Below, in pieces: positions 1 through 64,000 of a stretch of 64,000 nucleotides of DNA. This stretch comes from Ferrovibrio terrae (GTDB lineage: Bacteria > Pseudomonadota > Alphaproteobacteria > Ferrovibrionales > Ferrovibrionaceae): the NCBI RefSeq assembly GCF_007197755.1, contig NZ_CP041636.1:3942001-4006000 (forward strand), written 5' to 3'. The translations under genes and the position numbers were made by a program. The notes below the pieces were generated by a model. That model saw only the letters and a program-made list of their open reading frames with translations, ran no database searches and was not told the DNA's origin. How positions within the stretch are numbered: the first letter of the stretch is position 1; each line of letters opens with the position of its first letter.

Positions 1-96
1 TGTACCATAAATGTTCTGTTTGTCAATCGGCAATCTGGCAAGGTGGACGGAACGGATGCGTCGCATACAGGTGCATTCACTGTGGCCCCACAGCCC

Positions 97-231
97 GAAC
101 CGCCACGAACGCGTACGAACCGCCACGAACGCGTACGAACCGCCGCGAACACGCACGAACTCCGGCGAACCCAAACGAGCATCAAACGAACCGCCACGAA
201 CGCCAGCGAACACCACCGAAGCAAAACGAGG
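97..231. repeat. Decamer repeat array 1 (CGAAC + 5 nt)
   Basis: GAAC recurs every 10 bp at 97, 107, 117, 127, 137, 147, 157 and 167, then GAGC at 177. After a one-base slip it resumes at 188, 198 and 208, followed by GAAG at 218 and GAGG at 228, about 14 units in all. The five-base spacers vary (CGCCA, GCGTA, ACGCA, CCAAA). The period equals one helical turn and is not a multiple of three. A second array of the same family lies in inverted orientation at 48573-48692. Most of bases 1-400 is otherwise without a recognisable gene. Confidence 0.85.
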
Positions 232-243
232 TCGATTTGATAT

Positions 244-257
244 CAGTGATATCACTG
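244..257. promoter_or_regulatory. 14-bp perfect palindrome (operator-like)
   Basis: CAGTGATATCACTG is a perfect inverted repeat, and a further GATATCA lies just to its left. It starts 13 bp after the decamer array ends. It resembles a dimeric-repressor operator, but no promoter or gene start can be tied to it, so the role is unknown. Confidence 0.4.
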
Positions 258-401
258 CCGCCGCTGCTCCGTCCGTCACCCTCGGCCCGAGCCAATATGC
301 ACCGGCCGATGCGCGGAGGGTTGGGATGGATCCTCGGCGCAAGGCGGAGGATGACGATCTCTGGTGTGGCTGGAGCAGCCGCCTCAGCGGCAGGTCACAA
401 A

Positions 402-431
402 CAAAAAAAGGCCCGGCAGTGCTGCCGGGCC
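402..431 (-). terminator. Intrinsic terminator of ndk
   Basis: On the minus strand a 10-bp GC stem (GGCCCGGCAG paired with CTGCCGGGCC, 410-431) with a minimal loop is followed by a T-rich run (402-409). It lies about 30 nt past the ndk stop codon. Confidence 0.9.
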
Positions 432-462
432 TTCGCTCAGTCCGGAGACTGAAAAGATGTCT

Positions 463-885
463 TTAGCCGACGATCTCGGTGCCGGCGAAGAAGTAGGCGA
501 TTTCCACCGCAGCCGTTTCGGCGGCGTCCGAGCCGTGTACCGAGTTGGCTTCGATGCTCTCGGCGAAATCCTTGCGGATGGTGCCGGCGGCGGCATTGGC
601 CGGGTTGGTCGCGCCCATCACGTCGCGGTACTTGGCAATGGCGCCTTCGCCTTCCAGCACCTGCACGACGACCGGGCCCGAGATCATGAACGACACTAGG
701 TCGTTGAAGAACGGACGGGCGCTGTGCACGCCGTAGAAGCTCTCGGCCTGGGCCTTGCTCATGTGGATGCGCTTCTGCGCCACGATGCGCAGGCCGGCGG
801 CCTCGATCTTGGCATTGATCGCGCCAGTCAGGTTGCGGCGGGTCGCGTCCGGCTTGATGATCGAGAAAGTGCGTTCAATCGCCAT
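463..885 (-). CDS. ndk: Nucleoside diphosphate kinase
   Basis: Nucleoside diphosphate kinase passes the gamma phosphate of ATP to other (deoxy)NDPs through a phosphohistidine, in the cytoplasm. The 140-residue protein has the usual family length, an N-terminal [11 protein letters not shown] segment and the active-site block NSVHGSDA with the catalytic His near residue 117. Two in-frame ATGs lie at 891 and 885. I chose 885 (MAIERTF) because AAAGGA is then about 9 nt upstream instead of about 3, and because it matches the normal N terminus. It is a single gene, divergent from the ABC-F gene and closed by its own terminator. Confidence 0.96.
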
Positions 886-1017
886 GATCATGGGTCCTTT
901 AGGTCTTGGCTAAAAATCGGTGGCGGGTATATAGAGGCTCCGCCGAGGACCTGCAACCGTCCCGGCCCTCCCAAACCCCGCCAGCCCTCCCCGGCCAGCC
1001 AAGTTAAGTTGTTCTGA

Positions 1018-2952
1018 ATGCTGTCTTTTCGCGACCTGACCTACCGGATTGCCGGCCGTGTGCTGCTGGACCATGTCTCGGCCGTGATCCCGGCCGGGCA
1101 TAAAGTCGGCCTGGTCGGGCGTAATGGCACCGGCAAATCGACGCTGTTCAAGATCATCACCGGCGAATTGCAGACCGAAACCGGCAGCGTCGAACTGCCC
1201 AACGACTGCAAGATCGCCAAGCTGCCGCAGGAACCGCCGGGCGGCGAGCAGACGCCGATCGCCTATGTGCTGGCCGCCGATGCCGAGCGCGAGGCGCTGC
1301 TGATCGAGGCGGAAGAACTCGAAGACGCCACCAGCATGGAAGACGCCGAGCGCATCGCCGCGGTGCATATGCGACTGGCCGAGATCGACGCCCATACCGC
1401 GCCGGCGCGCGCCGCCGTCATCCTGGCGGGACTGGGCTTTGACGAAGCCGCGCAGAACCGTCCGCTGGATTCCTTCTCGGGCGGCTGGCGCATGCGCGTG
1501 GCGCTGGCCGGCTGTCTGTTTGCCCAGCCGGATCTGCTGCTGCTGGATGAGCCGACCAACCATCTCGATCTCGAAGCCTCGCTCTGGCTCGAAAGCTACC
1601 TGAAAACCTATCCGCGCACCTTCCTGCTGATCAGCCATGACCGGCATTTCCTGAACAGCGCGATCGAACACATCCTGCATATCGACAACACCAAGCTCGT
1701 TCTCTATCGCGGCAACTACGACACTTTCGAGACCGAGCGGCGGCTCCGCATGGAGCAGCAGACGGCCTTTGCCACGCGCCAGGCCGAACAGCGCAAGCAT
1801 ATGGAAGCCTTCGTCGCGCGCTTCCGCGCCTCGGCCTCCAAAGCGCGTCAGGCGCAGAGCCGCATCAAGATGCTGGCCAAGATGCAGCCGATCGTGGCCG
1901 CCATTGAAGATCCCACCGTGATCTTCCGCCTGCCCGATCCGGAAGAACTGCCGCCGCCGCTGATCGTGCTGGATCATCTGACCGCCGGGTATGCCGCCGA
2001 CAAGCCGGTGCTGCGCAACCTCGATCTGCGCATCGACATGGAAGACCGCATCGCCATGCTGGGTGCCAACGGCAACGGCAAGTCGACGCTGGCCAAGATT
2101 CTCGCCGGCACGCTGAAGCCGCAGGGCGGCAAGCTGCAGAAAAGCGGCAAGCTGCGCATCGGCTATTTCGCGCAGGACCAGGACGACGTGCTGGACGAAA
2201 ACCGCACGCCGGTCGAACACATGCTCGACCTGCTGCCGAATGCCACTATCGAACAGATGCGCACCAAGCTGGGCAGCTTCGGCCTCGTGCGCGACAAGGC
2301 GCAGACCGCGGCCGGCAAGCTGTCGGGCGGCGAGCGCGCGCGGCTGCTGTTTGCCATGGTCACGCATCATGCGCCGCATCTGCTGATCCTCGACGAACCG
2401 ACCAACCATCTCGACATGGACACGCGCGACGCGCTGGTGCAGGCGGTGAACGAATTCAAGGGCGCCGTCATCCTGGTCAGCCATGATCGCCATATGGCCG
2501 AGGCCTGCGCGGACCGCTTCTGGCTGGTCGGCGACGGCACCGTGAAAGACTTCGACGGCGACCTCGACGATTACGCCAGACTGCTGGCCGAGAAGCGCCG
2601 CGCCACGGCCTCGACGGTGAAGCTGAAAGGCGGCGGCGGTGGCGGCAAGGCCGTGGATGCCTCCGCCGACCGCAAGGCAGACCGCAAGGCGGCGGCCGCC
2701 GCGCGTCAGGCGCTGGCGCCGTTGCGCATCGCCGTGCAGGCAGCCGAAAAGGCGATGGCCAAACTCAATGCCGAGAAGACGCGGCTGGATGCGACGCTGG
2801 CCGATCCCGACACCTACACGAAGATGAGCGCGGCGAAGCAGAGTGAACTGCAGAAGCAGCATGGCGAGTTGGTGAAGCAGCTGGAGACGGCGGAAGAAGC
2901 CTGGCTCGACGCGCAGGCGAAACTCGAAACCGCGCAGGCCGAGGCGGCGTAA
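1018..2952 (+). CDS. ABC-F family ATPase (YheS/Uup-like)
   Basis: This is a soluble ABC-F protein with two ATPase domains and no membrane segment; the family acts on ribosomes. Domain 1 has Walker A GRNGTGKST (residues 34-42) and signature FSGGWRMR (about 153). Domain 2 has GANGNGKST (about 348) and LSGGERAR (about 434). Both have LDEPTNHLD Walker B/D-loop blocks. An interdomain linker lies around 230-300, and a charged Ala/Lys/Glu-rich C-terminal coil around 545-644 follows a glycine run. Length (644 aa) is close to E. coli YheS. Whether it is a translation factor or gives antibiotic protection cannot be read from sequence. Its stop lies 4 nt from the convergent holC stop. Confidence 0.93.
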   Translation: MLSFRDLTYRIAGRVLLDHVSAVIPAGHKVGLVGRNGTGKSTLFKIITGELQTETGSVELPNDCKIAKLPQEPPGGEQTPIAYVLAADAEREALLIEAEELEDATSMEDAERIAAVHMRLAEIDAHTAPARAAVILAGLGFDEAAQNRPLDSFSGGWRMRVALAGCLFAQPDLLLLDEPTNHLDLEASLWLESYLKTYPRTFLLISHDRHFLNSAIEHILHIDNTKLVLYRGNYDTFETERRLRMEQQTAFATRQAEQRKHMEAFVARFRASASKARQAQSRIKMLAKMQPIVAAIEDPTVIFRLPDPEELPPPLIVLDHLTAGYAADKPVLRNLDLRIDMEDRIAMLGANGNGKSTLAKILAGTLKPQGGKLQKSGKLRIGYFAQDQDDVLDENRTPVEHMLDLLPNATIEQMRTKLGSFGLVRDKAQTAAGKLSGGERARLLFAMVTHHAPHLLILDEPTNHLDMDTRDALVQAVNEFKGAVILVSHDRHMAEACADRFWLVGDGTVKDFDGDLDDYARLLAEKRRATASTVKLKGGGGGGKAVDASADRKADRKAAAAARQALAPLRIAVQAAEKAMAKLNAEKTRLDATLADPDTYTKMSAAKQSELQKQHGELVKQLETAEEAWLDAQAKLETAQAEAA

Positions 2953-2956
2953 GGCG

Positions 2957-3415
2957 TTAGCCTTCGGCCTTCTTGATCCAGCCGCCGGTGTCTTCGTTCT
3001 GCTGCCAGTAGGTCAGCTTGTGGCCGGCGTCTTTCGCGCGTTTCCAGCGCTGCCGCGCGGCATCCACGGCGGCATCGTCATTGCCGTCGAACAGGTCGCA
3101 GACGCGGGTATAAGCCGAGACATCCGTGGCATCGGCGCCGTCGACCAGGAACAGCACGTCGGCCTGGTTGGGCCGCTCGTCCTCGACGGTGAGATAGATC
3201 GGCTGCTTTTCCGCGAAGCCGTCCGGCTTGATGCCATGCGGCAAAAAGCTGTTGCGGCCATAGGTCCACAGCTCGCCGTTCAGCGCCTGGATGCGTTCCT
3301 CGCTGCCGCCCTTGACGACAGCCTTCCAGCCCTTCTGCAGCGTCTTTTCCAAAAGCTCCGGCAGCACCTGTTCAAGGCGCCGCCGGGTCAGATGGTAGAA
3401 CAGCAGTTCGGCCAC
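2957..3415 (-). CDS. holC: DNA polymerase III chi subunit
   Basis: HolC is the chi accessory subunit of the replicative polymerase clamp loader and contacts single-strand binding protein. The 152-residue protein has the typical start (MAELLFYHLTRR), then a Rossmann-like fold with WTYGRNSFLPHG and the VLFLVDG segment. It starts with GTG immediately after the pepA TGA (TGAGTG), so it is probably translationally coupled. The pepA-holC order is common in proteobacteria and supports the call. Confidence 0.92.
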   Translation of the reverse strand: MAELLFYHLTRRRLEQVLPELLEKTLQKGWKAVVKGGSEERIQALNGELWTYGRNSFLPHGIKPDGFAEKQPIYLTVEDERPNQADVLFLVDGADATDVSAYTRVCDLFDGNDDAAVDAARQRWKRAKDAGHKLTYWQQNEDTGGWIKKAEG

Positions 3416-4930
3416 TCAGCGATCTTCGTAGTGATCGGCGACGAGGCGGTTGAGCAGGCGGACGCCAAAGCCGGTGGCGCCCTTCGGCACCGTCGCCTTG
3501 TCCTTCTTGCTCCAGGCCACGCCGGCGATGTCCAGATGCGCCCAGGGCGTCTTGTCGATGACAAAGCGCTGCAGGAACTGCGCCGCCGTGATCGAGCCGG
3601 CGCCGAAGCCGGGGCCCGCGATATTCTGCATGTCGGCGATCGGCGACTTCAGGCCCTCGTCGTAAGCCTCGCTGAGCGGCATGCGCCACAGCAGCTCGTC
3701 TTCCGACTTGCCGGCGGCGGCCAGCTGCTCCGACAGGCGGTCGTTGTTCGAGAACAGGCCGGCATGCTCATGGCCCAGCGAGATGATGATCGCGCCGGTC
3801 AGCGTGGCGAGGTCGACCATGAACTGCGGCTTGAAACGCTGCTGCGTGTACCACATGGCGTCGCACAGGATCAGGCGGCCTTCGGCATCGGTATTCAATA
3901 CCTCGATGGTTTGCCCGGACATGGACGTGACCACGTCGCCCGGACGCTGCGCGGTGCCGGACGGCATGTTTTCCACCAGCGCCACCACGCCCACCGCATT
4001 CACCTTGGCCTTGCGGCCGGCAAGGGCCGCCATGGTGCCGACGACGGCGCCGGCGCCGGCCATATCCCACTTCATCTCTTCCATGCCGCCGGCCGGCTTG
4101 ATCGAAATGCCGCCGGTGTCGAAGCAGACGCCCTTGCCGACGAAGCTGACGGGCTTGCCGCCCTTCTTGCCGCCGTTCCAGTGCATCACGACCAGCTTGG
4201 ACTCGCGCTCCGAGCCCTGGCCGACGCCGAGCAGCGCGCCCATGCCGAGCTTCTTCATCTCGCGCTCGCCCAGCACCTCGACCTTGACGCCGAGCTTGGT
4301 CAGCTTGCGGCATTCAGCCGCCATGCTTTCCGGATAGATGATGTTGGCCGGCTCGGTCACCAGGTTGCGGGTGATCTCCACGCCCGCCGCCAGCTTGTCG
4401 AGCGGGGCATGCAGCTTTTTCGCCGCCGGAGCGGCCTGGGTCAGCACGTTGACCGTCTTCAGCGTCGGCTTCTCGCGGTCCTTCATTTTTGTGCGGTATT
4501 TGTCGAAGCGGTAACCGCCGAGCCGGGCGCCCAGGGCGGCGCGCGCCGCGGCCTCGCCGGCCGGCAGCATGGTGCCCTTCAGCACCTCGGCCCCGATGGC
4601 CAGCTCGGTCTCGCCCGCCGTCGCCAGCCGCTTCACCGCGTCGGCGCCCACCGCCTCATAGGCGACAGCCTTGACCTCGGTGGTCTTGCCCAGGCCGGCC
4701 AGCAGCACCCGGTTCAGGCCGCCGCCCGAACCGCCACCTGGTGCCAGCACCTCGAGCCACTGGCCCTTGCCGCCGGAAAACCGCGCCGCGGCCGCCATGG
4801 CCTTGCCCAGCGCACCGCCGCAGGCCTTGTCGACCTGCTGGCCGAACGAACCGAGCTGGCGCCCCTCGCCCACGACAAGGACCAGGCTGCCGCGTTTCGG
4901 GGTTTTGCTGTCGACGATCTCGATTTTCAT
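3416..4930 (-). CDS. pepA: Leucyl aminopeptidase (M17 family)
   Basis: Cytosolic two-metal aminopeptidase that removes N-terminal residues; in some bacteria it also binds DNA in cer/Xer recombination. The M17 metal-ligand and catalytic blocks are present: KGVCFDTGGISIKP, MKWDMAGAGAV, and NTDAEGRLIL with the paired Asp/Glu. The first possible start is 4972, but I use 4930 (MKIEIVDSK), which matches family N termini and gives 504 aa. It is the first gene of a two-gene unit with holC and is divergent from lptF. Confidence 0.95.
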   Translation of the reverse strand: MKIEIVDSKTPKRGSLVLVVGEGRQLGSFGQQVDKACGGALGKAMAAAARFSGGKGQWLEVLAPGGGSGGGLNRVLLAGLGKTTEVKAVAYEAVGADAVKRLATAGETELAIGAEVLKGTMLPAGEAAARAALGARLGGYRFDKYRTKMKDREKPTLKTVNVLTQAAPAAKKLHAPLDKLAAGVEITRNLVTEPANIIYPESMAAECRKLTKLGVKVEVLGEREMKKLGMGALLGVGQGSERESKLVVMHWNGGKKGGKPVSFVGKGVCFDTGGISIKPAGGMEEMKWDMAGAGAVVGTMAALAGRKAKVNAVGVVALVENMPSGTAQRPGDVVTSMSGQTIEVLNTDAEGRLILCDAMWYTQQRFKPQFMVDLATLTGAIIISLGHEHAGLFSNNDRLSEQLAAAGKSEDELLWRMPLSEAYDEGLKSPIADMQNIAGPGFGAGSITAAQFLQRFVIDKTPWAHLDIAGVAWSKKDKATVPKGATGFGVRLLNRLVADHYEDR

Positions 4931-5107
4931 GATGCTCCAATCCGGGCGGAAAATGGGTGTTGGACTGGCCAAGGACTATAGCGGCCCGGACCTTGGCCAA
5001 TCAATCGGCACAGACCGGCCGAATCGCCGAATCTGCCTTGTGGACCAAGTCGTTCTTTTCGAGCCGAGGCTGTGGCGGCAGGGGGCGGAATCGCTATACT
5101 GCGCGCC

Positions 5108-6208
5108 ATGCGCGGGGTCGTTCTCTACATCATGCGCCAGATCGCCTGGCCGCTCGGTTTTGCCACCCTCACCCTGACCGGGGTGATCTGGCTGACCCAG
5201 TCGCTCCGCTTCATCGACCGCATCGTCAACAACAACCTCGCCTTCGACGATTTCCTCTATCTGACCATGCTGGTCCTGCCCAGCATCGTGGCCATCATCC
5301 TGCCGGTCGCCGGCTTCTGCGCCGCGCTCTATGCCTTCCACCGGCTGGCCAGCGATTCCGAGATGATCGTGCTGTCGGCGGCGGGGTTCAGCCGGCTGTC
5401 GCTGGCGCGCCCGGCGCTCTACATCTCAGCCGTCGTGATGGTGGCAATGTATGTGATCCTGCTTTTCCTGATGCCGCTCGGCTCGCGCACCCTGCGCGCC
5501 ACGCAGTATGAATTCCGCAACGACCTCGCCGGCATGGCGCTGCTGGAAGGCGTATTCAACACGCCAACCGCCAACCTGACCGTCTACATCCGCGAACGCG
5601 ACAGCAATGGCGACATGCTGGGCGTGCTGGTGCACGACAACCGCAATTCCGCCAGCCCGGTGACCATGCTGGCCGAGCGCGCCACACTGGTGCGCACAGA
5701 CCTGGGCCCGCGACTGTACATGGTGAACGGCAACCGCCAGCAGGTCGATGCCGAGCACAAGTCGCTGTCACTGCTGTATTTCGACAATTACAGCCTCGAC
5801 CTCGACAGTTATGCGAACAAGGAAGGGCAGGGCTGGCGCGAACCGTCCGAGCGATATCTGCACGAGCTGTTCAATCCCGATATGAGCAACGCCGACGACG
5901 TGAACCAGTATGCCAAGCTGATCGTCGAGGGCCATCGCCGGCTGGCGACACCTCTCTATGCTCCGGCACTGATCCTGATCGCGATCGCCAGCGTGATCGG
6001 TGGCGAATTCAACCGGCGCGGCCATGGCCAGCGCCTGATCCTCGGTGCCGCCATTGCCATCCTGGTGCAGGTTCTCAGTCTGAGCGTCACTCAGCTCTCG
6101 GTCAAAAACCTGCCACTGGTGCCGCTGATGTATCTGGTGCCCGTGCTGACGATGGCCGCAGCCATTTATGCATTGCGTGAGCCGGTCCGCCGGCTGCGGA
6201 CGGCCTGA
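5108..6208 (+). CDS. lptF: LPS export ABC permease LptF
   Basis: LptF is one of the two inner-membrane permease subunits of the LptB2FG complex that extracts lipopolysaccharide for transport to the outer membrane. Three hydrophobic segments lie in the first about 130 residues. A periplasmic beta-jellyroll-like domain spans about 130-280, and three more segments fill the C terminus (from about 285). I use the ATG at 5108 (MRGVVLYIMRQ), in keeping with the family N terminus; an upstream in-frame start at 5072 would add 12 residues. The stop overlaps the lptG start (TGATG). Confidence 0.94.
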   Translation: MRGVVLYIMRQIAWPLGFATLTLTGVIWLTQSLRFIDRIVNNNLAFDDFLYLTMLVLPSIVAIILPVAGFCAALYAFHRLASDSEMIVLSAAGFSRLSLARPALYISAVVMVAMYVILLFLMPLGSRTLRATQYEFRNDLAGMALLEGVFNTPTANLTVYIRERDSNGDMLGVLVHDNRNSASPVTMLAERATLVRTDLGPRLYMVNGNRQQVDAEHKSLSLLYFDNYSLDLDSYANKEGQGWREPSERYLHELFNPDMSNADDVNQYAKLIVEGHRRLATPLYAPALILIAIASVIGGEFNRRGHGQRLILGAAIAILVQVLSLSVTQLSVKNLPLVPLMYLVPVLTMAAAIYALREPVRRLRTA

Positions 6209-7302
6209 TGCGACAGTCGCTGACGCTATCGCTCTATTTCGGGCGCCACTTCTTTGCGGCGATCCTCACGGTCCTGACCGTGCTGGCCGTGCTGGCGTTC
6301 AGTTTCGACACCGTGGAACTGCTGCGCCGCGCCAGCGGCCGTGCCGATGCGTCGCTCGGCCTGGTACTCGAAATGTCGGTGCTCAAGCTGCCGTCGCTGA
6401 TGACCAAGCTGTTTCCCTTCGCTGTCCTGTTCGGCGGCATGCTGGCGCTCAGCCGCCTGACCCGGTCGCAGGAACTGACGGTCAGCCGCGCCGCCGGCGT
6501 TTCGGTCTGGCAGTTCCTGTTCCCTGGCATCGCGCTGTCGTTGCTGCTCGGGGTCTTCCTGGTCACGGTTTACAATCCTCTCAGCGCCGCCATGCTGTCG
6601 CGCTACGAAAATATCGACGCCAAGGTGATGCGCGGCCGCACCAGCATGCTGGCGGTGTCGTCTGGCGGCCTGTGGCTGCGTGAAGCCGACGCCAATGGAC
6701 AGGTGGTGGTGCATGCTCTGCGCGTGGCGCAGCAAGGCGTCGAGCTGCGCGACGCAATCCTGTTCTACTACGAAGGCCGCGACAAGTTCGTGAAGCGGAT
6801 CGATGCCGCCGTGGCACTGCTCGAAGCCGGCCAGTGGCGGCTGCAGAAGGCCGTGGTCAGCTACCCCGACCGCGCCGCAGAACGCCACGAGCTTCTGACG
6901 GTGCCGACCACACTGACCTTCGATCGCATCCAGGAAAGCTTTGCCTCGCCGGCAACGATCTCGTTCTGGGAACTGCCGTCGTTCATCAGCACGCTGGAAA
7001 ACGCGGGCTTCTCGGCGATGCGCCATCGCCTGCATTTCTACACGCTGCTCGCCTCGCCCGTCCTGCTCTGCGCCATGCTGCTGATCGCCGCCAGCTTCAG
7101 CCTGCGCCTGACCCGGCGCGGCGGCATCGGCGCCATGCTGGCAGGCGGCGTTGCCGCCGGCTTCCTGCTGTATTTCACGGTCGAATTAATGCAGCCATTC
7201 GGTCTCAACGGCACCTTGCCAGTGCCGCTGGCCGCCTGGGCCCCCACTGTGGTTTTCGTCATGCTGGGAATTTCGCTGCTGTTCCATCTGGAGGACGGAT
7301 GA
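6208..7302 (+). CDS. lptG: LPS export ABC permease LptG
   Basis: This is the second permease subunit of LptB2FG. It has the same 3 + periplasmic domain + 3 transmembrane layout as LptF: an N-terminal helix around FFAAILTVLTVLAVLAF, helices near residues 60 and 100, and C-terminal helices from about 275 to 360. It starts one base inside the lptF stop and its own stop overlaps lptD by 4 nt, so lptF, lptG and lptD are translationally coupled. The ATPase gene lptB is not in this window. Confidence 0.94.
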   Translation: MRQSLTLSLYFGRHFFAAILTVLTVLAVLAFSFDTVELLRRASGRADASLGLVLEMSVLKLPSLMTKLFPFAVLFGGMLALSRLTRSQELTVSRAAGVSVWQFLFPGIALSLLLGVFLVTVYNPLSAAMLSRYENIDAKVMRGRTSMLAVSSGGLWLREADANGQVVVHALRVAQQGVELRDAILFYYEGRDKFVKRIDAAVALLEAGQWRLQKAVVSYPDRAAERHELLTVPTTLTFDRIQESFASPATISFWELPSFISTLENAGFSAMRHRLHFYTLLASPVLLCAMLLIAASFSLRLTRRGGIGAMLAGGVAAGFLLYFTVELMQPFGLNGTLPVPLAAWAPTVVFVMLGISLLFHLEDG

Positions 7303-9479
7303 ACGCACGAAGGGGGGGACTGCTGCAGGCAGCAATCATTGCATTGCTGCTGAGCTATGCCGCACAGAGCCAGGCCCAGATCCAGCCGCAATCTCAACCT
7401 GCCGCAGGCAGCGCCGCGCCCACCGCCGGGTCAGGTGAGCCCGTGCTGATGACGGCTGACCAGCTGAACTACGACCAGAACCTTGGCCTCATCCGGGCCG
7501 AGGGCAAGGTCGAACTGTCGCAGGGCGGCCGCACGCTGCTGGCCGATATGGTCAGCTACAGCGAGCGTGACGACAAGGTGACGGCCAGCGGCAACGTCTC
7601 GCTGCTGGAGGAGAATGGTACCGTCATCTTCGCCAATTACATGGAACTGACCGGCGGCATGCGGAACGGGTTCATCCGCGACATCTCATTCCTGCTGAAT
7701 GACATGTCGCGTGGCGCTGCCGCGCAGGCCGAACGCAAGGACGGCAACCGCACGATCATGAAAAAGGCGGTCTACAGCACCTGCTCACTGTGCGAAAGCG
7801 ATCCGACGCGGGCACCGCTGTGGCAGATCAAGGGCCGCGAAGTCGAGCACAATGAATCGGAACAGGAAATCAAATACCGCGACGCGGTCTTTGAGCTTTT
7901 CGGCATTCCGATCCTGTATTCTCCCTATTTCAGCCATCCGGATCCGACAGTGAACCGCCGCAGCGGTTTCCTGCCGCCGCGCTATACCAGCAGCTCATTC
8001 TTCCAGAGTGCGGTGCAGGTTCCGTATTTCTACGCGATCGACGACACCAGCGACCTGACCGTGACGCCGCAATATTCGACGCGGCAGGGCCCGTTCATCG
8101 GTGCTGACTACCGCCAGCGCTTTGCCAAGGGCGAAATCCAGCTCGACGGCAGCGTGGCGGACGAAGATGCCTCCAACGATACGCGCGGACATATCCGCGC
8201 CAACGCCGCCTTCCGCGCCACCGACGACATCACTTACGGCGCCAATATCCTGCGCTCGACTGACGACACCTATCTGAGTCGCTACTCAATCCAGGATCGC
8301 CCCAGCGGCAACACCCTGGTCAGCCGCGTGTATGGCGAGGCGATCAACAACCGTCACTTCGCCAGCGTGAATGCCTTTGCCTTCCAGAACACGCTGGAGC
8401 GCGTACGCAACAGCACCGTGCCCATTGCTGTTCCCGTGATGGACTATTCGGCGGTTTTCGAGCCCGGCGATTACGGCGGCCGCTGGGGCCTGGATGCCAA
8501 CATGGTTTCGCTGTCGCGCAGCGAAGGACCCGACATGCGCCGCCTGACCTCAACGGTCTCGTGGTCGCAGCCCTACTACGCGCCAAGCGGCGAGGTCTTC
8601 ACCGCCACCGCGATGATGCGCGCTGACGGCTACTGGTCCGACAATGTCAGCCAGAGCATGGTGCCGGGTTCGACCGACGGAGCGAATATGACTGGCCGCG
8701 TCCTGCCGGCGGTGGCGCTGGATTGGCGCTATCCGATGGTGCGCGATGCCGGCCGCATGCGCCAGCTCGTCGAGCCGATTGTGATGGGCGTGATCAGTCC
8801 CTATGGCGGCAATCGCAGCGATATCCCGAACGAGGATTCGGTCAGCTTCGAATTCGATGAAACCAATCTCTTCTCGCTCAGCCGTTTCCCGGGCTACGAT
8901 CGCTGGGATGGCGGACCGAAGCTGAATTATGGTGTCCGCATGGCCGCCTATGGCGAAAACAATGGCCATGTTGAATTTCTGGCTGGTCAGTCGCTGCGCG
9001 CCAAGACCGATGACACTTTCACCGAAGCTTCAGGCCTGCGCGACCAGTTCTCCGATTATGTTGGCCGTCTGACCGTTTCGCCTGGCCGCTATATCCAGCT
9101 GGTTGACCGCGTCAGACTTGCGCAGAACAGCAACCTGGATGTGCGTCGCCATGAAATGGGCGCCACGCTCGGCACATCGACCAACAACTTCACCGTATCT
9201 TACGCCGATCTGGTGAATACCGACTATCTGCGGCAGAATGAGCGGCAGGAAGCGATTTCCGCGACCGTCCGCATGCAGCTGAGCAAATACTGGGCCACGG
9301 AAATCCGCCATACCCGCGATCTTCGGGATGACGGATCTTTGCTGAACTTCCTCGGTCTGCGCTATACTGACGAGTGTTTCGACATCATCCTGTTCGCCGA
9401 GCGGACGTTTACGGTCAATCGCGATATTCAGCCTGATACCGTCATCGGTGTCCGCTTCAGGATCGCCTCGTTCAATTGA
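7299..9479 (+). CDS. lptD: LPS-assembly outer-membrane protein LptD
   Basis: LptD is the outer-membrane barrel that inserts LPS into the outer leaflet. The 726-residue protein has a signal peptide ending around SYAAQSQAQ, an OstA/LptA-like jellyroll at about 45-140 (LMTADQLNYDQNLGLIRAEG), then a long barrel domain ending in alternating strands. A CSLC pair near residues 162-165 and a lone Cys near 693 are candidates for the disulfides that gate LptD maturation. The ATG overlaps the lptG stop (ATGA). An in-frame start far upstream at 6834 would run through lptG and is not credible. Confidence 0.95.
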   Translation: MNARRGGLLQAAIIALLLSYAAQSQAQIQPQSQPAAGSAAPTAGSGEPVLMTADQLNYDQNLGLIRAEGKVELSQGGRTLLADMVSYSERDDKVTASGNVSLLEENGTVIFANYMELTGGMRNGFIRDISFLLNDMSRGAAAQAERKDGNRTIMKKAVYSTCSLCESDPTRAPLWQIKGREVEHNESEQEIKYRDAVFELFGIPILYSPYFSHPDPTVNRRSGFLPPRYTSSSFFQSAVQVPYFYAIDDTSDLTVTPQYSTRQGPFIGADYRQRFAKGEIQLDGSVADEDASNDTRGHIRANAAFRATDDITYGANILRSTDDTYLSRYSIQDRPSGNTLVSRVYGEAINNRHFASVNAFAFQNTLERVRNSTVPIAVPVMDYSAVFEPGDYGGRWGLDANMVSLSRSEGPDMRRLTSTVSWSQPYYAPSGEVFTATAMMRADGYWSDNVSQSMVPGSTDGANMTGRVLPAVALDWRYPMVRDAGRMRQLVEPIVMGVISPYGGNRSDIPNEDSVSFEFDETNLFSLSRFPGYDRWDGGPKLNYGVRMAAYGENNGHVEFLAGQSLRAKTDDTFTEASGLRDQFSDYVGRLTVSPGRYIQLVDRVRLAQNSNLDVRRHEMGATLGTSTNNFTVSYADLVNTDYLRQNERQEAISATVRMQLSKYWATEIRHTRDLRDDGSLLNFLGLRYTDECFDIILFAERTFTVNRDIQPDTVIGVRFRIASFN

Positions 9480-9487
9480 GTCTGCCC

Positions 9488-10738
9488 ATGCACCGCCTGA
9501 TCGCCCTCACTCTCATTCTTGGCTGTCTGACCGCCACACCGGTCCTGGCACAGGATCAGCAACGCATTGTTGCGCTGATCAATGATGAGGTCGTTTCGCA
9601 ACGCGATCTCAACGAACGCATGCGTATCATCATGGCCACTACCCGCCTGCCGGATAACAATCCGGAAATCCTGCGGGCCGTCCGTGAACAGGCGCTGCGC
9701 TCGCTGGTCGATGACCGGTTGCAGATGCAGGAAGCCAAGCGCCGCAACATCAATGTCAGTCAGCAGGATGTCGATGCGGCGATCGGCGCCGTCGAGCGCC
9801 AGATGAACATCCCGCCGGGTCGCTTCGACGAATTCATTCGTCGCGGCGGCATCGACCCCACGGCAGTCGCCGGCCAGATCCGTACCGAGCTGACCTGGAG
9901 CCGCATGGTGCGCGCCCGCACCAGCGCCCAGACCTCCGTGACCGAGCAGGAAATCGACGAAGCGGTCGCCAAGCTGCGCGCCAATGTCGGCCAGACCGAA
10001 GAGCTGATCTCGGAAATCCTGGTGCCGGTCGACAGCCCCGATCAGGAAGAACCGCAGCGTCAGCTGGCACAGCGCATCATCGAACAGCTGCGTGGCGGCG
10101 CCAATTTCCCCGCCCTCGCCCGCCAGTTCAGCCGCGGCACCACCGCAGTCAACGGCGGCGATGTCGGCTGGGTGCAGCGCGGTACCCTGAACGAGGAAAT
10201 CGAGGCTGCCATCGCCAAGCTGGACAAGGGCCAGCTCTCGGAGCCGATCCGCACCGTGGGCGGCTGGCAGATCGTGGCGCTGCGCGACCGCCGTCGCATC
10301 TCGCTGCCGGGTATCGAAGAAAATCGCGTCACGCTGAAGCAGTTGCTGATCCCGCTGGCCGCCGAAGCGCCGCAGGCCGAAGCGGATGCCGCCATCGCCA
10401 AGGCGCGCCAGGCGCGCGGCGAGATCCGGACCTGCGATGACGTGGAACCTGTGGCGGGCCGCTACGACGCGCCCGGTTCGGGCAGCCTGGGGACGCTGCG
10501 GATGGGCGATCTGCCGGAGAGCTTCCGCCAGGCGGTCGCCCCGCTCGACATCAACCAGACCTCGGAGCCGGTGCGGGCCACCCGCGCGGTGCATATCTTC
10601 ACCCTGTGCGGCAGGCAGGAAGCCTCCGGCCTGAACCGCAACGAAGTGCGCCAGAACATTCTGTCGCGTCGCGCCGAGTTGATGGCCCAGCGTTACATTC
10701 GCGAGTTGCGCCGCGATGCCACCATTGAATTCCGATAA
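9488..10738 (+). CDS. surA: Periplasmic chaperone / peptidyl-prolyl isomerase SurA
   Basis: SurA escorts unfolded outer-membrane proteins, including LptD, to the BAM machine. The order is signal peptide (MHRLIALTLILGCLTA to VLAQ), SurA N-terminal chaperone domain (about 20-165), a first parvulin domain (about 170-275, with GGDVGWVQRG), and a second, more degenerate parvulin-like region to the C terminus. ATG 9488 is preferred over the in-frame TTG at 9476 because it begins the signal peptide. It lies directly after lptD, a client of SurA, and overlaps pdxA. Confidence 0.93.
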   Translation: MHRLIALTLILGCLTATPVLAQDQQRIVALINDEVVSQRDLNERMRIIMATTRLPDNNPEILRAVREQALRSLVDDRLQMQEAKRRNINVSQQDVDAAIGAVERQMNIPPGRFDEFIRRGGIDPTAVAGQIRTELTWSRMVRARTSAQTSVTEQEIDEAVAKLRANVGQTEELISEILVPVDSPDQEEPQRQLAQRIIEQLRGGANFPALARQFSRGTTAVNGGDVGWVQRGTLNEEIEAAIAKLDKGQLSEPIRTVGGWQIVALRDRRRISLPGIEENRVTLKQLLIPLAAEAPQAEADAAIAKARQARGEIRTCDDVEPVAGRYDAPGSGSLGTLRMGDLPESFRQAVAPLDINQTSEPVRATRAVHIFTLCGRQEASGLNRNEVRQNILSRRAELMAQRYIRELRRDATIEFR

Positions 10739-11771
10739 GGCGCAGTCCACCAGCGCGGCGCCGGCCGCAGTTTTGCCCATCGCCCTGACCATGGGCGAAC
10801 CGGCCGGCATCGGTGGCGAGATCGCCCTGCAGGCCTGGTTGCGCCGACGCGAAGCTGGCCTCCCCCCCTTCCTGATGCTGGACGACCCCGAGCGCCTGAA
10901 AGCGATTGCGGCCCTGCATGGCTGGAAGGTGCCGATCGAGGCCATCTCCGAGCCCGAGGCGGCGCTCGATGTGTTCGACCGCGCGCTGCCGGTGCTGCCG
11001 GTGCCTCTGCCGGCCATCCCGCAGCCCGGCATCCCGGATCGCCGCAACGCCCCCGCCGTGCTGCATGCCATCGAACTCGCGGTCACGCTCTGCAGCAATG
11101 GCAAGGTGGCTGCGCTGGTCACCAATCCAATCCACAAGGCGGCACTCTACGACGCCGGCTTCAGCCATCCCGGCCATACCGAATTCCTGGCGGCGCTTTG
11201 CGATGCGCCGCGTCCGGTGATGATGCTGGCCTCCGACAGGCTGCGTGTCGTGCCCGTCACCATCCACGTGGCGCTGAAGCGTGCCATTGACCTGCTCGAT
11301 GCCGACCTGATCGTGGAGACGGCGCGGATCACGGCAGCCGACCTGCGCGACAGGTTCGGCATCCCAAAGCCGCGGCTGGCGCTGGCTGGTCTCAACCCGC
11401 ATGCCGGCGAAAGCCGCAGCATGGGCGAGGAAGACGCCGCCATCGTGGCGCCCGCCGTCGCGCGCCTGCGTAGCATGGGCATCGACGCGCGCGGGCCGCT
11501 GCCGCCCGACACCATGTTTCATGCCGAGGCGCGCGAGACTTACGACGCCGCGATCTGCATGTATCACGACCAGGCGCTGATCCCGATCAAGACGCTGGAT
11601 TTCGACAGCGGCGTGAATGTCACGCTCGGCCTGCCGATCATCCGCACCTCGCCCGATCATGGCACGGCATTCGATATCGCCGGCAAGGGGATTGCCAAAC
11701 CCGACAGCCTGATCGCCGCGCTGAAGATGGCAGCCACGATGGCGAAGCATCGCATTGATGTCCAAGGTTGA
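10716..11771 (+). CDS. pdxA: 4-hydroxythreonine-4-phosphate dehydrogenase PdxA
   Basis: PdxA oxidises 4-phosphohydroxy-L-threonine in the deoxyxylulose-5-phosphate-dependent route to pyridoxal phosphate. Conserved blocks include ALTMGEPAGIGGEI, the metal-ligand segments HPGHTEFLA, GLNPHAGE and MYHDQALIPIK, and the C-terminal RTSPDHGTAFDIAG. The start overlaps the last 23 nt of surA and the end overlaps rsmA by 14 nt, the usual surA-pdxA-rsmA arrangement. Confidence 0.95.
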   Translation: MPPLNSDKAQSTSAAPAAVLPIALTMGEPAGIGGEIALQAWLRRREAGLPPFLMLDDPERLKAIAALHGWKVPIEAISEPEAALDVFDRALPVLPVPLPAIPQPGIPDRRNAPAVLHAIELAVTLCSNGKVAALVTNPIHKAALYDAGFSHPGHTEFLAALCDAPRPVMMLASDRLRVVPVTIHVALKRAIDLLDADLIVETARITAADLRDRFGIPKPRLALAGLNPHAGESRSMGEEDAAIVAPAVARLRSMGIDARGPLPPDTMFHAEARETYDAAICMYHDQALIPIKTLDFDSGVNVTLGLPIIRTSPDHGTAFDIAGKGIAKPDSLIAALKMAATMAKHRIDVQG

Positions 11772-12582
11772 AGCGCTGCCGCCGCTGCGCGAGGTGATCG
11801 CGCAGCACGAGCTGGCCGCGCGCAAGTCGCTCGGACAGAATTTCCTGCTCGACCTTAATCTGACCCGCAAGATCGCCCGTTCCGCTATGCCATGGACGGA
11901 TGCCACCGTCGTCGAGATCGGCCCCGGTCCCGGTGGGCTGACCCGCGCGCTGCTGCTGGAAGGCGCGCCCAGAGTGATCGCCGTCGAGCGCGACGACCGC
12001 TGTATCGCTGCGCTGCAGGATGTGATTGCCGCAGCCGACGGCCGCCTCGTCGTGCATGCCGGCGACGCGCTGGAAACCGATTTCGCCGCGCTGGCGCCGC
12101 CGCCATGGCAGGTGGTCGCCAACCTGCCCTACAACATCGCCACGCCGCTGCTGCTTGGCTGGCTGGCGCAGGCGCAGAATTTCACGCGCATCACGGTTCT
12201 GGTGCAGAAGGAAGTCGCCGAGCGGCTGGCGGCCAAACCCGGCGGCAAGACCTATGGCCGGCTGGCCGTGGCGGCGCAGTGGCGCGCCGAAGTGCGCATG
12301 CTGTTCGATATCGGCCCGCAGGCTTTCGTCCCGGCACCCAAGGTGACGTCCACCATTGTGGAACTGACGCCGCGCACCAAACCGCTGGCCGAAGCCGAAC
12401 CCGCCAAGCTGGAACGCGTGACAGCAGCGGCCTTCAACCAGCGCCGCAAGATGCTGCGCGCCGCGCTCAAGCCGCTGTGGCCGGATGCCGATGCGAAACT
12501 GGGGCAGGCTGGCATCGATCCGACCCGCCGCGCGGAAACGCTCTCTATCGAAGAGTTCTGCGCGCTCGCGAGGCTGATGTAA
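11758..12582 (+). CDS. rsmA: 16S rRNA (A1518/A1519) dimethyltransferase RsmA
   Basis: RsmA (KsgA) dimethylates two adjacent adenines in helix 45 of 16S rRNA using S-adenosylmethionine. It shows the KSLGQNFLLD start block, the SAM-binding IGPGPGGLTRALL motif, and NLPYNIATPLL, the catalytic N-L-P-Y signature. I use ATG 11758; a TTG lies one codon earlier. The stop codon directly touches the stop codon of the convergent gmk, with no spacer. Confidence 0.95.
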   Translation: MSKVEALPPLREVIAQHELAARKSLGQNFLLDLNLTRKIARSAMPWTDATVVEIGPGPGGLTRALLLEGAPRVIAVERDDRCIAALQDVIAAADGRLVVHAGDALETDFAALAPPPWQVVANLPYNIATPLLLGWLAQAQNFTRITVLVQKEVAERLAAKPGGKTYGRLAVAAQWRAEVRMLFDIGPQAFVPAPKVTSTIVELTPRTKPLAEAEPAKLERVTAAAFNQRRKMLRAALKPLWPDADAKLGQAGIDPTRRAETLSIEEFCALARLM

Positions 12583-13227
12583 TCAGCGACCCTCGCGCAG
12601 CGTCTTGACGAAATCGACCAGGCCGACGCCGCGATGCCGCTTCAGCCGCTCGGCGCGCAGGATGGCATGCACCTGCGCCAAGCAGTGTTCGACATCCTCG
12701 TTGATCACCACGTAGTCGTATTCCGCCCAGTGGCTGATCTCGTCAGCTGCCTTCGACATGCGCTTGGCCACGACTTCGGCGGAATCCTGCGCGCGGGTAT
12801 GCAGCCGCTTTTCCAGGTCGCGGGTGGACGGCGGCAAAATGAAGACGCTGACCAGATCGTCGCGCGCGCGCTGGCGCAGCTGCTGCGTGCCCTGCCAGTC
12901 GATGTCGAACAGGATGTCCTGCCCGGCCGACAGCCGCTTCTCGACCTGCTCTTTCGGCGTGCCGTAGTAATAGTCGAACACCTTGGCGTGTTCGAGCAGC
13001 TCCTGGCGGTTCACCATCAGGCCGAAATCTTCCGAACTGATGAAGTGATAATGCGTGCCGTCCACCTCACCCGGACGGCGCGCCCGCGTCGTCACAGAGA
13101 CCGAGAGATGCAGGTCCGGGTCTTCGGCCAGCAGGCGGCGCGAGATCGTGGTCTTGCCGGCGCCCGAGGGCGAGGACAGCACCAGCATCAAGCCACGCCG
13201 GGCAATCGAAACAGCCTTACTCGACAT
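12583..13227 (-). CDS. gmk: Guanylate kinase
   Basis: Guanylate kinase phosphorylates GMP to GDP. The 214-residue protein has the P-loop SSPSGAGKTT (about 18-27), the GMP-binding segment with TTRARRPGEVDGTHYHF, and DIDWQGTQQLR. Its first 11 nt overlap the end of yicC, and the yicC-gmk order is conserved in many proteobacteria. Confidence 0.96.
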   Translation of the reverse strand: MSSKAVSIARRGLMLVLSSPSGAGKTTISRRLLAEDPDLHLSVSVTTRARRPGEVDGTHYHFISSEDFGLMVNRQELLEHAKVFDYYYGTPKEQVEKRLSAGQDILFDIDWQGTQQLRQRARDDLVSVFILPPSTRDLEKRLHTRAQDSAEVVAKRMSKAADEISHWAEYDYVVINEDVEHCLAQVHAILRAERLKRHRGVGLVDFVKTLREGR

Positions 13228-14110
13228 TCTGGGCCTGCTCGCGCAAACGGTCGATCACCAGTTTCAGATCAAGGCCAATCGCAGTCAGTCCGGCATCGAA
13301 GGCCTTGGAGCAGAGCGTGTTGGCCTCGCGGTTGAATTCCTGCATCAGGAAGTCGAGCTTGCGGCCCACGCCCTTGGCGTCGCCCTTCAGCAGACCCTGC
13401 GCGGAGGCGACATGCGCCCGCAGGCGGTCCAGTTCCTCGCGCACGTCCAGCCGTGTGACCTGCAGCGCGAGTTCCTGCGCCAGACGGTCTTCGGCGACCG
13501 GCGGATTCTGCGCCAGCAGTTCCGACAGCTGCGTCTGCAGGCGGCGGCGCAGGCCTTCGGGCCGTACGGCCTCGACTTCGCTGGCGCGCCCGGTCAGCAC
13601 CGCAATTTCATTGAACTGCCCGCCCAGCACCTCGGCCAGCTTGGCGCCTTCGGCATCGCGGCTCTGTACCAGTTTGTCGAGGGCCTCAGTGAAACTTTGT
13701 TTCAGCGCGGCTTCCAGCGACGCGCGGGCCTCTTCATCCTCGGCGATGCTGCCGACCGGCTCGACCACGCCGCGCACGGCCAGCAGGCCATCCAGACGCG
13801 GCGCACCGACGCCGCGCGATTCCAGCTTACCGGCCATCGCCAGCAGTTGTTCGAGCAGCGCCTCGTTCAGCCGATAGTTCGGCGCAGCATCCGCACTTTC
13901 GACAAGCTGCAGATTGAGATTGATGTTGCCGCGCACCAGTCTGGCCTGCGCCTGACTGCGCAGATCGGCCTCGATGCTGTCGAAGCCCGGCGGCAGGCGA
14001 AAGCGCAGCTCAAGGCCGCGGCCGTTGACCGACTTCAGTTCCCAGATCCAGGCTTTGTTGCCGGCGCGTCCATCGACACGAGCGAAGCCAGTCATGCTGA
14101 CAAGCGACAC
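13217..14110 (-). CDS. YicC/YloC family endoribonuclease
   Basis: YicC-family proteins are RNA-binding endoribonucleases linked to stress and stationary phase. The characteristic N terminus MSLVSMTGFAR and a core KSVNGRGLELRFRLP are present, as is the C-terminal LDFLMQEFNREANTLCSKA block. Length (297 aa) is normal. It is upstream of and overlapping gmk in a two-gene unit, divergent from the dehydrogenase at 14179. Confidence 0.93.
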   Translation of the reverse strand: MSLVSMTGFARVDGRAGNKAWIWELKSVNGRGLELRFRLPPGFDSIEADLRSQAQARLVRGNINLNLQLVESADAAPNYRLNEALLEQLLAMAGKLESRGVGAPRLDGLLAVRGVVEPVGSIAEDEEARASLEAALKQSFTEALDKLVQSRDAEGAKLAEVLGGQFNEIAVLTGRASEVEAVRPEGLRRRLQTQLSELLAQNPPVAEDRLAQELALQVTRLDVREELDRLRAHVASAQGLLKGDAKGVGRKLDFLMQEFNREANTLCSKAFDAGLTAIGLDLKLVIDRLREQAQNVE

Positions 14111-14178
14111 GATTCCCCCGAAAATGCTACGGTGCGCTGCACTATAGTGAAAAACACTCAGGGGGTCGAGGCCAGGTC

Positions 14179-14946
14179 ATGGAGCAGACAGAGCTTTCGG
14201 GAATCGTCATCACCGGGGCCTCGAGCGGAATCGGCCAGGCGCTGGCCGAGCTGTATGCCCGCCCCGGCGTGCTGCTGGCGCTGACCGGCCGTGATGCGAC
14301 TCGCCTGGAGGCCGTCGCCGAAGCCTGCCGCCAGCGCGGCGCGGCCGTGGAAGCCGAAACCGTGCCCGTCACCGACCATGCCGGCATGCAGGCCTTCATC
14401 GCAAAGGTCGCGGCCAGATCGCGTCTCGACCTGGTGATCGCCAATGCCGGCGTATCTGGCGGCTTCAAGGACTGGGCCGACTTCGATGCTTATATCCGCG
14501 CGATCACCAGCGTGAATATCGACGGCGTGCTGAACACAGTGAACCCGGCGATCCCGGTGATGGTGCAGCAGCGCAGCGGCCAGATCGCCATTGTCGCCTC
14601 GATCGCCGGCTTCCTTGCCATGCCGGGTGCGGTGCCCTATTCCGCGACCAAGCATTTCGCCCGCGCCTATGCCGAGGAACTGCGCGGCCGGCTGGCGCGC
14701 GAAGGCGTGCGCGTCTCGTCGATCTGCCCCGGCTTCGTCACCACGCGCATGACCGCGCGCAACACATTCCCGATGCCCTTCCTGATGGACGAGCAGCGCG
14801 CCGCCCGCATCATTGCGGATGGTCTGGCGCGTGATCAGGGGCGTATCGCGTTTCCCTGGCCGATGCTGGCGATGGTGCGGCTGCTTGGAATGCTGCCGTA
14901 TCCGCTGCTCGACTGGGTGCTGCGCCGCAGTCCGGCGAAGAACTGA
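14179..14946 (+). CDS. Short-chain dehydrogenase/reductase
   Basis: NAD(P)-dependent oxidoreductase of the classical SDR fold. It has the cofactor motif TGASSGIGQAL near residue 12, the NAG block (IANAGVSGG) near 90, and the catalytic Ser/Tyr/Lys set with YSATKHFARAY near residue 155. The C-terminal hydrophobic stretch (MLAMVRLLGMLPYPLLDWVL) resembles membrane-associating SDRs, but that is only inferred. The substrate is unknown. The stop lies 1 nt from the convergent mltG stop. Confidence 0.88.
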   Translation: MEQTELSGIVITGASSGIGQALAELYARPGVLLALTGRDATRLEAVAEACRQRGAAVEAETVPVTDHAGMQAFIAKVAARSRLDLVIANAGVSGGFKDWADFDAYIRAITSVNIDGVLNTVNPAIPVMVQQRSGQIAIVASIAGFLAMPGAVPYSATKHFARAYAEELRGRLAREGVRVSSICPGFVTTRMTARNTFPMPFLMDEQRAARIIADGLARDQGRIAFPWPMLAMVRLLGMLPYPLLDWVLRRSPAKN

Positions 14947-14947
14947 C

Positions 14948-15925
14948 TTATCGACGCTGGGTCGCGCGATAGGCCGCTACATTCTTCAGGTGCTCGTCGT
15001 AGGTGCGGGCAAAGACATGCCCGCCCTTGCCATCGGCGACGAAATACAGGAAGTCGTGGCTTTCCGGCTGCAGCACGGCAGCAATGCTGGCACGGCCGGG
15101 ATGATTGATCGGCGTCGGCGGCAGACCGTCGATGGTGTAGGTGTTCCACGCACTCGGACGGGCAAGATCGTTCAGCGTCAGCGGCCGTTCCATCTCGCGC
15201 GCACCGCCGGTGATGCCATAGGCCACCGTGGGGTCGGCCTGCAGCTTCATGTTGCGCTTCAGGCGATTGAGATAGACACCGGCGACGCGCGGACGCTCGG
15301 CCGGCACCGGCGTTTCCGCCTCCACGATGGAGGCCAGAATCACCGCCTGCGCCTGCGTCGTGACCGGCAGGTTGGCGGCGCGCTTGGGCCATAGCTCGGC
15401 CAACAGGTCCTCGTGCGCCTTGCGCATGCGCGCCAGCAGCTCGGCGCGGCCGTCGCCGTAGATATACTGATAGGTCTCGGGCAGCAGGCTGCCTTCTGCC
15501 ACCGCCGTTGATGGCCAGCTGCCGGTCAGAGCCTCGCCCGCCTCAACCAGCCTGCGAATCTCCACCGTCATCTGGCCTTCGGGTATGGTGAGGCGGCGCG
15601 GATAGACGCGGCCGGCGGCGATCTTCTCCAGCACCTGCCGTGGCGTAGCCCCCGGCGTGAACTGGTATTCGCCGGCCTTCAGGCTTTGTCCCGTCCCGGT
15701 CAGCCAGGCCGCAATCTCGGCCAGCTTCGCATGATCCACCACGCGCGCTTCGGCCAGCCGTTCGGCGATGCCGGCCACGCGCGTGCCGCGCGGCACCAGC
15801 ACGATACTCTCCTGCGCCAGCGGGCCCGGACTGTCGAGCCAGTGCGAGAACCACAGCCAGGCAGCACACAGGACGACGGCGCCGGCCAGCGGGATCGCCA
15901 GCAGGCCGCGCAGAAGCCTTTTCAT
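14948..15925 (-). CDS. mltG: Endolytic murein transglycosylase MltG
   Basis: MltG cuts nascent glycan strands in peptidoglycan and limits their length. One N-terminal membrane anchor (about 8-30) is followed by a LysM-like segment (about 45-105) and the YceG catalytic domain. ILASIVEAETP carries the expected catalytic Glu, followed by VYLNRLKRNMKLQADPTVAYG. It is the last gene of the fab block, 10 nt after fabF, a common arrangement in alphaproteobacteria. Confidence 0.94.
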   Translation of the reverse strand: MKRLLRGLLAIPLAGAVVLCAAWLWFSHWLDSPGPLAQESIVLVPRGTRVAGIAERLAEARVVDHAKLAEIAAWLTGTGQSLKAGEYQFTPGATPRQVLEKIAAGRVYPRRLTIPEGQMTVEIRRLVEAGEALTGSWPSTAVAEGSLLPETYQYIYGDGRAELLARMRKAHEDLLAELWPKRAANLPVTTQAQAVILASIVEAETPVPAERPRVAGVYLNRLKRNMKLQADPTVAYGITGGAREMERPLTLNDLARPSAWNTYTIDGLPPTPINHPGRASIAAVLQPESHDFLYFVADGKGGHVFARTYDEHLKNVAAYRATQRR

Positions 15926-15935
15926 CGACGGGGAA

Positions 15936-17213
15936 TTAGGCGTCGTACCGCTTCAGCACGAGCGACGCGTTGGTGCCGCCGAACCCGAAGGAGTTCGACA
16001 GCGCCGCGCGAACGTCGCGCTGCTTGGCCTTGTGCGGCACCAGGTCGAGACCGACAGCGACATCGCTGGGGTCGTCCAGGTTCAGCGTCGGCGGGCAGAT
16101 GCCGGTCTTGATCGCCAGCGTGGAGAAGATCGCCTCCACCGCGCCGGCGGCGCCGAGCAGATGGCCGATCGACGATTTGGTGGACGACATCGACAGGCTG
16201 CCCATCGCATTGCCGAACAGGCGCTTCACGGCACCGAGTTCGATCTCGTCGCCCAACGGCGTCGAGGTGCCGTGCGCGTTGATGTAATCGATGTCGCTGG
16301 GCTGCATGCCGGCACGCTTCAGCGCCATCTGCATGCAGCGGAACGCGCCGTCGCCGCTCTCATGCGGCGCGGTGATGTGATAGGCGTCACCCGACAGGCC
16401 ATACCCCACCACTTCGGCATAAATCTTGGCGCCGCGCGCCTTGGCATGCTCGAGTTCCTCGAGCACCACCACGCCGGCACCTTCGCCCATCACGAAACCA
16501 TCGCGCCCCTTGTCCCAGGGGCGCGAGCCCTTGGTCGGGTTGTCGTTGAAGCCGGTGGACAGGGCACGCGAGGCACAGAAGCCGGCGACACCGAGCGGAC
16601 CGATGGTGGCTTCGGCACCGCCGGCCACCATCACATCAGCATCGTCCCACATGATCAGCCGGGCGGCATCGCCGATGGCATGCGCGCCGGTCGAACAGGC
16701 CGTCACCACCGCGTGGTTCGGCCCCTTGAAGCCGTATTCGATCGAGACATGGCCGGAGACCAGGTTGATCAGACGGCCCGGCACGAAGAACGGGCTGATG
16801 CGGCGGGGGCCTTTTTCCTTGAGCAGGAGCGCGGCTTCCTCGATACCGTTGAGGCCGCCGATGCCGGAGCCGATCAGCACGCCGGTGCGGCAGCGCTGCT
16901 CTTCATCGGCCGGGACCCAACCGGAATCCTTCACCGCCTGCTTGGCTGCTGCCAGCCCGAAGACGATGAAATCGTCAACGCGCTTGCGATCCTTCGCCTC
17001 CATCCATTCGTCGGGATCGAAGGCATCGGCACGGTCAGGGAAATCCGCCTTGAGCGGAACCTGACCGGCGATTTTCGCGGACATCTCGGCAGGGTCGAAA
17101 CGGGTGATCGGGCCAAGGCCGGATTCACCGTTGATCAGACGCTGCCAAGTTGCCTCTACGCCGCAGGCGAGTGGCGTGACCAGGCCGAGGCCGGTGACGA
17201 CGACACGACGCAT
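15936..17213 (-). CDS. fabF: Beta-ketoacyl-ACP synthase II
   Basis: FabF condenses malonyl-ACP with acyl-ACP in fatty-acid elongation. The thiolase-fold triad is visible: active-site Cys in TACSTGAHAIGDA (about 165), His in NAHGTSTPLGD (about 305), and His in KSSIGHLLGAAG (about 342). The C-terminal FGFGGTNASLVL closes the domain. 425 aa is a normal length. It is downstream of acpP. Confidence 0.96.
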   Translation of the reverse strand: MRRVVVTGLGLVTPLACGVEATWQRLINGESGLGPITRFDPAEMSAKIAGQVPLKADFPDRADAFDPDEWMEAKDRKRVDDFIVFGLAAAKQAVKDSGWVPADEEQRCRTGVLIGSGIGGLNGIEEAALLLKEKGPRRISPFFVPGRLINLVSGHVSIEYGFKGPNHAVVTACSTGAHAIGDAARLIMWDDADVMVAGGAEATIGPLGVAGFCASRALSTGFNDNPTKGSRPWDKGRDGFVMGEGAGVVVLEELEHAKARGAKIYAEVVGYGLSGDAYHITAPHESGDGAFRCMQMALKRAGMQPSDIDYINAHGTSTPLGDEIELGAVKRLFGNAMGSLSMSSTKSSIGHLLGAAGAVEAIFSTLAIKTGICPPTLNLDDPSDVAVGLDLVPHKAKQRDVRAALSNSFGFGGTNASLVLKRYDA

Positions 17214-17270
17214 AGCGGTACCTTTCGTGACGAGACGGAAAAAGCGGAGAACGTAAGCGGCGTCAGCCGA

Positions 17271-17510
17271 TTACGACGCCGAACGCTCTTTGATGAAATC
17301 GATCGCGTCCTTGACGGTCAGGATCTTTTCAGCGGCATCATCGGGGATCTCGACGCCGAACTCTTCTTCGAACGCCATCACCAGCTCAACAGTGTCGAGG
17401 CTGTCCGCGCCCAGGTCATCGATGAAGCTTGCCGCTTCGGTGACCTTCTCTTCTTCGACGCCGAGATGTTCGACGACGATCTTCTTAACGCGCTCAGCAA
17501 CATCGCTCAT
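17271..17510 (-). CDS. acpP: Acyl carrier protein
   Basis: This is the small acidic carrier that holds growing acyl chains on phosphopantetheine. The 79-residue protein has the modification motif [10 protein letters not shown] with the Ser to be modified near residue 37 and the [14 protein letters not shown] helix. ATG 17510 ([10 protein letters not shown]) is the family start; the frame is open further upstream to 17609, but that extension does not look like ACP. It sits between fabG and fabF. Confidence 0.97.
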
Positions 17511-17654
17511 TTCATAAATCCCTGTGGTTGTGGCTGCCAGCGCCTGCTTTTCATGCGGCGGCAGCGGGCAGATGGGGGCTCCCTTACCATAGAAACCCCA
17601 CGCTTCCAAGCCGTTCCAAGACCGCGAAACGGCGTGATTCGTGACCGGATTTCC

Positions 17655-18395
17655 TTAGGAAATCATGGCCATGCCGCCGTTAACATGCAAGGTCTGTCCG
17701 GTCACGTAGGCAGCTTCCTCCGAGGCCAGATAAAGCACGGCGGCGGCAATTTCCGGGCTCTGGCCGAGTCGGCCGGCCGGAATCTTCTGGGAAATCATTT
17801 CCTTCTGCTGGTCGGTCAGCACATCGGTCATCGCGGTCTGGATAAAACCGGGGGCGACGCAGTTGGCAGTGATATTGCGCGAGGCCACTTCCTGGGCCAG
17901 CGACTTGGTCATGCCGGTCAGGCCGGCCTTCGCAGCTGCGTAATTGAGCTGGCCCGGATTACCGGTCGCACCCACCACCGAGGTGATGGAAATGATGCGG
18001 CCCCAGCGGCGCTTCATCATGCCCTTCAGCGAAGCGCGGGCGAGCCGGAAGGCGGCGCTGAGATTGACGTCCAGCACGGTCTGCCAGTCATCATCCTTCA
18101 TGCGCATGGCCAGGCCGTCGCGGGTGATGCCGGCGTTGTTGACCAGGATATCCACCTGCCCCATCGCGGCTTCAGCCTTGGCAACCAGGCCGTTCACGGC
18201 TTCGGCGTCCGCCAGATTGCAGGGCACGACATGCGCGCGACTGCCCAGCTTGGCCGCCAGTTCCTGCAGCACGGCTTCGCGGGTACCCGACAGTGCCACG
18301 GTGGCGCCCTGCTTGTGCAGCGCTTCGGCGATGGCGCCGCCGATACCGCCGGTGGCGCCGGTGACGAGAGCGAATTTGCCGGTCAGGTCGAACAT
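17655..18395 (-). CDS. fabG: 3-oxoacyl-ACP reductase
   Basis: FabG reduces 3-oxoacyl-ACP with NADPH, the first reduction of each elongation cycle. SDR features are TGATGGIGGAIAEAL (about 12-26), VNNAGITRDGL, and the catalytic Ser/Tyr/Lys around SVVGATGNPGQLNYAAAKAG. The end VTGQTLHVNGGMAM is typical of FabG. It has 246 aa and lies between fabD and acpP. Confidence 0.96.
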   Translation of the reverse strand: MFDLTGKFALVTGATGGIGGAIAEALHKQGATVALSGTREAVLQELAAKLGSRAHVVPCNLADAEAVNGLVAKAEAAMGQVDILVNNAGITRDGLAMRMKDDDWQTVLDVNLSAAFRLARASLKGMMKRRWGRIISITSVVGATGNPGQLNYAAAKAGLTGMTKSLAQEVASRNITANCVAPGFIQTAMTDVLTDQQKEMISQKIPAGRLGQSPEIAAAVLYLASEEAAYVTGQTLHVNGGMAMIS

Positions 18396-18416
18396 GTGCG
18401 TTTTCCTATCTCGATC

Positions 18417-19358
18417 TCAAAGAGCCTTGGCCCAGGCTTCAAGCTCGGCCGGCGTGTTGATGCTGAGCGGCTCGATTTCCTTGTCGATGCGCTTGACCAG
18501 ACCGGCCAGCACCTTGCCCGAGCCAAGCTCGACCACCTGCGCCACGCCCTGGGCCTTCAGCCACTGCACGCCTTCACGCCAGCGCACCAGCCCCGTCACC
18601 TGCTGCACCAGCAGCTTCTTGATGTCGTCGGGGTTGGATTCGCCCCTGGCCGTAACGTTGGACACCACCGGCAGTTTCGGCGCCGTCATCGCCACAGTCG
18701 CCAGCGCTTCCGCCATGGCATCGGCGGCCGGCTGCATCATGGCGCAATGGAACGGCGCACTGACCGGCAGCAGCATGCCGCGCTTGACGCCCCTGGTCTT
18801 CGAGACCTCGATGGCGCGTTCGACGGCCGACTTCTGGCCCGAGATCACCACCTGGCCGCCGCCATTGTCGTTGGCGCAGCCCAGGATTTCGCCCTGCGCG
18901 GCCTCGGCCACCACCTGCTGCGCCAGTTCGAGCTCGGCGCCCAGCAGCGCGGCCATCGCGCCCGTCCCCACCGGCACGGCCTTCTGCATCGACTGGCCGC
19001 GCAGCTTCAGCAGCCGCGCGGTGTCGGCGACGCTGAGCGCACCCATGGCGCAGAGCGCGGAATATTCACCCAGCGAATGGCCGGCGGCAAAAGCGCCTTT
19101 GGCTGCGAGATCGACACCGAAATCCTTCTGCGCGACGCGCACCACCGCCAGGCTGGCGGCCATCAGCGCGGGCTGGGCATTCTCGGTCAGCGTCAGGTCG
19201 GCTTCCGGGCCCTCGAACATCAGCGTCGACAGCTTCTGCGACAGGGCGTCATCCACTTCCTGGAACAGCTCGCGCGCCGTGGCGAAAGCCTCGGCAAGAT
19301 CCTTGCCCATGCCGACGGCCTGGCTGCCCTGGCCGGGGAACAAGAACGCTCGGCTCAT
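18417..19358 (-). CDS. fabD: Malonyl-CoA:ACP transacylase
   Basis: FabD loads malonyl groups onto ACP. It has the N-terminal FPGQGSQAVGMGKD block, the nucleophile motif GHSLGEYSAL with the catalytic Ser near residue 93, and the His-containing PVSAPFHCAMM segment. The length of 313 aa is normal. It is the first gene of the fabD-fabG-acpP-fabF-mltG unit; the 105-nt gap upstream should hold the promoter. Confidence 0.96.
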   Translation of the reverse strand: MSRAFLFPGQGSQAVGMGKDLAEAFATARELFQEVDDALSQKLSTLMFEGPEADLTLTENAQPALMAASLAVVRVAQKDFGVDLAAKGAFAAGHSLGEYSALCAMGALSVADTARLLKLRGQSMQKAVPVGTGAMAALLGAELELAQQVVAEAAQGEILGCANDNGGGQVVISGQKSAVERAIEVSKTRGVKRGMLLPVSAPFHCAMMQPAADAMAEALATVAMTAPKLPVVSNVTARGESNPDDIKKLLVQQVTGLVRWREGVQWLKAQGVAQVVELGSGKVLAGLVKRIDKEIEPLSINTPAELEAWAKAL

Positions 19359-19463
19359 GATGGAAGACTCCTGCTGGTGGGACCGAAGATAGGGATAACG
19401 CCGAAACAGCGTAAAAAGCCGCGCAAGTCATAAGGCCCGGCCCAATAGTGTCAAGCGTCGGCG

Positions 19464-21059
19464 TCAAGCCGATCGGGCCAGAGCACGATCATAAGCCATT
19501 GAAATGTCTTGCCTTGATGGCTGATGCCAGCGTGCCGCCACATACTGATCGGGACGCAGCAGATAAGCGCTGCCGGGCGCGGCCCCATAACGCTGGGCGG
19601 CCAGGCCATCGGCCGGCAGCCAGCGGACGGCGATGCGATCCAGCAGATTGGGCGGCAGGTCCGGCACGGCGCCGAAGGCCAGCAGGGTGAAGCCGGCGCG
19701 GCACTGGCCGAGCAGCCAGCCCCCGGCTTCATCGACAGGGGCGTCGATGGCCGGCGCGCCTGGCGGCGGCCCGGCTGAAAAGGCATCGCGATCCGGCGTC
19801 GACAATGGCGTGTCGCGATACGTGCTGGGCAGCGACAGGCGGCCGGAATTCACCAGCTTGCGCGCGAAAGCGTAGTCGGCCGCGAGATCCAGCACGGCAT
19901 CGCGCAGCGCCTTTGCCGTCGTGCCCTTGGGCGAAATGAAATCGGTGCTGCGCGTGGAGTTCAGAATGTTTTCATCGGCGGCCGCGCTGCGTTCCGCATC
20001 GTAGGTCTCGAGCAGCGCCTCGGGCGCATCGCCGCGCAGCACATGCGCCAGCTTCCAGGCCAGGTTGTCGGCATCCTGCACACCGGAATTGGCACCGCGC
20101 GCGCCGAACGGCGAGACCTGATGCGCGGAATCGCCGATGAAGATCACGCGGCCATGACGGAAGCGCTCCAGCCGGCGGCACTGGAAGGTGTAGATGCTCA
20201 CCCATTCCAGTTCGAATTTTGCATCCTTGCCCAGCATCGCCTGCAGGCGCGGAATCACGCGTTCCGGCTGGCGTTCGGCGTCGGGATCGGCCTGCCAGCC
20301 GAGTTGCAGGTCGATGCGCCAGACATCATCGGGCTGGCTGTGCAGCAGCGCCGAGCCCCCACTGTGAAACGGCGGATCGAACCAGAACCAGCGTTCCACC
20401 GGGAAGTCGGCCTTCATCTTCACATCGGCGATGAGAAAACGATCCTCGAAGACCTGGCCTTTGAAATCGAGGCCGAGCTTGCGGCGGATGGTGGACCTCG
20501 CGCCGTCGGCGGCCAGCACATGATCAGCCAGCAAAATGTAGTCGCCATCCGGCGTCGTCACCGTCAGGCGGACGTTATCGTTGCCGGGCTGCAGGTCGCT
20601 GACGCGATGTTTCCAGCGCAGCTCGATCAGCGGCTGCTGGCGCGCCGCTTCCACCAGGTAGAGCTCGGCGTAATATTGCTGCAGGTTGATGAAGGCCGGG
20701 TACTGATGGCCGCTCTCGGGCAGCAGGTCGAAGCTGTAGCGCTGCTGCTCGCCGTGAAACACCTTGCCCAGCCGCCAGGTGACGCCCTTGACCAGCATGC
20801 GCGCGCCAACCCCCAGCCGGTCCCAGATTTCCAGGGTTCGTTTGGCGTAGCAGATCGCCCGGCTGCCGGTGCTGACGCTGTCTTCCTCGTCCAGCAAGAC
20901 GCTGGCGATGCCCTGCCGGGCCAGATCCAGCGCCATGGTCAGGCCGACCGGGCCGCCGCCGACAATGGCCACCCGGCAGGCTTCGGTGCCGCCCGAACCG
21001 CCTTGGGGTCCGGTCCGGGGCGGCACATAGCCGAAGGATGGGTAGGTGAAATCCGTCAT
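19464..21059 (-). CDS. FAD-dependent aromatic monooxygenase (MhpA/PheA-like)
   Basis: Class A flavoprotein hydroxylase. VAIVGGGPVGLTMALDLARQG is the FAD-binding dinucleotide motif, and GDSAHQVSPFGARGANSGVQ is the second FAD block. A C-terminal thioredoxin-like tail follows, as in phenol hydroxylase-type enzymes. The substrate is probably a phenolic compound, but this is inference and no ring-cleavage genes lie nearby. The frame is open from 21122. I use ATG 21059 (MTDFTYPSFG, 531 aa) because a very strong AGGGAGGGG lies just upstream. Confidence 0.88.
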   Translation of the reverse strand: MTDFTYPSFGYVPPRTGPQGGSGGTEACRVAIVGGGPVGLTMALDLARQGIASVLLDEEDSVSTGSRAICYAKRTLEIWDRLGVGARMLVKGVTWRLGKVFHGEQQRYSFDLLPESGHQYPAFINLQQYYAELYLVEAARQQPLIELRWKHRVSDLQPGNDNVRLTVTTPDGDYILLADHVLAADGARSTIRRKLGLDFKGQVFEDRFLIADVKMKADFPVERWFWFDPPFHSGGSALLHSQPDDVWRIDLQLGWQADPDAERQPERVIPRLQAMLGKDAKFELEWVSIYTFQCRRLERFRHGRVIFIGDSAHQVSPFGARGANSGVQDADNLAWKLAHVLRGDAPEALLETYDAERSAAADENILNSTRSTDFISPKGTTAKALRDAVLDLAADYAFARKLVNSGRLSLPSTYRDTPLSTPDRDAFSAGPPPGAPAIDAPVDEAGGWLLGQCRAGFTLLAFGAVPDLPPNLLDRIAVRWLPADGLAAQRYGAAPGSAYLLRPDQYVAARWHQPSRQDISMAYDRALARSA

Positions 21060-21235
21060 GCCCCCTCCCTGCGGGTATCCTTTTGTTTCATTTGAAACCA
21101 AATTAGCGGCTTCAGCAGACACATTACAGCTTTTTAACCATGGATTCCGTCGCGTTAACCAAGCTCTGCCCTTGTCTGGCCGGCCGGTTTCGGTAAAACT
21201 GGCGGCAGGAAGAATTCCTGGAGCAGTATTCCATC

Positions 21236-21415
21236 ATGGAAGTGTCTGGCGTTAAGCAGCAGATGGCGTTCGCGGGGCTTCGTGCCGCGCAGACTGCACA
21301 ACTGAATGTGCTGCAAGCTGTCAGTGCCGGCCTTGAGAACGTCAAGGCGGTTCAGGCGGTCGCCTCGGCGCCGGTCCCGCCGAGCAGCGGCAAGCTGCTC
21401 GATATCAAGGTCTGA
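21236..21415 (+). CDS. Small YjfB-like putative motility protein (59 aa)
   Basis: A short frame, ATG 21236 to TGA 21415, encodes an Ala/Val/Gln-rich helix (MEVSGVKQQMAFAGLRAAQ) followed by a proline segment and the ending SSGKLLDIKV. The general plan of a short helical body with a C-terminal L-D-I-[KR]-V tail resembles the YjfB family of putative motility proteins. It lies opposite flaF/flbT, which supports a flagellar link, and a hairpin terminator follows 35 nt later. The family assignment is by eye and tentative; that it is a real gene is more likely than not. Confidence 0.55.
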   Translation: MEVSGVKQQMAFAGLRAAQTAQLNVLQAVSAGLENVKAVQAVASAPVPPSSGKLLDIKV

Positions 21416-21442
21416 GCGAGAGCCTCTCCCGCGACGCGGAAA

Positions 21443-21475
21443 CAAAAAAAAACCGGCCACTGGCCGGTTTTTTGT
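21443..21475. terminator. Bidirectional intrinsic terminator
   Basis: The stem AACCGGCCA / TGGCCGGTT (21451-21469) has an A-run on its left and a T-run on its right, so it can stop transcription from both sides. It separates the small plus-strand gene at 21236 from the convergent minus-strand gene ending at 21519. Confidence 0.9.
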
Positions 21476-21518
21476 TGTCCGGCCACCCAATCGCTCGGGG
21501 CCGGATCTGAAACCTGAT

Positions 21519-21743
21519 CTACTTCTTGGCGTCGAAAGCACCCGAGCGGATCGTGTCGGGCAGCTTTTCCAGGCCATGCGCCGTGACGGCCTTGCCGAAC
21601 AGCGAGGTCAGCTCCGCCAGCGCCATGCTCATTGCGATCGCGGCGACAATCTCGCGGCTTACGCCGCCGTTGATCAGAGCTTCCCAGGTCGCGACGAAGG
21701 ACTCCCGCGTAACCTTGCTCTGCTCTTCTTCGTTCATCGCCAT
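21519..21743 (-). CDS. Conserved small protein of unknown function (74 aa)
   Basis: I do not recognise a named family. The frame MAMNEEEQSK to SGAFDAKK is mostly helical, with an acidic start and an Ala/Met-rich core (IAAIAMSMALAELTSLFG). ATG 21743 has AAGGGG about 7 nt upstream. The frame is open to 21893, but that part looks like random sequence. It lies downstream of flaF on the same strand and could be expressed with the flagellar regulators. Confidence 0.7.
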   Translation of the reverse strand: MAMNEEEQSKVTRESFVATWEALINGGVSREIVAAIAMSMALAELTSLFGKAVTAHGLEKLPDTIRSGAFDAKK

Positions 21744-21939
21744 GGGATATCCCCTTATGTTTTGCGAATCGGCCGTTTCTAACCACAGCCTTCGTCGCAT
21801 ATTTAGGTTTATCGAAGGTAAATGCGTCCGGCTGGTGGCAGGCGCCAAGACAAATACTAGCACGAATTCCGGCTCTGCCAGCCCGCTTTGCAAGCATCGG
21901 GGGGCAGGATTACCCCAGTATTACAGCACAGCCGCAGCC

Positions 21940-22302
21940 TTAGCGCAGGCCGTCCATGATATTGCGGTTGATGTCGATCAGCGGGCCGACATCGGTCGCC
22001 TGACCCTGGCTGATCCGCTCGGTATGCTTGTTGACGAACAGGCAGATGTTGATCAGCGAGACCTTGGTTTCCTTGGGCAGCGGATTGTTCTCGTCGAGAA
22101 CTTCCGGCATCAGGTGATTCCAGACATCGCGGTTCCAGGCGGTCGCCGAAGCGATCTTGGCGACATCGGCCGGATGCTTGCTCTGCATCAGGGGGCGTAT
22201 GTCCATCAGCGCGCGCGTGACCGAAGAGAACAGCCGGTATTCCAGCTGCCTCGGCGATTCAAGTGCGTTCTGCGCTGTCAGATACGGGTTTCTTCCCGAC
22301 AT
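21940..22302 (-). CDS. flaF: Flagellar biosynthesis regulator FlaF
   Basis: FlaF acts with FlbT in alphaproteobacteria to link flagellin synthesis to assembly; in Caulobacter it is needed for flagellin production or export. The 120-residue helical protein has the family pattern, with an aromatic start (MSGRNPYLTAQ), ESPRQLEYRLFSSVTRAL and WNRDVWNHLMPEVLDE. ATG 22302 has GGAG 8 nt upstream; a TTG lies one codon earlier. It overlaps the end of flbT by 44 nt, so the pair is coupled. No other flagellar structural genes are in the window. Confidence 0.85.
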   Translation of the reverse strand: MSGRNPYLTAQNALESPRQLEYRLFSSVTRALMDIRPLMQSKHPADVAKIASATAWNRDVWNHLMPEVLDENNPLPKETKVSLINICLFVNKHTERISQGQATDVGPLIDINRNIMDGLR

Positions 22303-22675
22303 CAATCAATCTCCTCTCGACCTCGATCAGCCGACGCGCAAGCTTCAGGAGCTTGAAGTAGTCCTTCTGGGCCAGGGCCGCGCCAATATTGCCGATCAAG
22401 GCATGTGTACTCGGTGCAGCCTTAACGAACTCCATACAGGCGTCTTTAGCCTTTGCGTAGTACTCGTCGTACTGCTCGTCCCACAGATACGCCAACTGAC
22501 AGTAGTAGTAGATTCTCTTGGCGCCGGTATCGACATCTTCCGGCTTCATTATGTGCTTTTCGCGCAGAAAAGATGCTTTATTTTCGATAACGATGCTGGC
22601 CGATTTGGAAAGGCTGAGCACAGCACGATTTAGTATGAATTTCTCACCTGCCTTGAGCGTAATGATCAGCGGCAC
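22259..22675 (-). CDS. flbT: Flagellum biosynthesis repressor FlbT
   Basis: FlbT binds flagellin mRNA and controls its stability or translation in alphaproteobacteria. The 138-residue protein has the family landmarks: PLIITLKAGEKFILN start, IVIENKASFLREKHIMKPED, and AKRIYYYCQLAYL. I start at GTG 22675 because this gives the M-P-L start usual in the family. The frame is open to ATG 22711, which would add 12 residues. A hairpin (22683-22705) lies between the two candidate starts. Confidence 0.82.
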   Translation of the reverse strand: MPLIITLKAGEKFILNRAVLSLSKSASIVIENKASFLREKHIMKPEDVDTGAKRIYYYCQLAYLWDEQYDEYYAKAKDACMEFVKAAPSTHALIGNIGAALAQKDYFKLLKLARRLIEVERRLIDVGKKPVSDSAERT

Positions 22676-22682
22676 AGCATCT

Positions 22683-22705
22683 GGAGGGGTTGTAACAGCC
22701 CCTCC
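22683..22705 (-). promoter_or_regulatory. Hairpin in the flbT leader
   Basis: In the flbT transcript GGAGGGG pairs exactly with CCCCTCC across a 9-nt loop, ending 7 nt before GTG 22675. The 5' arm is the only Shine-Dalgarno-like purine run in the area, so the fold would hide it. If translation begins at ATG 22711 the hairpin falls inside the coding region. Confidence 0.45.
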
Positions 22706-22711
22706 CTCCAT

Positions 22712-22987
22712 ATCGGGTTGACACCCAAAGAGGGCTATCCCGCTTCCGCCCCCCCGTCAAGAAACCCTGCGGAAACAGCCCAAAAAGAAAGCCCCCTTTC
22801 GTGGTGCTGGCGTATACCGGATATTAACCGGACCCTATCGGTATCCCTCTGCCCGGGAGCGCCGCGAGTCCCGCCATGCCCAGGACAGGACGGCCGGCGC
22901 CGGAAGGCCTGCCGGCGCCCGGCAACTGCCACCGCCGCGCATCTGATCCGTCACCTGTACGCCATTGATCAGGTATAGTGGTTCGGC
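22712..22987. other. Intergenic region between flbT and the patZ-like gene
   Basis: Divergent spacer without a credible gene. It has a GC-rich stretch with a repeated GCCGGCGCC around 22893-22920 and a possible -10 (TATAGT) just upstream of the gene at 22988. No clear sigma-54 or other flagellar promoter was found for flbT. Confidence 0.5.
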
Positions 22988-25666
22988 ATGACCGTTCGTA
23001 ACCTCGACAAACTCTTTGCGCCGAAGTCGGTCGCCGTGATCGGCGCCTCGGGCCAGCCAGCCCGCGTCGGCAGCGTGGTCCTCGCCAACCTGCTGCGTGG
23101 CGGCTTTGCCGGCCCGGTCTGGCCGGTCAATCCGAAATACCGCACGCTGGAAGGCATCCCCTGCTACCCCGATGTGCGCGCCCTGCCCGGCATTCCAGAT
23201 CTGGCCGTCATCGTGGTGCCGCCCGCCGCCGTGCCGGCGCAGATCGCCACGCTGGGTGAGATCGGCTGCCGCGCCGCCGTGGTTCTGACGGCTGGCCTCT
23301 CGACACAGATGGCGCCGGATGGCCGCACCCTGCAGCAGGCCATGCTGGATGCCGCCAAGCCCTATCTATTGCGCATCCTCGGGCCGAACGGCATCGGCAC
23401 GATGATCCCGGGCCTGAAGCTGAATGCCAGCTTCGCGCATACCGACGCCCAGCCGGGCCAGCTGGCTTTCGTCAGCCAGTCGGGCGCGCTCTGCACCATC
23501 GTGCTCGACTGGGCGAAGCAGCACGGCATCGGCTTCAGCCACTTCCTGTCGGTCGGCGATTCCGCCGACGTGGATTTCGGCGACATCATCGACTATCTCG
23601 CCACCGATCCGCAAACCCGCGCCATCCTGCTCTACATCGAGTCCGTGAAGAACGCGCGCAAGTTCATGTCGGCGGCACGCGCGGCGGCGCGCAACAAGCC
23701 GATTGTCGCCGTCAAATCCGGCCGCAATGCGCGCGCGGCCCAGGCTGCCGCCTCGCATACCGGCGCATTGGCCGGCAGCGACGACGTCTATACCGCAGCG
23801 CTTGGTCGCGCCGGCATCCTGCGCGTCGATGGCGTCGAGGAACTGTTCGACACCGTCGAAACACTGGCGCGCAGCCGCCGCCTGCCCGGCGAGCGGCTGG
23901 CCATCGTGACCAATGGCGGCGGACCGGGCGTGATGGCCGTGGACGAACTGATCGAGCGCGGCGGCATGCTGGCCGAACTGCAGCCTGAGACGCTGGCGGC
24001 ACTCGACAAGGTGCTGCCGGTGACCTGGTCGCATGGCAATCCGGTCGACATCATCGGCGACGCGCCGAGCCAGCGTTACGCCGACGCGCTGAAGATCGTG
24101 CTGGCCGATGCCGGCGTGGATGCCGTGCTGGTGATGCATGCGCCCACCGCCATCGTGCCGTCGCTGGAACCCGCGCAGGCGGTGATCGCAGCGGCGCGCG
24201 GTTCGCCGAAAAACGTGCTGACCTGCTGGTCGGGCGGCGAAGCCGTGCAGACGGCGCGTCGCGCCTTTGCCGAAGCCGGACTGGTATCCTACGAAACGCC
24301 GGATGCGGCGGCGCGCGCCTTCATGCATATGGTGAACTATCGCCGCAATACGAAGAACCTGATGGAAATCCCACCCGAATTGCCGGAGGATTTCACGCCC
24401 GACCATGCGACCGTGCGTGCCGTGATCGGTACGGCGCTGGCCGAGGGCCGCAGCATGCTGAACGAGATCGAGGGCAAGCGGATTCTCGCCGCCTATGGCA
24501 TTCCCGCGGTCGCCACCGAAGCGGCCGCCGATGCCGCCGCGGCCGTCGCGGCGGCGCATCGCATCGGCTATCCGGTGGCGCTCAAGATCCTGTCGCCGGA
24601 CATCACGCATAAATCCGATGTCGGCGGCGTGGCACTCAACATCAGCAGCGAAGCCGAACTGGTCACGGCAGCCGACGCCATGCTCACCCGCGTGCGCGAA
24701 CGTCGGCCCGACGCCCGCATCGACGGCTTCGCCATCCAGGCAATGATCCGCCGGCCGCGCGCGCATGAACTGATCGTCGGCGCGCTGACCGATCCGATCT
24801 TCGGCCCGGCCATCATGTTCGGCCAGGGCGGCGTCGGCGTCGAGGTGATCGGCGACCGCGCCGTGGCCCTGCCGCCGCTGAACATGCATCTGGCGATGGA
24901 CCTGATCGACCGCACCAAGGTCAGCCGCCTGATGGCCGGCTATCGCGACTTCCCCCCGGTCGACCGCGATGCGCTGGCCGCGCTGCTGATCCGCGTGGCG
25001 CAGATGATCTCCGATCATGCCGAGATCGCCGAACTCGACATCAATCCGCTCTATGCCGACGACCAGGGCATGCTGGCGCTGGATGCCCGCATGGTGATCC
25101 GGCCGAGTGCTGTGACCGGCCATGACCGGCTGGCGATCCGCCCCTATCCCAGCGGCCTGGAGGAAAACTTCACGTTGCGCAACGGCGAGACCGTGCTGCT
25201 GCGCCCGGTGCGGCCGGAAGACGAACCGGCGCATGAGGATTTCGTGAACAGCGTCTCGGCCGAGGATTTCCGCCTGCGCTTCTTCTCGCCGCTGCGCCAG
25301 CTGCCGCATACCGAGATGGCCCGCTTCACCCAGATCGACTATGAGCGCGAGATGGCTTTCATCGCCACACGACAGGCGGGCGACCATTCAGAAACCCTGG
25401 GCGTGGTGCGCGCCATCACCGACCCAGACAACCTGCGCGCCGAATTCGCCGTGCTGGTGCGCACCGACATGAAGGGCCAGGGCCTGGGCGAAGCGCTGAT
25501 GCGCAAGATCATCGCCTACTGCCGGCAGCGCGGCACACGCGAGATTGTCGGCGACATCCTGCGCGAAAACCAGGCCATGCGCACGCTGGCCTCCGAACTC
25601 GGTTTCCAGCCGGTCAGCATACCGGCCTCCGACGTGGTGGAAGTGCGGCTGCCGCTCCACGAGTGA
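22988..25666 (+). CDS. patZ: PatZ/Pka-like protein acetyltransferase (acyl-CoA synthetase + GNAT fusion)
   Basis: Large bacterial protein acetyltransferases of this type acetylate metabolic enzymes such as acetyl-CoA synthetase. Order: CoA-binding Rossmann domain (about 8-130), succinyl-CoA-ligase-like domain (about 145-300, with [12 protein letters not shown]), an ATP-grasp domain (about 480-700, [18 protein letters not shown]), then a C-terminal GNAT domain (about 725-885) with the acetyl-CoA loop [11 protein letters not shown]. The 892-residue length matches E. coli PatZ. Whether the synthetase part is active cannot be decided here. Confidence 0.88.
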
Positions 25667-25796
25667 AAACCCGCCAGAAACGCGGCTTTCGCCAATCACA
25701 TTCCTGGGGTTGCCCCTGCCCTGCCCGGCCACTATCTTAAGCGGGCAGCCGGACGGTGGGTCCGGGCCAGAAGACCAGCGCTGTCAGTGCCCCTTT

Positions 25797-26789
25797 ATGA
25801 TCGATCCTTTCGGCCGTTCGATTTCCTACCTTCGCGTGTCGGTCACTGACCGCTGCGACTTCCGCTGCGTCTACTGCATGGCGGAAGACATGACCTTCCT
25901 GCCCAAGGCCGATCTGCTCAGCCTGGAAGAACTCGACCGGCTCTGCTCGGCCTTCGTCCGCATGGGCGTCCGCAAACTGCGCCTGACCGGCGGCGAGCCG
26001 CTGGTTCGGCGCGGCATCATGACGCTGATCGATGGCCTGGGCCGTCACCTGAAGACCGGTGCGCTGGACGAGCTGACGCTGACCACCAACGGCAGCCAGC
26101 TGGAAAAATACGCCGATGGCCTGGCCGCGGCCGGCGTGAAGCGGATCAACGTTTCGCTGGACACGCTCGACTCCGACAAGTTCACCGAGCTGACCCGCTG
26201 GGGCAAGCTCGACAAGGTGATGGCCGGGCTGAAAGCCGCGAAGGCCGCCGGCCTGCAGGTGAAGATCAATGCCGTGGCTTTGCGCGGCGTCAACGACATG
26301 GAATTCGACGACCTGATCGCCTGGTGCGGCGATGAAGGTTTCGATCTGGTGTTCATCGAAGTGATGCCGATGGGCGAGATCGGCGAGGAAGCCCGCATCG
26401 ACCAGTATCTGCCCCTGTCGATGGCACGCAGCCAGATCCAGCGCAAATGGACGCTGGAAGAGACCGACTACAAGACCGGTGGCCCGGCGCGCTATTACAC
26501 CGTGGCCGAGACCGGGCGTCGCCTCGGCTTCATCACGCCGCTGACGCATAACTTCTGCGAAAGCTGCAACCGCGTGCGACTCACCTGCACCGGGACACTG
26601 TATATGTGCCTGGGGCAGAACGACGCCGCCGACCTGCGCGCGCCGTTACGCGCCTCCGAGAGCGACGCGCTGCTGGAAGACGCCATCCGCGGCGCCATCG
26701 CGCGCAAACCCAAGGGCCATGACTTCATCATCGACCGCCGTCACGCCCCTGCCGCGGTGCCGCGGCATATGAGCGTGACGGGCGGTTAG
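25797..26789 (+). CDS. moaA: GTP 3',8-cyclase MoaA
   Basis: Radical SAM enzyme that starts molybdenum cofactor synthesis from GTP together with MoaC. The first Fe-S cluster motif is [11 protein letters not shown] (C-x3-C-x2-C, about residues 20-27). The second cluster ligands are in [12 protein letters not shown] further on, and the protein ends in the double glycine typical of MoaA. ATG 25797 (MIDPFGR) is the family start; the open frame upstream overlaps the preceding gene. The cofactor is needed by the nitrate reductase NasA encoded in this window. Confidence 0.95.
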
Positions 26790-26810
26790 ACAAGACCGGA
26801 GGCTGAGTCT

Positions 26811-28397
26811 TCAGTCTTTGCTCACGCCATTGGCCAGCGTGTACTGGTCGGCGCGGGCGCGATAGCTGAAGCCCTTGCGCAGTCCCCAGCTGGTCACTTC
26901 GGTGTGCAGCGGGATCAGCGCCTGATCATCCAGCGCCATTTTCGAACCCTGCTGCAGCAAAGCCTCGCGCTTTACGTTATCCACCGTGCCGATCGCCTGC
27001 TCGATGATCGCATCGAGCTGCGGATTGGAATAGCGCGTCTTGTTGGCGGCGCCGAAGCCCTTGTCGCGGCTCACCGTGGCGACGATCGAGCGCAGCGGAT
27101 TCGACATCTCGCCGGTGCCCGCCGCCCAGCCGACCAGGCCGGCGGAATACTTGTACTCGTCGCGGTTCTTGAAGAAGACGGTGGCATTCACCGCCTCCAC
27201 CTTGGTCTTCACGCCGATGCGGGTCCATTGCGAGGCGACGGCCTGCGCCACTTCGGCATCGTTGATATAGCGGTTGTTGGGCGAACCCAGCGTGATCGAG
27301 AAGCCGTTCGGATAGCCCGCATCGGCCAGCAGCTTCTTGGCCGCATCCGGGTTGTAGGCGTCGGGTTTGGCGTCCGGGCGCGTACCGAACATCGGGCTGG
27401 GCAGGAAATCGCCGGCCGGCTTGCCGAGGCCCTCCATGATGCGACTGGTGATCGCATCGCGATTGATCGCCATCGACAGCGCCTTGCGCACGCGGACATC
27501 CTTCAGCGGATTCCTGTCGCCCGCATCGGGAATGCCGGCCGTCGGCTCGCTCTGGTCAAGCGAGATATAGATCAGCCGGTTCGACACCGTGTCGCTGATC
27601 TTCACATTCGGATTCTCGCGCAGTTTCTTCATATCGGCCGGCGGCGGATTCTCGATCATGTCGACATCGCCCGCCAGCAGCGCGGCGACGCGCGCCGCAT
27701 CGTTCGACATCGGACGATAGATCACCTGGCCCCATTTCGGCTTGCCGCCCCAATACTCCGGGTTGGCCACCAGCACCAGCCGATTGCCACGCGTCCATTC
27801 GGCAAACTTGTAGGGCCCGGTGCCGACCAGACCCTGGCCCTGGTTCAGCGCTTCTGTGGTCATGCCCTCGGCGACATCGGCTTTGGCGGCTTTCGACGAC
27901 ATGATGGCCACACGGCTGAGATCGTTGGGCAACAGCGGTGTCGGCGCCTTGGTGATGAAATGCACGGTGAAATCGTCGATCACCTTTACTTCGCTGGCCG
28001 TGCGGGTGAACAGCGTGAATGGCGACGGGCTGTTCGGGACTTTCGCGGGGCGCGCCATCGAGAAGGCGACATCAGCCGCCGTGAACGGCGAGCCATCATG
28101 GAACTTCACGCCGCGACGCAGCTTGAACTCCCAGGTCGTCTCGTTGACCGCGCGCCAGCTTTCGGCCAGGCCGGGCGTCAGTTTCTGCGTCTCGTCCTGC
28201 GTGATCAGGGTATTGAAGATCGAATAGGCGATCTGGTTGTTGACCGTCAGATTGAAGTAATGCGGGTCGAGCGAGTTCAGTTCGGTCGAAAGACCGATGC
28301 GCAGGTCCTGCGCCTGAGCGCCCCATGCAACACTTCCTGCAACACCGGCTGCGAATACCGCAGCCACCGTCAGCCGTCGCCAATCCAGAATCGTCAT
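26811..28397 (-). CDS. Peptide/nickel-type ABC substrate-binding protein (copy 1)
   Basis: Periplasmic solute-binding protein of the SBP_bac_5 family. It has a signal peptide (hydrophobic core [18 protein letters not shown], cleavage near AQAQ), then [30 protein letters not shown] and [14 protein letters not shown], all family hallmarks. It is closely similar throughout to the protein at 29877-31457. No permease or ATPase gene lies beside it, so it is an orphan here. Ligand unknown. ATG 28397 is preferred over the adjacent GTG. Confidence 0.88.
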
Positions 28398-28414
28398 CAC
28401 ACCCTCTGCTTGAT

Positions 28415-28909
28415 TTATTTCAGCGCTATACGATGCGCGAAGCTCTGCCCGTCCGAAACGGTGAGTTCCTCGAAGCCCAGCATGCGCGCCAGATCGAGGA
28501 ATGTCAGCAGGTCCTGCACGTTATTTTCGCGGAAGACCGGACTGGTCCGCGCGATGCTGGTCATCTGCGCCAGCACGGCACGGGCCTGGTAGATGCCACG
28601 GAAGCCGTTGCTGCCGATGCCGACGATGATCATCCGCTCGAACCGCTCGCCCTTGGCGAACATCACGAAGCTGGGCGGATAGGGGCGCTGGTTCTGCTGA
28701 AACGCCATCCCGGTGATGAAATTCAGCCGCACGTCGCTGTCGGCCTCGGGCATCACCACGGCGCGGGCCTTGTAGGTCTCGCGCGAGGTGATCGGCGGAT
28801 AATAATAGCCGGCATGGCGGTCGTTTTCCGCCGTCGCGCCGGATGGCAGCAGCAGGAGCGTCGCCAGGCCCATCAGCATGATGCACCGCATCACGTTTCG
28901 GATTTTCAT
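28415..28909 (-). CDS. Exported protein of unknown function
   Basis: The 164-residue protein has a clear signal peptide ([21 protein letters not shown], cleavage around SGATAEN). The mature part has a [12 protein letters not shown] segment, a central [18 protein letters not shown] and a C-terminal [19 protein letters not shown] recognise the pattern as conserved, but no function can be assigned. It lies 17 nt upstream of binding-protein copy 1 on the same strand, so the two are probably co-transcribed. Confidence 0.8.
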
Positions 28910-29035
28910 GTCTTCCCCCCATTCTCCCGATTCCCGGCATGCAGGCCGGGGCTGTCCACCCTCGGTAACGCTGGCTATACTGGCCTGAATTCAAGGCCTT
29001 GCAGTATCCATCCAGCCTGGCGGGCACGTATTCGA

Positions 29036-29806
29036 ATGACGCATGTTAGCAAGATCGCCTTTGTCGCGGCCAGAGGCGATACCGCCGAAGCAGCGCGCGA
29101 ACGGCTGGCCTCCCGCTATGGCGACTGCCCGCCCGAGAAGGCCGAGGTGATCGTGGCGCTGGGCGGCGACGGATTCATGCTGCAGACCCTGCACCAGTAT
29201 ATGCTGGGCGACACCCCGATCTACGGGATGAACCAGGGCACCGTCGGCTTCCTGATGAACGAATATCGCGAGGATGACCTGCTGGAACGGCTGGCCGAGG
29301 CGCAGTCCGCCCGCCTGCATCCCCTGCGCATGCGCGCGGTCACGGTGACCGGCGAAAGGCATGAGGCACTGGCGATCAATGAAGTGGCGCTGCTGCGCCA
29401 GACCCGCCAGAGCGCCAAGCTGCGCATTTCGATCGACGGCACCGTGCGCGTGGCCGAACTGGTCTGCGATGGCGCCATGGTGGCGACGCCGGCGGGCTCC
29501 ACCGCCTACAATCTGTCCGCCCACGGCCCTGTCCTGCCGCTGTCGGCCGGCGTGCTGGCGCTGACGCCGATCAGCGCCTTCCGCCCGCGGCGCTGGCGTG
29601 GCGCCCTGCTCGGCCGCTCGGCCACGGTGAAGATCGAGGTGCTGGAAACCGACAAACGCCCGGTCTCGGCCACAGCGGATTTCGACGAAGTGCGCAAAGT
29701 GGCCAGTGTGGAAATTTCCGAAGCGCCGGAGATCAGCCTGCATCTGCTGTTCGATGCCGGCCACGGCCTGGAAGAGCGCATCCTGAACGAACAGTTTTTG
29801 ACTTGA
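29036..29806 (+). CDS. nadK: NAD kinase
   Basis: NAD kinase makes NADP from NAD and ATP. It has [14 protein letters not shown] (the GGDG motif, about residue 42-45), [22 protein letters not shown] and [16 protein letters not shown], all diagnostic blocks. The length of 256 aa matches the short alphaproteobacterial form. I use ATG 29036 ([10 protein letters not shown]), which matches the family start; the frame is open far upstream over the antisense of another gene. Confidence 0.95.
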
Positions 29807-29821
29807 CGCACTGCTGAAAAG

Positions 29822-29855
29822 AAAAACGCCGCGGAATTGCTCCCGCGGCGTCTTT
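29822..29855. terminator. Intrinsic terminator between nadK and binding-protein copy 2
   Basis: The stem ACGCCGCGG / CCGCGGCGT (29826-29851) has an A-rich left flank and TCTTTG on the right. In the minus direction it gives a good T-run after the copy-2 gene; in the plus direction it is weaker but can serve nadK. Confidence 0.85.
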
Positions 29856-29876
29856 GTTCGTGCGCTGGTCCTGCGA

Positions 29877-31457
29877 TCAGTCGCGGGTCACGCCATTGGC
29901 GTAGGTGTACTGATCTGCGCGCGCCTTGTAGCTCAGGCCCTTGCGAGTAGCCCAGGGCGTCACTTCGATATGCAGCGGGATCAGCGCCTGATCGTCCATC
30001 GCCATCTTCGAACCCTGCTGCAGCAGGGCTTCGCGCTTGGCGTTGTCGACGGTGCCGAGCGCCTGTTCGATGATCGCATCGAGCTGCGGGTTCGAGTAAC
30101 GGCCCTTGTTGGTGCCGCCGAAGCCCTTGTCGCGGATCGGTGTGGCGACCAGCGAGCGCAGCGGATCCGACATTTCGCCAGTGCCCGCGCCCCAGCCGGC
30201 CAGATAGGCCGAATAGGCAAACGAGTCACGGTTCTTGAAGAACACGGTGGCGGTGGTTGCCTCCACCTTGGTCTTCACGCCGATACGGGTCCACTGCGAC
30301 GCCACCGCCTGCGCCACTTCGGCGTCATTGATATAGCGGTTGTTCGGCGTGCCCAGCGTGATGCTGAAGCCGTTCGGATAACCGGCATCGGCCAGCAGCT
30401 TCTTGGCGGCATCCGGGTTGGCGACTTCCGGCTTGGCGTCCTTGCGCGTGCCGAACATCGGCGACGGCAGGAAGTCGCCGGTCGGCTGACCCAGGTTTTC
30501 CATGATGCGGCTGGTGATCGCCTCGCGGTTGATCGCCATCGACAGCGCCTTGCGGACACGCACGTCCTTCAGCGGATTCTTGCCATTGGCATCCGGAATG
30601 CCGACGGTGGTCGGCTCCGAGAAGCTGTCGAGATGGATGTAGATCAGGCGGTTCGAAACGGCCTGGCTGATCTTCACATTGGGATTCTCGCGCAGCTTCT
30701 TCAGATCGGCCGGCGGCGGGTTTTCGATCAGATCGACGTCGCCCGACAGCAGTGCCGCAACGCGGGCCGCGTCATTCGACATCGGACGATAGATCACGCG
30801 TTCCCAGTTCGGCTTGCCGCCCCAGTAATTCGGGTTAGCGGCCAGCACGATGCGGTTGCCGCGCGTCCACTCGACGAACTTGTAAGGACCGGTGCCGATC
30901 AGGCCTTCGCCCTTGCTCAGTGCTTCGGTGGTCATGCCTTCGGCGACATCGGCCTTGGCGGCCTTGGACGACATGATGGCGACGCGGCTCAGGTCGGTCG
31001 GCAGCAGCGGCGCCGGCGCCTTGGTGATGAACTGCAGGGTGAAGTCGTCGATCACCTTCACTTCCGAGAAGGACCGCGTGAACAGCGTGAACGGCGACGG
31101 GCTGTTCGGCACCTTGGCCGGACGCGCCATCGAGAAGACCACGTCGGCCGCCGTGAACGGCGAGCCATCGTGGAACTTCACGTTCTTGCGCAGCTTGAAT
31201 TCCCAGGTGGTGTCGTTGATCGCCTTCCAGCTTTCGGCAAGACCCGGCGTCAGCTTCTGCGTCTCATCCTGCAGGATCAGCGTGTCGAAGATGGTGAAGG
31301 CCATCTGGTTGTTCGGACCGAGATTGTGGTAATGCGGGTCGAGCGCGCTCGGCTCGGTCGAAACACCGATCTTCAGTTCCTGCGCCAGGACCGGACCGGC
31401 CATCAGGCCGGCCGACAGCACGGCCGCTGCGGTCAGCGTTTTCCATCGCATCGTCAT
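29877..31457 (-). CDS. Peptide/nickel-type ABC substrate-binding protein (copy 2)
   Basis: Paralogue of the protein at 26811-28397, with the same length class and near-identical blocks ([55 protein letters not shown]). A signal peptide (AAAVLSAGLMAGPVLAQ) marks it as periplasmic. Differences cluster in the signal peptide, the start of the mature protein and near residue 270, where an FSEPTTVG stretch replaces a shorter one. It is followed by its own terminator. No transport membrane genes are adjacent; ligand unknown. Confidence 0.88.
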   Translation of the reverse strand: MTMRWKTLTAAAVLSAGLMAGPVLAQELKIGVSTEPSALDPHYHNLGPNNQMAFTIFDTLILQDETQKLTPGLAESWKAINDTTWEFKLRKNVKFHDGSPFTAADVVFSMARPAKVPNSPSPFTLFTRSFSEVKVIDDFTLQFITKAPAPLLPTDLSRVAIMSSKAAKADVAEGMTTEALSKGEGLIGTGPYKFVEWTRGNRIVLAANPNYWGGKPNWERVIYRPMSNDAARVAALLSGDVDLIENPPPADLKKLRENPNVKISQAVSNRLIYIHLDSFSEPTTVGIPDANGKNPLKDVRVRKALSMAINREAITSRIMENLGQPTGDFLPSPMFGTRKDAKPEVANPDAAKKLLADAGYPNGFSITLGTPNNRYINDAEVAQAVASQWTRIGVKTKVEATTATVFFKNRDSFAYSAYLAGWGAGTGEMSDPLRSLVATPIRDKGFGGTNKGRYSNPQLDAIIEQALGTVDNAKREALLQQGSKMAMDDQALIPLHIEVTPWATRKGLSYKARADQYTYANGVTRD

Positions 31458-31543
31458 CAGTTTTATCTCCCCTCAATGGGCGCTTCGTTGCGCCAGACTG
31501 GGGCGCAGCTTGCCTGATTCAGTTCCGGACTGACAAGGCTCGG

Positions 31544-32188
31544 CTAGATCACGAGTGCGATTGCGAAAAGGATCAGGACCATTCCGGCGATGCGGTTGAT
31601 CCAGCGGCGCATTTCCGCGCCCACGCGATGCCGCAGCGCGGCGATTCCCCCACTCAGCAGCGCCCACCAAAGCAGCGAACCGATGAAAACCCCGGCAACC
31701 GCGCTGGCCGCCGCGCCAAGGGTGGGATCGGCAGCCAGGCCAAGGCCGGCGAACAACGCCGCAAAGGACAGAATCGTCGCCGGGTTGCTCATGGTCAGCG
31801 CGAAGGTAACGACGAACAGCCGCAGCGGATTTCCCTGGATCGGCGCCCTCTCTGATGAAGACTGGGCCGCGCCCTCGGCAATGGGGGCGGCGAATGTGCG
31901 CCAGCCAAGCCAGGCGATGAACAGTGCACCGCCCCACTGGAGAATCTGCTGCACCGGTACGGGCCCGGCCATGCCGAGATTGCCACCCAGCAGCACCGCG
32001 AAACCGGCGGCGGCCAGCGCGGCGTAAAGCGCATCGGCCACCGCCGTGCCGATTCCGCCACTGAACCCCATCCAGAATCCGCCAGCGAGACTGCGCTGGA
32101 TGCACAGCACACCGATCGGGCCCACCGGTGCTGCCACCGCAACGCCGAGAAGGATGCCACGCAGGAACAACTCGAGGTCGGGCGTCAT
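31544..32188 (-). CDS. LysE family amino-acid exporter
   Basis: Inner-membrane exporter of the LysE/RhtB superfamily, 214 aa with about six hydrophobic segments. The N terminus LLGVAVAAPVGPIGVLC carries the family's A-P-[VG]-P pattern, and FALTMSNPATILSFAALFAG matches the conserved N-P block. ATG 32188 overlaps the stop of the upstream Lrp-type regulator (ATGA). The regulator-exporter pairing resembles LysG/LysE-type units and suggests the substrate is an amino acid sensed by that regulator. Confidence 0.88.
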   Translation of the reverse strand: MTPDLELFLRGILLGVAVAAPVGPIGVLCIQRSLAGGFWMGFSGGIGTAVADALYAALAAAGFAVLLGGNLGMAGPVPVQQILQWGGALFIAWLGWRTFAAPIAEGAAQSSSERAPIQGNPLRLFVVTFALTMSNPATILSFAALFAGLGLAADPTLGAAASAVAGVFIGSLLWWALLSGGIAALRHRVGAEMRRWINRIAGMVLILFAIALVI

Positions 32189-32646
32189 GCAGGCGACAGA
32201 TGAACCGGTACCGTCGCGGTTTCCTTGGCGGTCGACATCACGATCACGGTCTGGCTGCGCGGGATGCCGGGCAGCGCCTTGATCTTGCGCGCCACCAGTT
32301 CCTCCAGCGCCAGCAGGTTGGGCGCACGCACCTTCAGCAGATACGACCAGTCGCTGGCAACATGGTGGCATTCCTGGATCGCAGACTCGCTGCGCACCAG
32401 CGCCTGGAAGGCGGCCTCATGCTCGGGCCGCTCGATCAGCACGTAGACGAAGGCGAGCACGCCGTTGCCGGCCGCCAGCGGATCGACCCGCGCGGTCCAG
32501 CCGGCGATCACGCCCTGCTTTTCCAGCTTTTTCAGGCGCTCGTTGACCGCCGAGACCGACAGGCCGATGGCACCGCCGATCTCGGCATATGAACTGCGGC
32601 CGAAATGCTGGATGTGCTCCAGTATTTTCCTGTCTAACTCATCCAT
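32185..32646 (-). CDS. Lrp/AsnC family transcriptional regulator
   Basis: 153-residue feast/famine regulator. The N-terminal winged helix-turn-helix (MDELDRKILEHIQHFGRSS, then AIGLSVSAVNERLKKLEKQG) is followed by a C-terminal RAM/AsnC effector domain (about 65-145). It overlaps the lysE start by 4 nt and probably controls it in response to an amino acid. A palindrome sits 2 bp upstream of its start codon (32648-32663) and is a candidate self-binding site. Confidence 0.92.
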   Translation of the reverse strand: MDELDRKILEHIQHFGRSSYAEIGGAIGLSVSAVNERLKKLEKQGVIAGWTARVDPLAAGNGVLAFVYVLIERPEHEAAFQALVRSESAIQECHHVASDWSYLLKVRAPNLLALEELVARKIKALPGIPRSQTVIVMSTAKETATVPVHLSPA

Positions 32647-32647
32647 A

Positions 32648-32663
32648 CCGGAAATATATCCGG
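32648..32663. promoter_or_regulatory. Palindrome upstream of the Lrp-type gene
   Basis: CCGGA-AATATA-TCCGG is a perfect 16-bp inverted repeat with an AT-rich centre, the usual architecture of Lrp/AsnC sites, directly in front of the regulator start (32646). Autoregulation is inferred from position only. Confidence 0.5.
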
Positions 32664-32688
32664 CAAAATCCGATCAGTTAAGGAAAAT

Positions 32689-33351
32689 CTACGGTTTGAT
32701 ATCCAGGCCAATCGGACAGGACACGCCGGTGCCGCCCAAGCCGCAGTAACCATTGGGATTTTTGGCCAGATACTGCTGGTGATAGTCTTCGGCGTAATAG
32801 TAGTCCGGCGCCGGGATGATCTCGGTGGTGATCTTCGCCCGCTTCGCCCTGGTCAGCGCGGCCTGGTAGGCCTCGCGCGAGGTCTCGGCCGCCTGCTTCT
32901 GCGCTGCTGAGGTGACGTAGATGCCGGAACGGTACTGCGTGCCGACATCGTTGCCCTGGCGCATGCCATGGGTCGGGTCGTGGCTCTCCCAGAACAGCTT
33001 GAGCAGCGCGCTGTAGCTGATCACCTTCGGATCGAAGACCACCTGCACCACTTCGTTATGACCGGTCAGGCCGGAGCAGACCTCCTCATAGGTCGGATTC
33101 GGCGTGTAGCCGCCGGCATAGCCGACCGAGGTGCTGAACACGCCCGGGCCCGCTTCCCAGAATTTGCGCTCGGCGCCCCAGAAGCAGCCGAGGCCGAAAA
33201 TCGCCACCTCCATGCCGTCCGGGAACGGCCCCTTCAGCGGGTTGCCGTTGACGTAATGCTTAGCCGGCACCCGCATGACCTCAGCCCGGCCGGGCAGCGC
33301 GCGGTCGCGCGGCGGCATCTCGACTTTATGGCGCGGTGTCTGGAACCACAT
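32689..33351 (-). CDS. msrA: Peptide methionine sulfoxide reductase MsrA
   Basis: MsrA reduces methionine-S-sulfoxide in proteins. The catalytic Cys is in [14 protein letters not shown], followed by [20 protein letters not shown] and the EDYHQQYL block. The C-terminal [11 protein letters not shown] carries two further Cys that could act as resolving residues. ATG 33351 ([11 protein letters not shown], 220 aa) is chosen; the open frame further upstream is not MsrA-like. It lies upstream of the lrp-lysE pair on the same strand. Confidence 0.94.
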
Positions 33352-33454
33352 GGCATTCTCCAAAATTGCTGCAGCGCCCCTGAAAAGCGAGGCCTGCATT
33401 CCGCTCAGCCCTGCCCTGCGCGGCGCTGCCTTGCGGGAGGGTGAATAAAAGGTA

Positions 33455-34462
33455 GTGTGCCTGCTCAAGGAAATCAAAATCACAACGCCGCGTTTCGCCG
33501 CCTTTTTCCCTCCATTATCTGTGTCTGTAGTCATCCCCGTGTTCACCCAGCCTTTATTTGCCCGCCTGTTCGGCACTGGCACCCGTCGCGGCATCACCTC
33601 GATGGTGCTCGGCATGGCCGCCTTCGTGACCAACGATTCGCTGATCAAGCTGGCCAGCACCACCGTGCCGACCGGCCAGCTGATCTCCACACGCAATATC
33701 CTGACGGCCGTGCTGCTGCTGCTGATCATGCTGGCGACCGGCCAGGCCGCGCAGATCCGCCGCTGCATGGATCGCCCGGTGATGACCCGCAGCGCCATCG
33801 ACGTGGTGGCGACGATCCTTTACCTGATCGCGCTGTTCCATATGCCGATCGGCAACGTCACGGCGATCAACATGAGCACGCCGTTGCTGCTCACCGCGGT
33901 CGTCGCCATCTTCCTGCATATCCCGGTCGGCTGGCGGCGCTGGACTGCCGTCGTGTTCGGCTTTGTCGGGGTGACGCTGATCGTGCAGCCGCGCGCCGAA
34001 GGCTTCAACGCCTATGCGCTGGTGGCGCTCGCCTCCACCATCTTCATCGTCGCCCGCGACCTCAGCACGCGGCGGATCGCCAGGGATGTGTCCTCGCTGG
34101 CGGTAGCGCTGGCCAATGCGATCTTCGTGCTGGTCGGCGCGCTGGCGCTGTCGGCCTTCGAGGGCTGGGTGGCGGTCGGCTGGCATGAACTGCTGCTGCT
34201 CGGTGGCGCCAGCCTGTTCCTGATCGTCGGCTATCTGCTGATCGTCGATGCCTTCCGCCATGGCGACATCGCCACCATCAGTCCCTTCCGCTATACTGGC
34301 CTGATCTGGGCGCTGGGCGCGGGCTATCTGGTCTGGGGCGATATCCCCAACACGCTGGCGTTTGCCGGCATCGTCATCGTGGTGGGCAGCGGGCTTTACG
34401 TGCTGCATCGCGAGCGCATCCGGGCGCGCGACGAGGCGACCCGCAGCGAGCCTGTGGAATAA
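33455..34462 (+). CDS. EamA/DMT family transporter
   Basis: Inner-membrane drug/metabolite transporter with about ten hydrophobic segments in two EamA repeats (about 50-175 and 185-315). Blocks such as [12 protein letters not shown] and [17 protein letters not shown] are family-typical. The start is uncertain: GTG 33455 gives 335 aa, whereas later GTG or ATG codons (33539, 33602) would fit the transmembrane core better. Substrate unknown. It is divergent from msrA. Confidence 0.85.
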
Positions 34463-34488
34463 TATCTCCGGCCGGTGCAGTGTGGGCC

Positions 34489-34824
34489 ATGACCGAAGCC
34501 CGCCTGAAAGCCCGGCTGCTGGTGCAGGCCATCCTGCGCCGCTATGACCTGGAAGCCATCCCCGCCTATATCCGGCGCAAGGGCGATCCTGATTCCGGCA
34601 CCGTGCTGCTGAAGATCGCGCTCGGGCCGCAGACCGCGATCCTGCTGGCCCAGGCTCGCAACGCCGAGGGCGTGGCTGGCTGGCTGCAACTGGGCAATGG
34701 CCCGATCAACGAGGCGGATGCCGAGACGGCCATCGAGAAAGCCGCCAAGCGTGACCCCGATGTCTATGTGATCGAAGTGGAGGATGCCAGGGGCCGCATC
34801 CTCGTGGAGGGCATCCTGCTCTAG
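34489..34824 (+). CDS. DUF1491 family protein
   Basis: A 111-residue cytoplasmic protein matching the DUF1491 pattern found almost only in alphaproteobacteria: MTEARLKARLLVQAILRR start, RRKGDPDSGTVLLKI, and the C-terminal RDPDVYVIEVEDARGR. Function unknown. ATG 34489 is used rather than GTG 34480. Its TAG and the TAG of convergent cysG share the palindrome CTAG (34821-34824). Confidence 0.88.
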   Translation: MTEARLKARLLVQAILRRYDLEAIPAYIRRKGDPDSGTVLLKIALGPQTAILLAQARNAEGVAGWLQLGNGPINEADAETAIEKAAKRDPDVYVIEVEDARGRILVEGILL

Positions 34825-36182
34825 GCGACCTGCTCGAGACTGACTGCCGCGACGCGTGCGGCAGCGAAGACCTGACCGATGCCGACCAGAACCGGCTGTT
34901 CGACACCCGTCATCATCAGTGCATCACCCAGTTCTGAAAGCGTCCCCGTCCAGCGTGTCTCTTCGCGGCGCGAGACCGCGCTGACCACGGCAACCGGCGT
35001 CGCGGGTGACAACCCCTCGCCGATCAGTCTGGCTGCGAAAGCGCCGCCGGTGCGCCCGCCCATATACACCATCAGCGAGGTTTCCGCGTCCGCCAGACCG
35101 CGCCAGTCGAGGTCGCTGGGCAGTTCGCCCTGCCGCGAATGGCCGGTGACGAAGCGCACCGAATGCGCCGCATCGCGATGGGTCAGCGACACACCGAGGC
35201 TGCTGGCCGCCGCCAGTGCCGCCGTGATGCCTGGGATCACCGCGACCGGAATGCCGGCGGCGTCGAGCGCGGCGATTTCCTCGCCGGCGCGGCCGAACAC
35301 CATCGGATCGCCGGCCTTGAGCCGCACCACGCGCTTGCCCTGACGCGCCAGCTTGATCATCAGCGCGTTGATATCTTCCTGTTTGCAGCTGGCGCGACCG
35401 CCGCGCTTGCCCACCATCATGCGCTTGGCTTCGCGGCGCGCGAGTTCCAGCACCTCGTCCGAGACCAGGTCGTCGAACAGGATCACATCGGCCGATTGCA
35501 GCGCGCGCATGGCTTTCAGCGTCAGCAGTTCAGCATCACCCGGCCCGGCGCCGACCAGCGTGACATGACCGCCAGCGGCTTTAGCTGGAGCAATCTCGAT
35601 ATCGGCAGGGACAGTCGGTTCGATGAAGGCGCGCTCGGAAAAACGCTCCCAGAAAGTGCGGCGCAGACCGCCAGCCGGCAAACGTTCGGCGACAGACTTG
35701 CGGATGCGCTTGGCGGCAGCGGCCCAGGCGCCCAGTGTTGCCGGCAACAGCGTTTCGATACGGCGGCGGATCGCCTGCGCCAGAATGGGCGCCGCGCCAT
35801 CGGTGGAAATGCCGATCACCACCGGCGAACGGTTGACGATGGCACCGAACTGCACGTCGCAGTGATCGGGCTTGTCGATGGCGCTGCAGATCGCGCCGGC
35901 TGCCTTCGCGGCGGCATGGAAGGCAGCGGCCTCTTCGGCATCGGCCGCATCGATCACTGCCAGCACGGCACCGGCAAGATCCTCGGCCTGCCAGCCATGC
36001 GCGATGCAGACGACATCTGCGCCGGCCGCAGTCATCAGTTCGGCTTTCCAGGCCGCGCCCGGCGTATCGCCGACAACCACCGCACGTTTGCCCTGCAGAT
36101 CAAGGAAGACCGGCAGCTTGGCCAGTGCGCCGATCCGCTGCGGACCTTCGGCCTCAGCCGGCTTTCTGGATACTGACAGCAT
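34821..36182 (-). CDS. cysG: Siroheme synthase CysG
   Basis: CysG makes siroheme from uroporphyrinogen III and would supply NirB. The N-terminal dehydrogenase/ferrochelatase part (about 15-200) is followed by the SAM-dependent uroporphyrinogen methyltransferase (about 205-445) with VTLVGAGPGDAELL, RLKAGDPMVFGRAGEE and TLVGAG-type blocks. The N-terminal NAD loop reads VVVGDTPGAAWKAE instead of the usual GGG-x-x-A form, so dehydrogenase activity is open to question. ATG 36182 overlaps the nasA end by 29 nt. It is the last gene of the nitrate operon. Confidence 0.9.
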   Translation of the reverse strand: MLSVSRKPAEAEGPQRIGALAKLPVFLDLQGKRAVVVGDTPGAAWKAELMTAAGADVVCIAHGWQAEDLAGAVLAVIDAADAEEAAAFHAAAKAAGAICSAIDKPDHCDVQFGAIVNRSPVVIGISTDGAAPILAQAIRRRIETLLPATLGAWAAAAKRIRKSVAERLPAGGLRRTFWERFSERAFIEPTVPADIEIAPAKAAGGHVTLVGAGPGDAELLTLKAMRALQSADVILFDDLVSDEVLELARREAKRMMVGKRGGRASCKQEDINALMIKLARQGKRVVRLKAGDPMVFGRAGEEIAALDAAGIPVAVIPGITAALAAASSLGVSLTHRDAAHSVRFVTGHSRQGELPSDLDWRGLADAETSLMVYMGGRTGGAFAARLIGEGLSPATPVAVVSAVSRREETRWTGTLSELGDALMMTGVEQPVLVGIGQVFAAARVAAVSLEQVA

Positions 36183-38832
36183 CGATGATCCTCGCAATCT
36201 CGCTGCGGCAGGAGCCGCAATTGGTGCCGGCCTGCAATGCCTCGCCCACGGCCGCCACCGTGCGGCAACCGCCGGTCACGGCGGCAGCAATCTGCCCGGC
36301 GCCGATCTCGAAACAGGAGCAGACGAGCGCGCCGCGATCAGGCTGCGCCGCGCCGGCTCGGCCAGCCAGGAGTCGCAGACGATCAGGTGCGCTCACGGCC
36401 TTGCCGAGCTGATCCACGGCCCAGCTGCGCGACACGGCGACCGGCTCGGGTCCGATGAACAGCGCGCCGACCAGATGCTCGCCACGGAAGGCGGCGAAAC
36501 GGTGATGCGACGTCGCCGCGTCGTGATAGGCTAGCAGGTCGATCTCGTCTTCGACCTCAAACCCGAACAGCGTGCGGGCGAATTCGGTCCAGTCCTGCGG
36601 CAAAGCCGGATCGGCCAGTTCGATACGCCAGCCGGCTTTCGTGCGCGCCCTGGCCCAGTAGCCGGCCGCGACCTCGCCCGGCGCGTCGGCCATCACGGCG
36701 AAGCCATACCAAGCCGCCGCAAAAGGCTGCACGGCGACGGCGGAGTATTTCAGTTCCGGCTGGCCCGAGACCGGATCGGTGGCCGGATTGACCAGCACAT
36801 CGACGCGGGCATTCGAGGCGATCTGGTCGGTCCAGTGCAGCGGCACGAACACATTGCCGCGCTTCTGGTCGGAGGTGACCAGCGCCCGCACAACAATGCT
36901 GCCGCGCGCGTTCTTCACTTCAACCAAAGCTGCCGGCGCGATTCCGCAGCCGGCGGCGTCGTCCGGGTGCAGTTCGATGAAGGGCTCCGCGATATGACCC
37001 ATCAGGCGCGGCGACAGGGCCGTGCGCGTCATGGTGTGCCACTGGTCGCGCACCCGCCCGGTATTGAGGATGAAGGGCAGATCGTCGGACACCTGCTCGA
37101 CCGGCGCGCGGAACGCCGTGGCGATGAACCGCGCGCGACGGTCCGGCGTATAGAACTGCCCATCGGCGAAGAACCGCCGCGTGCCGCGCGGCGCCGCGCC
37201 GGCCGGGCACGGCCACTGCACCGGCTCCAGGGCCTCGTAGGCTTCGTCGGTGATCGCAGCAAAAGCCGAGATATCGAAATCGCGCGCACCGTGATTTTCG
37301 ACGCCGCTCAGTTCGGCATATTCGCGGAACGCATCCACGGGCGCGTCATAAGAAAAATCACCCACCCAGCCCATGCGCTTGGCCACTTCGGCGAAGATCC
37401 ACCAGTCGGCGCGCACCTCGCCCGGCCAGGGCATGAATCCGCGCTGGCGCGAGATGCGGCGCTCGGAATTGGTCACCGTGCCATCCTTCTCGCCCCAGGC
37501 GGCGGCTGGCAGCAGCACATGCGCATGCCGCGCCGTGTCTGTGCTCTGCATTACATCGGAGACGACAACGAAGGGACAAGCCCTGAGCGCGGCCTGCACC
37601 TCATCGGCTTCGGGCAGGCTGTCGGCCGGATTGGTGCCGGCGATCCAGATCGCCTTCACCTGTCCGGATTTGACGGCGCGGAACAGATCGACCGCTTTCA
37701 GCCCTGGCTTGTCGGCGATGCGCGGAGAGTTCCAGAAAGTCTGCACGATGCGGCGATGTTCGGCATCACCCAGTTCCATATGGCAGGCGAGCTGGTTGGC
37801 CAGCCCGCCGACTTCGCGGCCGCCCATCGCATTCGGCTGGCCAGTGATCGAGAACGGGCCGGTGCCCTCTTTGCCGATGCGGCCGGTCAGCAGATGACAG
37901 TTCAGGATCGCATTCACCTTGTCGCTGCCGGCCGAGGACTGGTTCACGCCCTGCGAAAAGCCGGTGACCACGCGTTCGGTGCGGGCGAACAGATCGTAGA
38001 AGCGGCGCAGCTCGGGCTGAGACAGTCCGGTGATCTCGGCCACATCCGCCAGAGAGAGCTTCCGCGCCGCCGCCAGCGCCGCCTCGAGACCATTGGTGTG
38101 GTCCGTGACGAACTCGGCGTCGATACGCCCGGTGTCCTGCAGATGCAGCAGCAGGCCGTTGAACAGCGCCACGTCGCTGCCCGGATTGAGCGCCAGATGC
38201 AGGTCAGCGGAACGCGCCGTCATGGTGCGGCGCGGATCGACCACCACCACGGTCAGCTCCGGGCGTTCGGCTTTTGCAGCCGCCAGCCGCTGGAACAGCA
38301 CCGGATGGCACCAGGCCAGATTTGAACCGACCAGCACGACCAGATCGGCCAGCTCAAGGTCTTCGTAGATGCCGGGCACCGTATCGGTGCCGAAGGCGCG
38401 CTTGTGGCCCGCCACGGCCGAGGCCATGCAGAGCCGCGAATTGGTGTCGATATTGCCCGAGCCGATGAAGCCCTTCATCAGCTTGTTGGCGACATAGTAG
38501 TCCTCGGTCAGCAGCTGGCCCGAGACGTAGAACGCCACCGAGTCCGGGCCATACTGGGCGATCGTGTCGCTGAACACGGAGGCGACGCGGTCCAGTGCAG
38601 TGTCCCAATCGACACGCACTCCATCGACAGTCGGATAGAGCAGCCGGCCATCGAGCCCGAGCGTTTCGCCCAGCGCGGAGCCTTTCGAGCAGGCGCGGCC
38701 GAAATTGGCCGGATGATCGGCATCGCCCTGCACCGTCACGCTGCCCGCAGTTTCATCACGTGCGACCTTCAGGCCGCAACCGACGCCACAATACGGACAG
38801 GTGGTGCGGGTCTCCGCCACGGTGTCTGGCAT
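36154..38832 (-). CDS. nasA: Assimilatory nitrate reductase catalytic subunit
   Basis: NasA reduces nitrate to nitrite in the cytoplasm with a bis-MGD molybdenum centre. The N-terminal [4Fe-4S] site is CPYCGVGC (residues 12-19) with a later Cys in GRACSKGSALG. The molybdopterin oxidoreductase core follows, with the dinucleotide-binding domain near 560-680. The C terminus adds a BFD-like [2Fe-2S] domain (VCSCFEIG ... NCGSC, about 835-880). No separate NasB-type reductase subunit is next to it. The start overlaps the nirD stop (TGATG). The length, 892 aa, is normal. Confidence 0.95.
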   Translation of the reverse strand: MPDTVAETRTTCPYCGVGCGLKVARDETAGSVTVQGDADHPANFGRACSKGSALGETLGLDGRLLYPTVDGVRVDWDTALDRVASVFSDTIAQYGPDSVAFYVSGQLLTEDYYVANKLMKGFIGSGNIDTNSRLCMASAVAGHKRAFGTDTVPGIYEDLELADLVVLVGSNLAWCHPVLFQRLAAAKAERPELTVVVVDPRRTMTARSADLHLALNPGSDVALFNGLLLHLQDTGRIDAEFVTDHTNGLEAALAAARKLSLADVAEITGLSQPELRRFYDLFARTERVVTGFSQGVNQSSAGSDKVNAILNCHLLTGRIGKEGTGPFSITGQPNAMGGREVGGLANQLACHMELGDAEHRRIVQTFWNSPRIADKPGLKAVDLFRAVKSGQVKAIWIAGTNPADSLPEADEVQAALRACPFVVVSDVMQSTDTARHAHVLLPAAAWGEKDGTVTNSERRISRQRGFMPWPGEVRADWWIFAEVAKRMGWVGDFSYDAPVDAFREYAELSGVENHGARDFDISAFAAITDEAYEALEPVQWPCPAGAAPRGTRRFFADGQFYTPDRRARFIATAFRAPVEQVSDDLPFILNTGRVRDQWHTMTRTALSPRLMGHIAEPFIELHPDDAAGCGIAPAALVEVKNARGSIVVRALVTSDQKRGNVFVPLHWTDQIASNARVDVLVNPATDPVSGQPELKYSAVAVQPFAAAWYGFAVMADAPGEVAAGYWARARTKAGWRIELADPALPQDWTEFARTLFGFEVEDEIDLLAYHDAATSHHRFAAFRGEHLVGALFIGPEPVAVSRSWAVDQLGKAVSAPDRLRLLAGRAGAAQPDRGALVCSCFEIGAGQIAAAVTGGCRTVAAVGEALQAGTNCGSCRSEIARIIDAVSIQKAG

Positions 38833-39173
38833 CAGGCGGCCTTCACCGCCAGCCCCGGCCAGGACAGCAGGATGCGACCCTCCTGCAGCTTGACCGCAAT
38901 GGTCCGGGTGCAGCCCTGATCGGCGCCCTGAGCTTCGCCGGTTTTGAGACTGATCACCCAGTTGTGCAGGGGGCAGGTGACAGAGTCCCCCTGAACAATG
39001 CCCTGCGACAGCGGCCCGCCCTTATGCGGGCATTTGTCGTCCAGGGCGAAAACCTGATCATCCATGGTGCGGAAGATTGCGATGTCGCCGCGCACGGTTT
39101 TCACCACGCGCGCGGCGCGCTTGGGGATATCGTTCAGCGTACCGATGTCGAGCCAGTCGTTGCTCATCTGCAT
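38832..39173 (-). CDS. nirD: Nitrite reductase small subunit NirD
   Basis: A 113-residue Rieske-like partner of NirB. The CPHKGGPL and CPLHNWV segments supply the two Cys-x-His pairs of a Rieske [2Fe-2S] site, so this NirD may bind a cluster. It lies 8 nt after nirB and overlaps nasA by one base, within one transcription unit. Confidence 0.93.
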   Translation of the reverse strand: MQMSNDWLDIGTLNDIPKRAARVVKTVRGDIAIFRTMDDQVFALDDKCPHKGGPLSQGIVQGDSVTCPLHNWVISLKTGEAQGADQGCTRTIAVKLQEGRILLSWPGLAVKAA

Positions 39174-39181
39174 GGCCCTTC

Positions 39182-41629
39182 CTACTCGGCCGCCTGGGCA
39201 AACCGCAGATCGGCCAGCGGCTTGAATTCGTAATCGAAGGCGCCGGCAACCCGTTCGGCCCAGGGATCGACCTGCGCGAAGCTCTGCGCGTGCACGAAGC
39301 GGGCGAACAGCGCGCGGCGGCGTTCATGGTCCTCGACGATCTGCTGTTTCACCGTGTCGAAGCCGACGCGATGCATCCATTTGTGGATGCGGTCGAGGTA
39401 ATGCGCCTGCTCACGATAGAGCTGCATCAGCGCGCCGGTATATTCCAGCACCTCTTCCTCGGTCTCGATCTTGCAGAGCAGGACAGTCTGTTTGACTTCC
39501 AGGCCCGCCGCACCGGCGATATGGAATTCATAGCCGGAATCGACACAGATGATTCCGATATCCTTGACCGTTGCTTCGGCGCAGTTGCGCGGGCAACCCG
39601 AGACGCCGAGCTTCACCTTATGCGGTGTCCAGCTGCCCCAGGTGAATTTCTCCAGCTTGATGCCAAGCCCGGTCGAATCCTGCGTGCCGAAACGGCACCA
39701 TTCTGTGCCGACGCAGGTCTTCACCGTGCGCAGCCCCTTGGCATAGGCATGACCCGAGACCATGCCGGCGGCATTGAGATCGGCCCAGACACCGGGAAGG
39801 TCTTCCTTCTTCACGCCCAGCAGGTCGATACGCTGCCCGCCCGTCACCTTCACGGAGGGTATGTTGAACTTGTCTGCCACATCGGCAATCGCGCGCAGTT
39901 CCTTCGCGCTGGTCATGCCGCCCCACATGCGCGGCACCACGGAATATGTGCCGTCCTTCTGGATGTTGGCGTGCACGCGTTCGTTGATGAAGCGCGACTG
40001 GTTGTCGTCGGTATAGTCACCGGGCCAGGTGGCCAGCAGGTAGTAGTTCAGCGCCGGGCGGCATTTGCTGCAGCCACAGGAGGTTTTCCACTCCAGCTCC
40101 TGCATCACCGCCGGAATCGATTTCAGCTCCTTGGCAATGATCAGGCGGCGGATGTCGTCATGGCCGAGATCCGTGCAGCCGCAGGCCGCCTTGCTGACCT
40201 TCGGCGCATAGGTATCGCCCAGCGTGAGCCCGATCAGCTTTTCGACCAGCCCGGTGCAGGAGCCGCAGGAGGCCGACGCCTTGGTGACGGCGCGGACTTC
40301 CTCCAGGCTGGTCAGGCCGTTGGCCGTGATCGCGCCGGTGATCTTGCTTTTGCACACGCCGTTACAGCCACAGATCTCTGCCTCATCCGGCAAGGCTGCA
40401 ACGGCCGCCATAGGGTCCAGCGGGGCACCTCCCGCATAGCCTTGGCCGAAGATCAGGGTCTGGCGCATCTCGGCGATATCCGCGCCTTCGCGCAGCAGCT
40501 GGAAGAACCAGGCGCCGTCTTCCACGTCGCCATAGAGCACGGTGCCGATGATCTTGCCCTCTTTCAGCACCAGCCGCTTGTACACTCCGCGCGCGGCGTC
40601 GCGCAGCACAATTTCCTCGCGGTCTTTGGCTTCGGCGAAATCTCCGGCAGAGAAAAGACTGATGCCGGTCACCTTCAGCTTGGTTGCCGTCACCGAGCCG
40701 TTATAGGCTGCCGGCTCGTCGATCAGGGTCCTGGCCAGCACGCCCGCCATCTCGTACAGCGGGGCGACCAGACCATAGGTGGCGCCGCGATGCTCGACGC
40801 ATTCGCCCAATGAGAAAATGTCGGGATCAGATGTGCGCATCTGGTCATCGACGACGATGCCGCGATTGACCGTCAGGCCGGATTCCTTGGCAAGCCAGCC
40901 ATTCGGCCGGATACCCACTGCCATCACCACCAGCGAAGCCGGCAGTACCGTGCCGTCTTCCAGCTCCACGCCTTCGACCCGGCTGGTGCCGAGGATCGCC
41001 TTGGTATTGGCGCCGGTCACAACCTTGATGCCGCGCCTTTCGATTTCCTTCTTCAGCAGATACCCGGCGCTGGCATCGAGCTGGCGCTCCATCAGCGTCG
41101 GCATCAGATGCACGACGGTGACATCCATACCCTGTTCGGCAAGACCGGCTGCAGCCTCCAGGCCCAGCAGGCCGCCGCCGATCACCACCGCATTGCCGCG
41201 CGCTTTCGAGGCCAGGATCATGGCATCGACATCATCGAGGTCGCGGTAGCTCAGCACGCCCGGCAAAGTGTGGCCCGGCACCGGAATGATGAAGGGCACC
41301 GAGCCGGTCGCGATCACCAGCTTGTCGTAACTTTCGACCAGACCATTGTCGGTGCTGATCGTCTTGGCGGCACGATCGATGCCGGTGACCTTGGTGCCCT
41401 TGTGCAGCGTGATGCCGTTCTTGATGTACCAGCCGTCGCCATGGATGACGATCTGCTCGTAGCTCTTCTCGCCCGACAGCACCGGCGACAGCATGATGCG
41501 GTCGTAGTTCACGCGCGGCTCGGCATTGAAGATCGTGATGTCATAACGGCCCGGCGCCTTGTCCAGCAGATGCTCCAGCATCCGTCCCGGTGCCATGCCA
41601 TTCCCAACGATAAGCAGTCTTTCAGCCAT
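39182..41629 (-). CDS. nirB: NAD(P)H nitrite reductase large subunit NirB
   Basis: Reduces nitrite to ammonium in the cytoplasm. Order: FAD/NAD(P)H domains (about 1-400; ERLLIVGNGMAPGRM and VIGGGLLGLEAAAGLAEQG), two [2Fe-2S] BFD-type domains (about 415-530; CGCNGVCKSK and CGSCTGLVEKL, then a CGCSKC block), and the siroheme/[4Fe-4S] domain with CVGTEWCRFG and GCPRNCAEA. It has 815 aa. AAGGAG lies about 9 nt before the ATG. Siroheme would come from CysG downstream. Confidence 0.96.
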   Translation of the reverse strand: MAERLLIVGNGMAPGRMLEHLLDKAPGRYDITIFNAEPRVNYDRIMLSPVLSGEKSYEQIVIHGDGWYIKNGITLHKGTKVTGIDRAAKTISTDNGLVESYDKLVIATGSVPFIIPVPGHTLPGVLSYRDLDDVDAMILASKARGNAVVIGGGLLGLEAAAGLAEQGMDVTVVHLMPTLMERQLDASAGYLLKKEIERRGIKVVTGANTKAILGTSRVEGVELEDGTVLPASLVVMAVGIRPNGWLAKESGLTVNRGIVVDDQMRTSDPDIFSLGECVEHRGATYGLVAPLYEMAGVLARTLIDEPAAYNGSVTATKLKVTGISLFSAGDFAEAKDREEIVLRDAARGVYKRLVLKEGKIIGTVLYGDVEDGAWFFQLLREGADIAEMRQTLIFGQGYAGGAPLDPMAAVAALPDEAEICGCNGVCKSKITGAITANGLTSLEEVRAVTKASASCGSCTGLVEKLIGLTLGDTYAPKVSKAACGCTDLGHDDIRRLIIAKELKSIPAVMQELEWKTSCGCSKCRPALNYYLLATWPGDYTDDNQSRFINERVHANIQKDGTYSVVPRMWGGMTSAKELRAIADVADKFNIPSVKVTGGQRIDLLGVKKEDLPGVWADLNAAGMVSGHAYAKGLRTVKTCVGTEWCRFGTQDSTGLGIKLEKFTWGSWTPHKVKLGVSGCPRNCAEATVKDIGIICVDSGYEFHIAGAAGLEVKQTVLLCKIETEEEVLEYTGALMQLYREQAHYLDRIHKWMHRVGFDTVKQQIVEDHERRRALFARFVHAQSFAQVDPWAERVAGAFDYEFKPLADLRFAQAAE

Positions 41630-41652
41630 GGAACATACTCCTTACGCGATAC

Positions 41653-42453
41653 TCAGGCGGCGTGTACGGCCGGTGCGCGATGGCGCGCATACAGGAATTC
41701 CATGATCTCCTTGCGGCAGCGCACATACTCTGCGTCACCGGCCAGCGTCAGCCGGTTGCGCGGCCGCGGCAGGTCGACCTTGAGGATTTCGCCGATCGTG
41801 GCGGCCGGTCCGTTGGTCATCATCACCACGCGATCCGACAGCAGCACGGCCTCGTCCACGTCATGGGTGATCATGATCACGGTGTTTTTCAGCTTGGCAT
41901 GCAGCTCCATCACGGTGTCCTGCAGCGTCGCGCGGGTCAGCGCATCGAGTGCGCCGAACGGTTCGTCCAGCAGCAGCACCTTGGGCTCCATGGCCAGCGC
42001 CCGCGCAATGCCGACACGCTGCTTCATGCCGCCGGAGATTTCCTGCGGCCGCTTGTCGAGCGCATGGTCCATGCCGACCAGAGCGAGGTTATGCCGGGTC
42101 CATTCGTCGCGCTCGGCCCGGGTCTTGGCGCCACCATGCACCTTGTCGACGGCGAGGCGCACATTGTCGTAGACGGTCAGCCAGGGCAGCAGCGAATGGT
42201 TCTGAAACACCACGGCGCGATCCGGGCCGGGATCGGACACTTCCTTGCCCTGAAGCAGCACACCGCCTGTGGTGGCGCGCGTCAGGCCGGCCACGATGTT
42301 GAGCAAGGTGGACTTGCCGCAGCCGGAATGGCCGATCAGGGCGACAAACTCGCCGCTGCTGATCTCCAGCTCGATGTCGCGCAGGGCAATGAAGGGGCCG
42401 TTGGCGCCCTTGAAGGTCATGCCGACATTGCTGATGCTCAGATAGGCGCTCAT
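41653..42453 (-). CDS. nrtD: Nitrate ABC transporter ATP-binding protein (NrtD type)
   Basis: The energising subunit of the nitrate importer. Walker A is GHSGCGKST (about residue 41-49), the signature is ISGGMKQRVGIARAL, and Walker B is [12 protein letters not shown]-loop MITHDVDEA. It is a single ATPase domain of 266 aa without the fused substrate-binding-like tail of cyanobacterial NrtC. ATG 42453 has AAAAGGAG upstream and overlaps the nasS stop by 4 nt. Confidence 0.9.
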   Translation of the reverse strand: MSAYLSISNVGMTFKGANGPFIALRDIELEISSGEFVALIGHSGCGKSTLLNIVAGLTRATTGGVLLQGKEVSDPGPDRAVVFQNHSLLPWLTVYDNVRLAVDKVHGGAKTRAERDEWTRHNLALVGMDHALDKRPQEISGGMKQRVGIARALAMEPKVLLLDEPFGALDALTRATLQDTVMELHAKLKNTVIMITHDVDEAVLLSDRVVMMTNGPAATIGEILKVDLPRPRNRLTLAGDAEYVRCRKEIMEFLYARHRAPAVHAA

Positions 42454-43784
42454 GGCAGGCTCCTTTTGGTACGCGACGGGTTGGGACTTAACTGTGCGGG
42501 GGCTGGAATGGAGGTTTCGCGCGCCACCGGAATGACCGGACGCGCGGACGAGACATACGAGCCGTCGAAGAAGAGATCGGCGCCCATCGGGATCGGCGCG
42601 CTGGCCTGCGCCAGGGTCCAGGGGCCGGCATGCAGGCCTTCCGGCTTGCGATCGATCAGCGGGAACGGCTTGTCGAGCGCGGCGGCGGCTTCGCGATAGA
42701 GGTCGGTGCGGTAGACGGCGTCGGCGGTGGCGGCGATATCGGTGGCGGGATCGATCAGCTTCCAGCGCCGCATCTCGGTCAGATACCACTCGGCCTGGCT
42801 GCGCCAGGGGAAGTTGGCGCTGTAGCGGTTGAAGACGAAGAAGTCCGGCATATGCTCAGGCGCGGTATCAAGACCGTAGCGCACCACGCCCAGCATGCTG
42901 AGGCGGATCGCCTCGGCGGCTTCCGGGCCGATATAGTCGGGCTTCGCCATGATCTCGACGCCTTCGAGGCGATTCTCCGGCCGGTCGAGCCATTCGGCCG
43001 CCTCGATCAGCGCCATCAGCATCTGCTTGTGCGTCAGCGGATTGCGCTCGACCCAGTCGCGGTTGGTGCCGATCACCTTCTCGACGCGGTTGTTCCATAT
43101 CTCATAACCCGAGATCAGGATGCGGCCAACGCCACGCAGCACGGCCAGCGAGTTCCACGGATCACCGACGCAGAAGCCGTCAATCTCGCCAGCTGCCAGA
43201 CGATCGGTCATCTGCGGCGGCGGCACGATCACCAGCTGCACGTCGCGATCCGGGTCGATGCCGGCCGAGGCGAGCCAGTAGCGCAGCTGGATCTGGTGCG
43301 AAGAGAAATTGAACACGGTGGCAAAAGTGAGCTGCGGCCGGCCCGCATTGCGGTCGGCCGCGATAAGCCGGCGCAGCACATTGCCGGCCTCGTGACGATC
43401 ATGCGCCAGCGCCGGCTCGGCATCGACCAGGCGGTTCCACAGTTTCGTGGAGATGGTGACGGCATTGCCGTTCAGGTTGAGCACAAAGGACGTGATCTGC
43501 GGCTTTTTCCAGCCGCCGGCGCCCAGTGTGGCGGCCAGCGGCATCGGCGCCAGCATATGGGCGGCATCCAGCGCACCGAGCGCCACCTTGTCGCGCATGT
43601 TGGCCCAGCTGGGTTCGCGCACCAGCGTGACATTCAGGCCGTGGCGCTCGAAGAAACCCTTCTCCTTGGCCACGATCAGCGGCGCGCAGTCGGTCAGCGC
43701 AATGAAGCCGATCCGCATGTCCGTGGGGGCCGCAGCTTTCGCTGCACCCCCCACCATCTTCGTTTTGACTGTGCGACGCGGCAT
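42450..43784 (-). CDS. nasS: Nitrate sensor NasS (cytoplasmic NrtA-like protein)
   Basis: A 444-residue member of the NrtA/CmpA binding-protein family without any signal peptide or lipobox. RIGFIALTDCAPLIVAKEKG and SWANMRDKVALGALDAAHML match NasS, the soluble nitrate/nitrite sensor that holds the antiterminator NasT inactive until the ligand binds. IVPPPQM and the FCVGDPWN block are shared with NrtA. It sits between nrtB and the ATPase gene, away from nasT. The alternative is a detached counterpart of the NrtC C-terminal domain; lack of export and the sequence favour NasS. Confidence 0.78.
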   Translation of the reverse strand: MPRRTVKTKMVGGAAKAAAPTDMRIGFIALTDCAPLIVAKEKGFFERHGLNVTLVREPSWANMRDKVALGALDAAHMLAPMPLAATLGAGGWKKPQITSFVLNLNGNAVTISTKLWNRLVDAEPALAHDRHEAGNVLRRLIAADRNAGRPQLTFATVFNFSSHQIQLRYWLASAGIDPDRDVQLVIVPPPQMTDRLAAGEIDGFCVGDPWNSLAVLRGVGRILISGYEIWNNRVEKVIGTNRDWVERNPLTHKQMLMALIEAAEWLDRPENRLEGVEIMAKPDYIGPEAAEAIRLSMLGVVRYGLDTAPEHMPDFFVFNRYSANFPWRSQAEWYLTEMRRWKLIDPATDIAATADAVYRTDLYREAAAALDKPFPLIDRKPEGLHAGPWTLAQASAPIPMGADLFFDGSYVSSARPVIPVARETSIPAPAQLSPNPSRTKRSLP

Positions 43785-43798
43785 CTTGCCCTCTCGTC

Positions 43799-44662
43799 CT
43801 ATTGGGCCGAATAGCCGCCGACGCGGTTGCCGATGAAGCCGATCAGGCGGTCGAGCATGAAACCGACCAGACCGACATAGATCAGCGCCAGGATGATCTC
43901 GCTGATCAGCGAGCTGTTCCAGGCATCCCAGATGAAGAAGCCGATGCCGACGCCGCCGATCAGCATCTCGGCCGCGACGATGGCGAGCCAGCTCAGGCCG
44001 ATGCCGATCTTCAGGCCGGTGAACATGAACGGCACGGTCGCCGGCAGCATCACCTTGAAGAAGAACTCGAAACCGTTGAGCCGCAGCACGCGCGAGACAT
44101 TGCGGTAATCCTGCGGGATGTTGCGGATACCGACCGCGGTGTTGAGGATGATCGGCCAGATCGCCGTAATCGTGATCACGAAGATTGCTGAAGGATCAGC
44201 ATGGCGGAAGGCGGCGAGCGACAGCGGCAGCCAGGCCAGCGGCGGCACAGTGCGCAGCACCTGGAAGATCGGATCAAGGCCGCGGAAAGCCAGTGTCGAC
44301 TGCCCGATCAGCACGCCGAGCGCGATACCGATGCCGGACGCCAGTGTAAAGCCGATCGCCACACGCTTGAGGCTGGACGCCAGGTGCCAGAACAGGCCCT
44401 TGTCGAGATTGCCCTTGTCGTAGAAGGGATCGATGATCAGTTCCCAGGTATCGGCGATCACCTTGGATGGCGGCGGCAGCGTCGCCTTCGGGCTGGAACA
44501 GGCGATTTCCCAGACCGCGATGGCCAGCGCCAGGAACAGCAGCGGCGGCAGCACGCGCGCGGCGACAAATTTCGCGCCGCTCACCACACGCGGCAGCAGG
44601 GTGGCGAGAATGCTCTCGCCACCCATTTCTGCCTTGGTCAGTACATCGGTCTTGACGGCCAT
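43799..44662 (-). CDS. nrtB: Nitrate ABC transporter permease NrtB
   Basis: Inner-membrane permease of the nitrate/taurine type. The 287-residue protein has five to six hydrophobic segments and the cytoplasmic EAA-like loop around SRVLRLNGFEFFFKVMLPATVP that docks on the ATPase. ATG 44662 (MAVKTDVL) has AAGGAG 6 nt upstream, better than an ATG at 44689. It lies between nrtA and nasS. Confidence 0.91.
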   Translation of the reverse strand: MAVKTDVLTKAEMGGESILATLLPRVVSGAKFVAARVLPPLLFLALAIAVWEIACSSPKATLPPPSKVIADTWELIIDPFYDKGNLDKGLFWHLASSLKRVAIGFTLASGIGIALGVLIGQSTLAFRGLDPIFQVLRTVPPLAWLPLSLAAFRHADPSAIFVITITAIWPIILNTAVGIRNIPQDYRNVSRVLRLNGFEFFFKVMLPATVPFMFTGLKIGIGLSWLAIVAAEMLIGGVGIGFFIWDAWNSSLISEIILALIYVGLVGFMLDRLIGFIGNRVGGYSAQ

Positions 44663-44693
44663 GGACAGCTCCTTGTCATGCGCGGACATCGGC

Positions 44694-45989
44694 TCAGACC
44701 CGCGTGATCGCCTGGCTCTTCAGGTAGGCCATCGGATCCGCCGGATCGAAGACCTTGCCGTCGAAGAAGGTTTCCTTGCCGCGCGAGACCGACTTCGGAA
44801 TCTCGGCGTCGCTGGTGCCCAGCGACTTGGCCGCCTCGCGCCACATGTCTTCGCGGTTGACCTTCTTGATCAGGCCTTTCGCGTCGAAATCGGTCGGCAG
44901 GTAGCCCCAGCGCATATCCTCGGTGAGGAACCACAGGTCATGGCTCTGATACGGATAGGAGGCATTGCCGCGCCAGAACTTCATCATCAGCGGATTGTTC
45001 ACGTCGGCCGTCACCTTACGGCCGCCGTCGCCGTAGTCGATGATGCCCTTGGCACGGTCGAGGATGTCGGGCACCGGCACCTTGAACCAGTCGCGGCCAC
45101 CGACGATCTTGCACATCTCTTCCTTGTTCTCGAGCTTGTCGCACCACTGCTGCGCTTCCATGGTCGCCATCAGGATCGCCTTGGCGGCCTTCGGATTCTT
45201 GTCGACCCAGTCGGAACGCAGGCCGAGCGACTTTTCGGGATGGTCGTTCCACAGCTCGCCGGTCATCAGCGCGGTGAAGCCGATCTTCTGGTGGATGAGT
45301 TGCAGGTTCCACGGCTCGCAGACGCAGAAGGCCTCCATCGCGTTGACCTTCATGTTGGCCACCATCTGCGGCGGCGGCACCACGATGGTGGAGATGTCCT
45401 TGTCGGGGTCGATGCCGGCCGCCGCCATCCAGTAGCGGATCCACAAATCATGCGTGCCGCCCGGGAAGGTCATGGCTGCCTTGATTTCCTTGCCGCCCGC
45501 CTTGGCCTTCTTCAGCGCAGCGCCGAAGCTCGTGGCATCCTTGGTCACGTTCATGCCGGCATAGGCACTCGACACCGAGATGCCCTGGCCGTTCAGGTTC
45601 AGGCGCGCCAGGATATACATCGGCACCGGCACATTGCCCTTGGTGACCTTGCCCGACGAGATCAGATACGGCATGGGGGTGAGGATATGCGCGCCGGTGA
45701 TGCCGCCGCCGGCTTCGCCGAGTTCGATATTGTCGCGCGTCGCGCCCCAGGAGGCCTGCTTGTCGATCACCATGTCGGGCAGGCCATACTTGGCGAACAT
45801 GCCCTTTTCCTTGGCGATGATCAGCGGCGAGGCATCGGTCAGCGCGATATAGCCGAGCTTGGTGCCCTTCACTTCGGGGCCCGCGGCCTGCGCAAAGGCG
45901 CCACCGGGCAGCTGCAGCCGGGCGGCGGCGAACAATGCGGCGGTGCCGGCGGCACCCTTGAACACCTGGCGACGATTGAACTTTTTCAT
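44694..45989 (-). CDS. nrtA: Nitrate ABC transporter substrate-binding protein NrtA
   Basis: Periplasmic nitrate-binding protein. MKKFNRRQVFKG followed by an Ala-rich hydrophobic stretch and AFAQA is a twin-arginine (Tat) signal peptide. The mature part has KLGYIALTDASPLIIAKEKG, HILTPMPYL, TFPGGTHDLWIRYWMAAAG and FCVCEPWN. ATG 45989 (431 aa) is chosen over the open frame to 46088 because it starts the Tat peptide and because the stretch upstream is a transcription terminator. It is the first structural gene after the leader. Confidence 0.92.
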   Translation of the reverse strand: MKKFNRRQVFKGAAGTAALFAAARLQLPGGAFAQAAGPEVKGTKLGYIALTDASPLIIAKEKGMFAKYGLPDMVIDKQASWGATRDNIELGEAGGGITGAHILTPMPYLISSGKVTKGNVPVPMYILARLNLNGQGISVSSAYAGMNVTKDATSFGAALKKAKAGGKEIKAAMTFPGGTHDLWIRYWMAAAGIDPDKDISTIVVPPPQMVANMKVNAMEAFCVCEPWNLQLIHQKIGFTALMTGELWNDHPEKSLGLRSDWVDKNPKAAKAILMATMEAQQWCDKLENKEEMCKIVGGRDWFKVPVPDILDRAKGIIDYGDGGRKVTADVNNPLMMKFWRGNASYPYQSHDLWFLTEDMRWGYLPTDFDAKGLIKKVNREDMWREAAKSLGTSDAEIPKSVSRGKETFFDGKVFDPADPMAYLKSQAITRV

Positions 45990-46031
45990 CCTGCTGGTCC
46001 CCTCTTCCCTGTTGCGGCCGTCGTTGCGGCC

Positions 46032-46085
46032 AATAAAAAAGCGCCCCTCGACAGCAGCCTCGGAAGAGGCCGTATCGCGGGACGC
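46032..46085 (-). terminator. Leader terminator (attenuator) before nrtA
   Basis: On the minus strand GCGTCCCGCGA (46085-46075) pairs with TCGAGGGGCGC (46051-46041) with a single mismatch and one G-U pair. An inner hairpin GGCCTC-TTCC-GAGGCT sits in the loop, and the stem runs straight into TTTTTTATT (46040-46032). This is an intrinsic terminator between nasT and nrtA, 42 nt before the nrtA start, so it must be bypassed for the nitrate genes to be expressed. Confidence 0.85.
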
Positions 46086-46156
46086 CATTGTCCAGTCCGG
46101 GACCGGGCACTCTTGCGCAAACCTGGGGAGGCTTTTGCCTGGAGGATCCGGTCAAT

Positions 46157-46235
46157 CCCGCTGCGCCATTGCAGCGGGAGGTTCACACTCTGTTTAGCAG
46201 GAAGCGTGCCACAGCCTGCCGCAGTGCAGCATGGG
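46157..46235 (-). ncRNA. ANTAR-type dual-hexaloop RNA element (NasT target)
   Basis: Two hairpins in the leader RNA each carry a six-base loop with A at position 1 and G at position 4, the known signature recognised by ANTAR domains. Hairpin 1 is CTGC-ACTGCG-GCAG (46229-46216), with weaker pairing extending to about 46235. Hairpin 2 is CCCGCTGC-AATGGC-GCAGCGGG (46178-46157), an exact 8-bp stem. The linker is 37 nt. The terminator begins 71 nt later. Binding by NasT, encoded directly upstream, is predicted to let polymerase pass into nrtA. Confidence 0.75.
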
Positions 46236-46333
46236 CGGTTTCGCGAGATTTTTCAGGGGGATGGCGCGGCTGCACGATTCGGGGCAGATATGCCGCACTG
46301 CACAAATTTCAGGCGGATGCCCGGGCGGCCTGC

Positions 46334-46924
46334 CTACTTCTTCTTCAACACGTCGGCAAACGCCAGCAGCGCTTCGGCCACATCGACCAGACGCTGCTGG
46401 CGGTCCATCGCGAGCTTGCGCAGCGCCGCATAGGCCTCGTCTTCGCCGATCTTGCGCTCGCGCATCAGCAGCCCTTTGGCGCGCTCGATCAGCTTGCGTT
46501 CAGATAGGGTGGCCTTGGTCTTTTTCAACTCGTCGCGCAGCGCCTGGAATTCACGGAAACGCGCGACGGCGACATCGATGATCGGCTTCACCCGCTTGGG
46601 GTTCATGCCGTCGATGATATAGGCGGAAACCCCGGCCTGCATGGCTTCCTGGATCATCGTGTCGTCGGACTGGTCGACAAACATCACGATCGGGCGCGGC
46701 TCGTCGGCATTGATCTGGCGCATGCTGTCGATGGTGTCGCGCGAGGGGCTTTCCATGTCGACGATGATCACGTCGGGCGCGATTTCCTGCACGCGTTTGG
46801 CCGACAGCTCGCGCGGCGCCAGCTGCGCCACCAGCGTATAGCCCTTGCCCTGCAGCGCCTCGGCCAGCACGACGGCGCGGTCTGGGTCTTCGTCGATGAG
46901 AAGGATACGGATCACTGGGGTCAC
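46334..46924 (-). CDS. nasT: Nitrate antiterminator NasT (response-regulator-like + ANTAR)
   Basis: NasT is an RNA-binding antiterminator controlled by NasS. The 196-residue protein has a receiver-like N-terminal domain (RILLIDEDPDRA; VIIVDMESPSRDT at the usual phosphoacceptor strand) and a C-terminal ANTAR domain (about 130-190: ERKLIERAKGLLMRERKIGEDEAYAALRKLAMD). The start is probably GTG 46924, though a second GTG lies three codons on. It is separated from nrtA by the 344-nt leader that holds its presumed target. Confidence 0.92.
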   Translation of the reverse strand: MTPVIRILLIDEDPDRAVVLAEALQGKGYTLVAQLAPRELSAKRVQEIAPDVIIVDMESPSRDTIDSMRQINADEPRPIVMFVDQSDDTMIQEAMQAGVSAYIIDGMNPKRVKPIIDVAVARFREFQALRDELKKTKATLSERKLIERAKGLLMRERKIGEDEAYAALRKLAMDRQQRLVDVAEALLAFADVLKKK

Positions 46925-47007
46925 GGGGCTGCGGCGGACTGGCGTTTACCAGTGACGTAGCAAGATGCGTACCGTCTTATTGGCCGGAGCGAATAGAAAG
47001 GTTTTAG

Positions 47008-47083
47008 TGGTGGCTGGAGGCGGATTTGAACCGCCGACCCAGGGCTTATGAGTCCCTTGCTCTACCAACTGAGCTATCCAGCC
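47008..47083 (-). tRNA. tRNA-Met (CAT), elongator type
   Basis: A full cloverleaf of 76 nt with encoded CCA. Acceptor GGCTGGA/TCCAGCC, D-arm GCTC..GAGC, anticodon loop CTCATAA, T-arm GGCGG-TTCAAAT-CCGCC. The G1-C72 pair rules out initiator tRNA. A lysidine-type tRNA-Ile(CAT) is possible but less likely. The anticodon stem AGGGA/GCCCT has an A-G opposition at 31/39. Confidence 0.93.
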
Positions 47084-47179
47084 ACACTAAACGTCCCGCC
47101 ACCGAGCATGTCGGCCCCGGGAGGCGCATGAAATACGGGCAGAGCCCCGATCTGTCAAGCGCGGGACAAGTCGTTGTTT

Positions 47180-48343
47180 TCAAGCGGCTAATTCGGCCCC
47201 CGCGAGCGTCTCCGCCCGTGCGATCCAGCCGCCGCCGAGCAGTCGTTCGCCGCCATAGACCACGCCGGCCTGGCCGGGCGCGACGCCGTATTCGGCCGAA
47301 TAGAGTTCCAGCCGTGCGGTCCCCTTTTCGCTGGCCGCGAATATTCTCGCGGCAACGGCCGGCTGCGCCGAGCGCAGCTTCACGGTCACATCGAGTCCCT
47401 CGGCCGGGATCGCGCCGCCGAGCCAGTTGAGTTCGCGCAAACCGACGACCTTGCGCGCCAGCGCCTCGCGCGGACCGACCACGACGCGCCGCGTCGCCGC
47501 ATCGAGGCGCACGACATACAGCGGCTCGCTTGCTGCGATGCCAATGCCCTTGCGCTGGCCCACGGTGAAATGAATCACGCCGTCGTGTCTGCCAAGTACA
47601 TTGCCTTGCACATCGACGATCTCGCCCGGCTCGGCCGCTTCAGGCCGCAGCTTGCTCACCACGCTGGCGTAATCGCCATTGGGCACGAAGCAGATATCCT
47701 GGCTGTCCGGCTTGTCGGCCACGATCAGCCCGAACTCTTCGGCCAGCCTGCGCACCTCGGGCTTTTCCAGATGGCCCAGCGGGAAGCGCAGGTAGTCGAG
47801 CTGCGCCTGCGTCGTGGTGTAGAGGAAATAGCTCTGGTCGCGGCGCGGATCGGCGCCGCGCAGCAGCTGCGAATGCCCGTCATCGCCCAGCACGCGCTGC
47901 ACATAATGGCCAGTGGCGAGGCAGTCGGCATCGAGATCGCGCGCGGTCTCCAGCAGGTCGCGGAACTTGACGCGCTGGTTGCAGCGGATGCAGGGGATCG
48001 GCGTTTCGCCGCGCACGTAACTGTCGGCGAATTCGTCGATCACCGCCTGGCGGAAACGGCTTTCGTAATCCAGCACGTAATGCGGAATGCCGAGACGCTC
48101 GGACACCATGCGCGCATCGTGGATATCCTGCCCGGCGCAGCAGGCGCCTTTTTTCGCAATCGCCGCGCCATGATCGTAGAGCTGCAGCGTAATGCCGATG
48201 ACATCGTAACCCTGGCGCTTGAGCAGCCCGGCGACCACGGAGGAATCCACCCCGCCCGACATGGCGACGACCACGCGCGTCTCGCCCGGGGCTTTGGCGA
48301 AGCCCAGCGAGTTCAAAGCGGTGGTCTGGTCGGCGGCGGTCAT
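47180..48343 (-). CDS. mnmA: tRNA-specific 2-thiouridylase MnmA
   Basis: MnmA thiolates U34 of Lys, Glu and Gln tRNAs. The PP-loop is [14 protein letters not shown] (about residue 25-38). The two catalytic cysteines are in PIPCIRCN (about 115) and DICFVP (about 215). TGHYVQR and the C-terminal beta-barrel domain complete the 387-residue protein. It lies near a tRNA gene by chance or shared regulation; nothing indicates an operon. Confidence 0.95.
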
Positions 48344-48400
48344 CTGGCGGCGGCGGTCCTTATGCGGCGGGGCGGACTATAGCGCCCGAACCCCGCCAGA

Positions 48401-48445
48401 CAAGCTCAGAGGCGGCAAGCTCAGAGGCGGCAAGCTCTGGGGCGA
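48401..48445. repeat. 15-bp tandem repeat, three units
   Basis: CAAGCTCAGAGGCGG occurs twice exactly (48401-48415, 48416-48430) and once diverged (48431-48445); a fourth degenerate start (CAAGATC) follows. It is the first of three different tandem arrays packed between mnmA and the gene at 48810. The 466-nt gap 48344-48809 has no other recognisable gene. Confidence 0.85.
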
Positions 48446-48489
48446 CAAGATCCTCCGGGTCAGGATTGTTTCCCGGCGGCTCGATCCGG

Positions 48490-48573
48490 CTCGACTGAGG
48501 CCCGGTGGGGGCTGAGTGAGGTCTATTTGATGCTGAGTCAGGTCTATTCGGGGCCAAGTGAGGTCCATTCGGG
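48490..48573. repeat. 21-bp tandem repeat, three clear units
   Basis: Units 48511-48531, 48532-48552 and 48553-48573 share the core GCTGAGTGAGGTCTATT with few changes; a more diverged unit may lie at 48490-48510. The last unit runs directly into the decamer array. Confidence 0.8.
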
Positions 48574-48692
48574 TTCGTGGGTGTTCGTTTTGCTTCGTTC
48601 GGGTTCGTAGCGGTTCGTGGCGGTTCGTGGCGGTTCGCTGATGTTCGTGGCGGTTCCCTGGCGTTCGTGGCGGTTCGTAGAGCTTCGCTCCG
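48573..48692. repeat. Decamer repeat array 2 (GTTCG + 5 nt)
   Basis: Twelve units of 10 bp in exact register: GTTCG (or CTTCG, GTTCC) at 48573, 48583 and so on every 10 bp to 48683. The commonest unit is GTTCGTGGCG. It is the reverse complement of the array at 97-231. The 20-mer CTGGCGTTCGTGGCGGTTCG at 48658-48677 is the exact reverse complement of 187-206, and a second 13-nt block is also shared (48585-48597 with 217-229). Confidence 0.87.
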
Positions 48693-48809
48693 GCTAACGT
48701 GAGCTATCGCATACATAGGTATTCAGCGGCAGCCGCCACGGCTGGACAGGCGCGCCGCCTTATGAGAACATATCACGAACTCTGTAATCCGGCAAGCGGA
48801 GGACGACCC

Positions 48810-49244
48810 ATGGTGAAAACGGCGACAGCGGCCCTGCCCTGCAAGCACCTGTCTGTCTCGATCCCGCAACCCTTCGAACGGGTGAATGCGTTTCTGTCCG
48901 ACCCGGCGAACTGGACGCTCTGGGCCAGCGGCCTGGGCGAGATGCAGTTCGATGCCGCACGCGATGTCTGGACCGCGCAACAGGACGGCGTCGGCGTGGT
49001 GACGATTGTATTCACGCCGCCGAATGCTTTCGGGATTCTGGATCACCGCGTGACACTGCCCGATGGCAGCGTGGTGATCATGCCGGTGCGCGCGATGGCG
49101 AATGGCGACAGCACGGAGCTTGTGCTGACGCTGTTCCGCCAGCCCGGCATGGATGATGCGACGTGGAAGCGTGATGAGGAGTGGGTGAAGAAGGATTTGG
49201 AGAGATTGAAGAAAATTATCGGCGCAACGGAATGTCCGAGATAA
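48810..49244 (+). CDS. SRPBCC-like small protein
   Basis: A 144-residue protein with the look of a START/SRPBCC lipid-binding or cyclase fold: VSIPQPFERVNAFLSDPANWTLWASGLG at the start, beta-rich middle, and a C-terminal long helix (DATWKRDEEWVKKDLERLKKI). ATG 48810 has GGAGG 7 nt upstream. The frame is open to 48699 over repeat-flanking sequence, which I do not include. Function unknown. Its 3' end overlaps the convergent DUF2971 pseudogene by 29 bp. Confidence 0.75.
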   Translation: MVKTATAALPCKHLSVSIPQPFERVNAFLSDPANWTLWASGLGEMQFDAARDVWTAQQDGVGVVTIVFTPPNAFGILDHRVTLPDGSVVIMPVRAMANGDSTELVLTLFRQPGMDDATWKRDEEWVKKDLERLKKIIGATECPR

Positions 49245-50200
49245 ACACTCGCTTGTAAGCGTCTTCTACCCCGGCCTCTTTAAGCAAAATGATAAATGCG
49301 TCGTAAAGGGCAGCAGGATAATCAGACGGCCCAATAATGATGCGATCAATCAACTCAGGTATTTCTATACCAGTAAGACCTTGGTCAGGAAAATTCCTTA
49401 ACGGAATCTTGTAAACTGGCTGAGGAACACCCGCGATCACTCTTACGTCCCTCAGCAATCACTCTTACGTCCCTCAGCAATACATTGGAGGGACTGTACA
49501 TCGGGTTAAAAAGAATTCGCCATTCGCGTTCCTCCCAAAATCCGGGATGCTTGGTACACAGGGCAGCAAACATGAGCATATTAAACGCCATATTTTTTAT
49601 GGCTTCACGGCCGTATGGGCGGAGCAGATCAATATTTTCTTCTATTCCATCCACAACTATTTTGAACTCAGCATCAAATTCCGAATCGCTGAGATAAGCG
49701 ACAGGGCTCGTGTATGCGTGGAAAACATCACTCTCGTTAAAAAACGGAGCGGCGTTCATAACAAAGGCAACTCCTGTGCCGCCGCCGTATCCGCGCCACA
49801 TGGAGAGGCGGCCAAAAGTATCCTCGGTATCGTAGTGTTCAGAGAAGCATGTGAAATATGTGCTGGTGCGAAGACGATCACGCCAATCGTTATAAAAAGT
49901 TTGTAATTCTTTCGATAGACCATCGAAAAGATGGTCTAAGGCAACCTGAAATCGCTTTCCATTACTCCCCTTATTATAGGCCGCGGCCACACAATTCATT
50001 CCATGCTCCACTTCCATGATATCATTCATGCAAGTCGAATTTCGCATCCACACTTCTTTATTACGCAAAATACTCATTGCCGCATCAGCGTTTGTGTAGT
50101 GGACAAAGCGGCCATTGCGCTTTTGCACTTCCGCTTGTCGGTTATGCATGTAAGGGAAAAACACCTGCAACGCAGGCCGCATATCAAGGGGATCAGACAT
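49216..50200 (-). pseudogene. DUF2971 family gene frameshifted by a 22-bp tandem duplication
   Basis: The 5' part (50200 to about 49460) encodes a DUF2971-type protein (FVHYTNADAAMSILRNKEVW, FTCFSEHYDTEDTFGRLSMW, HPGFWEEREWRILF). After LLRDVRVIA it shifts into EGRKSD and stops at 49385. The true continuation, LLRDVRVIAGVPQPVYKIP to ISDIPLRR, lies in another frame (49458-49216). Removing one copy of the 22-bp repeat restores a single frame of about 320 codons. The gene is clearly AT-richer than its neighbours, which suggests transfer. DUF2971 genes often occur in accessory or defence regions; the function is unknown. Confidence 0.85.
49436..49479. repeat. Exact 22-bp tandem duplication
   Basis: Two identical 22-bp copies, 49436-49457 and 49458-49479, beginning ATCACTCTTACGTCC and ending CTCAGCA. 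As 22 is not a multiple of three, the duplication shifts the frame of the DUF2971 gene. Slipped-strand loss of one copy would repair it. Confidence 0.95.
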
Positions 50201-50213
50201 GATGGAATCGTCC

Positions 50214-50238
50214 AAAGTGTGGCTGTCAGTCACACTTT
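50214..50238. promoter_or_regulatory. Inverted repeat upstream of the DUF2971 gene
   Basis: AAAGTGTG and CACACTTT are exact inverted 8-mers separated by 9 nt, 14-38 bp before the start codon at 50200. It could be an operator or a leader hairpin. No T-run suits a terminator. Confidence 0.5.
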
Positions 50239-50322
50239 AGCTTCGCTTTGCCTCGATGGTCCATCTGCAATTCAGAACATTGACAAACCCGAGGATGACG
50301 GTTACGCGGCGTTGATCGCATA

Positions 50323-51195
50323 TTACGCCACCCTCTTCCGCTTCGTGAGAATCTCCGCCAGCGCGCTCACCTTCGCCTGCGGCTGGTCCTTGCGCCACAC
50401 CAGCAGCGTCTTCGCGCGCTGGAACGGCGCCGGCAGTTTGTGTTCGCGCAGCTTGCTGCGCGCGGCATAGCCATCCAGCACGCTGCGTGGCATCAGCGCC
50501 GCGCCCATGCCGGCCGCCACGCAGCCGAGCATCACGTGATACGACGCCAGCTCCACCGTGCGCGCGATCTCGCGCCCGCCCTGGCCGAACCAGCGTTCCA
50601 GCCGCTCGCGATGCGGACAGCCGGGATGAAACGCCAGCACGCTCGCCTCACGCAGGTCGGCGGGTTTCCGCACGACTGGATGATCGGCAACTGTGACCAG
50701 CACCAGTTCCTCGTCGAACACGGCCAATGAGCTGAGCCGCGCATCGCTGACCGGTTCGGCCACCAGGGCTGCATCGCTCTCGCCCGCCAGCACTTTCGCC
50801 ATCAGCTCGCGCGGCGAGCCGGTATGCAGCTCGACGCGCACCTCGGCATATCTGCGATGATATTCGGCCAGCGGCCCGGGCAGGCGCACGCCGGCGGTGC
50901 TTTCCATCGTGCCGAGCGTGAGCAGGCCGCGCGGCGGCGCATCCGTCTGCACGGCGTTGCGGGCTTCGTCCGCCAGCACCAGCAGGCGGTGTGCATAGTC
51001 CAGCAGCGTGCGGCCGGCCGGCGTGATCTGCAGCCGCTTGCCGACGCGCACAAACAGCTGCGTGCCGAGGTCCTCTTCCAGTTTCTGGATGCGCGCCGTC
51101 ACATTCGACTGCACGCGATGCAGCCGGTTGGCCGCCGCCGTGATGCCGCCGCTTTCCACCACGGTGCGGAAGACATGCAGGTCGGTCAGGTCCAT
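50323..51195 (-). CDS. LysR family transcriptional regulator
   Basis: 290 residues: N-terminal helix-turn-helix (MDLTDLHVFRTVVESGGITAAANRLHRVQSNVTARI is the typical LysR start) and a C-terminal periplasmic-binding-like effector domain from about 90. It is divergent from the monooxygenase at 51309, and a T-N11-A box lies 8 bp upstream of its start. The effector is unknown. Confidence 0.93.
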   Translation of the reverse strand: MDLTDLHVFRTVVESGGITAAANRLHRVQSNVTARIQKLEEDLGTQLFVRVGKRLQITPAGRTLLDYAHRLLVLADEARNAVQTDAPPRGLLTLGTMESTAGVRLPGPLAEYHRRYAEVRVELHTGSPRELMAKVLAGESDAALVAEPVSDARLSSLAVFDEELVLVTVADHPVVRKPADLREASVLAFHPGCPHRERLERWFGQGGREIARTVELASYHVMLGCVAAGMGAALMPRSVLDGYAARSKLREHKLPAPFQRAKTLLVWRKDQPQAKVSALAEILTKRKRVA

Positions 51196-51202
51196 TTTCC
51201 AT

Positions 51203-51217
51203 ATCTCGTTTAGAGAT
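51203..51217. promoter_or_regulatory. LysR-type T-N11-A box
   Basis: ATCTC-GTTTA-GAGAT is a perfect interrupted palindrome of the LysR-box form in the divergent promoter between the regulator (51195) and the monooxygenase (51309). A second dyad, GATC-AATAT-GATC, overlaps its right end. Confidence 0.6.
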
Positions 51218-51308
51218 CAATATGATCAGTATTATTCATTTTACGGGATATGCGGCCAAAGGCAATATCCGCCGCGTCGTTGCAGACCAACCCGAAAAGA
51301 GCCTCCCC

Positions 51309-51671
51309 ATGATCCTCGTCGCCTTCCGCAGCCGCCTGCGGCCCGAAGCCACTGAATCTTACGCCGCCATGGCGCAGCAGATCGGCCCGCTGGCGATGGC
51401 GGTGCCCGGCTATGTCGCGCACAAGGCCTATACCGCCGCCGATGGCGAACGCGTCACGCTGGTGGAATACGAGTCAGAAGACGCCGTGAAACTCTGGGCG
51501 CGCGACCGCCAGCATGCGGCAGCCAAGAAAGCCGGCCATGCCGAGTTCTTTTCCTGGTTTCGCGTGCAGGTCTGCCAGGTGCTGAGCGACCGCAGCCATG
51601 ATGCCGCCGACAAACGGCCGGCCGCGCCGCCTGCCGCTTCCGGTCATCCGGTGATCGCGCGCTATTACTGA
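51309..51671 (+). CDS. Antibiotic biosynthesis monooxygenase (ABM) domain protein
   Basis: A 120-residue small ABM/dimeric alpha-beta barrel protein: MILVAFRSRLRPEATESYAAM, the VPGYVAHKAY strand and ESEDAVKLWARDRQHAAAKK. Such proteins oxidise quinones or act on haem; the substrate here is unknown. ATG 51309 is chosen over an open frame from 51222, which overlaps the regulatory box region. It is probably controlled by the divergent LysR regulator. The 3' end overlaps the convergent TauE-type gene by 7 nt. Confidence 0.83.
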   Translation: MILVAFRSRLRPEATESYAAMAQQIGPLAMAVPGYVAHKAYTAADGERVTLVEYESEDAVKLWARDRQHAAAKKAGHAEFFSWFRVQVCQVLSDRSHDAADKRPAAPPAASGHPVIARYY

Positions 51672-52432
51672 AGCAGCCAGCGCGCCACGATATAGCCGCC
51701 GAGCAGCAGCAGCGCGCCATAGAAGGCTTTCCTGAACGCCGCTTCCGACAGGCGGTCGCGCAGGCGCTGGCCGATCACCATGCCGAGCAGGGCCGGCAGC
51801 ACGCACAGCCCCGAGAGCAGCAGCAGGTCGAGGCTCAGCATGTTGCGGCCACCGAGCGATGCGCCCAGCCCGAGCGTGGAGGCCATGAACAGCATGCCCA
51901 TCGCCTGCACCAGCTGGTCGCGCGTCAGGCCCAGCGCCTGCAGATACGGCACGCCGGGCACCACGAAGCTGCCGGTCAGTCCGGTCAGCACGCCGTTGAT
52001 GCCGCCCACTAAAGGTCCCGCCCAGATTTCATGCCGTGCCGGCAGCGACAGCGGCGGACGAGCCAAGCCGAGCAAGGCATAGACCACCAGCAGCAGCCCG
52101 AGCAGCGCGCCGAGCGCCTTGGCATCGACGAGTTCGAGCGCGGCGCTGCCGAGCCAGATGGCGACGGCGGCGCAGAGCAGGAACAGCCAGAGCCGCTTCA
52201 GCAGCATCCTGAAATGCCCGCCGACAAAGGCCTGCCACAGATTGGTGATCGCGTTGGGCGCCAGCAGCAGGATCATCGCCAGCCTGAGGTCCATGGTGGC
52301 GGCGAGCAGCCCGAGCGAGATGCTGGGCAGGCCGAGCCCGATGGTGCCCTTCACCATGCCGGCGAGCAAAAAGACGGCGCCGACCCAGAGCAGCAGGACG
52401 GGCTCGAAGGGCAAGGCAACGGGGAAGGACAT
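51665..52432 (-). CDS. TauE/SafE family membrane exporter
   Basis: About eight transmembrane segments in 255 aa, with the family's two GG-x-x-x-x-x-[GT]-G-like patterns (VFLLAGMVKGTIGLGLPSIS and GPLVGGINGVLTGLTGSF). TauE/SafE proteins export sulfonates, sulfite or organic anions; the substrate here is unknown. ATG 52432 is used; the open frame to 52537 is not membrane-like. It ends convergent to the ABM gene. Confidence 0.88.
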   Translation of the reverse strand: MSFPVALPFEPVLLLWVGAVFLLAGMVKGTIGLGLPSISLGLLAATMDLRLAMILLLAPNAITNLWQAFVGGHFRMLLKRLWLFLLCAAVAIWLGSAALELVDAKALGALLGLLLVVYALLGLARPPLSLPARHEIWAGPLVGGINGVLTGLTGSFVVPGVPYLQALGLTRDQLVQAMGMLFMASTLGLGASLGGRNMLSLDLLLLSGLCVLPALLGMVIGQRLRDRLSEAAFRKAFYGALLLLGGYIVARWLLQ

Positions 52433-52547
52433 GACGGGGCGGCTCCGGTGTTTTTTGTGATTTTCAATGCCCGGAGTATGGCAGGCGGCGGCAGGCGAAT
52501 GCTTCGGCGGTGGCCGAAGTGTCCGCCGTTTCGTCATCTACTTATTA

Positions 52548-52622
52548 CGTCACCCTCGGGCTTGACCCGAGGGTCTTTCTCCATCCGGCATGAGATCCTC
52601 GGGTCAAGCCCGAGGATGACGG
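52548..52622. repeat. REP-like double palindrome 1
   Basis: Two back-to-back hairpins: ACCCTCGGG-CTTGA-CCCGAGGGT and ATCCTCGGG-TCAAG-CCCGAGGAT, separated by a TCTTTCTCC spacer, bounded by CGTC and GACGG. This resembles bacterial interspersed mosaic elements. The 340-nt gap 52433-52772 consists mainly of this element, the gene-tail copy and the second element. Confidence 0.85.
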
Positions 52623-52644
52623 TTTTAAAGTTGCAGCGTCCTGC

Positions 52645-52691
52645 CTACCCCAGCCACAGCAACGCCAGCGCGATCACCGCCGGCACGCAAC
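52645..52691 (-). pseudogene. Duplicated 3' tail of the DUF1304 gene
   Basis: On the minus strand this reads VPAVIALALLWLG-stop, nearly identical to the end of the intact DUF1304 protein (VPAAIALALLWLS-stop at 52773). Only the last 13 codons and stop are present, placed between the two REP-like elements. It looks like a remnant of a local tandem duplication of gene end plus REP. Confidence 0.75.
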
Positions 52692-52698
52692 CCCACTC

Positions 52699-52771
52699 CG
52701 TCACCCTCGGACTTGATCCGAGGGTCTTTCTCCGTCCGGCATGAGATCCCGGGTCAAGCCCGGGGACGACG
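52699..52771. repeat. REP-like double palindrome 2
   Basis: Second copy of the double palindrome with small changes (CCCTCGGACTTGATCCGAGGG, then CCCGGGTCAAGCCCGGG). It directly abuts the stop codon of the DUF1304 gene and may also serve as its transcription stop. Confidence 0.82.
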
Positions 52772-52772
52772 A

Positions 52773-53150
52773 CTATGAGAGCCACAGCAGCGCCAGCGCG
52801 ATCGCGGCAGGCACGGTCTGGATGTAGAGGATTTTCTTCGCCGCCGTCGCCGCGCCATAGACGCCGGCCACCGCCACACAGGCGAGGAAGAAGCTCTTGA
52901 TATGCAGCGCGGCGGGTTCGCCCCCTGCGAAGAGCGACGGATAGAGCAGCCCGAACACCAGCCCGGCGGCGAGGAACCCGTTGTAAAGCCCCTGGTTGGC
53001 GGCGAGCACCGCCGTGTCGCGCGCTTTCTCGGGCGTGTTGCGGAAGGCCTTCAGTCCGGCCGGCTTGGTCCAGAGAAACATCTCCAGCACCAGGATCCAG
53101 ACATGCAGCACGGCGACCAGCGCGACGGCAATGTTTGCGATGAGAGACAT
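52773..53150 (-). CDS. DUF1304 family membrane protein
   Basis: A 125-residue inner-membrane protein with four hydrophobic segments. It matches DUF1304: HVWILVLEMFLWTKPAG, VLAANQGLYNGFLAAGL and the third/fourth helices FFLACVAVAGVYGAA and AAIALALLWLS. Function unknown. It is followed on the same strand by a REP-like repeat and a copy of its own tail. Confidence 0.88.
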   Translation of the reverse strand: MSLIANIAVALVAVLHVWILVLEMFLWTKPAGLKAFRNTPEKARDTAVLAANQGLYNGFLAAGLVFGLLYPSLFAGGEPAALHIKSFFLACVAVAGVYGAATAAKKILYIQTVPAAIALALLWLS

Positions 53151-53163
53151 GGCTTATTCCCCC

Positions 53164-53532
53164 TTATTCGCTCTTGGCTGCAGCCGCCTGCACGGTCGGA
53201 TGCTGCGCCACCGCATCGAGCGCGCGGGCGGAGTACACCAGCGCCGCGCCGGCGCTGATCGCGATTGCCACGTTGCAGGCTTCGGCGATCTCTTCTTTCG
53301 TCGCGCCATGGCGGATCGCCGCATCGGTGTGCACGGTGATGCAGCCATCGCAGCGCAGGGCGACGCCGACCGCGATCGACATCAGCTCGCGCGTCTTGGC
53401 ATCGAGATGACCGCTGTCTTTATAGGCCGTCGCCATGGTGCGATAGCCGTCCATCGTGCCGGGGCTGAGCCTGGCGATCTCGCCCATCGTGGTCTTGAGC
53501 TGGCGGCGGTAGTCGTTCCAGTCGAGCATCAT
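53164..53532 (-). CDS. Carboxymuconolactone decarboxylase / AhpD-like protein
   Basis: A 122-residue alpha-helical protein of the CMD family. The CDGCITVH motif (Cys 61, Cys 64, His 68) is the redox-active C-x2-C-x3-H of AhpD-like peroxidases. HTDAAIRHGATKEEIAE follows. Probably an alkylhydroperoxidase-type activity; the partner reductant is unknown. It lies 13 nt before DUF1304 on the same strand and may be co-transcribed with it. Confidence 0.88.
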   Translation of the reverse strand: MMLDWNDYRRQLKTTMGEIARLSPGTMDGYRTMATAYKDSGHLDAKTRELMSIAVGVALRCDGCITVHTDAAIRHGATKEEIAEACNVAIAISAGAALVYSARALDAVAQHPTVQAAAAKSE

Positions 53533-53600
53533 GGCCTGTTCCCCCCGTGTAAGATGAGGGCAAGGCTGTGCCGCGCTGTCGCGATTGTCAATCTTTGCGA

Positions 53601-55013
53601 TTAGTCGTCTTTGACGAAGGGATTCTTGCCCTTGCGCAGATGCATGCGCACCGGCACGCCCTGCAGGTCGAAATGCTCGCGCAGGCCGTTGATCAGGTAG
53701 CGCAGGTAGGATTCCGGGATGTATTCGGCGCGCGGGGCGAACAGCGCCACCGTCGGCGGCCGCGCCTTCACCTGCGTGGCATAGCGGATATTGACGCTGC
53801 GCCCGCCGGCCAGCGGCGGCGCGTTGCGCTGGGTCATCTCACTCAGCCAGCGATTGAGCTGCGAGGTCGAGATGCGGGTGTTCCAGCGCTTGTACTGCTG
53901 CATCACGGCGGGCAGCAGGCGGTCGAGATGCCGGCCGGTCAATGCAGAGAGCGTCACAACCGGAACACCGCGCGCCTGCGGCAGCGAGCGTTCCAGCCGG
54001 TCCTCGATATCCTTCAGCGCCAGCGCGCGATCGTCCACCGCATCCCACTTGTTGATGGCGATGACCAGCGCGCGGCCTTCGTTCAGCACATGATCGGCGA
54101 TGGTGAGGTCCTGCTTGTCGAAGCCCAGCGCGCCGTCCAGCACCAGCACCACCACCTGGGCGAGACGGATGGTGCGAAGCGAGTCCGCGACCGACAGCTT
54201 TTCCAGCTTCTGCTCGACGCGCGACTTGCGCCGCATGCCGGCGGTATCCACCAGCTTCACCTTGCGGCCGTCATACTCCCACTGGATGGCGATGGCGTCG
54301 CGGGTCAGGCCGGGCTCGGGCCCGGTCAGCAGGCGGTCGCTGCCGATCAGCGCGTTCACCAGGGTCGACTTGCCGGCATTCGGACGCCCGACGATGGCGA
54401 GCTGGATCGGCTTGGCGGGATCGTCGATCAGCGGGGTTTCGTTTTCCGGATCGAGATCGATATCGACCTCGACCAGATCAAGCTCGTCGCCGTCATCGCC
54501 CAGCGCGCCGCCGGTGCGGCCGCCGATATGCTCGATCAGCGCCACGGCCAGGTCATACATGCCCTCGCCATGCTCGGCCGAGACCGGCAGCGGATCGCCC
54601 AGGCCGAGCGCATAGGCTTCGCCCACGCCGCTCTTGCCCGCGCCGCCTTCGCATTTGTTGGCGACCAGGATCACCGGCGTCTTCTGCTTGCGCAGCCAGT
54701 TGGCGAAATGCGAGTCGAGCGGCGTGATGCCGGCGCGGCCATCGATCACGAACAGCACGGCATCGGCCTCAAAGACGGCCGCCTCGGTCTGCAGCCGCAT
54801 GCGGCCGGTCATGCTCTCGACGTCGGAGTCTTCCAGGCCGGCGGTGTCGACGGCGGTGAATTCCAGGTCGCCGAGCATGGCGGCGCCTTCGCGCCGGTCG
54901 CGCGTCACGCCCGGCGTGTCATCGACAATGGCGAGGCGCTTGCCAACCAGACGATTGAACAGCGTCGACTTGCCGACATTGGGCCGGCCGACAATGGCTA
55001 CTTTAGCGGTCAT
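53601..55013 (-). CDS. der: Ribosome-assembly GTPase Der
   Basis: Der (EngA) has two tandem GTPase domains and a KH-like C terminus and works in 50S subunit assembly. G1 motifs are GRPNVGKST (residue 8-16) and GRPNAGKST (about 210). NKCE and NKWD supply the two G4 motifs, and DTAGLE and DTAGMR the G3 motifs. 470 aa is a normal length. It follows bamB, as in E. coli and many others. Confidence 0.96.
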
Positions 55014-55025
55014 GATCTCTACTTT

Positions 55026-56372
55026 TTAACGCAGCGCCGTCAGCCGCGCATCTTCCGTCACGATATAAACAGTGCCGTCAGCCACGACAGGCGGCTGCGC
55101 CGCTTTGTCGGAGAGGCTCATCGCGCCGATCAGGTCGCCGGTATAGGGCGAGATCGACAGCATGCGTTCGTCGCTGGAGGCGACCAGCAGGCGGTCGCCG
55201 GCCAGAACCGGGCCCCACCAGGTGATCACGCCCTTGTTGGTGCGCGCCTTGGGGTCTTCGTAGCGACGCAGCTGGCGGATCCACTTCACCCGGCCGTCGC
55301 GGCGCGACAGGCAGATGATCTCGGAATCGATGGTGATGGCATAGATGAACTCGCCGGCGACCCAGGGCGTCTGGATGCTGGGGATCACGCGTTCCCACAC
55401 GCGCTCGCCGGTGCGCAGGTCGAGCGCCACGAAACGGCCCGACTGGCTGACGGCGTAGACGCGGCCGCGGTCGATCACCGGGCGGCCATTGATGTCGTTC
55501 AGGGCGCCGGCCTGGCTGAAGCGGCCGCTGGCGCGCACCAGCTGTTCGCCCCAGGCGACCACGCCGGTATCGGCGCGCAGCGCGAGGATTTCGCCCGACG
55601 AATACGGCGCCACCACGGTGTTGCCCTCGACCGCCGGATTGGCGGCGCCGAGGAAGCCGGCCTGCTCGGCAATGCCGGTATGGGTCCACAGCTCCGTGCC
55701 GCGCTCGATGTCGAGCGCATGCATCTGGTTGTCGTAGGTGATGACGAAGACGCGGCCGGCATCTGCGGTCGGCGCGCCGCGGATCGGCTGCTTGAGCTGC
55801 GTCGCCCAGAAGGCGCGGCCGGTGGCCGGCTCCAGCGCCACGACATCGCCGTAGCCGGTGGCGACGAACAGCCTGTCGGCATGCCAGGCGAGACCGCCGC
55901 CGGTGGCGCCGCTGTCTTCCTTGCGCGGCGTGAGGTTGACGCGCCACAGGCGCTTGCCGGTCTGCGCGTCAAAGGCGCTGATATTCGCCGCCGCATCCAT
56001 GGCAAAGACGCGGCCGCCGGCGATCACCGGCTGCGACAGGATCTTCTGTTCGTCGTCGGCGGATTCACCGAGATCGGCGGTCCAGGCGGTGCGCAGCGTC
56101 TCGCCGAGTTCGAGATGCTGCATGGCATGGCCGGGATAACCGCCGCCCTGCGGCCATTCGGCATTGCGCCACGGCTTGGGCAGCGCGACCGGCGTTTCCG
56201 CCAGCTGCGGATCGGGATCGAGCTGGCTGTCAAACGCCAGCACCGAGATGCGCTCGCCGGTGGCCTCGACCTTCCGCTCCTCGTCGAACCAGCCGCCGAT
56301 GGTGTCGCAGCCGGCAAGGCCTAACGTCACCACAACGAGAATGGCGAGGCGCTGCTTGGAGGTTCCGATCAT
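55026..56372 (-). CDS. bamB: Outer-membrane assembly lipoprotein BamB
   Basis: BamB is a beta-propeller lipoprotein of the BAM complex that inserts outer-membrane proteins. The signal peptide ends in the lipobox LAGC (Cys 22), and the mature part is a PQQ-repeat eight-bladed propeller with repeated A-x-D-x-x-T-G-x-x-x-W units (SAFDAQTGKRLWR, VALEPATGRAFW, ALDLRTGERVW). Order yfgM-bamB-der is conserved across proteobacteria. It is functionally linked to SurA and LptD in this window. Confidence 0.93.
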   Translation of the reverse strand: MIGTSKQRLAILVVVTLGLAGCDTIGGWFDEERKVEATGERISVLAFDSQLDPDPQLAETPVALPKPWRNAEWPQGGGYPGHAMQHLELGETLRTAWTADLGESADDEQKILSQPVIAGGRVFAMDAAANISAFDAQTGKRLWRVNLTPRKEDSGATGGGLAWHADRLFVATGYGDVVALEPATGRAFWATQLKQPIRGAPTADAGRVFVITYDNQMHALDIERGTELWTHTGIAEQAGFLGAANPAVEGNTVVAPYSSGEILALRADTGVVAWGEQLVRASGRFSQAGALNDINGRPVIDRGRVYAVSQSGRFVALDLRTGERVWERVIPSIQTPWVAGEFIYAITIDSEIICLSRRDGRVKWIRQLRRYEDPKARTNKGVITWWGPVLAGDRLLVASSDERMLSISPYTGDLIGAMSLSDKAAQPPVVADGTVYIVTEDARLTALR

Positions 56373-56411
56373 TCGTGCTGCCCCGATGCCTGCGTGTTTA
56401 CTGACCAGAAA

Positions 56412-57062
56412 TCACTGTACCGGACCGCCGAGCGCGGCCAGCAGTTCGGCGGCGCGGCCACGCAGGCCGGCCGGAACCAGCGGATCGTCGGCCAGTGCGG
56501 TGAGCTGGCGACGCGCCTCCTCGACGTTGCCGGCCTTGAATTCGGCGATGGCGCCCAGTTCGCGGGCATTGGCGGCCCAGGGGCTGTCGCTGGTGATGGC
56601 GGACAGGCGCTGCTTCGCCTGGTCGAGCGGCAGCTGGTCCAGGCCATGGAAAACGGCGAGGTAGCGCGCGAGATCGCGGAAACCGGAGGTCGCACGGCTG
56701 TCGCCGGCGATGTTGTCATAGGCGGCGATGGCGCCGGTGATATCCTTGGCCTCGATCAGGTTGGCGGCCTGCTGGAAACGGGCGAGCTGGGCATAGCCGG
56801 CGGCATCGCCGCGCGCGAGATCGGCGAAGGCGGTGGCGGCTTCGGTGTTCTTGCCGGCCTGGGCCAGGCCGAGTGCGCTGCTGAACCGGGCGCCGGCGGC
56901 GGCGGTCCTGTCGGCCTGCCAGCCCTTCCACAGCTCATAGCCGGCCACGCCGGCCAGGATCACGATCACGAACCCGATGAAGAAGGGGCTCCAGCGTTTC
57001 CAGGCCTTTGCAGCCCTGTCGCGCCGGACTTCCTCGTCAACTTCCTCGATAAAATTGGCCAC
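56412..57062 (-). CDS. yfgM: YfgM-like TPR inner-membrane protein
   Basis: An ancillary translocon protein in E. coli that links SecYEG to periplasmic chaperones. GTG 57062 (MANFIEEVDEEVRRDRAAK) opens a 216-residue protein with a cytosolic charged head, one membrane segment (SPFFIGFVIVILAGVAGYEL) and periplasmic TPR-like helices. CGGAG lies about 7 nt upstream. The frame is open to 57197, but the upstream part is non-coding in appearance. It is the first gene of yfgM-bamB-der. Confidence 0.85.
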   Translation of the reverse strand: MANFIEEVDEEVRRDRAAKAWKRWSPFFIGFVIVILAGVAGYELWKGWQADRTAAAGARFSSALGLAQAGKNTEAATAFADLARGDAAGYAQLARFQQAANLIEAKDITGAIAAYDNIAGDSRATSGFRDLARYLAVFHGLDQLPLDQAKQRLSAITSDSPWAANARELGAIAEFKAGNVEEARRQLTALADDPLVPAGLRGRAAELLAALGGPVQ

Positions 57063-57303
57063 ACCGAACTCCGCAGACACGAATCGCCACACCCGGTCCG
57101 CGACACGGACCGAAAACGGCGCGTACCTTACCCGGATCGCCGAATGATAGCAAAGCCCGGAAGACTCCCAATTTTTCTGATAACCTTTTGATAACACTTA
57201 GACTCTTGGCAAGACTCGGGAAATCGCCTAATCTGCCGCCGCATTCGCCAAACCGAGGGCTGCGGCCCGTGTCGCCACACGGCGTCGCCGAGGGGGAGCT
57301 TCG

Positions 57304-57963
57304 ATGAACCGATTTTGGATTGCGGCGATCACGATCGTGATCTGCGCCAGTGCCGCCGGAGTCGCTTCGGCGCAGTCTAAGAAAGCTGCGAAGCCAACCG
57401 CCCTGATTCCCTTCGAGCTGGAACGCGCCAAGGAGCGCGGCGGCAGCGCCAGCGGCCTGATCCGCCTCAACGACGATGTCGCCCGCATGTCGGCAACGCG
57501 CATCATCGAGATGCCGGTGGTCGATGGCCGCATGGGCGAACATGCCCGCCTCGACAACCTGGAACTCTTCTTCCCCTATGGCAGCGTGGTGACCGCCACC
57601 GCCGAATTCCACAAATACCGCCCGGCCCTGCTGGCCGCGAGCGACAACACGGTGCCGGAATTCAATCCCGATCCGCTGTATGATCGCGTGAAGACCTTCG
57701 ACAGCCAGCTCGGCCGCGTCTGCGCCACCGAGCAGCATAGCGACGGCCGCCGCACCGAGATGCGCATCAGCCCCGACCGCGTGATGTCGGTGGTGCAGGT
57801 GATGCCGGCGAAATATGCCGGCCCCAGCTCGCAGGAGCATCCGTCCTACAAGGTGATCAGCGGCCTGGAAATGCGTTTCCTCTCCTTCAAGGAGCCGGAA
57901 GCCGACCGCCTGTATCGCCAGTGCCAGCGCCCGAGCGGCCAGAAGGTCTCGGCGGCGCAGTAA
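57304..57963 (+). CDS. Exported protein of unknown function
   Basis: A 219-residue protein with a signal peptide (FWIAAITIVICASAAGVASAQ). The mature part has a SATRIIEMPVVDGRMG segment and three Cys, but no motif I can place. It is probably periplasmic. It is divergent from yfgM. Confidence 0.78.
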   Translation: MNRFWIAAITIVICASAAGVASAQSKKAAKPTALIPFELERAKERGGSASGLIRLNDDVARMSATRIIEMPVVDGRMGEHARLDNLELFFPYGSVVTATAEFHKYRPALLAASDNTVPEFNPDPLYDRVKTFDSQLGRVCATEQHSDGRRTEMRISPDRVMSVVQVMPAKYAGPSSQEHPSYKVISGLEMRFLSFKEPEADRLYRQCQRPSGQKVSAAQ

Positions 57964-57986
57964 TCGTTTCCCCCATATCCCGTTCC

Positions 57987-58154
57987 ATGACTGGTTCGGA
58001 TTGGTTACAGCTGGCCGCCATTTTAATGGCGGCCTTGCTGATTCTGCCGGCCGCGCTGCGCCTGCCGTGGAAGAACACACGGATACTGGCCTTTGCCGCG
58101 ATCTGGCTGGCGATCTTCGCCGTGGTCGCCCTGCTCTGGCGCCTGCTGAACTGA
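57987..58154 (+). CDS. Small membrane protein (55 aa)
   Basis: ATG 57987 gives MTGSDWLQLAAILMAALLIL, then PWKNTR and a second hydrophobic segment ending WRLLN: two transmembrane helices joined by a short basic loop. It lies 23 nt after the previous gene on the same strand. No family recognised; the open frame from 57921 is not used, since it overlaps the previous gene. Confidence 0.55.
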   Translation: MTGSDWLQLAAILMAALLILPAALRLPWKNTRILAFAAIWLAIFAVVALLWRLLN

Positions 58155-58287
58155 TCAGCGTCTTTCTCACGCAGTTTTTATCAGTCACTTGCATGGCGCA
58201 GCCGCTATCCTGCGCCGTCTCGCGCGCGGTCTCGTCAGACCTTGCGCGCCGTCGGCCCATAACAATTCTGCAACCGGAGAAAACCCG

Positions 58288-59145
58288 ATGAATGCCGATC
58301 TGCTCAGTCTCATGCCGAAGGTGGACTTTTCCCGCCGCGGCTTCATGGCCACCAGCCTGATCACCGGCTTTACCGTCGCCGCGGGTCCGGTGATGGGCCA
58401 GACCGCGATCAAGACCGATGCCACCGGCCTGACCGCCGGCGAAGTCGACATCCCGGTGCCGGGCGGCACCATGAAGGCCTATCGCGCCCAGCCGGCTGGC
58501 GCCGGTCCCTTCCCCACCATCCTGGTGGTGCAGGAAATCTTCGGCGTGCACGAATACATCAAGGATACCTGCCGCCGCTTCGCCAAGCAGGGCTTCCAGG
58601 CAATTGCCGGCGACCTCTATGCGCGCCAGGGCGACATGAGCAAGGTGACCGACATGCAGGGTGCCGTTGCCGTGGCCGGCAAGGTGCCGGATGCACAGGT
58701 GATGGCCGATCTGGACGCCACCGCAGCCTGGGCCGCGAAGAACGGCGGCAACGCCAGCAAGCTGGGCATCACCGGCTTCTGCTGGGGTGGCCGCATCACC
58801 TGGCTGTACAGCGCGCATAATCCGAAGGTGAAGGCTGGCGTGGCCTGGTATGGCCGTCTGGTCGGCGCTGCCAGCGAGCTGACGCCGAAGCATCCGGTCG
58901 ATATCGCCAAGGACCTGAAGGCCCCCGTGCTGGGCCTCTACGGCGGCGCCGACCAGGGCATCCCGAACGACACGGTCGACCGCATGCGCGCGGCGCTGGA
59001 CGCCAACAAGAAGTTCAACGTCTTCTACGTCTATCCCGACACGCCGCATGCCTTCCATGCCGACTACCGCCCGAGCTATCGCAAGGAACAGGCGGAAGAT
59101 GGCTTCGCCAAGGCGGTGGCCTTCTTCAAGATGCATATGGCGTAA
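58288..59145 (+). CDS. Dienelactone hydrolase family protein (Tat-exported)
   Basis: Alpha/beta hydrolase of the dienelactone hydrolase family, 285 aa. The N terminus PKVDFSRRGFMATSLITG is a twin-arginine export signal. The nucleophile motif is GFCWGGR (Cys), and DTPHAFH supplies the catalytic His near residue 250. The substrate is probably a lactone or ester but is unknown. ATG 58288 has GGAGAAAA upstream. A strong terminator follows. Confidence 0.88.
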   Translation: MNADLLSLMPKVDFSRRGFMATSLITGFTVAAGPVMGQTAIKTDATGLTAGEVDIPVPGGTMKAYRAQPAGAGPFPTILVVQEIFGVHEYIKDTCRRFAKQGFQAIAGDLYARQGDMSKVTDMQGAVAVAGKVPDAQVMADLDATAAWAAKNGGNASKLGITGFCWGGRITWLYSAHNPKVKAGVAWYGRLVGAASELTPKHPVDIAKDLKAPVLGLYGGADQGIPNDTVDRMRAALDANKKFNVFYVYPDTPHAFHADYRPSYRKEQAEDGFAKAVAFFKMHMA

Positions 59146-59162
59146 GCACTAGAAGCAGACAC

Positions 59163-59199
59163 AAAAGAAAAAGCCGCAGAGCAATCTGCGGCTTTTTTT
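59163..59199. terminator. Bidirectional intrinsic terminator
   Basis: The stem AAGCCGCAGA / TCTGCGGCTT (59171-59194) has a 4-nt loop, an A-rich left side and a T-run on the right. It ends the dienelactone hydrolase transcript and can also serve the convergent HU gene. Confidence 0.92.
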
Positions 59200-59203
59200 A
59201 TTC

Positions 59204-59234
59204 CGTCACCCTCGGGACAAGCCCGAGGGCGACG
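59204..59234. repeat. REP-like single palindrome
   Basis: CGTCACCCTCGGGACAAGCC and its partner arm CCCGAGGGCGACG form one hairpin (CCCTCGGG / CCCGAGGG). It is the same family as the elements at 52548 and 52699 but with only one of the two palindromes. Confidence 0.8.
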
Positions 59235-59249
59235 TTGTTTTTAGATTTC

Positions 59250-59519
59250 TTACAGCCGGCCCTTGAGATTGGCCGAGGCCTTGAAGCGCACCGACTTCGA
59301 CGCGGCGATCTTGATCGTTTCGCCGGTCTGCGGATTGCGGCCCTTGCGCGCGGCGCGCTTGGACACCTTGAAGGTGCCAAAGCCGACGATGGTGAAGGCG
59401 CCTTCCTTCTTCAGCGACTTGGCCATCGCTTCGAAGACTGCATCGACCGCCTCACCCGAGGCAGCCTTGGTGGCGCCAGTGGTGTCGCGCACGATTTCGA
59501 TCAGATCAGCCTTGTTCAT
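59250..59519 (-). CDS. hup: HU family DNA-binding protein
   Basis: A small histone-like nucleoid protein, 89 aa. MNKADLIEIVRDTTGATK is the family start, and FGTFKVSKRAARKGRNPQTG is the DNA-binding arm signature. ATG 59519 is used; the open frame to 59612 does not look like HU. It is a single gene flanked by terminators. Confidence 0.95.
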   Translation of the reverse strand: MNKADLIEIVRDTTGATKAASGEAVDAVFEAMAKSLKKEGAFTIVGFGTFKVSKRAARKGRNPQTGETIKIAASKSVRFKASANLKGRL

Positions 59520-59755
59520 AGTCCCTCCAGTTTCTGCGGATCGTTCCCGCCATACAGAATCGGACGATCCGCAGCGGTCAAAGCAGTTACCCATATCGCC
59601 GCCGGCAAACAAGCCGCAACTGCGGCAGAACGGGCTTGATTTGCACGGCGAATCACGGCTGCCGCGAGTCGGAACGATTGATCGAGATCAAGGTTGCACG
59701 CGCGCGGGCGATCTAGGCTTCCGGCAGTGTTCAGGCGACACCAAAGGAGTCTCCC

Positions 59756-59863
59756 ATGCCGCTCGCGCAAACCCTGTTCCTCGCCGCTGTCATCGGCGCC
59801 TTCACCCTGTTCGGTGCGACGCTGGCGTTTTGCCGCGCTGTCTCGAAGGACCTGCCGAAGTAA
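59756..59863 (+). CDS. Small membrane peptide (35 aa)
   Basis: ATG 59756 to TAA 59863 encodes MPLAQTLFLAAVIGAFTLFG, a single hydrophobic helix, and the tail CRAVSKDLPK. AAAGGAG sits about 6 nt upstream, an excellent ribosome site, which supports real translation. No family recognised. It is convergent to hutH with 6 nt between stops. Confidence 0.6.
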   Translation: MPLAQTLFLAAVIGAFTLFGATLAFCRAVSKDLPK

Positions 59864-59869
59864 GGCCGC

Positions 59870-61396
<1,527 letters not shown>

Positions 61397-61583
61397 GCGG
61401 AACTCCTGGCGCTTATCGGGCCTGTTTTGTGGGCAGTTCGATCCTAACACGGTACGGCGGGCAGGCTCACTTGTCTATACATGCATATTTGACTTGCCGG
61501 CTTTCGCGCCACGGTCTTAAATTGTGCAGCTGCGAATGGCCATGATGGCTGTTCGCTCAGACCTAGAGCGGGGGTTCCGGGAC

Positions 61584-62528
61584 ATGACGAAGACTTTGAT
61601 TGCGGGCATTGCAACTGCAGCTGCCCTTCTCGCCGCGCCGGCCATGGCGCAGGACAAGATCGTGCTGGGCATGAGCGGCTGGACCGGCTTTGCGCCGCTG
61701 ACGCTGGCTGCCGAGGCCGGCCTGTTCAAGAAGCATGGCGTGGATGTCGAGATCAAGTTCATCCCGCAGAAGGAGCGTCACCTGACAGTCGCCGCCGGCG
61801 CCACGCAGGCGGTTGCCACCACCGTCGACACCTTCGTCGCCTGGACCGCTGCCGGCGTGCCGCTGACCCAGGTGCTGCTGCTCGACAAGTCGAAGGGCGG
61901 CGACGGCCTGGCTGTGCGCGGCAATATCAACAAGATCACCGACCTGAAGGGCAAGACCATTGCCGTCGACGGTGCCGGCACCACGCCGTATTTCACCCTG
62001 CTTGCCTTCATGAAGCGCAACGGAATGTCGCCCAAGGATGTGCAGTTCGCGACGCTCGGCCCGCAGCCGGCGGCGCAGGCCTTCATCGCCGGCCAGTATG
62101 ATGCGGCGCTGACCTATGAGCCGTATCTGTCGTCGGTGCGCAATGCGCCGAATGCCGGCAAGATCCTGATCACCACGCTGGATTATCCGGTGGTGGTGGA
62201 CATGGTCGCCTTCCAGCCCGACTACATCAAGAAGAACCCGAAGATCGTGCAGGGCGTGGTCAACGGCTACTTCGACGCGCTGGAAATGATCAAGAAGGAA
62301 CCGGCCAAGTCGAACGAGATCATGGGCGCCAAGGTGAAGCAGACTGCCGAGCAGTTCGCGACCTCGGCCTCGTATATCGCCTGGCAGGACAAGGCCGCCA
62401 ATCAGGCCTATTTCAAGGGCGAGCTGCAGACCTTCATGAAGGAAGCCGCCGACATCCAGCTCGAAGCCGGCGTGATCCGTGCGATCCCCGACCTCAAGGC
62501 GCTGGTCGATGACACGTTCATCAAGTGA
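61584..62528 (+). CDS. NitT/TauT-type ABC substrate-binding protein
   Basis: Periplasmic binding protein, 314 aa. Signal peptide MTKTLIAGIATAAALLAAPA ends at AMAQ. The mature part begins KIVLGMSGWTGFAPLTLAAE, typical of the SsuA/TauA/NrtA group. It differs from the NrtA of this window, so nitrate is unlikely. The ligand is unknown; being divergent from hutH might hint at a histidine-related ligand, but that is weak. Confidence 0.88.
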   Translation: MTKTLIAGIATAAALLAAPAMAQDKIVLGMSGWTGFAPLTLAAEAGLFKKHGVDVEIKFIPQKERHLTVAAGATQAVATTVDTFVAWTAAGVPLTQVLLLDKSKGGDGLAVRGNINKITDLKGKTIAVDGAGTTPYFTLLAFMKRNGMSPKDVQFATLGPQPAAQAFIAGQYDAALTYEPYLSSVRNAPNAGKILITTLDYPVVVDMVAFQPDYIKKNPKIVQGVVNGYFDALEMIKKEPAKSNEIMGAKVKQTAEQFATSASYIAWQDKAANQAYFKGELQTFMKEAADIQLEAGVIRAIPDLKALVDDTFIK

Positions 62529-62567
62529 AAACCGGCATCAAGTGAGTCTCTGACTTAAGGACAATAA

Positions 62568-63347
62568 GTGTTCGATCCACTTAAGCCTGTTTCCCCGGGG
62601 CGGCGTACCGCCCTGGGGATTCTCTTTTTCGTCGTCTTCCTCGCCGGCTGGAGCGCAGTCACCTTCGGCGGCATCGTGCCGCCGCTGTTCCTCGCCAATC
62701 CGGTGAAGGCAGCGCAGGCCGGCATTTCGCTGTTCACGGAATACGGCTTTGCCAAGGATGTCGGCGTCACTATCTGGCGCGTGGTCGGCGGCTTCGTGAT
62801 CGCTGCCGTATTCGCCGTGCCGCTCGGCATCCTGATGGGCGCCTTCAAGAGTGTCGAAGCCTTCTTCGAGCCATTCATTTCCTTTGCCCGCTACCTGCCC
62901 GCCTCCGCCTTCATCCCGCTGCTGATCCTGTGGGCCGGCGTCGGCGAGGCGCAGAAGCTGTCGGTAATCGTCATCGGCTCCTTCTTCCAGATCGTGCTGA
63001 TGGTCGCCGTGATTGTCGGCGGCAGCCGCATGGATCTGGTCGAGGCCTCCAAGACGCTGGGCGCCAAACGCGCCGGCATCGTGCTGCGCGTACTGTTACC
63101 GGGCGCCGCGCCGCAGATCGCCGAAACCCTGCGCCTCGTGCTGGGCTGGGCCTGGACCTATGTGATCGTCGCCGAACTGATCGGCGCGCAGAGCGGCATC
63201 GGCCATATGATCATGGACAGCCAGCGCCTGCTCGATACCGGGCAGATGATCTTCGGCATTTTCGTGATCGGCCTGATCGGCCTGGTCTCCGACTTCCTGT
63301 TCAAGCAGGCCAACGAGCGCCTCTATCCCTGGTATTTCATCAAGTGA
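62568..63347 (+). CDS. NitT/TauT-type ABC permease
   Basis: Inner-membrane permease, 259 aa with about six hydrophobic segments, and an EAA loop around EASKTLGAKRAGIVLRVLLPGA. GTG 62568 has AAGGA about 6 nt upstream. The stop overlaps the ATPase start (GTGA). It is the second gene of the importer operon. Confidence 0.91.
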   Translation: MFDPLKPVSPGRRTALGILFFVVFLAGWSAVTFGGIVPPLFLANPVKAAQAGISLFTEYGFAKDVGVTIWRVVGGFVIAAVFAVPLGILMGAFKSVEAFFEPFISFARYLPASAFIPLLILWAGVGEAQKLSVIVIGSFFQIVLMVAVIVGGSRMDLVEASKTLGAKRAGIVLRVLLPGAAPQIAETLRLVLGWAWTYVIVAELIGAQSGIGHMIMDSQRLLDTGQMIFGIFVIGLIGLVSDFLFKQANERLYPWYFIK

Positions 63348-64000
63348 GCAAGCTTCGCATCGAGAATGTCAGCCGGATTTTCCCGGGCGTGCGCGGCGGC
63401 GAGCCGACCCGCGCGCTGGAACCGACCCACTTAAGCGTCGAGGACAACGACTTCATCACCATCCTGGGCCCTTCGGGCTGCGGCAAGAGCACGCTGCTGC
63501 GCATCGTCGCCGGGCTGGACCAGCCGACCACCGGCCGGGTACTGCTCGACGGCCAGGCCGTGCGCGACCCCGGCCCGGATCGCGGCATGGTGTTCCAGAG
63601 CTACACGCTGTTCCCCTGGCTGACCGTGCGGGAAAACATCTGCTTCGGCCTGCGCGAAAAGCAGGTGCCGGACAGGCAGCAGGCCGAGATCGCCGACCAT
63701 TTCATCAACCAGGTCGGCCTCAAGGGGTTTGAGAACCATTTCCCCAAGCAGCTCTCGGGCGGCATGCAGCAGCGCACCGCGCTGGCACGCGCGCTGGCCA
63801 ACGATCCGAAGATCATGCTGCTGGATGAACCCTTCGGCGCGCTCGACAACCAGACCCGCGCGCTGATGCAGGAACTGCTGCTCGGCATCTGGGAAGCCGC
63901 CAAGAAGACCGTGCTGTTCGTGACGCATGATATCGACGAAGCGATCTTCATGGCCAACCGCGTGCTGGTGATGACGGCCCGGCCCGGCAAGGTGAAATGC
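63344..64000 (+). CDS. NitT/TauT-type ABC ATP-binding protein (runs off the window)
   Basis: Starts at GTG 63344 inside the permease stop. The visible 219 codons contain Walker [10 protein letters not shown], signature [15 protein letters not shown], Walker [13 protein letters not shown] and the H-loop [10 protein letters not shown]. The frame is open to base 64000, so the C terminus lies outside the window. Confidence 0.92.

Follow-up and report, generated by a model that had tools for sequence, protein, structure and literature searches.

We wanted to know what an exact 22-bp tandem duplication in the middle of a gene says about that gene: is it a switch, the scar of ordinary decay, or an error of assembly? 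The gene lies in Ferrovibrio terrae, within a 64,000-nt stretch of contig NZ_CP041636.1 that was analyzed as a whole and is called the window here. On inspection of the sequence, two identical adjacent 22-bp copies occupy 49436-49479, the copy distal in the gene at 49436..49457 and the proximal one at 49458..49479 (both minus strand), followed by 2 nt (49480-49481, minus strand) that repeat the first 2 nt of the unit again. Tandem Repeats Finder reported the same array (49436-49481, period 22, 2.1 copies, 100% match), and the identity of the copies asserted in the preliminary description is thereby borne out. Per random window of even composition, chance would produce an exact tandem pair of 22-bp units about 4e-9 times (64000 x 4^-22).

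Because 22 is not divisible by three, the duplication shifts the frame of the gene, which belongs to the DUF2971 family. As now read, the minus-strand frame (49385..50200) runs from an ATG at 50200 through 249 residues in register, as decided by residue match to relatives, and then through another 22 that are out of register, up to a premature stop at 49385-49387. An in-frame GTG at 50233 is a possible alternative start upstream, and a repeat scan found a 12-nt inverted repeat just 5' of the ATG (50214..50238, 92% complementary), a putative operator or hairpin. The displaced original C-terminus (IIIGP...SDIPLRR) was found in another frame of the same strand at 49216..49458, where it aligns with intact relatives at up to 61% identity, in support of the earlier proposal that the duplication put the gene out of frame. 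The region 49216-50200 measures 985 nt; subtracting 22 leaves 963 nt, or 321 codons including the stop, which agrees with the figure of about 320 codons given beforehand for the frame after removal of one copy.

The N-terminal piece, scanned from the GTG at 50233, matched Pfam DUF2971 (PF11185) with an E-value of 1.1e-10 and 43.1 bits against a gathering cut-off of 22, covering the whole 89-position model, so the family label in the preliminary description was correct for this piece. The C-terminal piece alone matched no Pfam family; intact relatives nevertheless align to it with their C-termini, and the two pieces together align as one continuous protein with six intact plasmid relatives (rhizobial, sphingomonad and Cupriavidus). 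PF11185 has a single match in the source genome, which is one 4.26-Mb contig listed as 100% complete. Conservation was assessed on 73 of the 80 relatives from genomes described below, leaving out three that are broken or cut (L065, L085 and L100), two with overlong frames (L124 and L131) and, by choice, two from Agrobacterium (L077 and L116). Fifty-nine columns were conserved in at least 85% of these 73, and the two window pieces together retain 58 of them, the sole exception being an A-to-G change in the N piece. Of the 14 conserved columns of the C part, the displaced frame has all and the frame as now read has none. Since both pieces keep 58 of the 59 columns, the duplication is, at the level of sequence, the only visible lesion of the gene.

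The present frame does not run on as a single frame to the C-terminal GP...S-IP-R motif. Four motifs (H-Y, N-D-E, LSxWR and E-EW-R; candidate sites of NAD-binding catalytic residues) are invariant in 20 divergent relatives and a C-terminal GP...S-P-R is nearly so, and for this reason a truncated product that has lost the GP...S-IP-R motif along with the conserved elements of the C-terminus is probably inactive. That the gene is otherwise undamaged throughout suggests that the lesion is young, or else not real; so nearly perfect a gene would also be compatible with an artefact or with a switch that seldom flips. It had been argued beforehand that perfect identity of the copies means that the event is recent or that the repeat is maintained. 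That argument is weak, because zero differences in 22 sites bound the divergence of the copies only to about 13% (95% upper bound 12.7%); the undamaged gene on either side of the lesion is the better sign of its youth.

We then consider where the gene came from. It occupies a low-GC islet of 1.1 kb (49212..50316), delimited by GC steps and alignments, with a GC content of 0.42-0.56 in 200-bp steps versus 0.59-0.72 in most flanking steps. Alignment with the corresponding site of two related genomes fails over the islet: DNA similarity to the first (G008) ends at 49211 and restarts at 50317, and similarity to the second (G012) ends at 49203 and restarts at 50348. At this site G008 (L021) codes for a MarR-type regulator and for a short-chain dehydrogenase; in G012 (L022) the flanks stand ~7.6 kb apart and enclose frames for a similar regulator and dehydrogenase, as well as for winged-helix-like and nitrilase-like proteins, both below Pfam cut-offs. 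These different genes at the same position indicate that the site is variable among related genomes. The closest copy of the G008-type dehydrogenase in the window's own genome has 38% identity, so none is close. The flanking region was matched in four of the nine other genus genomes, with both flanks on one contig only in G008 and G012. As a separate observation, the stretch of L022 at 1809-4326, which codes for the winged-helix-like protein (weak CARF-type matches) and the nitrilase-like protein (weak match to an RT-associated nitrilase), is perhaps another defence islet.

The islet is present once in its genome. A search for the DUF2971 gene in 17 other genomes of the family (72%-100% complete; 10 of the 17 with a completeness of 90% or more and a contamination of 5% or less) gave no match, the own genome being the sole match of 18, and of the 385 genomes in the class set 11 matched, the own genome included. 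Low GC and absence from family relatives support the lateral acquisition suggested in the preliminary description, and the gene looks like a recent arrival acquired horizontally. Insertion by an IS or integron was rejected as the route: a repeat scan of 49150-50450 found no terminal repeats at 49212/50316, and the alignments carried no sign of an element.

Several other repeats occur in the window. Degenerate arrays of a ~10-bp unit (CGAACCGCCA / GGTTCGTGGC) lie at 96-220 and 48568-48687; counting exact matches only, the 15-mer CGAACCGCCACGAAC occurs 22 times in the genome versus 0 for a reversed control, and is absent from the nine other genomes of the genus set. Two more arrays (15-bp and ~21-bp units) lie next to the islet at 48401-48573, flanked on one side by a gene with a sub-threshold polyketide-cyclase match and on the other by a gene that we take to be mnmA.

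How often are genes of this family broken, and in what way? An earlier search of genome contigs with a single sequence had found no relatives, and an alignment-based search was needed, from which we took the best 80 of 226 loci. In 77 of these 80 the gene is intact, with one frame to the normal C-terminus; a script scored 78 as in frame, among them L100, which we reclassified since its C-terminus has been replaced by sequence that is IS-like by eye. The remaining two are L085, which runs off the contig end, and L065, with a single in-frame TAG (around 5543) and good similarity on both sides, which may be a fresh nonsense lesion, a site of readthrough or a sequence error. DUF2971 also occurs on plasmids and in viral contigs. 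Forty-four viral contigs hold relatives, and among the first 24 listed, which were checked, 22 are full length, one (L168) is cut by the contig end and one (L171) has two in-frame stops. The family members L065, L100 and L171 appear to be broken by assorted lesions unrelated to tandem duplication. No exact tandem duplication of at least 10 bp turned up in the 80 genome loci, scanned to 200 nt past the frame end, or in the viral loci scanned (24 of 44; in L171 the scan was confined to the stretch around the shortened frame). Exact tandem repeats of 8-9 bp are present in the stretches of L071, L106 and L139, where the genes are in frame. A search of phage records with the N piece was negative at 1e-5.

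The family seems to travel without a fixed companion in the set examined: when 546 neighboring ORFs of the 80 genome relatives were clustered, no neighbor recurred in more than six loci as a conserved operon partner or antitoxin would, and the commonest cluster (six loci) consists, by eye, of ABC-type ATPases. In L094, a frame at 4024-4890 beside the DUF2971 relative has the same HYT and SQWRGY motifs, and L070 has a similar neighbor; the L094 frame and the adjoining relative are perhaps a paralogue pair.

We consider it likely that the locus is a solitary, horizontally acquired DUF2971 gene recently inactivated in the sequenced strain by a slipped-strand duplication of 22 bp, that is, an instance of ordinary gene decay. 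The imperfect repeats ATTGC and ATCGC (gene strand, spacing 22 bp) mark the bounds of the duplicated interval. They match at four of five bases, a degree reached at eight of 879 other gene positions with that spacing, and are a weak microhomology motif picked after inspection; as such, these bounds fit an origin by slipped-strand synthesis (template misalignment). The nascent strand would have re-paired between the two repeats and the interval between them would have been copied twice, giving the 22-bp duplication; the frameshift would then have cost the gene its conserved C-terminal elements and left a probably dead product. The intact protein would probably have been an AbiGi-like, mobile protein of the ADP-ribosyltransferase fold, perhaps active in phage defence, and its loss would have been tolerated. 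Birth of the duplication from a strong DNA hairpin was considered and rejected, the single-strand folding having a z of only -1.85, with nine of 200 shuffles at least as stable.

We counted nine exact adjacent duplications with a unit of at least 10 bp, four in the window and five in a 400-kb genome sample. The 22-bp pair is the only one of the nine demonstrated to break a gene, a count limited by the unsettled coding status of four other sample duplications and of the window array at 96-144; the remaining sample duplication (L048; 27 bp, a multiple of three) lies in long frames. As with any tandem duplication, the 22-bp lesion is in principle revertible. A foreign gene has seemingly been caught here soon after its inactivation, by a lesion whose revertible nature makes the reversion rate directly measurable.

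The main rival to recent inactivation, which we judge considerably less probable, is that an assembly join left unmerged a 22-bp overlap shared by two contig ends, the real gene being intact. An unmerged overlap would leave exactly such a signature in a gene otherwise undamaged, and the family offers a precedent: in excerpts of the Halomonas elongata resequencing report (PMC5552945), a DUF2971 gene with a known frameshift is among those repaired, in a list entitled "repair of known frameshift". In that same resequencing, however, 37 of 48 indels were in homopolymer runs (excerpts of PMC5552945). The Ferrovibrio genome, moreover, is a single contig listed as complete, and the single-copy islet offers no obvious cause for a contig break. 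The four-of-five microhomology is expected of slippage and not of a bad join, and the five other exact duplications in the 400-kb sample include none shown to be gene-breaking and only one in clearly long frames.

The preliminary description had raised the possibility of a reversible on/off switch, in which loss or gain of one 22-bp copy toggles a costly acquired ADP-ribosyltransferase-like gene. The lesion is indeed precisely revertible, and toxic or defence-type genes would be plausible bet-hedging cargo. In pneumococcal capsule genes (wchA/cap8E, tts and the type 3 locus), short spontaneous tandem duplications inside the gene are described as reversible in excerpts of two reports (PMC4243769, PMC4022640), and are termed phase variation in the titles of the primary papers that these cite. 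The switch is nevertheless unsupported here and we regard it as improbable: there are two copies only, the unit is complex and stands without a simple-repeat tract, nothing comparable occurs in the 80 genome and 24 viral loci checked, and the related genes L065, L100 and L171 were lost by other routes. A contingency locus would be recognized by a repeat kept in relatives or by a simple-sequence tract, and we found neither, the relatives covered being those 80 genome and 24 viral loci. We place marginally less trust still in its more elaborate form, in which a mobile orphan defence gene of ADP-ribosyltransferase type is kept revertibly off while a few cells re-express it and protect the population, sparing the cost of constant expression. 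Two-part expression, with the C part of a functional split gene restarted at a TTG at 49458 inside the repeat, strikes us as highly improbable. The C part does retain an 80-codon frame with this possible start, yet in structure models it contributes a helix and strands to a single domain, and sigma-70-type promoter matches, the only type sought, numbered 0 in 49150-50400 versus 1.5 expected in shuffles. No examined relative is split likewise, and on the same ground a programmed frameshift was rejected.

Recent inactivation of a foreign gene would leave the question of what the intact protein did. We obtained AlphaFold models of two relatives, the intact L067 from Microvirga (mean pLDDT 96.8) and the divergent L188 (89.1), which are not fully independent, as four of the 20 rows behind L188 come from the L067 group. 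The L067 model has, in the portion beyond the break (residue 249 onward, of 319), strands at 250-258, 276-281 and 310-312 and a helix at 287-300. Foldseek against the PDB gave no match below E 0.001 for either model; its best rows for L188 were Tpt1 (E 0.048) and DarT (0.12-0.54), two proteins that share the ADP-ribosyltransferase fold. We realigned the models with VIA-align, which takes up only Foldseek's own candidates (129 chains for L067 and 585 for L188). The best rows for L067 were DarT1 (Z 6.8; 147 residues, 4.2 A), Tpt1 (6.5; 116 residues, 3.4 A) and DarT (5.9; 146 residues, 3.8 A), followed by three effector chains (5.1-4.0), presumably ADP-ribosylating, and then by villin as the first unrelated row (3.6); for L188 the first 21 rows were Tpt1/KptA or DarT (8.8-5.2; we take the 1wfx and KptA rows to be Tpt1/KptA) and the first unrelated row had 4.1, all such Z values being middling by the tool's own yardstick, on which a Z of 7 to 8 is typical of models that match nothing clearly. 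Identity to solved structures in the ADP-ribosyltransferase-fold rows was 8%-18%. The fold shared with DarT, Tpt1 and AbiGi was thus recovered on the relatives L067 and L188, rather than on the window protein.

Sequence families point the same way. After DUF2971 itself (74 of 75 alignment members), Pfam AbiGi (PF10899) matched the most members (eight of 75, weakly; best E 0.00063), although the AbiGi match alone is weak, as the unrelated WXG100 reached a better E (5.2e-05) in two members in the same scan. According to excerpts of PMC6192313, AbiGi and DUF4433 have already been placed in one family of the ADP-ribosyltransferase fold. Because the models align best with DarT and Tpt1, AbiGi is weakly matched and the AbiGi/DUF4433 family is known, DUF2971 is predicted to have the DarT/Tpt1 ADP-ribosyltransferase fold and probably belongs with AbiGi and DUF4433.

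Further searches returned little. PADLOC had no match for the window pieces; its PDC-S31 matched three of three intact relatives tested, weakly (E 0.0011-0.018, no stretch passing alone), and the term "PDC-S31" was not found in a full-text search of open-licence PMC literature. A role of the intact gene in phage defence is perhaps worth following, as a lead only. NCBIfam and a profile search of the PDB gave no match, a PDB match by sequence to myoglobin was rejected as chance-level (E 0.83), and Foldseek against BFVD gave nothing below E 0.001, with an ASCH-domain phage protein as the best row (1.6e-3). As a broken gene the locus is ordinary, and its wider point is the fold of the DUF2971 family. 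The assignment gives a domain of unknown function a testable function, which makes it the most useful product of this analysis.

The locus can be set beside three known systems. As in the pneumococcal capsule genes, a short stretch of coding sequence has been directly duplicated with loss of function, an event described there as reversible; in contrast, the capsule-negative forms of those excerpted reports reportedly arose in continuous culture (PMC4022640, PMC4243769), and here there is one genome, in one state, and another type of gene. Within Pfam DUF2971 (PF11185), the window copy is a regular member in that its N piece passes the curated cut-off and its two pieces jointly restore the layout of intact relatives, and it differs in being frame-broken, when of the 80 genome relatives 77 have an intact gene and L085 is truncated only by the end of its contig. 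Finally, the family as a whole compares with AbiGi (PF10899), DUF4433-DarT and Tpt1, in that AbiGi weakly matches some of its members and its models align best with DarT and Tpt1 (Z up to 8.8); identity to the solved structures is 8%-18%, the models are of relatives and not of the broken window protein, and catalysis by DUF2971 proteins is at most predicted.
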